Source: Bryobacterales bacterium | GTDB taxonomy: Bacteria > Acidobacteriota > Terriglobia > Bryobacterales > Bryobacteraceae | Direction: 5' to 3' | Length of the DNA stretch: 31,981 bases | Assembly (NCBI GenBank): GCA_003132905.1 | Contig: PKZC01000213.1 | Span: 1-31,981, forward strand | In this document: piece after piece, positions 1-31,981 of the stretch | Layout of the letters: every line of letters begins with the position of its first letter | How positions within the stretch are numbered: the first letter of the stretch is position 1 | Notes under the pieces: generated by a model | The model's database searches: none | Seen by the model: the letters and a program-made list of their open reading frames with translations, nothing else | What the model was told of the DNA's origin: nothing | Program-made: the position numbers and the translations under genes

Positions 1-258
1 CCGTAACCGGACAGCAGTGGGATCCAGCAGCCCGATGCCCAGGCGCTTGTCCTTCACCAAGCTAAGGATCAGGTAGCGCGACCCAACGGATGGCTTGGCT
101 GCCGCCAGCACGCCGATGGCAGCGGCGAAGAAACTGGCCGGATCGGAACTGGCCAACTGCGTCAACACTTGTTTCGCGCTAGAGTCCTGGTCTGTAAACA
201 ACTCTATCGCTTTAGTGATTTCGGCAGCCAAGCTGATTAAGGCTTCGGGTTTATTCAT
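1..258 (-). CDS. Hypothetical protein, N-terminal 86 residues only (runs off left edge)
   Basis: An open frame reads leftward from an ATG at 258 to the window edge without a stop, giving the first 86 residues of a longer protein. It begins MNKPEALISLAAEITKAIEL and continues as a predicted all-helical sequence with an Ala-rich stretch (FFAAAIGVLAAAK) and then YLILSLVKDKRLGIGLLD. The alternating amphipathic helices could be a HEAT-like or other helical-repeat start, but I do not recognise the family. No clear ribosome binding site precedes the ATG. It faces the same way as the DUF3300 gene upstream. A plus-strand frame over the same bases (95-310) looks like an antisense shadow. Confidence 0.55.
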   Translation of the reverse strand, partial: MNKPEALISLAAEITKAIELFTDQDSSAKQVLTQLASSDPASFFAAAIGVLAAAKPSVGSRYLILSLVKDKRLGIGLLDPTAVRLR

Positions 259-271
259 GGGCCCAAATCGC

Positions 272-296
272 TTATCGACTCACGAAGCCGACTTTA
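272..296 (-). promoter_or_regulatory. Weak sigma-28-like promoter candidate before the left-edge gene
   Basis: On the minus strand TAAAG is followed by GTCGATAA, a 7/8 match to the classical sigma-28 -10 element GCCGATAA. The gap between TAAA and the -10 octamer is 13 bases, not the 15 seen at the better sites in this window. The predicted start would lie only about 6 bases before the ATG at 258. This is a suggestion only. Confidence 0.2.
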
Positions 297-337
297 CTGC
301 GAAATTGTAAGGCCCATGGCCCTGGTATCCGGCTAGG

Positions 338-353
338 GGGAGAGCGGGAGAGC
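338..353. repeat. 8-bp tandem repeat just past the DUF3300 stop codon
   Basis: GGGAGAGC occurs twice in direct tandem (338-345 and 346-353), starting 10 bases beyond the stop codon of the minus-strand DUF3300 gene. It resembles, in shorter form, the gene-end tandem duplications elsewhere in the window. The rest of the short gap (259-363) shows no gene and no hairpin terminator. Confidence 0.6.
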
Positions 354-363
354 GGTCCGGCAC

Positions 364-1257
364 CTAATGCCGGTGTTCTTCTTCCCGCTCCCGGCCATTC
401 CGCCAAGCTTGGCGCTCGCGGTCCGTGCGTCCTTCCAATTCATGCCGTTCCGCCGGCCGAGGGCCGTTATAACGCGGCATGGCGTAGGGGTGAACATAAG
501 CGCCCCGATTCACCCACGAGCGATCCCAGCGCGCATCGTTGATAAACACCCGGTGCTCGCCCCACGCAAAGCGGTTCACGCCCCATCCCCAAGGCCGAAA
601 AGCGGGGCCGATCGCGATGCCGAAACGGAAACCGATGGCGCCGCCAACAAAGAAGCCGGGCCGCGGCGGGGCATAGACGATCAGCGGATCGTAATAAGGA
701 ACGACAATGAAGTTGGGATTGGCCGGCAGAATCTCAATATAAGGACCGCCATTGACGATGATCTGCGGATTTGTTCGCAGGTATCCGTAATCGTAAGCCC
801 TGTGCCGCTCGCGTTGCACGGCGTCCATCAGCTCCGGCTGCTGCGCGAGAAAGGCATTGCCCAGTTCGCTGGTCCAGCCCATGTCGGACGCCATCATATC
901 CAGCACGGAAGGAAATGGAAGCATGGCTTGCACGCTCGGATCCCACGGCAGATGGTCGTCGGAAATCGCTCGCGCCAGTGCGTCGCCCGTCAAGTAATGA
1001 TGCTGGTCCGCCCAGCGTGCAGCCTCGGGAACTTGGTCGGGAAACGTCGCCGCCGCCAAAATCTGGGACAACAATGGATCTGGATAGAGGGCGATTCTGG
1101 AAACCAGCCGGTCCAATTCCTGGGGCGGATAAGACGGCGGTGGTGGCGGCGGCGCTTGCCCAAAGAGAGGCGCAAAAGCTGCCAGGCCAAATGCCAGCGC
1201 GACGCCCATCGTCATTGCCCGCGGGGTTTTCTTCTGAATCCCCGGTTGGATTCGCAT
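364..1257 (-). CDS. DUF3300 family exported protein
   Basis: 297 residues. The N-terminus has a basic stretch, a hydrophobic segment (GVALAFGLAAFAPLFG) and then a run of prolines, consistent with a cleaved signal peptide and an envelope location. The DUF3300 core (about residues 45-200) is recognisable from LVSRIALYPDPLLSQILAA, the Trp/Pro motif LPWDPSVQAMLPFPSVL and VVPYYDPLIVYAP. The C-terminal third is rich in Gly, Trp and Arg and ends in a charged Arg/Glu/His tail. The start at 1257 is supported by AGGAGA a few bases upstream. The function of DUF3300 is unknown. Nothing links it to flagella except position; it is separated from the upstream transglycosylase gene by 113 bases with no obvious terminator. 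A plus-strand frame covering the same interval is a shadow. Confidence 0.85.
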   Translation of the reverse strand: MRIQPGIQKKTPRAMTMGVALAFGLAAFAPLFGQAPPPPPPSYPPQELDRLVSRIALYPDPLLSQILAAATFPDQVPEAARWADQHHYLTGDALARAISDDHLPWDPSVQAMLPFPSVLDMMASDMGWTSELGNAFLAQQPELMDAVQRERHRAYDYGYLRTNPQIIVNGGPYIEILPANPNFIVVPYYDPLIVYAPPRPGFFVGGAIGFRFGIAIGPAFRPWGWGVNRFAWGEHRVFINDARWDRSWVNRGAYVHPYAMPRYNGPRPAERHELEGRTDRERQAWRNGREREEEHRH

Positions 1258-1323
1258 CAGATGAATCTCCTATTTGACTGCGGAGGTTACATTACCTATT
1301 TTGCACTGCTTCCTCAGCCAAGG

Positions 1324-1351
1324 ACGGGGACGGGGGTTACTAAGTTACTAA
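1324..1351. repeat. Paired short tandem repeats (ACGGGG x2, GTTACTAA x2)
   Basis: In the 113-base gap between the transglycosylase stop and the DUF3300 start, ACGGGG is repeated at 1324-1335 and GTTACTAA at 1336-1351. No palindrome or T-run accompanies them, so they are not an intrinsic terminator. Confidence 0.55.
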
Positions 1352-1370
1352 GTCAATCAGCGCCTTCAGA

Positions 1371-2108
1371 TTAAAAGTCTTTGAGGGAAAGCGGGACATT
1401 TTGCCAACCGGAGTTTTTCGTGGACGTTGCGCCCCGCTGGGTGATCGATGGAGATTCGCTGCCGCCCTTGTCGTCTTTGTTACTGGCGAGCGAGCGGAGT
1501 TTATCGAGAATCGTGGCTACATAGTCCACAGTCTCGGGAATCGCGGGAACGCCCCCCTGCTGGTCCACACGTTCGGGTCCGGCGTTGTAGGCGCTCAAGG
1601 CCAGCGCAGGATCGTTGTGGTAGCGTTCCAGCAGAGACTTCAGCAGCCTGGCGCCGGCCTCTACATTCTGCTTCGGATCGAAGGAGTCCTCAACGTCGAG
1701 TTCCTCGGCGGTAGCAGGCATAAGTTGCATTAATCCCTCCGCTCCCTGGGCCGAAAGCGCGCACGGCCGTCCGGCGGATTCTTTGTCGATCACCGCCCGC
1801 ACCAGTTGGGCGTCCACACCAGTTTTCTGCGCGGCGCTCTGGATTAACGGATCCAGTTGCGCCTCCTGCAAGACATCGCAATCCGCCGAGCCCGCCTCCA
1901 CGGGAGGAAAAGGAACAGTGAAAAAGGAAGAGTCCGACGATCGCGCGACGGGCCCGACGGCGGCCCGAAACGAAGATGCCTGCTTCTGAACAGCGGCGCG
2001 TTGCTGAGCGATCGATGGCGCCATCGCTGCTCGTACGCTCGCTTCAAAATCGGCGGGAGGCTGCGCACCAAGCACAGCCCCCACGAATAACAGGGCAAGC
2101 TTGTTCAT
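1371..2108 (-). CDS. Lytic transglycosylase (SLT domain), flagellar operon
   Basis: 245 residues with a short signal peptide (MNKLALLFVGAVLGAQ). The SLT/goose-lysozyme-like catalytic domain fills about residues 80-205. The presumed catalytic Glu110 lies in VIDKESAGRP, followed by GLMQLMP (125-131), AYNAGP (173-178) and the PETVDYV motif (191-197). These are the standard motifs of family 1 lytic transglycosylases, which cleave peptidoglycan glycan strands in the periplasm. The frame is open to 2663, but the ATG at 2108 has GGGAGG 9 bases upstream and begins the signal peptide. It is the last gene of the fliK-to-flhB operon. Because FlgJ here has no muramidase domain, this enzyme is a good candidate for opening peptidoglycan for the rod; that role is inference. 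Confidence 0.9.
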   Translation of the reverse strand: MNKLALLFVGAVLGAQPPADFEASVRAAMAPSIAQQRAAVQKQASSFRAAVGPVARSSDSSFFTVPFPPVEAGSADCDVLQEAQLDPLIQSAAQKTGVDAQLVRAVIDKESAGRPCALSAQGAEGLMQLMPATAEELDVEDSFDPKQNVEAGARLLKSLLERYHNDPALALSAYNAGPERVDQQGGVPAIPETVDYVATILDKLRSLASNKDDKGGSESPSITQRGATSTKNSGWQNVPLSLKDF

Positions 2109-2124
2109 GTTGAGACGGCCTCCC

Positions 2125-2901
2125 TTAAACAGTGATGGAGCCGGGCGGAGGATTGTTCGGATTGTAGGCGGCCAGCGTTCCAACCGAGGGCAGTCCGGGA
2201 GCCACTTCCACCGAAGCCTGAAGCGCCGACGGCACCCAGGTATAGCCGTCACTCTGGCGCATCGCCATGGTGATAGACGGATCCCAGCCCCACACCATGA
2301 TAGGGACGTCGATCGAATAGCCTTCGTTGGCCAACTGCGTTGCGGTGGCCTCGCGCTGCTCTTGATCTTGCATGGTCCGCAGCGCTTGTACGGGCGCCGG
2401 CTGGCTGGCCCAATAGGAATCGTCGTAGGCCTGCTGCGCATCCTCCGGTGCGGCGCTCTGAGTTGCAGGCTGGGTGCTGGATTGAAGGGGAGCGTTCGCG
2501 TAAGGATTGCTGTACGCAGCTTGCAGAAATGGATCGTAGCCCCCGTTCGGCGGACCGGAAGTGGCGGAGGAAGCCGGAGCGCTGCCTGCCGATGACGATC
2601 CAGATCCGGATGACGAACCAGATCCGGATGACGCGCTCGTCGCGCCAGGTGCCGGCGGAGCAATCCGCACCGGCCTTTCCGGGTTCGTGGTTACCGGCTT
2701 TGAAACCGTGCGAGCGGATGTAATTGAAATTTTGACGGCGTTGGGATGGATGCCGAATTTTTCTAGCGTGGACGATACCGCGTCCGACAATGCGCCGTGA
2801 AAGCTATCCAGCTTGGCTTGGCTCAGCGGAGCGCTGGTGCTGTTTTGCCCGATGGAGACCGGATTAGTTTCAGACGCAAACATACTATGCAGGTGAATCA
2901 T
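2125..2901 (-). CDS. Uncharacterised protein in flagellar operon
   Basis: 258 residues, family not recognised. I chose the ATG at 2901 because AAGGAGGT lies 8 bases upstream; the frame could extend to 2925. The N-terminal part (about 25-70) looks folded, with an amphipathic helix (LDSFHGALSDAVSSTLEKFG) and a strand-like KISITSARTV. A Ser/Gly/Pro/Ala-rich linker follows (about 75-130), encoded by near-perfect DNA repeats. The C-terminal part (about 150-245) is again well composed, with Trp and Tyr residues (DDSYWASQPAP, IMVWGWDPSITMAMRQSDGY). There is no signal peptide. It lies between flhB and the transglycosylase, whose ribosome binding site abuts its stop codon, so co-expression is likely. 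A structural or chaperone-like flagellar role is possible but unsupported by homology. Confidence 0.75.
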   Translation of the reverse strand: MIHLHSMFASETNPVSIGQNSTSAPLSQAKLDSFHGALSDAVSSTLEKFGIHPNAVKISITSARTVSKPVTTNPERPVRIAPPAPGATSASSGSGSSSGSGSSSAGSAPASSATSGPPNGGYDPFLQAAYSNPYANAPLQSSTQPATQSAAPEDAQQAYDDSYWASQPAPVQALRTMQDQEQREATATQLANEGYSIDVPIMVWGWDPSITMAMRQSDGYTWVPSALQASVEVAPGLPSVGTLAAYNPNNPPPGSITV

Positions 2902-2921
2902 GGTTTGTGACCTCCTTAGTG

Positions 2922-3986
2922 TCATGAGACTGCTCTTGCGCCCATCAAGCGGTAAATGTAGGCCAGGATCTCGGCCACCGCGCGATAAAGATGGGGCGGG
3001 ACATGCTGTCCAACTTCGACGGATTTATACAATGCCTGTGCCAGAGGCGGATTTTCGATGAGCGGCACGTCGAACTCTAAAGCCCGCGCGCGAATGCGCA
3101 AGGCGAGATAATTCTTGCCCTTTGCTACAACCAGCGGCGCAGCCATGGTGTCATGGTGATAGCGAATCGCCACAGCGTAGTGCGTCGGGTTCACCACCAC
3201 GGCCGTGGCCGTTTTCACTTCGTCCATCATGCGGCGGCGGCGAACATCGCGCTGCAAACGGCGGATGCGCATTTTCGTCTGTGGATTTCCTTCGGATTCC
3301 TTCACTTCGTCGCGAATATCCTGCTTGCTCATGCGCATTTGCTTGGAGAACTTGCGCTTCTGACGGAAGAAATCGACGAAGCCGAATAACAAAAACAGCG
3401 CCGCGCCTTTCCATAGCAATTCCATGCACAGCGCGCGAAGCGTCTCAAGGCCCACTTGGAAGCTGCTCAGCGGAATCATGAGCAGACGTTCGCCGCTCTT
3501 GGTGACGATCCAGTAAATGGTGGCCCCAAACACTGCCACTAGCATCATGGCTTGAATGGACGATACGAGTCCCTTTTGCGGCAGCCCTTGCAGTTTCGAA
3601 ATGACGTCGAAATTCGAAGTCTTGGGCAGCAGCTTCGAAAGGCTGAAGGAAAAGCCCGTGGAACTAAGCTGGAACACCAGCGCGGTGAGAATCAGGATGC
3701 CGCTGGCATAGACCAGCGGAGTAAGCGATCGCGACAGCGCCTCGTGCAAAATCCCAATTAGCGTGGTTGGGCTCAGGTCGCCACGAAACGCCTCGATGAA
3801 CAGGCCCCTGGTTACTTCCTGCAGAGTTGCCAGCAGCGAAGGGCCGGTCTGCGCAATCAGCATGACGAAGACCGTGAATTGCAATCCGCTGACGAAATCG
3901 TGCGAGGCGGCGAATTGCCCCTCTTTGCGCGCTTTAATCAGCCGCCGCGGCGTTGCCTGTTCTGTCTTTTCGCCCGATGGATTCAT
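2922..3986 (-). CDS. flhB: Flagellar type III export protein FlhB
   Basis: 354 residues, the usual length. FlhB is the inner-membrane export-gate component whose autocleavage switches substrates from rod/hook to filament class. The N-terminus (GEKTEQATPRRLIKARKEGQ) is typical. Four hydrophobic segments lie within about residues 30-205. The cytoplasmic domain begins with a charged linker (KQDIRDEVKESEGNPQTK) and contains the self-cleavage motif NPTH at 266-269, followed by YAVAIRY. It follows fliR; the intervening bases are largely taken up by a 19-bp tandem duplication, leaving no clear ribosome binding site. Substrate switching also needs FliK, which begins this operon. Confidence 0.97.
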   Translation of the reverse strand: MNPSGEKTEQATPRRLIKARKEGQFAASHDFVSGLQFTVFVMLIAQTGPSLLATLQEVTRGLFIEAFRGDLSPTTLIGILHEALSRSLTPLVYASGILILTALVFQLSSTGFSFSLSKLLPKTSNFDVISKLQGLPQKGLVSSIQAMMLVAVFGATIYWIVTKSGERLLMIPLSSFQVGLETLRALCMELLWKGAALFLLFGFVDFFRQKRKFSKQMRMSKQDIRDEVKESEGNPQTKMRIRRLQRDVRRRRMMDEVKTATAVVVNPTHYAVAIRYHHDTMAAPLVVAKGKNYLALRIRARALEFDVPLIENPPLAQALYKSVEVGQHVPPHLYRAVAEILAYIYRLMGARAVS

Positions 3987-3990
3987 TGTG

Positions 3991-4028
3991 ACGTTACCAA
4001 ATCAAAGCCACGTTACCAAATCAAAGCC
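3991..4028. repeat. 19-bp tandem duplication on the fliR stop codon
   Basis: ACGTTACCAAATCAAAGCC occurs twice, perfectly and without a gap (3991-4009 and 4010-4028). On the minus strand the copy at 4010-4028 carries the last codon and TGA stop of fliR, while the second copy is non-coding and ends 4 bases before the flhB ATG. Removing one copy would leave fliR unchanged and bring flhB 19 bases nearer. Confidence 0.95.
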
Positions 4029-4794
4029 CCAACAATCGTCCCAACGCAGTGAAGACTTCCGCACCGAGCTGCTGATAGAGCTTGGGAATCAGCAAAACCA
4101 AGAAGCTCAACGCCGCCAGAGCCGCCAGCATTTTCGCCGGAAACGCCAGAGCGATGAGCTGCAGTTGAGAATTGAGGTGCCCCAACAGCCCGATCGACAA
4201 GTCAATCAAAAACAGCAGCGTCATCAAGGGCAGCGCCAGATGCAACCCGGTGGAAAAGATGCTGGAGCCCAGCATTAGCAGCGCTTCCACGCTGGCGCGC
4301 GACGCAATGAACGCGCCCGGAGGATGCGTTTCCAAACTTCGCGCCAGTATGGTCAACAGCACGCGATCGAATCCCATGGCGAAGAACAGTAATCCCGCGG
4401 TCAGCTGCGCCAGAAGAAGCAGCACGGTGGAATCTGCCTCAGTATTGGGATCGATGGTCGACGCGTAAGCAAATCCCGCCTGTGTACTGATGGCTTGCGC
4501 GGCGAACGTTACGGCCTCGATGAGAAACGCCACCGCCAGCCCCGTGGCCAATCCGATGGCAGCCTCGGCCACCATCCAACCCGCAACCTGCATCATGCTT
4601 CCCGGCATCGAATCGAGCGCCGGCCAGCGTGAGTACATTCCGAACGTCAGTATCATCGCCAGCGTGATCTTGGCCGCGCTGGGGCCCGCTTGCAGACCCG
4701 GCAGCGGCAGGAACACGAAGACCCCGGAAATACGGGCCAGCACAAGCAGAAACCCGTACAACACTGACGTCGGGATGGCCGGATTAGCATGCAT
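4021..4794 (-). CDS. fliR: Flagellar export gate protein FliR
   Basis: 257 residues. FliR joins FliP and FliQ in the helical export-gate complex of the flagellar type III apparatus in the inner membrane. The protein is strongly hydrophobic with about six membrane segments. It includes VLARISGVFVFLPLPG near the N-terminus, AQAISTQAGFAYASTIDP in the centre and LFLIDLSIGLLGHLNSQLQ later, all typical of the family. The frame is open upstream to 5028, but that stretch overlaps fliQ and is not membrane-like; the ATG at 4794, 5 bases beyond the fliQ stop, gives the expected N-terminus. Gene order fliO-P-Q-R-flhB is canonical. Confidence 0.96.
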   Translation of the reverse strand: MHANPAIPTSVLYGFLLVLARISGVFVFLPLPGLQAGPSAAKITLAMILTFGMYSRWPALDSMPGSMMQVAGWMVAEAAIGLATGLAVAFLIEAVTFAAQAISTQAGFAYASTIDPNTEADSTVLLLLAQLTAGLLFFAMGFDRVLLTILARSLETHPPGAFIASRASVEALLMLGSSIFSTGLHLALPLMTLLFLIDLSIGLLGHLNSQLQLIALAFPAKMLAALAALSFLVLLIPKLYQQLGAEVFTALGRLLGL

Positions 4795-4799
4795 AACAG

Positions 4800-5069
4800 C
4801 TAACGCGCATAGCGCGAAAGGTCGCCAAACACTCCCATCGAATAGGCCGAAAGTTGCTTCAGCATCCAAGGCATCAACAGCAGAAAACCAAATAGGAACG
4901 CAGCCAGGCGCGGAATGGTGCTGAAGGCGGAATCCTGCATGGACGTCGCGATCTGGATGATGTTGACCACGATGCCGACAGCGAAACCGATGATCAGCAA
5001 CGGCGCGCACAGCAACACGGTGGTCCAAAGAGCTTGACTGATGATGTGGACGACGGTTTCAGGAGTCAT
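4800..5069 (-). CDS. fliQ: Flagellar export gate protein FliQ
   Basis: 89 residues, exactly the family size. Two long hydrophobic helices (about 14-40 and 52-78) form the hairpin inserted in the FliPQR export gate. The motif IIQIATSMQDSAFSTIPRL between them is diagnostic. It starts 6 bases after the fliP stop with no clear ribosome binding site, suggesting translational coupling, and is followed after 5 bases by fliR. Confidence 0.97.
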   Translation of the reverse strand: MTPETVVHIISQALWTTVLLCAPLLIIGFAVGIVVNIIQIATSMQDSAFSTIPRLAAFLFGFLLLMPWMLKQLSAYSMGVFGDLSRYAR

Positions 5070-5075
5070 GAATTT

Positions 5076-5819
5076 TCAATAGAAAGTTTTTAGAAGTGAG
5101 CCGATTACCAAATTCCATCCGTCCACCAGCACGAACAGAAGAATCTTGAATGGCGCAGAGATCATCACCGGTGGCAACTGCACCATGCCGACCGACAGCG
5201 TGATGGAAGCCACCGCGAGATCGATAATCAGGAACGGCAGATACAGAACGGCGCCGATCTGGAATCCGGCTTTTAGTTCCGACAGAATATATGCCGGGAT
5301 GAGAACCTTCAGATCGAGGTCGGCCGGATTGTGCGGAGGAGCGGACTTCGTCATCTCCACGCAGGTCTGAATATCTTTCTCCCGCGCGAATTTCAAAAGG
5401 AAAACCTTGAGCGGCTTGGCGCCCGCATCGAATCCCTGCTCCCAGGAAACTTGCCCGCTCTCAACAGGCTCCCAACCGCGGTGATAGATATCCATCACCA
5501 CCGGCTGCATCACCAGGAATGCCAAAAACATCGATAGTCCCACCAATACCTGATTGGAAGGCGCCGACTGTGTTCCCAGCGCCTGCCGCAGAAAATGCAG
5601 CACGATGACAATGCGCAGAAAGGGGCTCACCGACATCACCACGGCCGGTAACAGCGTAAGCAACGTCAATAAAATAATGATCTGCGTGGGAGTGCTGAGC
5701 GTGAGTCCGCCCTTGGGATTAGCCGCGCCGAATACAGGAATGGCTGGATCGGTGGCGGGCGCGGCCCAAGCGGCGGCTGCGACAAGCAGAAATAGAAAAA
5801 TGGAACGCAACTTAATCAT
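5076..5819 (-). CDS. fliP: Flagellar export gate protein FliP
   Basis: 247 residues with a cleavable signal peptide (residues 1-19), as usual for FliP, then membrane segments. Family signatures visible are LLTLLPAVVMSVSPFLRIVI, the loop LRQALGTQSAPSNQVLVGL and, at the C-terminus, VASITLSVGMVQLPPVMIS followed by PFKILLFVLVDGWNLVIGSL. FliP forms the pentameric core of the export gate. Its start overlaps the fliO stop in an ATGA, a coupling arrangement. Confidence 0.98.
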   Translation of the reverse strand: MIKLRSIFLFLLVAAAAWAAPATDPAIPVFGAANPKGGLTLSTPTQIIILLTLLTLLPAVVMSVSPFLRIVIVLHFLRQALGTQSAPSNQVLVGLSMFLAFLVMQPVVMDIYHRGWEPVESGQVSWEQGFDAGAKPLKVFLLKFAREKDIQTCVEMTKSAPPHNPADLDLKVLIPAYILSELKAGFQIGAVLYLPFLIIDLAVASITLSVGMVQLPPVMISAPFKILLFVLVDGWNLVIGSLLKTFY

Positions 5820-6136
5820 TGGCTGGAACGGAGCAGATCGCGCGGTAACGAAGATGAATCGGACAAAGCTTTTTCAAGAGTGACCGGGGAATCCAACAGC
5901 GTGCAAGAAGACGGAGCAGTGGCGATCAACACCGTCCGGTCGGCTACCCGCACCAGATGTAAAGCGTGCTGCGGCGTCAAGGGAACGCGTTCCAATACTT
6001 CCAAACGCCGCGCGTTCCCGCCCCGCCGTCCGCTCAGAGCGAACGATGCCAGCCCACGCCTCTTGGAGAACCACAAGAGCCCACCCAAGAGGGCGAACAC
6101 CAACAGCACCATCCCGATCTGCTCAGTCAGCTGCAT
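5816..6136 (-). CDS. fliO: Flagellar assembly protein FliO
   Basis: 106 residues from the ATG at 6136; an in-frame GTG at 6148 would add four residues. One membrane segment (IGMVLLVFALLGGLLWFSKR) is followed by a basic stretch and a small cytoplasmic beta domain with LEVLERVPLTPQHALHLVRV and VLIATAPSSCTLL, matching the FliO family. FliO assists assembly of the FliP ring. It overlaps fliN upstream by 14 bases and fliP downstream by 4, so the three are tightly coupled. Confidence 0.92.
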   Translation of the reverse strand: MQLTEQIGMVLLVFALLGGLLWFSKRRGLASFALSGRRGGNARRLEVLERVPLTPQHALHLVRVADRTVLIATAPSSCTLLDSPVTLEKALSDSSSLPRDLLRSSQ

Positions 6137-6398
6137 TTCCGCCGCCACTGCCGCTCTTCTGCAGCATCTTCTGGATTCGAACCGAGACCGTGTCGTCGAT
6201 CACGATCACTTCGGCCTCGGCCAGTTTGACGTTGCTGGCAAACAACGGGAAGCATGCACCGGCCGGGTGAGCCGTCCGCAGCACCGATCCCTCTTGCAGT
6301 TGGAAGATCTCGCCGATGCTCATCGAGAGCGTCCCCAACTCGAGTTCCAGTACGAAAGGCAGATCCCCGAAACGCTGTAATACATCCGAGGCGTTCAT
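6123..6398 (-). CDS. fliN: FliN-type C-ring protein (SpoA domain), short paralogue
   Basis: 91 residues, nearly all one SpoA/FliN domain (about 15-80): LELELGTLSMSIGEIFQLQE, GSVLRTAHPAG, then KLAEAEVIVIDDTVSVRIQK. SpoA proteins build the lower C-ring and bind FliH near the export gate. It lies between flgE and fliO, 2 bases after the flgE stop. A second, more typical FliN is encoded at 21625-22014, so this may be a specialised paralogue; which one makes the main C-ring cannot be told from sequence alone. Confidence 0.9.
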   Translation of the reverse strand: MNASDVLQRFGDLPFVLELELGTLSMSIGEIFQLQEGSVLRTAHPAGACFPLFASNVKLAEAEVIVIDDTVSVRIQKMLQKSGSGGGNAAD

Positions 6399-6400
6399 CG

Positions 6401-7654
6401 CTATGTCTGCAGGTTGAGGAGGTTCTGGGTCACTTGATCAAGCACCGAGATGACTTTTGAATTGGCCTCATACGAATTTTGATACACGATCAGGTTGGTA
6501 AACTCGGTCGCGATGTCTACCGTGGAGGCTTCCAGTGCCCCACCGTCCACCGTTCCCAGCGTGCCGCTGTTTGGAACGCCAACCACGGGTGTGGCTGTAT
6601 CGGCTCCCACTTCGTAGTTATTTTGGCCGACCGCAATGAGTGAATCCGGATTACTGACCGACGCCAAGGCGAGCTGGCCGATCACTAATTGGTTACCGTT
6701 GGAAAACTGCGCTGTGATCGCGCCGCCGTTGGCGATGGAAACTTGCGTCACCTGCGAAGCAGGAACTCCATCCTGCGTAACCCCGGATTCTGTTGAGGTG
6801 GCTGCGTACTGCGTGATTACTGGAGTTCCGTTGCCATTTTCGGTAGCCAGGTTCCAGTTGACGTTCATGTCGTTGGCGCCGTCGGTTAGGCCGGTAATCG
6901 CGACGGCCACCTGCGCGGGAGCGGCGGGAGAAGTCAAGTTGCCGTTAGCGTCGAACGTGAGTGTCCCGGTAGCCACCGAACTGGGAGTGCCCACTGTACC
7001 AGAGCTGAGGTCAGCTCCCGGTATATTGACTGTGTAGTTCCAGCTGCCCGGAGACTGCTCGTCGAACTGGACGCTCAGATCGTGAGACACGCCCAAAGAG
7101 TCGACCACCGTAATCGGCGCCGTGAAGGTTCCGCTCGCGGCTCCTACCACGCCGGCGGCATTCAAGTTCACGCTGAGTGACATGTTCTGGGTTGCGCTGG
7201 GTGTCTGCAGTGCATTGGAGGGAACGGTGATATTGCCTATCGCACCACTCGTGTTGACACTGCCGTTCTGTGACGTCCAGCCTTGCACGTACTGACCTGT
7301 CGCAGTGACAAGATTACCTTGGGAGTTCAGCGAGAAATTTCCGGCCCGCGTATACAAGGTGCTCCCAGTGGGGTTTTGTACGACGAAGAATCCGTTGCCG
7401 TTAATCGCGGCGTCGTAATTCCCTCCAGTGGTCTGAATGGATCCTTGGGTAAATATACGCTCGGTCTGCGGCGCCGATACACCACCTCCGATTTGCGTCG
7501 AACCACCCGCGAGCGACGACTGCAGTAAGTCGTAGAAGGACACGGTGCTGTCCTTGTAACCCGTCGTGTTGAGGTTGGCTAAATTGTTCCCGACCACGTC
7601 GAGCGCGGACGAATCCGCGTTAAGTCCGCTTAGTGCGATGGAAAATGATGACAT
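6401..7654 (-). CDS. flgE: Flagellar hook protein FlgE
   Basis: 417 residues. The rod/hook family N-terminus MSSFSIALSGLNADSSALDV is followed by NNLANLNTTGYK. The FlgE/F/G motif INGNGFFVVQNPTGSTLYTR lies near residue 85, a central variable D2 region spans about 150-330, and the C-terminus (LEASTVDIATEFTNLIVYQN, then NSKVISVLDQVTQNLLNL) forms the coiled-coil D0. FlgE polymerises into the hook. AAGGAGC lies upstream of the ATG. It follows flgD, the hook cap gene, by 41 bases, and fliN follows it closely. Confidence 0.97.
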   Translation of the reverse strand: MSSFSIALSGLNADSSALDVVGNNLANLNTTGYKDSTVSFYDLLQSSLAGGSTQIGGGVSAPQTERIFTQGSIQTTGGNYDAAINGNGFFVVQNPTGSTLYTRAGNFSLNSQGNLVTATGQYVQGWTSQNGSVNTSGAIGNITVPSNALQTPSATQNMSLSVNLNAAGVVGAASGTFTAPITVVDSLGVSHDLSVQFDEQSPGSWNYTVNIPGADLSSGTVGTPSSVATGTLTFDANGNLTSPAAPAQVAVAITGLTDGANDMNVNWNLATENGNGTPVITQYAATSTESGVTQDGVPASQVTQVSIANGGAITAQFSNGNQLVIGQLALASVSNPDSLIAVGQNNYEVGADTATPVVGVPNSGTLGTVDGGALEASTVDIATEFTNLIVYQNSYEANSKVISVLDQVTQNLLNLQT

Positions 7655-7695
7655 TAGTGTGCTCCTTTTTGGGGTTGTGGATTCGTTGGGTTCCG

Positions 7696-8040
7696 CTACG
7701 AAGAAGAAGTCCCATTAGTTTGCGCCGGTGGCGTGGTTGAAGTGGTGGCGCCTGTCAGGGTTTGTACGCCCTGGTTGATTCCCATGAGTTGCTCTAACTC
7801 GCTGTACTGCACCAGCTGGCCGACGAATTGGATGCTGTCGGTGGGATTCAGCGGGTCCTGATTCTTAATTTGAGCTATCAGTAATTGCAGGAATGTTTGC
7901 TCGCTCGTCAACGAACCCACTCCATTTGACGAGCTCGAACTGGATGAGCTGGAGCCCGTTCCACTGGTGGCTTGTGTGGCTTGTGCCTTCGCCTGAGCTA
8001 GAAGCGACTGTGTTGCGGCAGAGGTGCCGAGTATCTGCAT
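7696..8040 (-). CDS. flgD: Hook-capping protein FlgD, short form
   Basis: 114 residues. The conserved FlgD N-terminal signature is clear: SEQTFLQLLIAQIKNQDPLN followed by PTDSIQFVGQLVQYSELEQL. A Ser-rich linker (about 28-37) precedes it. FlgD forms the cap under which hook subunits assemble. Typical FlgD is about 220 residues with Ig-like and tudor-like domains after this segment; here the protein ends in a Thr/Ser/Pro-rich tail soon after it. The ATG at 8040 has GGAGG upstream and shares a base with the fliK stop (TAATG). The frame open to 8103 overlaps fliK. Confidence 0.9.
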   Translation of the reverse strand: MQILGTSAATQSLLAQAKAQATQATSGTGSSSSSSSSSNGVGSLTSEQTFLQLLIAQIKNQDPLNPTDSIQFVGQLVQYSELEQLMGINQGVQTLTGATTSTTPPAQTNGTSSS

Positions 8041-10541
8041 TATCCGTTTCCTCCTGGATGGGCGTCGCCGCCCGAAGTCTGCTGGTCCAATTCCTGTTGC
8101 CACTTGCCGCCGCTGGCGCGACGGTCTCGCTGCGGCTGCCGATCGCCGCCAAAGGATTGCTGCTGGGAGCCGCGTTGTCCCCCCTCATGGGTGTCCTGCT
8201 GATTGCCGGATTGTGTGGCCACCGCAGCCGGCTTAGTTACATCCGCCTTCCACCCTTGATTCATCAAGTTCGCCGACAACTCGCCAAGATTGGAGCGTAG
8301 CGACTCTCGAAGAACGGGATCGGAAGCATGCACTGACACGTTCACCGATCCGGCGCGGTCGGCTACTCGAATCGCAGCCGAAGATTGATCGTTGCCCGTC
8401 AGATGTAACAGAATCTCAGAAGTCGCGGAAGTCTTGGGCAGTTCTGGAGCGAGTAAGTGGGTTTCCTGAGCGGCCAGGGGCAGGTTCGCATGGGCTGCTT
8501 CCGCGGGTTCTGGCGTACCCGGCATGGTACCGATTTCGGGAGCTTGCAAAACCGTCGCATCATTCCAGTGCGGAGTTACTCCGGCCGGTTGCTTGACACC
8601 CGCTAAGTCCGCCGGATTTTGAGCGCCGGCATCGGGCCTTTCTGCCGCGGGAGCGGAGGGCTGTGCATCACGTGGCGCATCACTGGACGTCTGGCTCTGA
8701 TCCGGCGCTGGCGGCTGCGAGTCCGAACTCTGCGGTTGCGTTACTGAACTCTGTGTAACTGGCGTCTCGCTCGTAGTAACTGCCGTCTTAGATGGTGTCA
8801 GAGTCGAGTGCTCAGGCGAACTTTCCGACCCGAGCATACGAACGGCGAACGCGAGGTTTTCGGCTTGCGGGAGAAGCGGGACCTTGGGCGCCTGAGTTAC
8901 AGGCAGACTCGCAAGCTGAGGCATCGGGGCCTTGCTGGGCGTTTCGGACGCTCGATCCATAACGTCGTGAGCAGCGGGCAGTGGCGTCGGAGGCGCCTTT
9001 TCCACAGAAGCAACCGGGAGTGGCGGGAGAGCTGAATCGACCGTGCTGGCGGCGCGCACGTCGACCTGGGAACGCGCTGGAGTTCTAGAATCGGCGTTCG
9101 CCGGCGGAGTACTGGAACCGTCTGCTTGCGGTGCAAGGGCCGGCGTCGCCGTCGGAACCAGAGATACCGTTGGATCAGGTAATGCCGCTGGCTCGTTTGC
9201 CGTAGAGGGTACCTGCGTAGGCTTCGAGACTTTCGTCGGGGCAATCAGCGCAGTCGGTGCGATGGGCGCGGTCGGGGCAATCGACGCGGTCGACGGGATC
9301 GGAGCAGTCGACGGGATCGGAGCAGTCGACCGGATGGATACAGGCGGATTGTCATTGTCGACCTGCGCGGGCTTTGGGGTTAGCAGACTTGTCGCTGCCT
9401 TTGGGGTTAGCAGACTTGTAGCTGGCTGCGCCGTGGGTTGCAGGGGTGCCCGAGGCGTTGTTAAGGGTTGGAATGCAAGCTCGCGCGTCTTAGAGGTTGT
9501 AACTTCGGCGCTGGCGCTGCGCTGCGTCGCGACGATTCGAGAAGCCCCAGTCGCAGTTGGCTTGCCCGTGACCACATTGATCGACGGCTGTACCGCCGGC
9601 ACGGATGTGCGAGTCGAAGAGATCACTGCCCGAGATGCTATCTTTGGCTGCACTGCTTGTCCCTGAATCACTTCGCCTTGGACTGCTTGTTGTTCGATTG
9701 GCTTAATCTCGACGGGTCCAAGCCCCACTGGCTTCGACGGCGCTGATATAGAATTCGCCACAGAATTCGCCGCTAATGGTTTCGCCGCCAAATACGGCGC
9801 GCCTGTTACCTGGCTGGTCGGCTGGCCCGGCTGCTGGAGCGATTTTGACGCGACACCCGATTGCACTGCGACGCCCGATTGCACTGCCACGCCCGATTGC
9901 ACTGCTACAGGAGATGCAGTCACTTGCACCTTGCCTGACGGAGGTAGTGTAGCCGGCGCGCCTGCGTTGGTCTCCGTCGCGCCGGATGCTGGGGCGGCCG
10001 AGGTGGCGCGGGGCACATTTGATCCCGCTTGATTTGGAAGTGAGAGGTTCGACAGTAACGCCGTTAGCACCGACGTTCCATCGCTCTGCTCCTTGGACGG
10101 CGTCGATTCTAGCGCTGGCGCTTCTTTCACAGTGTGTTCCGTCGCGGGTACTGCGTCCTGCGCCGATTGCGTGAGTATCAGGGCTGCTTGCGCCAAATTC
10201 GGAATCGGAATCGGTGGCGTCGTCGGAGACGGTAGAACTGAAGCCTCTTCGGTTCCAGTACCAGAGTCATCAGGCGATTGTTTGTTGGTTGCCGAACTTG
10301 AAGCCGGCGTGTTCGCTTGCGCCTTGCTCTCTTGCCGTGCGCCGGTCTCTTGCTCTACATCGTCGAAGAGCGTCAGGCTATCGAAGACGTTCTTGAATGG
10401 AATTGTTTTCTGCGCATTGGCGGCTGTTGAAACCAACAGGGGCGACTTTGAATTCAACAGCGCAGCTTTTGAATCAAGCGATTTCGTAAGAGCATGCGCC
10501 GGCAGAGGGAGAGCGGCATGCGCCGGTGCGGAAACAATCAC
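8040..10541 (-). CDS. fliK: Hook-length control protein FliK (very long, repeat-rich)
   Basis: 833 residues from the GTG at 10541, longer than typical FliK (roughly 400-650). Most of the chain is low-complexity Pro/Ala/Ser/Thr/Gln with internal tandem repeats and looks disordered, as expected of the exported molecular ruler. The C-terminal hook-length domain (about 700-780) is recognisable: EILLHLTGNDQSSAAIRVAD, then VNVSVHASDPVLRESLRSNL and GELSANLMNQGWKADV. A Gln/Gly/Arg-rich tail follows. FliK sets hook length and triggers the FlhB switch. There is no ATG near the 5' end and no ribosome binding site. The predicted sigma-54 transcript start is 1-2 bases before the GTG, so the message may be leaderless. 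The exact start is uncertain. Confidence 0.88.
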   Translation of the reverse strand: MIVSAPAHAALPLPAHALTKSLDSKAALLNSKSPLLVSTAANAQKTIPFKNVFDSLTLFDDVEQETGARQESKAQANTPASSSATNKQSPDDSGTGTEEASVLPSPTTPPIPIPNLAQAALILTQSAQDAVPATEHTVKEAPALESTPSKEQSDGTSVLTALLSNLSLPNQAGSNVPRATSAAPASGATETNAGAPATLPPSGKVQVTASPVAVQSGVAVQSGVAVQSGVASKSLQQPGQPTSQVTGAPYLAAKPLAANSVANSISAPSKPVGLGPVEIKPIEQQAVQGEVIQGQAVQPKIASRAVISSTRTSVPAVQPSINVVTGKPTATGASRIVATQRSASAEVTTSKTRELAFQPLTTPRAPLQPTAQPATSLLTPKAATSLLTPKPAQVDNDNPPVSIRSTAPIPSTAPIPSTASIAPTAPIAPTALIAPTKVSKPTQVPSTANEPAALPDPTVSLVPTATPALAPQADGSSTPPANADSRTPARSQVDVRAASTVDSALPPLPVASVEKAPPTPLPAAHDVMDRASETPSKAPMPQLASLPVTQAPKVPLLPQAENLAFAVRMLGSESSPEHSTLTPSKTAVTTSETPVTQSSVTQPQSSDSQPPAPDQSQTSSDAPRDAQPSAPAAERPDAGAQNPADLAGVKQPAGVTPHWNDATVLQAPEIGTMPGTPEPAEAAHANLPLAAQETHLLAPELPKTSATSEILLHLTGNDQSSAAIRVADRAGSVNVSVHASDPVLRESLRSNLGELSANLMNQGWKADVTKPAAVATQSGNQQDTHEGGQRGSQQQSFGGDRQPQRDRRASGGKWQQELDQQTSGGDAHPGGNG
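9291..9326. repeat. 18-bp tandem repeat inside fliK
   Basis: CGACGGGATCGGAGCAGT is repeated perfectly at 9291-9308 and 9309-9326, with more diverged copies extending back to about 9243. It encodes a 6-residue unit of the type PSTAPI. Confidence 0.9.
9373..9426. repeat. 27-bp tandem repeat inside fliK
   Basis: Two nearly identical 27-base units (9373-9399 and 9400-9426) encode the 9-residue repeat ATSLLTPK(A/P). The reading frame is preserved. Confidence 0.9.
9850..9903. repeat. Three 18-bp tandem repeats inside fliK
   Basis: Three consecutive 18-base units (9850-9867, 9868-9885, 9886-9903) differ at only a few bases. They encode the 6-residue unit VAVQSG/VASKS-like repeats, in frame. Confidence 0.9.
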
Positions 10542-10552
10542 GGCGCAACTAA

Positions 10553-10568
10553 TGCAGGTTCGCGGCCA
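10553..10568 (-). promoter_or_regulatory. Sigma-54 promoter of the fliK operon
   Basis: On the minus strand TTTTGGCCGCGAACCTGCAT contains TGGC and TGCA with GG-N10-GC spacing (GG at 10567-10566, GC at 10555-10554). This matches the -24/-12 pattern TGGCAC-N5-TTGCA. The predicted transcript start is about 10542, next to the GTG start of fliK. A matching promoter for flgF faces the other way. Confidence 0.7.
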
Positions 10569-10643
10569 AAACCGCCGCTTCCGATTATCAGCGCGTTAGC
10601 ACCAGCATCCGTCGAGAACTCGGCTATTACCGACTTAGTTTCG

Positions 10644-10687
10644 GCGAAGGCAGCGCTCGCCTTCGCATCCCTTATCGCGAATGCGAA
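10644..10687. promoter_or_regulatory. Candidate activator (enhancer) site between divergent sigma-54 promoters
   Basis: A perfect 8-bp inverted repeat, GCGAAGGC at 10644-10651 and GCCTTCGC at 10659-10666, lies about 90-110 bases from both predicted sigma-54 start points. Two further GCGAA half-sites follow at 10677 and 10683. The position is typical for binding of a sigma-54 activator; the likely protein is the regulator encoded at 16195. Confidence 0.45.
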
Positions 10688-10720
10688 ACAAAACTATACG
10701 ATTTTTTCGCGGCTTCGTTT

Positions 10721-10736
10721 TGGCTGCGGAGTTGCA
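10721..10736 (+). promoter_or_regulatory. Sigma-54 promoter of the flgF-flgJ operon
   Basis: TGGCTG-CGGAG-TTGCA has the exact GG-N10-GC spacing (GG 10722-10723, GC 10734-10735) and a perfect TTGCA -12 element. Predicted start is about 10747, some 7 bases before the flgF ATG. It shares TTTTGGC(C/T)GCG with the opposite-facing fliK promoter. Confidence 0.75.
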
Positions 10737-10753
10737 GTGTGGATGTTCTCGCT

Positions 10754-11482
10754 ATGGATCAGATTAGTGTTTTGGCTGCCGCAGGCATGCAGTCTCGGAT
10801 GCAATCGCTCGACCTTGTCGCGAACAACCTCGCGAATTCGTCCACCGGCGGATATAAGAGCGATGGCGAGTTCTACACTCTGTTCACCTCCGAAGCCGCC
10901 GGCGAAGATGCCTCGGGCCCTTCTTCGGTTCCGATGATCCAACGGCAATGGACCGATTTTGCGCAAGGGTTGCTGGAGCCCACCAACAATCCGCTGGACT
11001 TCGGCCTGTCGGGCAAAGGCTTCTTTGTGGTCCAGGGGCCCTCTGGTCCTCTCTATACCCGCAACGGAAATTTCCGGTTTTCCAACAGCGGTTCGCTCGT
11101 CACCGGTGAAGGTTACCCGCTGCTGCAGCAAAATGGGGAGCCGTTCAAAGTGAATACCAAGCAGCCGCTGGATGTCTCTCGGGAAGGCGACATCAATCAG
11201 AACGGAAACTCCATCGGGCGCATCAAGCTGTCCGAGTTTTCGAATCCCGCGGCACTTACTAAGTTCGGCGCGAATTATTTCACCAATAACACGGGCCAGA
11301 TACCACTCGACGCCACCGGAGCGCAGACCTATCAGGGGAAAATCGAGGCGTCCAACGTGAGCGCCTCGCACGGCGCGGTGCGCATCGTGGGCCTTTCGCG
11401 GCAGTTCGAAATGATGCAGAAAGCCGTCTCGATTGCCAATGACATGGGCAAAAAGGCCATTGAAGAAGTTGCCAAGGTTTAG
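10754..11482 (+). CDS. flgF: Flagellar basal-body rod protein FlgF
   Basis: 242 residues. It starts MDQISVLAAAGMQSRMQSLD and has the rod-family motif LVANNLANSSTGGYK. The FlgE/F/G signature PLDFGLSGKGFFVVQGPSG lies near residue 80, followed by LYTRNGNF. The C-terminus (VRIVGLSRQFEMMQKAVSIA, then NDMGKKAIEEVAKV) is the usual D0 helix. FlgF forms part of the proximal rod. I chose the ATG at 10754 over a GTG at 10739 because the GTG overlaps the sigma-54 promoter and would precede the transcript start. It begins the operon flgF-G-A-H-I-J; FlgF is separated from FlgG by 29 bases. FlgB and FlgC, the remaining rod proteins, are not in the window. Confidence 0.93.
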   Translation: MDQISVLAAAGMQSRMQSLDLVANNLANSSTGGYKSDGEFYTLFTSEAAGEDASGPSSVPMIQRQWTDFAQGLLEPTNNPLDFGLSGKGFFVVQGPSGPLYTRNGNFRFSNSGSLVTGEGYPLLQQNGEPFKVNTKQPLDVSREGDINQNGNSIGRIKLSEFSNPAALTKFGANYFTNNTGQIPLDATGAQTYQGKIEASNVSASHGAVRIVGLSRQFEMMQKAVSIANDMGKKAIEEVAKV

Positions 11483-11511
11483 TCGGGAAAATGATCGGAA
11501 GGAATCCATAG

Positions 11512-12303
11512 ATGATACGAGCACTCTTTAGCGCCGCCAGCGGAATGAACGCGCAGCAAACCAACGTGGAGAATATCGCGAATAACATCGCGAATGCCAA
11601 CACAGCGGGATTCAAGGCCCGGCGCGCCCAGTTTCAGGACCTTCTGTATCAGAATCTGATCCAACCCGGCGCGGCCGCCACCCAGAATACCGTCGTACCC
11701 ACGGGACTCCAGTTGGGCCTGGGTACACGAGCGGTCTCCAACGAAGTGATCTTCACGCAAGGCGATTTTTCCGAGACCGATAATCCGTTGGACGTAACGA
11801 TCCAGGGCAACGGTTTTTTTCAGGTCCTGCAGCCATCGGGTCAGTTAGCTTATACCAAGGCCGGAACCTTCCACTTGAATAATACGGGCCAGATAGTAGA
11901 TCCAAACGGCAACTTACTCGACCCGCCCATCACGGTTCCTCAGAATGCCCTCTCCTTGACCATCGGCACTGACGGAACCGTGAGTTACACGCTGCCCGGG
12001 CAGGCCGCGGCACAACAAGCCGGGCAAATCCAGCTCGCCAACTTCGTCAATCCTTCCGGCCTCAATAGCATTGGCTCAAGCCTGTTCCAGCAGACCGACG
12101 CTTCCGGTGCACCGGTGATTGGCGCACCAGGCGGTGCGGATGGCGTGGGCACCTTGCTGCAAGGTTATGTGGAGCAATCCAACGTCAGTATCGTTCAGGA
12201 ATTTGTGAACTTGATCGTCAGCCAGCGCGCCTACGAAGCGAACTCCAAGGTGGTAAAGGCCGCCGACGACATGTATCAACAGGTAAATAACCTCAAGCAA
12301 TGA
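11512..12303 (+). CDS. flgG: Flagellar distal rod protein FlgG
   Basis: 263 residues, the standard FlgG length. The N-terminus MIRALFSAASGMNAQQTNVE followed by NIANNIANANTAGFK is diagnostic, as are PLDVTIQGNGFFQVLQPSG and the C-terminal YVEQSNVSIVQEFVNLIVSQ then RAYEANSKVVKAADDM. FlgG builds the distal rod that crosses the periplasm. AAGGA lies 9 bases before the ATG. Its last bases overlap the flgA start by 4 (ATGA). Confidence 0.98.
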   Translation: MIRALFSAASGMNAQQTNVENIANNIANANTAGFKARRAQFQDLLYQNLIQPGAAATQNTVVPTGLQLGLGTRAVSNEVIFTQGDFSETDNPLDVTIQGNGFFQVLQPSGQLAYTKAGTFHLNNTGQIVDPNGNLLDPPITVPQNALSLTIGTDGTVSYTLPGQAAAQQAGQIQLANFVNPSGLNSIGSSLFQQTDASGAPVIGAPGGADGVGTLLQGYVEQSNVSIVQEFVNLIVSQRAYEANSKVVKAADDMYQQVNNLKQ

Positions 12304-13235
12304 CCGTATGGCTGCTCTTTTTCAACATGCTTACTCACTCCTCCGGACTCTGTGAAACGATTGCGAACGACCGCATTGTCGGCGAAGACCTGGCAAAAGC
12401 GTTGCCGGGTTTCGCGAATAAAATTCCACGCGACGCCGTGATCGGGTTTTCACCAGCCCCAGGCGCCCGCCGCATTTTCAAATCTCTGGAGTTGCAACGC
12501 ATCGGCGCTCCCTATGGAGTGGCCGTCGCACCGGACGCCGAAGCGTGTTTCGAGTGGAGCCTGCAGCAGTTGACCGATGACGTGGTCCGATCGTCCATTC
12601 GCCAATCGCTTCAAATGCCGGACGCGCGCGTCGATGTGCTCTCGGTGAGCAGAAGCATGGCGCCGGCCGGCAAAGTGGTTTTTCCAATTTCGGGGCTCTT
12701 GGCTTCCACACTTTCCGGGCCTGAAACGCCGGTCACATGGCGCGGCGAAGTGCTCTATCATGGCTCGCGGACCTTCTCCATCTGGGCGCGCGTCAAGATA
12801 TCGTCCACTATGACTCGCGTCGTTGCCACCGAGTTGATCCTGCCGGGCCAGACTGTCGGGCCGAAGCAAGTGCGGCTGGAGACCTACGACGATTTCCCCC
12901 TGCGTAACGACATCGCTCGCAATCTGGATGAGGTAATCGGACGCATGCCGCGACGCGCCATCCGCATGGGGTTGCCCGTCTTTCGCCTCGATCTGATTGA
13001 ACCATTCCAGGTGCAGCGCGGCGAATTAGTTGAGGTGACGGCCATCGCAGGCGCGGCTCAACTGCACATGCCCGCGCTGGCCGAGATGCAGGGCAGACAA
13101 GGCGACATGATCTCGCTCAAGAATCCTCGTACGGGAAAGATTTTTCGCGCCCGAATCGAAGGCAAAGACAAAGCTTTGGTGATGCCCTGGCCCGTCCCCG
13201 AACAGACCATGCCGGAACCGTTGAGGGTGCAATGA
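12300..13235 (+). CDS. flgA: P-ring assembly chaperone FlgA
   Basis: 311 residues. The C-terminal half carries the FlgA/SAF-type fold: ATELILPGQTVGPKQVRLET, IGRMPRRAIRMGLPVFRLDL and then FQVQRGELVEVTAIAGAAQL, with LKNPRTGKIFRARIEGKDKA near the end. This pattern is characteristic of FlgA, which helps FlgI form the P ring in the periplasm. The N-terminus (MTVWLLFFNMLTHSSGLCET) is a plausible but weak signal sequence. The N-terminal half is longer than in enterobacterial FlgA (about 220 residues). It overlaps flgG and flgH by 4 bases at each end, indicating a tightly coupled operon. Confidence 0.9.
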   Translation: MTVWLLFFNMLTHSSGLCETIANDRIVGEDLAKALPGFANKIPRDAVIGFSPAPGARRIFKSLELQRIGAPYGVAVAPDAEACFEWSLQQLTDDVVRSSIRQSLQMPDARVDVLSVSRSMAPAGKVVFPISGLLASTLSGPETPVTWRGEVLYHGSRTFSIWARVKISSTMTRVVATELILPGQTVGPKQVRLETYDDFPLRNDIARNLDEVIGRMPRRAIRMGLPVFRLDLIEPFQVQRGELVEVTAIAGAAQLHMPALAEMQGRQGDMISLKNPRTGKIFRARIEGKDKALVMPWPVPEQTMPEPLRVQ

Positions 13236-13939
13236 AGCTACGAATCTTGAGTCTCTTCTTGATGGGCGCTGTCCTTTGCACCGCCCAGTCGCCGAACAAA
13301 AAGAAAACTCAAACGCCCCCCGAGCCCTCGCCCCTCGACAAATACATCACCGACGCGTACAAAGATGGCTCTTCGCCACAAGCCGCCCATCCGCTCGGGT
13401 CCACTTGGTCGCAGAATGCCCTTTTCTCTAATCTGGGGATGGATCTCAGAGCCAATCGCGTGAACGACTTAGTAAATATAGTTGTAACTGAAACATTTTC
13501 GGCCGTCGCTAACGGCGATGTAAAGACCCAGCGGCAAGCCACCGCCCAAAGCAACATCGCTCAGCTCGCCGGTGTCACGAAAACTACCGGACCTTTAGCC
13601 AATCTCCTCGGCACCAATACTCAAACTCAACTGCAGGGAACCGGCGAGACCAGCCGGGGCGCAGTCCTCACGGCGAATCTGAGCGCTCGCGTCACCCACA
13701 TCTTGCCCAACGGTTACCTGGTCATCGAAGGAACCAAACGCGTGCAAGTAAGCTCCGAAAATCAAGTGGTCACGGTGCGAGGCGTGATCCGGCCGGTGGA
13801 TCTGGCTCCTAACAACAGCATCTCCTCCAACCTGATCGCGCAGATGGAAATCCAGGTGAACGGCAAGGGCGTCATCAACGATACCATTCATCGCCCCAAT
13901 ATTTTGTACCGTATTTTGCTCGGCATCTTGCCGTTCTAG
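13232..13939 (+). CDS. flgH: Flagellar L-ring protein FlgH
   Basis: 235 residues. FlgH signatures include LGSTWSQNALFSNLGMDLRA, then VNDLVNIVVTETFSAVANGD, LSARVTHILPNGYLVIEGTK, the strand VQVSSENQVVTVRGVIRPVD and the C-terminal RPNILYRILLGILPF. FlgH forms the outer-membrane L ring and is normally a lipoprotein. Here the signal peptide reads LFLMGAVLCTAQ: a Cys is present at residue 16, but Leu at -1 does not fit the lipobox (Gly, Ala or Ser expected), so lipidation is doubtful. The last residues and stop codon lie in the first unit of a 19-bp triple tandem repeat. Confidence 0.96.
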   Translation: MKLRILSLFLMGAVLCTAQSPNKKKTQTPPEPSPLDKYITDAYKDGSSPQAAHPLGSTWSQNALFSNLGMDLRANRVNDLVNIVVTETFSAVANGDVKTQRQATAQSNIAQLAGVTKTTGPLANLLGTNTQTQLQGTGETSRGAVLTANLSARVTHILPNGYLVIEGTKRVQVSSENQVVTVRGVIRPVDLAPNNSISSNLIAQMEIQVNGKGVINDTIHRPNILYRILLGILPF

Positions 13940-13987
13940 ACTCTCAAGACCGTTTTAGACTCTCAAGACCGTTCTAGCCTCTCAAAA
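13931..13987. repeat. 19-bp repeat in three tandem copies on the flgH stop codon
   Basis: CCGTTCTAGACTCTCAAGA (13931-13949), CCGTTTTAGACTCTCAAGA (13950-13968) and CCGTTCTAGCCTCTCAAAA (13969-13987) abut with no gaps. The first copy encodes the last two flgH residues and its TAG stop; the others fill the gap to the flgI ATG at 13991. No ribosome binding site is evident for flgI, so the repeats occupy its translation-initiation region. Confidence 0.97.
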
Positions 13988-13990
13988 ATC

Positions 13991-15100
13991 ATGCGACTCT
14001 CATTGACCGTTCTCACCGCTGCGACGCTTCTCCAACTTCCGGCCGCCGCCGATCCTCCCGCCGCGCGGCTGAAGGAGTTGGTCTCGCTCGAAGGCGTCCG
14101 CGAGAATCAGTTAATTGGCTATGGCATCGTGGTGGGACTCAAAGCCACTGGTGACCGGCAACAGACGCTGTTCACCGCGCAGAGCCTTGCCAACATGCTC
14201 CAGGAGATGGGTGTCACGGTGAATCCAAGCCTGATCTTGGTGAAAAATACGGCGGCCGTCATGGTCACTGCCACGCTGCCGGCCTTCGCTCAATCGGGCA
14301 TGCGGATCGATGCCACCGTGGCGGCCATGGGCGACTCCGCTAGTTTGCAAGGCGGACTGCTGTTGATGACCAGCCTGCGCGGAATCGACGGTCAAGTTTA
14401 TTCTATTGCTCAAGGCCCGGTAGTAACTGGCGGTTTCATCGCAGGCGGCGCGGGCAACACGCAAACGGTAAACCATCCTACCGTAGGCCGCATCCCGAGC
14501 GGCGCCATCGTCGAGCGTACATCGCCTGCCGTTGAACCGACTAAGGAGGTGCGCCTCCAACTCCATGATGCCGATTTCACCACCGCCGCGCGCATCGCGG
14601 AAGTGGTCAATCACCACTTCACGGCCGATACTCCTGGCATCGCGCACGCCGACAATTCCGGACTAGTGAGCGTTTTAATTCCAGCAAGCTTTTCGACACG
14701 CACCACCGAGTTTATCGCCGAACTCGAAGCGCTAACGGTGCAGACCGACCGGCCCTCGAAAGTCGTCATCAACGAACGAACCGGAACGATCGTGATGGGC
14801 AAAGAAGTTCGCGTTTCGCCGGTGGCCATCATGCATGGCGATTTGACCGTCGAAATTCAGACCACTTACGATGTTTCCCAGCCCGGTCCGTTCTCCAACG
14901 GAACCACCCAGGTTACTCCCCAGGTTTCGGTTGGCGTCAAAGAAGAGAAGGCGCGCAACGTGGTGCTCAAGGAAGGCGCCACCGTGGAAGAGTTAGTGCG
15001 CGCGCTCAATTCGATCGGTTCCACGCCGCGCGACATCATCGCCATTCTGCAAAGCCTGCGCGCCGCCGGAGCTCTGGAATCGGAGATCGAAGTCATTTAG
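13991..15100 (+). CDS. flgI: Flagellar P-ring protein FlgI
   Basis: 369 residues, family length. A signal peptide (residues 1-20, ending AAA) targets it to the periplasm. FlgI motifs: RLKELVSLEGVRENQLIGYG then IVVGLKATGD; VNPSLILVKNTAAVMVTATL; AQSGMRIDATVAAMGDSASL; GGLLLMTSLRGIDGQVYSIA; and KVVINERTGTIVMGKEVRVS. The C-terminus has GATVEELVRALNSIGSTPRD. It forms the bushing around the rod in the peptidoglycan layer, assisted by FlgA. Confidence 0.98.
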   Translation: MRLSLTVLTAATLLQLPAAADPPAARLKELVSLEGVRENQLIGYGIVVGLKATGDRQQTLFTAQSLANMLQEMGVTVNPSLILVKNTAAVMVTATLPAFAQSGMRIDATVAAMGDSASLQGGLLLMTSLRGIDGQVYSIAQGPVVTGGFIAGGAGNTQTVNHPTVGRIPSGAIVERTSPAVEPTKEVRLQLHDADFTTAARIAEVVNHHFTADTPGIAHADNSGLVSVLIPASFSTRTTEFIAELEALTVQTDRPSKVVINERTGTIVMGKEVRVSPVAIMHGDLTVEIQTTYDVSQPGPFSNGTTQVTPQVSVGVKEEKARNVVLKEGATVEELVRALNSIGSTPRDIIAILQSLRAAGALESEIEVI

Positions 15101-15106
15101 AGCGCC

Positions 15107-15541
15107 ATGGATATCCATCTTTCACCCGCGGCATTAACGGCCATCCCCCGGTCCCCGGCGCCATCCTCCTCCGATAGCGCCGTTATTCCTGAAAACGAGA
15201 CGTTTCATCACGCTCTCAATACCGCCTCCGATACGCCTGAAAAAATCTCCGGCGTGGCCAAGCAATTCGAAGCGCTCATGATCGGACAAATGTTGAAATC
15301 GGCGCGCGACACCTCGGGCGGCGGCTGGCTCTCGAGCGACGACGGCCAGGACGATCAAACCGGGTCGCTCGTCATGGACATGGCCGAACAGGGTCTTTCA
15401 CAAGCCATGGCGGCTCGTGGCGGCCTTGGTATCGCCAAGATGGTGACGGCCAATCTGGCCAGAGGCCAGGCTAAAACTCCCAGCTCCGATTCTGAGACTC
15501 CGGCGTCGCCCGTGAGCCATACGGATCTGAAGCGCCGCTAA
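15107..15541 (+). CDS. flgJ: Rod-binding protein FlgJ, N-terminal domain type
   Basis: 144 residues. The rod-binding domain (about 45-110) is clear: ISGVAKQFEALMIGQMLKSA, then GSLVMDMAEQGLSQAMAARG and GLGIAKMVTANL. FlgJ in enterobacteria has an additional C-terminal peptidoglycan hydrolase domain that is absent here, so this protein can only serve as rod cap/scaffold. The transglycosylase at 1371-2108 could provide the missing activity. The Ser/Thr-rich tail overlaps the 3' end of the opposite-strand fliS by 71 bases. It starts 6 bases after flgI. Confidence 0.92.
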   Translation: MDIHLSPAALTAIPRSPAPSSSDSAVIPENETFHHALNTASDTPEKISGVAKQFEALMIGQMLKSARDTSGGGWLSSDDGQDDQTGSLVMDMAEQGLSQAMAARGGLGIAKMVTANLARGQAKTPSSDSETPASPVSHTDLKRR

Positions 15542-15986
15542 GAACGGCCTGCTGGTATTCGCTCGGAGACGCGCCCGAGGCAGCATCAGGCGCGGTGGCG
15601 GCATCCAGGACGTTGAGATTGTGCATGGCGCCGATCCACCCTTCCAGCAGCGTCTCGATCAGTTTCAAAACCTCCTGCAGCATGCTTTCCGATTTCTCGG
15701 CGTGCGCCTGAATCAACCGGCTCTGCAAGTAACCGTACAGGCCGCTGAGCGTGTCGCAATATTGCGGAGCCACATCGCGCCGCAGCGAGAAGCGCAGTTC
15801 ACCCAGTATCTCCACCGCCCGTGTAACCGCATTGCCGCGCGCCAGAATGTCGTTGGCCTGGTGCGCGGTGATCGCTTCCCGCACAGCCTGCACCGCGCCT
15901 TCATACAACATCCGCGTCAGTTCCACCGGGGTTGCCGCCGCCACGCGACTCGCAATGTACTCTTTGTGAGGATGGCTGGGTGTCAT
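15471..15986 (-). CDS. fliS: Flagellin export chaperone FliS
   Basis: 171 residues, somewhat longer than typical FliS (about 130) because of a C-terminal extension. The four-helix core is recognisable from KEYIASRVAAATPVELTRML then YEGAVQAVREAI, AVTRAVEILGELRFSLRRDV, and LYGYLQSRLIQAHAEKSESM. FliS binds the flagellin C-terminus and keeps it unpolymerised for export. It is monocistronic, convergent with flgJ and divergent from the sigma-54 regulator. A well-formed sigma-28 promoter precedes it, matching its late-gene role. Confidence 0.93.
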   Translation of the reverse strand: MTPSHPHKEYIASRVAAATPVELTRMLYEGAVQAVREAITAHQANDILARGNAVTRAVEILGELRFSLRRDVAPQYCDTLSGLYGYLQSRLIQAHAEKSESMLQEVLKLIETLLEGWIGAMHNLNVLDAATAPDAASGASPSEYQQAVLSGASDPYGSRATPESQNRSWEF

Positions 15987-16006
15987 GCTAATTCCGTCGC
16001 GCTACT

Positions 16007-16033
16007 TTATCGATCCAGCGAAGAAGTTTTTCA
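16007..16033 (-). promoter_or_regulatory. Sigma-28 (FliA) promoter of fliS
   Basis: Minus strand: TGAA (16033-16030), 15 bases, then ATCGATAAAG beginning at 16014. The arrangement is the same as at flbD-motAB and fliC. Predicted transcript start is about 14 bases before the fliS ATG. Confidence 0.75.
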
Positions 16034-16043
16034 GGTATTCTTT

Positions 16044-16076
16044 TACCCCCATTTGCGGGTAGCAGTTCTACCCGCA
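16044..16076. promoter_or_regulatory. Palindrome with alternative pairing upstream of the regulator gene
   Basis: TGCGGGTAG (16054-16062) and CTACCCGCA (16068-16076) form a perfect 9-bp stem with a 5-base loop. A third element, TACCCCC at 16044-16050, could pair with the same GCGGGTA arm instead. No T-run follows on either side, so it is more likely an operator or a leader structure than a terminator. It lies between the divergent fliS and regulator genes. Confidence 0.5.
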
Positions 16077-16194
16077 TCTGGTCCCCACATAAGAAATGCC
16101 GCGCGTATCTGTAGTCTTGTCTTTGATCCTCCGATCTTGTAAACACAAGGCTAAGTTAGATGAAGTCACCCTATTTGCGTCGGGAGCGTTCAGC

Positions 16195-17580
16195 TTGAAT
16201 ACAGTTCTTTGGATTGATGAAAGCGCTACTGGCACTCAACATGTTTACTTGAAAGGCGGCCCTGAAAAACTTCAGGTTTTGTTCGCCGCCACCTTTCCGG
16301 CTGCCTTTGAGTTGCTCAAGACGCGCCCCATTCTCGCGATCCTGGTTCATCTGCCCTTCGCGGATCTCAGTGCTTCAGACGTTCTGCGGAAGATCCACGA
16401 CCAGGGATGCAAAGTGCCCATCGTCCTGTACGAACCGGCGGGCGCTATCAGCCGGGCGTTGAATCTAACGCAAGGCGGGGCATTTCAATACGTCTCCCAC
16501 CCGGTTAAGCCCGAAGAACTTTGCGATCTGCTCTCTGTTGCCATCCGGCACCACGCCATTCAACGGGAAGCTCCACGCGAATCCAAGACCGGCGCTTCCA
16601 TTCAGCCGCCGCCGTCGCGCAATTTTCTGGTTGGCTCCAGCGGGCCGATGCGGGAAGTAGTGGAAATTATCGACTTAGTGGCGAACCGCCGGTCCACGGT
16701 CCTGATCACCGGCGAAACCGGTACGGGTAAGGAAGTGGCCGCCCGCGCGCTGCATCTTTCCAGCAGCCGGTCGGCATCCCGAATGGTGGCCGTCAACTGC
16801 GCCGCCCTTCCCGATCATCTGCTCGAAGCTGAGCTTTTCGGCCACACTAAGGGAGCCTTCACCGGCGCCATCAACGCGCGCGTTGGCCTGTTCGAACAAG
16901 CGCACCGCGGCACCATTTTCCTGGACGAAATCGGCGAGATGCCGCTGCCTCTGCAAGCCAAGCTGCTGCGCGTTCTGCAGGAACGCGAGATCCAGCGTAT
17001 CGGCAGTTCCGAGCCTCTTTCCGTGGATGTGCGCGTGATCGCCGCGTCCAACGCCAACTTGCTCGAAGCCGTCGCAAACCGCCGCTTCCGCGAGGATCTT
17101 TACTACCGTCTGAATGTCGTCGCGCTACGCATGCCGGCTCTGCGGGATCATCCTTCCGACATTCCCGAGCTCGCCGAACATTTTCTGAACAAAATTTCCG
17201 AACATGAGCCGTCGTGGAGAAAGCACCTCTCCCCGCAAGCGTTGGACATGTTCCTGAAATACGCTTGGCCCGGCAACGTGCGGCAGCTCGAACACGCGCT
17301 CGAATCCGCCTGCGCATTAAGCGGAACCCGCTCTGTTCTCTATCCGGGCGATTTCGATCTTCCCGCCGAAGTCCACCCCTCGGAATTCGGCTCCTTGTCT
17401 TCACTCGACGTCCCGGAAAGTGGAATCAACTTTGAAGAATTGATGACCGGCATCGAGCGCCGGCTGCTGGAACGCGCACTGGCGAAATCGGGTGGCAACA
17501 AGGCCCGCGCCGCGAGCATGCTTCATATGAAGCGGACCACATTGCTGTCCAAATTCAAGTCGCTGGAAGTGTGCGCCTAG
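16195..17580 (+). CDS. Sigma-54-dependent flagellar regulator (FlrC/FleQ-type)
   Basis: 461 residues from a TTG at 16195 that has GGGAG 8 bases upstream; the frame is open to an ATG at 16096, but that extension looks non-coding. Domains in order: a receiver-like domain (about 1-120), an AAA+ sigma-54 activation domain (about 140-370) with Walker A GETGTGKE (near 173), the sigma-54 contact loop GAFTGA (near 220) and Walker B TIFLDEIGEM (near 240), and a Fis-type HTH (KSGGNKARAASMLHMKRTTL). The receiver lacks the phosphoacceptor Asp (AILVHLP where LLDLxLP is usual) and the conserved Lys (YVSHPVKPEEL for YLxKP), so phosphorylation is unlikely. It is probably the activator of the fliK and flgF promoters. 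It is co-directional with flhA, 6 bases away. Confidence 0.9.
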   Translation: MNTVLWIDESATGTQHVYLKGGPEKLQVLFAATFPAAFELLKTRPILAILVHLPFADLSASDVLRKIHDQGCKVPIVLYEPAGAISRALNLTQGGAFQYVSHPVKPEELCDLLSVAIRHHAIQREAPRESKTGASIQPPPSRNFLVGSSGPMREVVEIIDLVANRRSTVLITGETGTGKEVAARALHLSSSRSASRMVAVNCAALPDHLLEAELFGHTKGAFTGAINARVGLFEQAHRGTIFLDEIGEMPLPLQAKLLRVLQEREIQRIGSSEPLSVDVRVIAASNANLLEAVANRRFREDLYYRLNVVALRMPALRDHPSDIPELAEHFLNKISEHEPSWRKHLSPQALDMFLKYAWPGNVRQLEHALESACALSGTRSVLYPGDFDLPAEVHPSEFGSLSSLDVPESGINFEELMTGIERRLLERALAKSGGNKARAASMLHMKRTTLLSKFKSLEVCA

Positions 17581-17586
17581 TAGTCC

Positions 17587-19686
17587 ATGGCTCAAGCACG
17601 TGCCATGAGTACTTCGGCGCCCGCGGCCACTCCCGCAGGCCCCGCCAAGCTTGCGGCGGTCGGGCTCTCGAGCATTGGTGAACTCGCCGTCCCTGTCGCG
17701 GTATTGCTGATCGTCATCGCGCTCATCACTCCGCTGCCCAGCTTCATGCTGGATATCCTCATCGTGCTCGATCTCATGATGTCCGTCATCGTGATGATGG
17801 TGGCCATGTACATCGGGCGGCCAGTGGAATTCAGCGTCTTCCCCACCGTGCTGTTGCTGTTGACGCTGTTCCGTCTGGCATTAAACGTCTCTTCATCGCG
17901 TCTGATTCTGCTAAACGGAAACACCGGAACCTCCGCGGCCGGCCACGTCATCGAGGCCTTCGGCAGCTTCGTAGTGGGCGGCAATTACATCATCGGCGCC
18001 GTGATTTTCTGCGTTCTCATCGCCATTCAATACGTCGTCATCAACCACGGTTCGGTGCGTATTTCCGAAGTCACCGCGCGCTTCACCTTGGATGCCCTGC
18101 CCGGCAAGCAGATGTCGATCGATGCCGATCTGAACGGTGGCTTGATCGATGAAACCGAGGCTCGCCGCCGCCGCCGCGATTTGAGCAGTGAAGCTGAGTT
18201 TTACGGCGCCATGGACGGCGCTTCCCGCTTCACCCAGCGCGACGCCATCGCGAGCATCATTATCACCGGCGTGAATATCGTGGCCGGCTTTCTGATCGGC
18301 GTCCTGCAACACAACATGGACCTCGGCCACGCGCTCCAAACCTACACTGTTCTCACTATCGGGGACGGCTTGGTGACAGTGATTCCAGCCCTGATGATCT
18401 CCATCTCCGGAGGTTTGATTGTCACGCGCGCCAGTTCCGACTCCAAGCTCGGCGCTCTGTTCCAGGCTCAGATATTCAGTAAGTCGGAACCGCTTCTGCT
18501 CGCCAGCGGCGTGTTAGTCGCACTTTCCTTATTCCCCGGAATGCCTACCATCCCGTTCCTGGCTTTGGGCAGCGGATTGGCCGCAATCGGGTGGCGTCTG
18601 CGTCGGAAAAACGACGCTGCCGTCAAAACCTCGACGGATAGCGCCGACAAACCGGCCAAGGAAAATGTGGAAGCGCTCCTCCAAGTGGACCCTCTGACAG
18701 TGGAAGTCGGCCTCGGACTGGTCAAGCTAGTCGAGGGCGGAGCCAACTCCCGGCTCTTGCAAAGAATCGCGGGCATTCGTAAGAACCTCGCATCGCAGTT
18801 GGGTTACTATCTGCCACCTGTCAAGGTTAACGACAACATGTCCCTGCGCGCCCGAGAGTATACGCTGCTCATCAAAGGCGTTGAGATGGGACGCTTCGAA
18901 ATGCCCGCCGGTCAGGAGTTGGCGATCCCGAGCGCGGGTGTGGATGGCGCCATGGAAGGCAAGCCCACCAAGGATCCGGCCTTCAATCTAGCGGCTCTCT
19001 GGATTCCCTCCGAACGTGCCGCCCTCGCTCGCACCAAGGGTTACACCGTCGTTGACGACGTCAGCGTTATGGGCACTCATCTCTCCGAAGTAGTCCGCCG
19101 CCACGCCCATGAACTCTTCAGCCGCCAGGACAGCAAAAACTTCTGCGACCGTGTGGCGCAAGGCAATCCGAAAGTCGTCGAGGATTTGGTTCCAAAAATG
19201 CTATCTCTTTCTGTGATCCAACGAGTGCTCCAGAATCTCTTGCGAGAGCGGGTGCCTATCCGCGACTCGGTCACGATCTTGGAGGCTCTCAGCGAAGGAG
19301 CGCAGATGACGAAGAACCCGGTGTTGCTCACTGAATACGTGCGGCAGGCCATTCGCCGGGCCATCGTCAGCTCGCACACCACGCCGCAGGGCGAATTGGC
19401 CGCCTACATGGTGGAGCCCTCGGCCGAGCACGCCGTGGAAGCAGCGGTGGAGCACAGCGAGCACAACAGCGTGCTAGGCCTGGCGCCGCAATCAGCTCGC
19501 GATCTGGTGGGCCGCATCACACGCAAACTGGAGCGTCCGGATTCTTCGGCCGTGGTTCTGGTGAACCCATCCATTCGCTACTTCATCAAGCAGTTGCTCG
19601 AAACCGCCTTCCCGGACGTGACGGTTCTTTCGCATAGCGAAATTCCCCCGGAAATCAAGGTGAAATCGCTCGGTTGGGTCGGGTAG
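17587..19686 (+). CDS. flhA: Flagellar export gate protein FlhA
   Basis: 699 residues, family length. FlhA forms the nonameric export gate ring whose cytoplasmic domain docks substrate-chaperone complexes. About eight membrane helices occupy residues 25-320. The FHIPEP signature region is present: RPVEFSVFPTVLLLLTLFRL, ALNVSSSRLIL, then ARFTLDALPGKQMSIDADLN and GLIDETEARRRRRDL. The cytoplasmic domain (about 350-699) includes LLQRIAGIRKNLASQLGYYL, PPVKVNDNMSLRAREYTLLI and SVIQRVLQNLLRERVPIRDS. It follows the regulator gene and precedes flhF by 3 bases. The second Met (residue 7) is an alternative start. Confidence 0.98.
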   Translation: MAQARAMSTSAPAATPAGPAKLAAVGLSSIGELAVPVAVLLIVIALITPLPSFMLDILIVLDLMMSVIVMMVAMYIGRPVEFSVFPTVLLLLTLFRLALNVSSSRLILLNGNTGTSAAGHVIEAFGSFVVGGNYIIGAVIFCVLIAIQYVVINHGSVRISEVTARFTLDALPGKQMSIDADLNGGLIDETEARRRRRDLSSEAEFYGAMDGASRFTQRDAIASIIITGVNIVAGFLIGVLQHNMDLGHALQTYTVLTIGDGLVTVIPALMISISGGLIVTRASSDSKLGALFQAQIFSKSEPLLLASGVLVALSLFPGMPTIPFLALGSGLAAIGWRLRRKNDAAVKTSTDSADKPAKENVEALLQVDPLTVEVGLGLVKLVEGGANSRLLQRIAGIRKNLASQLGYYLPPVKVNDNMSLRAREYTLLIKGVEMGRFEMPAGQELAIPSAGVDGAMEGKPTKDPAFNLAALWIPSERAALARTKGYTVVDDVSVMGTHLSEVVRRHAHELFSRQDSKNFCDRVAQGNPKVVEDLVPKMLSLSVIQRVLQNLLRERVPIRDSVTILEALSEGAQMTKNPVLLTEYVRQAIRRAIVSSHTTPQGELAAYMVEPSAEHAVEAAVEHSEHNSVLGLAPQSARDLVGRITRKLERPDSSAVVLVNPSIRYFIKQLLETAFPDVTVLSHSEIPPEIKVKSLGWVG

Positions 19687-19689
19687 ACA

Positions 19690-20844
19690 ATGACGGAACA
19701 AGCAAGCTCGTCCATGAAAATCAAATCTTACTTCGCCGATTCGGTGGAGCAGGCCATCCAGGAAGCTCGTCAGGAACTGGGCAACGACGCCATGCTGATC
19801 ACTTCGCGGCGTTCTTCGGCGGAGACACGCAGCCTGGGCGCCTACGAAGTGGTGTTCGGCCTCAACGCTCCCGCCGTTCGCCAGCGTCCCGTGGCTGCCC
19901 GCCCGGCCGACTTATCCAGCGAGTTACAGAACCTGCGCTCGCAATTACAGGAAATCAAGAGCGCCTTACAGGGGCCGCGTGGCGCCGAGTCACTATCTTC
20001 GGACGCCGAGCAGCTTTTTGACGAGTTGGTCTCGGGCGATCTGGCACGTAACATTGCGCAGGAAATCGTTTCGTCCGCGGTGCGTTTGCGCGACCAGCTT
20101 TCCGCCGGTCAGCCTTCGCCTCATCCTCTCCGGGATTATGCCGCGGAGCTAATCTCGAAGAAACTTCGATTTGCCGCGCCGTTCCGTCCGTTCGCGCGCA
20201 ACGACGGCTCGCCGAATCCAGCCTCGTCCGAAACCGCTTCCGTAGTCGTCTTTGCGGGGCCCGCCGGAGCGGGCAAAACCACCACGCTGATCAAAATCGC
20301 GATTCGCGAATGCCTGGCTCAAAGGCAGCCCGTCCGTATTCTCTCGTTAGATCCCTACCGTGTCGCCGCTCACGAAAAGTTGCGCAGCTTCGCCGCCATC
20401 ATTGGCGTTGGATTCACTGCCCTCAATTCCGTCCAGGAGTTTTTGGGCCTCGCCGAAGAGTCTCGCAATAAGAGCGTGGTGCTGGTGGATACGCCCGGCT
20501 ATAGTCCCTCAGAACTCGACGGCGCGGCGGAAATCGCAACCTGCTTCGCGCGCCTTCCCAATAAACAAGTTCACTTGGTATTACCGGCGTCGATGAAGCG
20601 TGCCGACCTGTCGCGGACCATCCGCAACTATGCGCCGTTTCAACCCGATTATCTGTTGTTCACCAAACTCGATGAGACCGAGTCGCAGGGCGCCATTCTC
20701 TCGGCCGCGCTCGAAGCCGACAAGCCGCTGTCCTATTTTTCCAACGGCCAGAACATTCCCGAAGATCTCGAGCCCGCGCATGCTCGCGTATTACTGGCGT
20801 CGGTTTTCCGGCGGGAAATAGCGGAGGCCGTGTCGGCGGCATAG
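19690..20844 (+). CDS. flhF: SRP-family GTPase FlhF
   Basis: 384 residues. The N-terminus KIKSYFADSVEQAIQEARQE then LGNDAMLITSRRS is the FlhF N-domain signature. The GTPase domain has G1 GPAGAGKTTT (about 190-199), LSLDPYRVAAHEKLRSFA, G3 DTPGY (near 266) and G4 TKLDE (near 324). FlhF places the flagellar base at its site, usually a pole. Its usual regulator FlhG (a MinD-type ATPase) normally follows it; here fliA begins immediately after the flhF stop codon. A second Met at residue 9 is an alternative start. Confidence 0.97.
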   Translation: MTEQASSSMKIKSYFADSVEQAIQEARQELGNDAMLITSRRSSAETRSLGAYEVVFGLNAPAVRQRPVAARPADLSSELQNLRSQLQEIKSALQGPRGAESLSSDAEQLFDELVSGDLARNIAQEIVSSAVRLRDQLSAGQPSPHPLRDYAAELISKKLRFAAPFRPFARNDGSPNPASSETASVVVFAGPAGAGKTTTLIKIAIRECLAQRQPVRILSLDPYRVAAHEKLRSFAAIIGVGFTALNSVQEFLGLAEESRNKSVVLVDTPGYSPSELDGAAEIATCFARLPNKQVHLVLPASMKRADLSRTIRNYAPFQPDYLLFTKLDETESQGAILSAALEADKPLSYFSNGQNIPEDLEPAHARVLLASVFRREIAEAVSAA

Positions 20845-21624
20845 ATGGCTTCGAATCTGTTAGCGAACGCGGCGGCGTTTTATACCCCTACCCCGGCGAT
20901 TGATACCGCCGAGCGGGACCGCTTGATCCTGGAGAATCTTCCGCACGTGCGCTGGGTGGCGATGCGCATTCACGAGAAGATCGGCGGCGCGGTCGGCCTG
21001 GAAGATCTCGTCTCCTGCGGCGTCATTGGGCTGATTAACGCCGTCGATAGCTACGATCCCAAGTTCAACGTCAAACTGAAGACTTACGCCGAGCATCGTA
21101 TTCGCGGTGCGATTCTCGATAGCATTCGCGGCCTGGATGGCATCCCAGTCCACAAGCGCAAACGGTTGAAGGACGTGGAAGCGGCCATCGCCAGCGCCGA
21201 GCAACGCCTGCAGCGTGTGCCCAGTGAAGAAGAAATTGCCGCCGAGATGAACATCCCTCTGGCCGAATACCAGGAACTGCTGGCCGAGCTGCGCGGAGTC
21301 AGCCTGGGCAGCCTGGATGAAATCGCCGACGGCTTCTCAGAAAGCAAACTGCTTCGCTACGTCGCCCACGATGAAGAAACCCTGCCCACCAGAATCCTGG
21401 AACGGGCCGAGCTCGAAAAGCTTTTGGCGGAAGCAGTGAACAAGATGCCGCGCCTGGAACGAACGATCCTCACGCTGTACTTCAAGGAAGAGCAGAACCT
21501 GCACGAGATCGCAGAGATCCTGGGCATCCATACCACGCGGGTCTGCCAGCTCAAATCGCAGGCCGTGCTGCGCCTGCGCGCGTACGTCGTCAAGAAATGG
21601 CCATCCACTCGAGGGATTCTATAA
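20845..21624 (+). CDS. fliA: Flagellar sigma factor FliA (sigma-28)
   Basis: 259 residues. Region 2 is seen as LPHVRWVAMRIHEKIGGAVG, then LEDLVSCGVIGLINAVDSYD and KTYAEHRIRGAILDSIRGLD. Region 3 has VPSEEEIAAEMNIPLAEYQE, and region 4 has MPRLERTILTLYFKEEQNLH with the HTH EIAEILGIHTTRVCQLKSQA. This is the FliA/WhiG class, which reads late flagellar promoters. Its ATG directly follows the flhF TAG, and fliN starts directly after its own TAA. Its antagonist FlgM is encoded about 900 bases downstream, and at least four matching promoters are visible in the window. Confidence 0.97.
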   Translation: MASNLLANAAAFYTPTPAIDTAERDRLILENLPHVRWVAMRIHEKIGGAVGLEDLVSCGVIGLINAVDSYDPKFNVKLKTYAEHRIRGAILDSIRGLDGIPVHKRKRLKDVEAAIASAEQRLQRVPSEEEIAAEMNIPLAEYQELLAELRGVSLGSLDEIADGFSESKLLRYVAHDEETLPTRILERAELEKLLAEAVNKMPRLERTILTLYFKEEQNLHEIAEILGIHTTRVCQLKSQAVLRLRAYVVKKWPSTRGIL

Positions 21625-22014
21625 ATGCCCGACCAGGAAACCACCACCCCATCCCCATTGGCCGCAACCGAAGAGCAAGCACAGGAAACTGTTTCGGCAA
21701 CGCTGCCCTCTAACGGCACTTCGCAAGCCGCGCCTTTACTGATGGGCGTGAAGTTGCCCATTCGCGTTCTGCTCGGACGCACCCAGCTTTCCCTTCGCGA
21801 CATTGCCCAGCTTGGCAGCGGCGCCGTAGTGGAATTGGATTGCTCGCCGGACGACCCGGTAGAGATCATGGTCAACGGGCGGGTTATCGCGCATGGCGAA
21901 GTTGTGGTCGTGTCGGGTAACTACGGCGTGCGCATTACGAAAATCGGTTCGCGCTCAGAAGACCAGGACTACACGGTTTCGGACTTGTTCAACCTCTCCC
22001 ACATGCTAAGGTAA
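21625..22014 (+). CDS. fliN: Flagellar motor switch protein FliN
   Basis: 129 residues. A variable Thr/Ala-rich N-terminus (about 1-40) precedes a canonical FliN/SpoA domain: GVKLPIRVLLGRTQLSLRDI, AQLGSGAVVELDCSPDDPVE, then IMVNGRVIAHGEVVVVSGNY and GVRITKIGS. FliN forms the base of the C-ring and takes part in rotor switching and export. It abuts fliA (TAA then ATG). It is closer to textbook FliN than the 91-residue paralogue at 6123-6398. fliM is not adjacent but at 28565 on the other strand. Confidence 0.95.
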   Translation: MPDQETTTPSPLAATEEQAQETVSATLPSNGTSQAAPLLMGVKLPIRVLLGRTQLSLRDIAQLGSGAVVELDCSPDDPVEIMVNGRVIAHGEVVVVSGNYGVRITKIGSRSEDQDYTVSDLFNLSHMLR

Positions 22015-22019
22015 CGAAA

Positions 22020-22472
22020 ATGTTTTTGACCCTCCTCCCCTATTTGACCGTAATTGCTAATCTGGCCCTGGTCCTGGTGATCCTGCTGGGAGTGAACCAG
22101 CGCGTTGGCCAGCTTCGTGCCCGCGCGGGCAAGCAGGATAAGACGCTGCAAACGGAAACCGCGCGCCTGGCAGCGGAAATCGCCGAATTGAAGGGTCAGA
22201 TCCTGGAACTCGAACAGACCAGCACTACCATTGCCTCTAGCGTACCGTCGTCCGTCCCCGCGTCCGCCACCGGAAATAGCGTAAACAACACGCTGCGCAG
22301 CAAAGTGCTGAAAATGCATCGCCTGGGCCAGTCTCCCGACCGTATTGCCGGAGCCCTGCGCGTCCCCAAAGGCGAAGTGGACCTGCTGGTGAAGGTTCAC
22401 AAAATCGTCATGCGCCCCTATGAAGAGGTTGTACTGGCGCCAATGGGGGAAGAGATTGCTGAAAAAGCTTAA
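22020..22472 (+). CDS. Membrane-anchored coiled-coil protein with HTH-like C-terminus
   Basis: 150 residues. One N-terminal membrane helix (LLPYLTVIANLALVLVILLG) is followed by a predicted coiled coil (about 28-65, rich in Arg/Glu/Leu/Gln), a Ser/Thr/Ala linker (about 66-90), and a C-terminal helical segment resembling a helix-turn-helix: VLKMHRLGQSPDRIAGALRV, then PKGEVDLLVKVHKIV. Small proteins of this layout (DUF2802/DUF6115-like) are known next to flagellar genes in several phyla, but their function is not established. It starts 5 bases after fliN and its stop codon overlaps the -35 of the flgM promoter. Confidence 0.8.
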   Translation: MFLTLLPYLTVIANLALVLVILLGVNQRVGQLRARAGKQDKTLQTETARLAAEIAELKGQILELEQTSTTIASSVPSSVPASATGNSVNNTLRSKVLKMHRLGQSPDRIAGALRVPKGEVDLLVKVHKIVMRPYEEVVLAPMGEEIAEKA

Positions 22473-22496
22473 ATGTGATTCCGGATGCTGCGATAA
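22470..22496 (+). promoter_or_regulatory. Sigma-28 (FliA) promoter of flgM
   Basis: TAAA at 22470-22473, 15 bases, then TGCGATAAAGG from 22489. The TAAA overlaps the TAA stop of the preceding gene. The predicted start is about 33 bases before the flgM ATG. It would place flgM-flgN-flgK-flgL under FliA, giving the usual FlgM feedback. Confidence 0.7.
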
Positions 22497-22535
22497 AGGA
22501 ATGCTGCGCCTAGACAGCAACGAAATGAGGAAGCG

Positions 22536-22841
22536 ATGATTATCAACAATAACGAAAGCCCCGACGTTTCCCGCCTGAATCTCGACCAGACCCAGCAATC
22601 CGCTCGCACCGCCAGCGCCGGCGCTTCTAAATCCACCTCCGCCACCGACAACTCGCCAGGGGATGATTCTATCTCGCTCTCTAACTCTCCGAACCTCGTT
22701 CAACAGGCGCTCGCTTCGTCATCTTCGGCGCGCTCGGCCCGCGTGCAGGAACTCAAAGCGCTGGTGCAAAGCAATCAATATCAGCCGGATGCCCAGGCCG
22801 TCAGCGTCGCGTTGATCAACGCGCATCTAACGGGAGCTTAA
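22536..22841 (+). CDS. flgM: Anti-sigma-28 factor FlgM
   Basis: 101 residues. The N-terminal half is Ser/Thr/Ala-rich and disordered, as in FlgM. The C-terminal sigma-binding region matches the family: DDSISLSNSPNLVQQALASS, then ARSARVQELKALVQSNQYQP and DAQAVSVALINAHL. FlgM holds FliA inactive until it is exported through the finished hook. GAGGAAG lies upstream of the ATG. It is followed after 19 bases by flgN. Confidence 0.92.
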   Translation: MIINNNESPDVSRLNLDQTQQSARTASAGASKSTSATDNSPGDDSISLSNSPNLVQQALASSSSARSARVQELKALVQSNQYQPDAQAVSVALINAHLTGA

Positions 22842-22860
22842 ACCGCCGCCCAGACCCCGT

Positions 22861-23241
22861 ATGCAGAACGCAACGCAGTATGGCGATGCCCAGGAATGCC
22901 TCCAGGCCGCTCGTCTCAGCATGCGCCAGGTAAAGACGCTGCTCGCGAAACCGTCGGTCGAAGCGGCCGATGAATCCGCGGCGCTCCTGCGGGACGTAGA
23001 AGTGCAACTAGGTTGCGTCGCAGCCATCCTGAGACAGAACGGCGTCAAACCGGATGCCGGAATCCGCGCGGGCGTCGAAGAGCTGCAAACCGAAGTGGCC
23101 TTGCTCGCCAGCTTTTTCGCGGGCGCCGACAAGATGCTCTCTGGCTGGCTGGATGCCGTTCGATCCCGCCGGGGCGGATATACCGATCGCGGGCAGGCTG
23201 CCCCCTTGACGCTGGTAAGAAAACTGAGCGTGGAAGGCTGA
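22861..23241 (+). CDS. flgN: FlgN-like export chaperone for FlgK/FlgL
   Basis: 126 residues, mostly helical, with heptad-like spacing (SAALLRDVEVQLGCVAAILR, then GVEELQTEVALLASFFAGAD). Sequence similarity to FlgN is weak by eye; the call rests on size, helical character and position between flgM and flgK, the conserved flgM-flgN-flgK-flgL order. FlgN keeps the hook-junction proteins export-competent. It ends 1 base before the flgK ATG. Confidence 0.72.
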   Translation: MQNATQYGDAQECLQAARLSMRQVKTLLAKPSVEAADESAALLRDVEVQLGCVAAILRQNGVKPDAGIRAGVEELQTEVALLASFFAGADKMLSGWLDAVRSRRGGYTDRGQAAPLTLVRKLSVEG

Positions 23242-23242
23242 C

Positions 23243-24670
23243 ATGGGTAATCTTTTTTCCGCATTGAATTCGGCCAGCCAGTCGCTTCAGGCCTTCGAAC
23301 AAGCCATCAACGTCACGCAGAACAACGTGACCAATGCCAACAGCCCAGGCTATGCCGATCAGGTACCGCAGTTAATTTCGCAGGAATTTCAGTCCGACAC
23401 CGGCGTGTCGTCGGGCGGAGTGCAGGAGCTCACGCAGGATACGCGCAGCACCTATGCCGACACGGCCGTGCAGCAGCAGCTTTCGCTACAGGGCATGTAT
23501 CAGCAGCTCCAGACCACATTGGCGCCCCTGCAAACCGTGTTTGACGTCTCTTCCAGCAGCCCCATTCCATCGGCGCTGAATCAGTTGTTCCAGAGCTTTT
23601 CGCAATGGAGCACGCAGCCGAGCAACACCAATTACCAATCGGCCGTCATCGACGCAGCCCAGCAGACCGCCGCCGCGTTCCAGCAAGCCGCTGTCCAGCT
23701 GAACCAGATCCAGGCGTCCACCACTCAAGATATTCAATCCACTGTTGCGCAGATCAATCAGGATGCCGGCGCCATCCAGACTTACAACCAGCAAATCTCC
23801 GAGCAAGCGCAACCTAACGCCGGCTTGAGCGCGCAATTGGAAAGCACACTCGAAAACCTTTCCAGCTTAGCTAACGTCCAGGTGATTAAGGGCATTGGAG
23901 GCATGGTCACGGTGCTGCTCGGAGGCCAGACTCCGCTGGTGGAAGGCGTCCAAGTGAACGCCATCCAAGCCGTAAACAATACGGCGTCGAACAGCGGCAA
24001 TCCCGGCGCCGCCCCAAACATCAGCATCGAAGACAGCAACGGCAACGACATTACCAGCCAGATCACCGCGGGCGGCCTGGCCGGACTGCTCAGCGTTCGG
24101 AATAATCTGCTCCCATCGCTCATTGGCGGCGGCCAGCAGGTGGGCGGCTTGAACACTCTGGCGAAAAGCTTGGCGGATAGCGTCAATAATGTTCTGGCGC
24201 AAGGATCCACTACCACCACGCCGCCCGCTCAGCCCGGCAGCCCGCTCTTCACTTACAACGCTGCCGCGCCCGCAGGTATCGCGAGCACTCTGGCTGTGAG
24301 CTCTACCATCACGGGCAGCCAGCTCGCAGCCGCCGATGTCGGACCGCCTCCGGTGACCAATGGCGCCGCGCTCACCCTCGCGTCCCTGGATTCCACTAGC
24401 CCCGGGCCAGTGGGCGGCCAAGGATTCACTCAGTATTTCGCCTCGCTGACTTCGGCAGTCGGTAACGCCGCCAACAACGCCAATACCTCGGCCACCTCGC
24501 AATCCCAATTGGTGGCGCAAGCCAAGAGTCTGCAGCAGCAGGTTTCCGGAGTGTCTCTGGACGAAGAAGCCATCCGGTTAGTGCAACTGCAGAGTTCCTA
24601 TCAGGCAGCCAGCAAGGTTGTCACGGTGATCGACCAACTTACGCAATCGCTCATGAACATGGTTCAGTGA
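23243..24670 (+). CDS. flgK: Hook-associated protein 1 (FlgK)
   Basis: 475 residues. The N-terminus has the rod/hook-family signature LFSALNSASQSLQAFEQAIN, then NVTNANSPGYADQ. The FlgK core contains LNQLFQSFSQWSTQPSNTNY and GLAGLLSVRNNLLPSLIGG. The C-terminal D0 helix reads GVSLDEEAIRLVQLQSSYQA then SKVVTVIDQLTQSLMNM. FlgK joins hook to filament. GGAAGG precedes the start. It is followed by flgL after 29 bases. Confidence 0.96.
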   Translation: MGNLFSALNSASQSLQAFEQAINVTQNNVTNANSPGYADQVPQLISQEFQSDTGVSSGGVQELTQDTRSTYADTAVQQQLSLQGMYQQLQTTLAPLQTVFDVSSSSPIPSALNQLFQSFSQWSTQPSNTNYQSAVIDAAQQTAAAFQQAAVQLNQIQASTTQDIQSTVAQINQDAGAIQTYNQQISEQAQPNAGLSAQLESTLENLSSLANVQVIKGIGGMVTVLLGGQTPLVEGVQVNAIQAVNNTASNSGNPGAAPNISIEDSNGNDITSQITAGGLAGLLSVRNNLLPSLIGGGQQVGGLNTLAKSLADSVNNVLAQGSTTTTPPAQPGSPLFTYNAAAPAGIASTLAVSSTITGSQLAAADVGPPPVTNGAALTLASLDSTSPGPVGGQGFTQYFASLTSAVGNAANNANTSATSQSQLVAQAKSLQQQVSGVSLDEEAIRLVQLQSSYQAASKVVTVIDQLTQSLMNMVQ

Positions 24671-24699
24671 TGATCTTCAGCGTTGACGGAGGAAACTAA

Positions 24700-25629
24700 A
24701 TGATCAGCGGCCTCACTGCTTCCAACGAACAATTCCTGGCGTCGTTGAATATTCTTCAGAACAACTTGAGCCAGGCCGACGAACAGCTCTCGAGCGGCCT
24801 GAGCGTCAACCAGGCCTCGGACGCCCCGCAATCCATTCAGGATATCTTCGTCACACGCTCCGAACTCGGCCAAGCCAATCAAACAGCCCAGAACCTGACC
24901 ACCATACAGGGCCAGGTGCAGACCGCGGCCGGCGCCGTCCAAAGCGCCATCGAATTGCTCACTCAGGCAGTCTCATTGGGAACGCAAGGCGCCAGCACCA
25001 GCACCTCCGTCGCCACACAGCAAACTCTGGCCACCCAGATTCAAGCCCTACAGGCCCAGTTAGTTTCCATCAGCAACACGGATGTGGGCGGAGTCTTCGT
25101 ATTTAGCGGCGATGCCAGCGGTTCGCCGCCTTATAAGGTGGACACCTCCAGTCCCACCGGCGTGGATCAGTTGATCACGCCGCAACAATCCACCTTGCAG
25201 ATTGCCGGCCCAACGGGTGTCACCTTCCAAATCTCTATGACTGCGCAGGATCTTTTTGACCAACAGGATTCCAGCGGCAACCCGACAGCGAACAACGCCT
25301 TTGCGGCTCTCAACAATCTGGTGCAAGCCCTGCAAGGCGGAAACGCCACCACCATTTCCCAAGCCGTCGACGCTCTCCAAACCGCGAGCAACTACGTAAA
25401 TAACCAGACCGGCTTCTACGGCGCAGCCGAAAATAACGTCAGCTCCGCTCTCGATCTGGCGCAAAAGTTTCAAACTCAGGATCAGTCCCAGCTCAGCGGC
25501 TTGGAAGACGCCAACACCACCACTCTCGCGGTTGAGGTTACTCAAGCTTCCACGGCCATGGATGCCGCTCTGTCGGCCCAGGCTCACAAACCGACGTCCA
25601 CCCTGTTTGACTATCTGCCGATCGGCTAA
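24700..25629 (+). CDS. flgL: Hook-associated protein 3 (FlgL)
   Basis: 309 residues. The flagellin-like N-terminal D0/D1 is seen in LNILQNNLSQADEQLSSGLS then VNQASDAPQSIQDIF. The centre has ISNTDVGGVFVFSGDASGSP, and the C-terminal helix ANTTTLAVEVTQASTAMDAA. FlgL is the second hook-filament junction protein and folds like flagellin. GGAGG lies upstream of the ATG. No intrinsic terminator is visible after it. Confidence 0.95.
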   Translation: MISGLTASNEQFLASLNILQNNLSQADEQLSSGLSVNQASDAPQSIQDIFVTRSELGQANQTAQNLTTIQGQVQTAAGAVQSAIELLTQAVSLGTQGASTSTSVATQQTLATQIQALQAQLVSISNTDVGGVFVFSGDASGSPPYKVDTSSPTGVDQLITPQQSTLQIAGPTGVTFQISMTAQDLFDQQDSSGNPTANNAFAALNNLVQALQGGNATTISQAVDALQTASNYVNNQTGFYGAAENNVSSALDLAQKFQTQDQSQLSGLEDANTTTLAVEVTQASTAMDAALSAQAHKPTSTLFDYLPIG

Positions 25630-25875
25630 TTCTTTCACTTGCGACTAACTTTCCGGCTGTCACTTACTCAATCGCGTCCCATGCAAGCACTCCCCACACG
25701 TGTGCTCGCTTTCTCCCCCCGTACGCCCGGATTATCCGTTCTATTTTGCGGGCGAAACCCAAAAATATCTTCAATCTACTCCGTGAAAGAGCGATAGAAG
25801 GACGTACCCAAGCGGGTGGTCAACAGCAGCGAGGGTATCGAAGCCGTACACAAGATTTTGGAAAGGATTTAGTTC
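25630..25875. other. Gene-free interval between flgL and the secreted-protein gene
   Basis: It holds a 10-bp perfect palindrome CACACGTGTG (25695-25704), a sigma-28-like promoter (25771-25797), and a 24-codon open stretch from 25801 to a TAG at 25870-25872 whose translation (DVPKRVVNSSEGIEAVHKIL) looks protein-like but has no start codon. AAAGGA before the next ATG is a good ribosome binding site. Confidence 0.6.
25771..25797 (+). promoter_or_regulatory. Sigma-28-like promoter of the TIGR03437 protein gene
   Basis: TCAA (25771-25774), 15 bases, then AGCGATAG (25790-25797). Spacing and CGATA match the better FliA sites in this window; TCAA instead of TAAA/TGAA and the final G are deviations. 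The predicted start lies about 72 bases before the ATG at 25876. Confidence 0.45.
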
Positions 25876-27939
25876 ATGTTTAAAGTTTCTCCGAACAAGA
25901 TTGCCCTCGCCGCGTCCGCGCTCCTCCTGTGTGCGGGCTTGGCGCAAGCGACTACCCCGCCGGGATCGCCGCTCACCGCAGCGCCGGCCTCCGTATCGAT
26001 TTCTTTTGCCCTGCCAAGCACCCCCGGTATGGAGGAGGCAGTGGCATTCACAGTCCCCACAGCAGACGTTTCAGATCCTTTCGTCATCGATCCAACCACG
26101 GTGCCGTTCTGGTTGTCCATTCTGAATGCAGCCGGTTCGGCCACGGATCTGGCCGATACGGCCGTTCCTTCGCCTGGCGTGACGCTGAACTTCGTGGGCA
26201 GCGCCGCCGCCGGGTCCTTGGGCGTGGGCGCCTACACCGCCAGTGTTCACGTGAAAGTCAATGGTTTTCAGGACCTGGTTGTGCCGGTAACTCTAACGGT
26301 GACCAGCGCCACCCCTGCGACTTTATCCGTGACGAACAGCGGTACCGCTGTGGCGAGCGGCGCAACAGTGCCCCTTACCTGGGTATATGGTGCGGCTCTT
26401 CCGACCCTAAATTTGACGCTCCTCTCGAGCGACTATCCGATATCCTTTACCGCGGTGTCAGCCGTGGCTGGGGGTTCGCCGGAGGACTGGATACAGCTCA
26501 GCGCAGCGAGCGGCATCGCATACAACTACGGTACCCCGCTCAATATCACCTTCGCGTCGGATGCGTTGCTGAACTCGAGAGTCTCAGTGACGCCCATCAC
26601 CGGGACTGTGACCATTAGCTACGCGGCCACAACGTATGTCATTCATATTGCCATCACGGTCACCGAGCCGAATCCCACCATCACCAACATCTTCCCGCAA
26701 GAAACGCCAGTCGTTGGCAGCGGCGCCCTCACGGTGGTTGTCACCGGTACCGGCTTTGGCACGACTGCACAAGGCTTCACTACGGCAACAACGGTTAAGA
26801 TAGCCTATGGCGCCGTCGCGGCAACCGCACTTACGGGAATTACCGCGTCGGGAGGTGGTCCCACCGGCACGGTGACCGTGGTGAACCCTACCACGATGGT
26901 TCTCACCATTCCCTGGCAAGACGCCACCCCAGCTAGCATCCTCGATACTGCTGCCCAAAACGTTACCATCAGCATCACTAACGGCGGGACCACGGTAACT
27001 GCACTTCTCTACGTGACCGCCAACCCGGTAATCTACTCGATATCGGACGCTGCGGCATTGGCGGAACCCACGCCCGGCGCCAAACCGAACGTGGCGCCCT
27101 ACGAGCTGATCACGATCTTCGGCAACAACTTTTGTCCGACGTGCGCAGTTCCAGTGGTAGCCCCGGTAGCCTCCTCGCGCTATCCAACTACGCTTACCGC
27201 CCCGGCCGCCGGCCACCCGCTCACGGTTACTTTCTATAAGAGCGATGGCGTCACATTGGTCGGCGACGCCTACATCCTCTTCGCCAACGATACCCAGATC
27301 AACGCGCTGGTTCCGTCCACTGTTCTCGCCGCTGACAATCCCATGCAAGTGGTTGTCAGCTACAACGGCGTCCTCAGCAACACCAACGTCCTCTACGAGG
27401 TGAACGCGGTGGCGGCAAATCCTGGGATCTTTACCACCACATCGAATGGTCAAGGACAGGGCGCGATCTTGCTCTCTGATTTTTCGGTGAATGCAGCCGC
27501 CAATCCGGCTGTCGTCGGTGGCACGGTCCTGATTTATGCCAGCGGTCTGGGCGTCCCGAACAGCACATCCGCGAGTGTCACCTCCACCAAGGCGGGTACG
27601 TTCCCCACCTCGTGCTTCTCGGTGGCCGGCTACGTAACTGCCGCGGGTCTCACCAGCCCCGCCACCGCCGACGGTGCAGTGCTCTTAGCCAGCGATTGGG
27701 GCACGGGCAACTTGCCTCCTTGCTTCTCCACCAAAAGCTACGTCACCGTCACCATCGGCGGCGTTGCCGCTACCGTCACTTACGACGGTTGGGTAGCTGG
27801 TTCGGTGACCGGGCTTTATCAGATTAACGTCACCGTTCCGAAAGCCACCACCAGTCTCACGGCAGTCACCCTTCCCGTCGTCGTAACGGTGAACGGCGTA
27901 CCCGCCCAGGCTGGTGTAACAATGTCGGTTAAAAACTAG
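25876..27939 (+). CDS. Secreted TIGR03437-family protein with Ig-like/IPT domains
   Basis: 687 residues. Signal peptide ALAASALLLCAGLAQA (cleavage about residue 25). The chain is Thr/Val/Ala-rich beta-sandwich material: Ig-like repeats (about 30-265), an IPT/TIG-like domain (about 270-375, with PTITNIFPQETPVVGSGALT), and then the Solibacter-type C-terminal unit. That unit contains PYELITIFGNNFCPTC with a CxxC near 420, AANPGIFTTTSNGQGQGAIL near 511, GGTVLIYASGLGVPN and VTGLYQINVTVP. The last segment matches the TIGR03437 signature. Such proteins are secreted or surface-bound and uncharacterised. It lies between flgL and fliM and has a possible FliA promoter, suggesting co-expression with the filament. 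An adhesive or sheath-like role is only a guess. Confidence 0.88.
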   Translation: MFKVSPNKIALAASALLLCAGLAQATTPPGSPLTAAPASVSISFALPSTPGMEEAVAFTVPTADVSDPFVIDPTTVPFWLSILNAAGSATDLADTAVPSPGVTLNFVGSAAAGSLGVGAYTASVHVKVNGFQDLVVPVTLTVTSATPATLSVTNSGTAVASGATVPLTWVYGAALPTLNLTLLSSDYPISFTAVSAVAGGSPEDWIQLSAASGIAYNYGTPLNITFASDALLNSRVSVTPITGTVTISYAATTYVIHIAITVTEPNPTITNIFPQETPVVGSGALTVVVTGTGFGTTAQGFTTATTVKIAYGAVAATALTGITASGGGPTGTVTVVNPTTMVLTIPWQDATPASILDTAAQNVTISITNGGTTVTALLYVTANPVIYSISDAAALAEPTPGAKPNVAPYELITIFGNNFCPTCAVPVVAPVASSRYPTTLTAPAAGHPLTVTFYKSDGVTLVGDAYILFANDTQINALVPSTVLAADNPMQVVVSYNGVLSNTNVLYEVNAVAANPGIFTTTSNGQGQGAILLSDFSVNAAANPAVVGGTVLIYASGLGVPNSTSASVTSTKAGTFPTSCFSVAGYVTAAGLTSPATADGAVLLASDWGTGNLPPCFSTKSYVTVTIGGVAATVTYDGWVAGSVTGLYQINVTVPKATTSLTAVTLPVVVTVNGVPAQAGVTMSVKN

Positions 27940-28190
27940 GCTTCGGCCAGTTAGACCACAGGCGCGAGGGCATGGCGGCGGGAGGGTGCAGTTTGACCCC
28001 CGCCGCTTGTTCCGAGCCAAGGTTTCAGACTCTGCTCCGCCAAGGTTCTGGTCCAAGCGGGCGGGGTAAGCAGCCAGGCCGGTGTAATAATGGCAATCCA
28101 ACGACCAGGCTCCGGTCAATTAGCCCCAAAAGGCTAAACCCTGGTTCCAGCACGGCGGCGGGAGGGTGCAATTTGGCCCCCGCCGCCGTT
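27905..28190. repeat. Diverged tandem duplication of a gene 3' end plus hairpin
   Basis: The segment at 27905-28008 (last codons of the TIGR03437 gene, its stop and a GC-rich hairpin) reappears in diverged form at 28073-28190. Matching blocks are GGTGTAA(C/T)AATG at 27913 and 28081, and GGCGGCGGGAGGGTGCA(G/A) with the following CCCCCGCCGC. The offset is 168 bases at the first block and 180 at the second, so a small indel is present. The second copy no longer encodes a functional C-terminus. Confidence 0.75.
27975..28006 (+). terminator. Hairpin after the TIGR03437 gene, first copy
   Basis: GCGGCGGG (27975-27982) pairs with CCCGCCGC (27999-28006) around a 16-base loop. It lacks a T-run and is probably a weakened duplicate of the terminator downstream. 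Confidence 0.4.
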
Positions 28191-28197
28191 TTTCTTT
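28153..28197 (+). terminator. Intrinsic terminator of the secreted-protein gene
   Basis: CGGCGGCGGG (28153-28162) pairs perfectly with CCCGCCGCCG (28179-28188), followed by TTTTTCTTT. This is the clearest rho-independent terminator in the window and separates the secreted-protein gene from the next ORF. Confidence 0.85.
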
Positions 28198-28244
28198 GCC
28201 GAATGAACAAGCTCGCCTAAGTACTTTTTCCCGCTAAGTTTCTT

Positions 28245-28271
28245 TCAATCCCGGCCGCCAATCCTCGATAC
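28245..28271 (+). promoter_or_regulatory. Sigma-28-like promoter candidate of the 90-residue ORF
   Basis: TCAA (28245-28248), 15 bases, then CTCGATAC (28264-28271). Spacing fits the FliA pattern and CGATA is conserved. The predicted start falls about at the ATG at 28279, implying a leaderless transcript if the site is real. Confidence 0.35.
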
Positions 28272-28278
28272 GCTTACC

Positions 28279-28551
28279 ATGGCACAGTCCACGCAGCTCT
28301 CCCGGGAAGGCGTCGCGCAAGTGGCGGGTAGAATCCTCATAGCTTGGCACAGCGGCGAGACCGCCGGTCTTAGCCGCGAGTTGGAATACGCTCGCTGCCT
28401 GGCTGCCCAGGCGCCTCACTCCAGTACCCTCGAGATGGAAACAATGGAAGTGCTTTCGGGCGCGGTAGAATCTCTCAGGCGTAGCTGCGGCCAGCACGCC
28501 GGAGCGGTTCGCCTGCTGGAACACTTGGCAAAAACGCCTGCTTGTAGTTAG
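28279..28551 (+). CDS. Small uncharacterised protein next to fliM
   Basis: 90 residues, predicted all-helical, beginning MAQSTQLSREGVAQVAGRIL and containing ETAGLSRELEYARCLAAQAP and EVLSGAVESLRRSCGQHAGA. No family recognised, no signal peptide. Helical character and position within the flagellar cluster are compatible with a chaperone-like or regulatory protein, but nothing demonstrates this. No ribosome binding site precedes the ATG. Its TAG stop ends the first unit of a 17-bp tandem repeat. It converges on fliM with 13 bases between stop codons. Confidence 0.6.
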   Translation: MAQSTQLSREGVAQVAGRILIAWHSGETAGLSRELEYARCLAAQAPHSSTLEMETMEVLSGAVESLRRSCGQHAGAVRLLEHLAKTPACS

Positions 28552-28568
28552 CGCCTGCTTGTAGTTAG
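28535..28568. repeat. 17-bp tandem duplication at the convergent ORF/fliM ends
   Basis: CGCCTGCTTGTAGTTAG occurs twice perfectly (28535-28551, 28552-28568). The first copy ends in the TAG stop of the 90-residue ORF; the second holds the fliM stop codon (TAA on the minus strand, 28565-28567). Confidence 0.96.
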
Positions 28569-29434
28569 CGGATGAAATCTTCTACCTGGAATGCCCGCCG
28601 CTGGCCCGTGCTTACGATCTGCCCGCTGAAGCTGGAAGCGCCATTCAACGTGCAAATAGCCCTGCGCTCCACCGGATGGTCCAATCGCACGATCTGCCCC
28701 TCGGTAAGCCGTAACAGATCGCCTAGGCGCATTTCAGATCCGTCCAGCCATACCTGCACTCCCACCTGGCTGCCCAGCAGCACTTCCAAAGTAGCCTCAA
28801 CCGATACGGTGGTTTCCGGCGTCTCTACCGGCGCGGGTTCTTCCGCCGTCATGACGGTGGTGAACAATTCGGGCGGAGCAAGCAAGGTGAGTTGCCCCAC
28901 TTGGTCGCCGACAGCCAAATCGAAATGGGCCGCGAATACAGGCTCCGTCGGCGGTAGCATCCTCGAGGGAACAGGCTCAAACTCCAGTGTTACCGTCTCG
29001 AGCGGCGTCTCCATCAGCGTTGCCCAGGCACGATACGCATCGGAGAGGATCATGCGGTACAACAGCCGGACCACTTGTAATTCGATCTCTGTAGGCTTGC
29101 GGTCCACTGCGCCGAAGGAACCCGCTTTGGCACCCAGCGCCACGCCTACCAAGGGCAGCAGCACTGGGTATTCCACCACAAGAATCAGTTTGCGGTCGTC
29201 CGGACGCACCAGCGCCAGCCCAAAACAGGCCCGCTTGTCGGCTACCGGGAACTCGCCAAACGAGATCTCTCCGCCGCTGGTATGGGTTGCAGTCACCGAC
29301 GTCCGCAGAAAAGCCGAAAGGCTGATTGTGAGCTCCCGGGCCAGCGTCTCGTTCGCCATGCGCACCAGTTCGCCGGGGACACCCTGCAGCTTGTTGTTGA
29401 CCCGAAATTCGGCCTTGGTCCAGTTGGATTCCAT
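28565..29434 (-). CDS. fliM: Flagellar motor switch protein FliM (lacks CheY-binding N-terminus)
   Basis: 289 residues from the ATG at 29434; a TTG at 29485 would add 17 residues of unlikely composition. The middle CheC-like domain is visible in MANETLARELTISLSAFLRT, VTATHTSGGEISFGEFPVAD, LILVVEYPVLLPLVGVALGA and ELQVVRLLYRMILSDAYRAW. The C-terminal SpoA domain follows: VSVEATLEVLLGSQVGVQVW, MRLGDLLRLTEGQIVRLDHP and GQIVSTGQRRAFQVEDFI. FliM links FliG to FliN in the C-ring. The usual N-terminal CheY-P binding peptide (LSQAEIDALL-like) is missing: the protein starts close to the middle domain. It stands alone, divergent from flbD-motAB. Confidence 0.93.
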   Translation of the reverse strand: MESNWTKAEFRVNNKLQGVPGELVRMANETLARELTISLSAFLRTSVTATHTSGGEISFGEFPVADKRACFGLALVRPDDRKLILVVEYPVLLPLVGVALGAKAGSFGAVDRKPTEIELQVVRLLYRMILSDAYRAWATLMETPLETVTLEFEPVPSRMLPPTEPVFAAHFDLAVGDQVGQLTLLAPPELFTTVMTAEEPAPVETPETTVSVEATLEVLLGSQVGVQVWLDGSEMRLGDLLRLTEGQIVRLDHPVERRAICTLNGASSFSGQIVSTGQRRAFQVEDFIR

Positions 29435-29480
29435 GTGTGATGGAGAAGCTACACCGTAAACTCTACAATCGGCTGACTCC

Positions 29481-29496
29481 GGCAAACACTTTACCG
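29481..29496 (-). promoter_or_regulatory. Weak sigma-54 promoter candidate of fliM
   Basis: The minus strand reads CGGTAAAGTGTTTGCC: GG-N10-GC with a perfect TTGC, but the -24 block (CGGTAA) deviates from TGGCAC. The predicted start, about 29470, would give a leader of about 36 bases to the ATG at 29434 and would exclude the TTG at 29485. Confidence 0.3.
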
Positions 29497-29520
29497 AGTG
29501 GGACTTAAGTCATAAAATCG

Positions 29521-29547
29521 TAAATCTTCGCCCCGAAAGATCGATAA
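29521..29547 (+). promoter_or_regulatory. Sigma-28 (FliA) promoter of flbD-motA-motB
   Basis: TAAA (29521-29524), 15 bases, then ATCGATAAAG from 29540. The spacer carries CGCCCCG at the same offset as the fliC promoter. The predicted start is about 70 bases before the flbD ATG. The -10 is identical to that of fliS. Confidence 0.8.
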
Positions 29548-29578
29548 AGCAACGGGCCACAGCCGGGCGTAGGTTTTG

Positions 29579-29606
29579 ATTCTGAATTCTGAATTCTGGC
29601 TTCTGG
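29579..29606. repeat. 7-bp tandem repeat in the flbD leader
   Basis: ATTCTGA, ATTCTGA, ATTCTGG, CTTCTGG: four units of seven bases in the untranslated leader before flbD, ending 17 bases before the start codon. Confidence 0.85.
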
Positions 29607-29623
29607 ATTCCGTGGAGTCCTTT

Positions 29624-29902
29624 ATGATCAAGCTCACCAGATTGAACCATGTTCCGCTGATCGTGAATGCCGATCTGATTGAGCACGTCGAGGTGACAGC
29701 CGACACGGTCGTGGCTCTCACCACCGGCCAAAAATTCATGGTTCTGGAATCGGCCGAAGAAGTGGTGGAGAAGGTTATCCAATATCGCAAAGCGATCCTG
29801 AGTGCGTCGCACTGTCCCTTGAAGATCCATGACGCCGCGAGTGACGACGACGCCGAGCACGTGAGCGCGAGCCCCAATCCGGCCGCCTCGTGGGCCAAGT
29901 AG
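29624..29902 (+). CDS. flbD: FlbD family flagellar protein
   Basis: 92 residues. The family pattern is plain in the first 60: MIKLTRLNHVPLIVNADLIE, then HVEVTADTVVALTTGQKFMV and LESAEEVVEKVIQYRK. The C-terminal tail is acidic and low complexity. This small FlbD family (not the Caulobacter transcription factor of the same name) is commonly found just upstream of motA in many phyla; its biochemical role is not established. The ATG at 29624 has GGAG upstream; the frame extends to 29576 through the 7-bp repeats, which I take as leader. motA starts 9 bases after it. Confidence 0.92.
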   Translation: MIKLTRLNHVPLIVNADLIEHVEVTADTVVALTTGQKFMVLESAEEVVEKVIQYRKAILSASHCPLKIHDAASDDDAEHVSASPNPAASWAK

Positions 29903-29911
29903 ACGAAGCTA

Positions 29912-30757
29912 ATGGCAAACAACGCTGATCGTAAGAAGCCATCCAGCCGGCCGGATATAGCCACCCTCGGAGGGTTGCTGCTGGCCGGGGGCGGCATTCT
30001 GGGCGGGCTGCTGCTCGAAGGTGGAAAGCTCACCGACATCACCCAGATCACCGCGCTCATGATCGTGCTGGGCGGCACCATTGGAGCGGTGATGGTCACC
30101 ACGCCGCTGAAAACCTTGATCCGCGCGGCGAAGTATCTGGGCACCGTCTTCTTCGAACAATCGGAGGAGCCCCAACAGGTAATCGAAGAGATCATCTCCT
30201 ACGCCACCAAAGCGCGTAAGAACAGCATCATTTCGCTCGAGTCCGATCTGGAACGAATCTCCGACCCTTTTCTCCGCAAGGCCATTTCCTTGAGCGTGGA
30301 TGGAACCGATTTGCAGGAATTGCGCAAGATGATGGAGCTGGATCTGGATCTCCAGCAGCGCAGCGGAGAATCCATCTCCAAGGTTTACGAATGCGCGGGC
30401 GGCTACGCGCCAACCATCGGCATCATCGGCGCCGTGCTCGGCTTGATCCAAGTGATGAAGCATTTGGAAAATATCGAAGAGGTGGGCCGGGGAATCGCCG
30501 TCGCATTTGTGGCTACGGTGTACGGCGTTGCGTCGGCCAACCTGTTTTTCTTGCCGGCCGCCAACAAGATCAAAGCGCGCTTGCACGAAACGCTGCATAT
30601 CAAGGAACTGATGCTGGAAGGCGTCTGCAGCATCGTGGAAGGGCTCAACCCCAAATTAATCCGTATCAAGCTGGATGCCTTCGCCGAGGGCCACACCGAA
30701 AGTCCCGAAAAGGCCAAAGCTCCGCAAGCGGCGCGCACCGTGGCTGCACAAGGATAA
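29912..30757 (+). CDS. motA: Flagellar stator protein MotA
   Basis: 281 residues. Four membrane helices: two N-terminal (IATLGGLLLAGGGILGGLLL and ITALMIVLGGTIGAVMVTTP) and two later (GGYAPTIGIIGAVLGLIQVM and RGIAVAFVATVYGVASANLF). The large cytoplasmic loop (about 70-170) contains RKMMELDLDLQQRSGESISK. Conserved prolines in YAPTIG and FFLPAANK match the MotA torque-generating helices. With MotB it forms the ion-driven stator. It is part of flbD-motA-motB, 6 bases before motB. Confidence 0.97.
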   Translation: MANNADRKKPSSRPDIATLGGLLLAGGGILGGLLLEGGKLTDITQITALMIVLGGTIGAVMVTTPLKTLIRAAKYLGTVFFEQSEEPQQVIEEIISYATKARKNSIISLESDLERISDPFLRKAISLSVDGTDLQELRKMMELDLDLQQRSGESISKVYECAGGYAPTIGIIGAVLGLIQVMKHLENIEEVGRGIAVAFVATVYGVASANLFFLPAANKIKARLHETLHIKELMLEGVCSIVEGLNPKLIRIKLDAFAEGHTESPEKAKAPQAARTVAAQG

Positions 30758-30763
30758 CCGCGC

Positions 30764-31573
30764 ATGCCAAGAAAACACGCCCCCGAACCCGAAAATCACG
30801 AACGGTGGCTGGTTTCGTACGCCGATTTCATCACTCTTCTGTTTGCGTTTTTCGTCGTGATGTTCGCCTCTTCGCAGACCGACAAGGCCCGCGCCAAACA
30901 AGTTTCCCAAGCGGTCGAAAAAGCGCTGGACAACGGACACTCCATCAGCGTGCCGGCCGCGGTGGCAAGAGTTCTGGGTGGTACCGTGGACGACAAAGGG
31001 CAAGGCAACGCGATGATGAAAGGTCCCGGAGGCGCGCAGCGAGCGGTTAAGAACGCGCCCGAGGACAACGTGATCGAGCTGATGCCGTCGCTCGAGCGCA
31101 TGAACAAAGATCTGGAAGAGGAGATCAAAGCGGGCAAGCTCGAAGTCCGGCTGGAACCGCGTGGCCTGGTAATCAGCTTGCGCCAATCCGCTTTTTTCCC
31201 GTCGGGAACGGACGCGATGGATCAGTCTAATCTGCCCGCTTTAAAGAAGGTTGCCGAGCTCATCGCGACGCTTCCGAACTCCATTCAACTTGAAGGACAC
31301 ACCGATTCCATCCCCATCCATAACGCCCGTTTCAACAGCAATTGGGAACTGTCCTGCGCTCGCGCCATCGCGGTGCTCGAAGCCTTTTGCGGCACCTTCC
31401 AACTGAACCGGCAACGCTTTTCAGTAGTGGGACGGGCCGACACGGTCCCCATCGGCAGCAACGAGACGCCGGAAGGCCGCGGACGCAATCGCCGCGTGGA
31501 TGTCGTGATCCTCAACAGCCTCAAGCTCGAGCATGCGGATGCCACCGCCGGTTCCCCCGGGCGGCCCCAGTGA
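30764..31573 (+). CDS. motB: Flagellar stator protein MotB
   Basis: 269 residues. A single membrane helix (SYADFITLLFAFFVVMFASS) carries the essential ion-binding Asp21. A linker and plug region follows (about 35-120), then the OmpA-like peptidoglycan-binding domain (about 155-255), with LPNSIQLEGHTDSIPIHNAR, RFNSNWELSCARAIAVLEAF and GRGRNRRVDVVIL. It anchors the stator to the cell wall and, with MotA, conducts ions. AAGGAT precedes the start. No intrinsic terminator follows. Confidence 0.97.
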   Translation: MPRKHAPEPENHERWLVSYADFITLLFAFFVVMFASSQTDKARAKQVSQAVEKALDNGHSISVPAAVARVLGGTVDDKGQGNAMMKGPGGAQRAVKNAPEDNVIELMPSLERMNKDLEEEIKAGKLEVRLEPRGLVISLRQSAFFPSGTDAMDQSNLPALKKVAELIATLPNSIQLEGHTDSIPIHNARFNSNWELSCARAIAVLEAFCGTFQLNRQRFSVVGRADTVPIGSNETPEGRGRNRRVDVVILNSLKLEHADATAGSPGRPQ

Positions 31574-31602
31574 CGACCTTTCGACGCGTTCGGCCAGGCT
31601 GT

Positions 31603-31630
31603 AAAAAAATCTCCAAAAAACGTGAAAAAA
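31603..31630. promoter_or_regulatory. Helically phased A-tracts upstream of the flagellin promoter
   Basis: Three A-tracts, A7 (31603-31609), A6 (31615-31620) and A6 (31625-31630), are centred about 10-11.5 bases apart, one helical turn. They lie at and just upstream of the predicted fliC -35 element. Such phasing predicts DNA curvature or an UP-like element in an otherwise GC-rich region. Confidence 0.55.
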
Positions 31631-31649
31631 CGCCCCGCATCATCGAAAA
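31623..31649 (+). promoter_or_regulatory. Sigma-28 (FliA) promoter of the flagellin gene
   Basis: TGAA (31623-31626), 15 bases, then ATCGAAAAG from 31642. It shares TGAA with the fliS promoter and the CGCCCCG spacer block with the flbD promoter. The predicted start is about 60 bases upstream of the flagellin ATG. Confidence 0.65.
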
Positions 31650-31715
31650 GACTACTGCACGCTGAGCAAGGCGTGACTTCGGCGAGAGCCGATCAAAGAC
31701 GAAAGAGGATAAAAC

Positions 31716-31981
31716 ATGATTTCACTTCAAACTAACGTCACGTCGCTGTTCGCGCAAGAACAACTCAATACCAACAATAATTTCGAAAGCAACACGATTC
31801 AGCAATTGACGTCCGGCTATCGTATTAACAACGCGGGAGACGACGCCGCCGGTCTCGCCGTTGCCAACCAGTTGCAGGCCAACGTAGCGGAGCTGCAACA
31901 GGGCGTTATCAACGCCGCCAACGGAACCAGCACGCTGCAGATTATCGATGGCGGTCTGAGCAACATTTCCAATCTTCTGGA
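31716..31981 (+). CDS. fliC: Flagellin, N-terminal part (runs off right edge)
   Basis: The first 88 codons are present. The start MISLQTNVTSLFAQEQLNTN is followed by NNFESNTIQQLTSGYRINNA and GDDAAGLAVANQLQANVAEL, the conserved flagellin D0/D1 region, then GVINAANGTSTLQIIDGGLS. Flagellin is the filament subunit exported with FliS. GAGG lies 7 bases before the ATG. The central and C-terminal domains are beyond the window. Confidence 0.97.
   Translation, partial: MISLQTNVTSLFAQEQLNTNNNFESNTIQQLTSGYRINNAGDDAAGLAVANQLQANVAELQQGVINAANGTSTLQIIDGGLSNISNLL

Follow-up and report, generated by a model that had tools for sequence, protein, structure and literature searches.

Tandem repeats between genes are known from mycobacteria, senX3-regX3 being one such case. 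The mycobacterial MIRU/ETR elements are tandem units located at gene junctions, where they may affect expression of the next gene, and related MIRU units occur at many loci (PMC2734929). In marine Beggiatoaceae, one common 7-bp sequence, TAACTGA, forms 169 sets of direct repeats that close all three reading frames, and the same article cites a multiple-of-three rule for short tandem repeats in coding DNA (PMC4679880). Repeats of 20-21 nt with constant size and variable sequence, whose abundance varies by species, were described by Subirana and Messeguer in a survey that required at least four repeats (PMC8161180). Among the titles and abstract openings of the literature matches listed, none reported that short tandem duplications concentrate at stop codons.

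Three tandem duplications cover stop codons in a flagellar cluster

The window, meaning the whole stretch of 31,981 nucleotides analysed here, holds flagellar genes, arranged in a cluster, of a soil bacterium of the Bryobacterales (Acidobacteriota). The FlgI encoded there shares 82% and 80% identity with those of two Bryobacterales metagenome-assembled genomes (MAGs; L001 and L013), and the genes at the named junctions gave Pfam matches to FlhB, FliR, FlgH, FlgI and FliM. The comparison DNA consisted of relatives' loci, with no strain of the window's own species among the matches. Seven tandem arrays (period 14-40, 90% identity) were found in the window, against 0.005 expected from 200 order-3 Markov simulations. 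Three of them cover stop codons, and the other four lie in frame within genes. The period is a multiple of three in all four in-gene arrays and in none of the three stop-covering ones, and the first copy holds the complete stop codon at all three gene ends. The three duplications at gene ends are thus confirmed as real and in excess of chance. The first-pass annotation had described them as perfect, gapless duplications of 17-19 bp on stop codons; all three are present, although one is imperfect and one lies between convergent genes. It had also taken their units to be unrelated, and a comparison of the three sequences found nothing common, which excludes a mobile or dispersed repeat family of the MIRU or TAACTGA type.

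Whether coverage of stops in 3/3 cases is itself unusual depends on the null. If harmless placements anywhere in the window are allowed, P is 0.011; if placements are confined to the same junctions, 1.91 of three arrays are expected on stops and P is 0.20, both values being post hoc because the finding was picked for sitting on stops. Conditioned on the junctions, the coverage is not significant.

Smaller and in-gene repeats were also recorded. An 8-bp pair at 338-353, formerly listed as a further case, does not include the DUF3300 stop (364-366, minus strand) and is at chance level, perfect 8-bp pairs numbering two in the window against 0.56 expected. A perfect 8-bp pair (GTTACTAA) at 1336-1353, intergenic between DUF3300 and a transglycosylase gene, is also at chance level. 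In-frame arrays with periods of 18 and 27 occupy 9244-9428 and 9850-9909 of a fliK-like gene (8040-10541), which has no Pfam match and is named from its place; in-frame arrays also occur at roughly this part of the cluster in some related loci (L004, L008, L015 and L042).

The duplicated junctions compared with those of relatives

The flgH/flgI array (13931-13987, plus strand) comprises three 19-bp copies that cover the stop codon (13937-13939) of flgH (13232-13939, plus strand) and precede flgI (13991-15100, plus strand; start 13991). It is imperfect, contrary to its original description, with one mismatch between copies 1 and 2, two between copies 1 and 3 and three between copies 2 and 3. 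The gap between the two genes is 51 bp and would be 13 bp with one unit (51 = 13 + 2 x 19). Of 42 relatives' loci read, 34 have a corresponding gap of -4 to 17 bp, one has 25 bp and seven have 50-252 bp, some of these last values probably stemming from mis-called starts; in the two closest relatives it is 3 and 2 bp. The beginning of the first unit belongs to the LPF-plus-stop ending of FlgH that is common to many relatives. Each of the array's three TAGs closes a different frame. With the gap now at 51 bp, readthrough of the flgH TAG would continue, open and in frame, into the flgI ATG (13937-13993).

At the fliR/flhB junction, a perfect duplication of 2 x 19 bp (3991-4028, minus strand) covers the stop codon (4021-4023) of fliR (4021-4794 by the called start, longest ORF to 5028; minus strand) upstream of flhB (2922-3986, minus strand; start 3986). 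The match run equals the period, with no extra microhomology. One unit would leave 15 bp of the present 34-bp gap (34 = 15 + 19). This gap is 35 bp in L001, 18 bp in L013 and -11 to 34 bp in 27 other relatives; since the window's value falls inside that range, the gap alone is no proof of change. Arrays at the flgH/flgI or fliR/flhB junctions were absent from the relatives' loci scanned.

The third array, a perfect duplication of 2 x 17 bp (28535-28568) whose match runs on for 2 bp to 28570, lies between ORF90 (28279-28551, plus strand), a 90-residue open reading frame, and fliM (28565-29434 by the caller, with an uncertain start that moves to 29485 for the longest ORF; minus strand). The earlier description of fliM as the gene downstream of this ORF does not hold, as the two genes converge on opposite strands. 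The 17-bp unit holds both stops, at 28549-28551 for ORF90 and 28565-28567 for fliM, so no downstream start is available for coupling. With one unit only, the pair would overlap tail to tail by 4 nt. Such overlaps exist in the three relatives examined, measuring 115 nt in L102, 115 nt in L107 and 11 nt in L109; in L102 and L107 the ORF90 homology (40% identity) stops short of an extra C-terminal tail, and the L109 homologue was not reported by tblastn and was identified from its place and an LLEHLA motif. The 17-bp duplication therefore probably separated an overlapping pair. ORF90 looks like a real gene of an uncharacterised family of small proteins: 128 homologous proteins were found at E <= 0.001 from 233 candidates, some of them with Bryobacteraceae names, and the three nearest of ten fetched share its C-terminus (KTPACS or KAPACS). 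No Pfam family was found for it.

Judged from these sequence comparisons, the duplications are derived, given the lack of arrays at flgH/flgI and fliR/flhB in the relatives' loci, the flgH/flgI gap relative to theirs and the ORF90/fliM overlap in three relatives. Similar C-termini in relatives, seen for flgH and for the three nearest ORF90 homologues, suggest that the ends of these proteins were left as they were. The proposal that duplication is neutral for the upstream protein is accordingly borne out, with the stop retained in the first copy and the FlgH C-terminus matching that of relatives.

Survey of short tandem arrays in other loci

Arrays were then counted in 120 other Bryobacterales and Acidobacteria loci (2,152,965 bases), in 61 pieces (567,986 bases) of G102, a related 4.6-Mb MAG (L159-L178, L199-L238 and L015), and in 36 outgroup loci (646,038 bases), omitting L001 and L013, which L099-L107 repeat, and L051. 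Genes were called with a home-made hexamer caller and no curated annotation. Seven multiple-of-three arrays outside the window that lay wholly in uncalled ORFs of at least 200 codons were set aside from the non-coding count. Two of these, both from G102, lay over the starts of called genes (L015 6663 and L233 8499). One G102 array on a stop at a contig end (L225) was dropped, and sorting reduced the non-coding arrays of G102 from 20 to 17.

Outside the window, the period of in-gene arrays (period 14-40) was a multiple of three in 27/28 cases, L196 being the sole exception; the seven arrays set aside are excluded from this count as well, since the sorting rule uses the period. Among stop-covering arrays the proportion was chance-like, at 4/12. 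The first copy held the complete stop in nine of these 12; the exceptions were L052, where the stop begins 2 bases ahead of the array, L015, where it straddles copies 1 and 2, and L208, where it lies in copy 2.

With all harmless placements taken as equally likely, 12/32 non-coding arrays (period 14-40) covered stops against 3.7 expected (P 1.4e-4), distributed as 1/7 in the other Bryobacterales and Acidobacteria, 7/17 in G102 and 4/8 in the outgroups. Starts were covered by four of the 32 against 3.8 expected, and three arrays began just downstream of a stop against 2.9 expected, the comparison of stops with just-downstream positions giving P 0.053. Perfect arrays of period 11-13 covered stops in 3/7 cases against 0.58 expected (P 0.016), and arrays of period 41-120 in 0/2. 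Allowing harmless placements at any position exaggerates the excess, since long stretches called 'intergenic' contain genes that the caller overlooked; in one round these included the fliK-like gene of the window itself. A second null was therefore confined to each junction. Under it, stops were covered by 15/39 arrays against 9.16 expected (P 0.0027) and starts by five against 6.3; without two low-complexity arrays (L079 and L208), the stop count was 13/37 against 9.02 (P 0.029). The three closest genomes, sampled over 371 kb that partly repeat L001 and L013, yielded no stop-covering array of period 12-40; further stretches of one of these genomes contained a perfect 13-bp pair on a stop (L150). 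At a flagellar junction of L042 (2244-2283), a duplicated 20-bp unit with two mismatches spans one gene's stop together with the start that follows; the protein encoded upstream has a C-terminus that appears FliP-like.

Array rates appear to differ between genomes. Non-gene arrays per Mb numbered 94 in the window (three arrays), 30 in G102, 12 in the outgroups and 3.3 in the other Bryobacterales, so that the window is about 28 times as dense as the last of these, with three arrays in 32 kb against seven in 2.15 Mb of other Bryobacterales and Acidobacteria loci. The probability of at least three arrays in window-sized DNA is 1.7e-4 at the rate of the other Bryobacterales and 0.07 at that of G102, for a window that was itself chosen for its arrays. 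Non-coding short arrays are about 9 times commoner in G102 than in the other Bryobacterales loci sampled, and this genome was chosen for its apparent richness in arrays, from L015 first and then from further stretches. Because it was picked for many arrays, part of the stop excess comes from selection: of the arrays known before the choice, 4/6 were on stops, and of those from stretches fetched later, 3/11, one of them low-complexity, where the mean rate of the set predicts about 1.1. The stop excess is weaker in this choice-free part of G102. The enrichment at stops that had been anticipated is thus present beyond the window, at a modest level and partly owing to the choice of loci. Ku (PF02735) was present in 5/6 genomes searched and was not found in the array-rich G102, a MAG that may be incomplete. 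As G102 is the genome without Ku, Ku end joining is not supported as the driver of array-rich genomes.

Discussion

Our preferred explanation, which we hold to be probable, is that short tandem duplications arise at random, independently and in a lineage-specific manner, and that purifying selection acts as the filter. An ordinary mutational process, such as slippage or fill-in end joining, would duplicate single-copy sequence blindly with respect to frame, and the products would persist only where no protein is broken; each duplication here was probably an ordinary copying or repair error kept where it was harmless. Inside genes, the survivors should be units of multiple-of-three length. At gene ends, a unit of any length could be tolerated provided that it spans or reaches the junction: the upstream gene's stop remains in the first copy, and the last copy retains the 5' end of the neighbour or, for a convergent pair, the other gene's stop. 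A junction with gap g and unit p offers about g + p + 1 harmless positions, about p of which include the stop, and in overlapping genes every harmless placement includes it. Since many or all harmless placements at tight or overlapping pairs fall on the stop, this arithmetic explains most of the pattern, with abutting or overlapping genes being pulled apart as the outcome. The high rate of arrays in the window needs a cause of its own. Other findings also count against a neutral filter alone: placement leaves the stop excess outside the window (15/39 against 9.16), no matching excess is seen at starts, where two start-covering arrays had been removed by the sorting rule, and the in-gene array L196 departs from the multiple-of-three rule.

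That residue could mean that, in addition to neutral filtering, short duplications form somewhat more readily at stop codons, or at gene ends in general, which would make these sites a mild hotspot of mutation. Possible sources include transcription-replication conflict and events that accompany the termination of translation. The counts at stops under both nulls and at periods 11-13 are consistent with this idea, as is the match between observed and expected numbers at starts and just downstream of stops, but the numbers are small and the gene calls home-made, removal of two low-complexity arrays brings P to 0.03, stops differ from just-downstream positions only at P 0.053, and no array of period 41-120 lies on a stop. 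Moreover, 7/12 stop arrays come from a genome picked for array richness, and in the other Bryobacterales 1/7 arrays lie on stops. We regard a hotspot as unlikely. The proposition also seems unlikely to us in its general form, in which duplications across bacteria would exceed the stop hits predicted from harmless placement by a factor of about 1.5 to 3, with no preferred frame and with the termination site, or something tied to it, as the hotspot. An origin by frameshift, in which an array inside a gene gives rise to a stop in one of its later copies, is unlikely for most arrays, the stop being in copy 1 in 9/12 surveyed arrays and 3/3 in the window. A role as in-frame back-up stops is not supported, the periods being random with respect to frame.

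The first-pass annotation had further suggested that the duplications tune translational coupling. Two of the three arrays do separate flagellar genes that run in the same direction and are almost adjacent in many relatives, and in mycobacteria longer tandem repeats upstream of fpg accompany higher expression (PMC2734929). In native gene pairs (PMC10666635), reinitiation falls by 40-80% at 14 nt and is almost gone at 38 nt in E. coli, and in Haloferax it is absent or close to zero at 22-23 nt; reporter studies cited there describe coupling across 73 nt and across 150-850 nt. By comparison, the single-unit gaps of 13 and 15 nt would already be marginal, and the present gaps of 51 and 34 nt would be near or beyond reach, so that uncoupling would be a likelier effect of the duplications than tuning. 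By eye, neither flgI nor flhB is preceded by an evident Shine-Dalgarno-like word. With the third array between convergent genes, no preference of frame and no scanned locus of a relative bearing an array at the corresponding junctions, the tuning claim is not sustained, and selection for altered coupling or for a changed initiation region of the next gene seems very unlikely to us. To assembly or sequencing artefacts we give hardly any credence: arrays of 34-57 bp are generally short beside usual reads, substitutions distinguish the copies of the flgH array, and intact reading frames flank the arrays on both sides.

The arrays are real and mostly ordinary, the small stop excess outside the window being the one thread worth pulling. 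If ordinary, they provide a worked example of how gene layout sieves random small duplications and show overlapping or abutting genes separating with both proteins intact, presumably without functional effect. If the stop excess held up in a large annotated set, small duplications would be connected with the termination of translation, which would point to a way in which gene overlaps are lost and overlapping genes spread apart over evolutionary time.

Compared with known systems, the arrays resemble ordinary bacterial short tandem repeats in being gapless and head-to-tail, with unrelated units, in frame within genes and of any length outside them, and differ in having mostly two copies. Like the mycobacterial MIRU/ETR elements, they are tandem units at gene junctions with a possible effect on the next gene, but MIRUs are longer and their units are related across loci (PMC2734929), whereas the units here are unrelated. 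The Beggiatoaceae repeats share a single 7-bp sequence (PMC4679880), whereas three unrelated units of 17-19 bp occur here. Unit size is similar in the 20-21 nt repeats, which also have variable sequence and an abundance that varies by species (PMC8161180); the arrays described here have two or three copies rather than four or more, and periods in the loci surveyed spread over 11-40.
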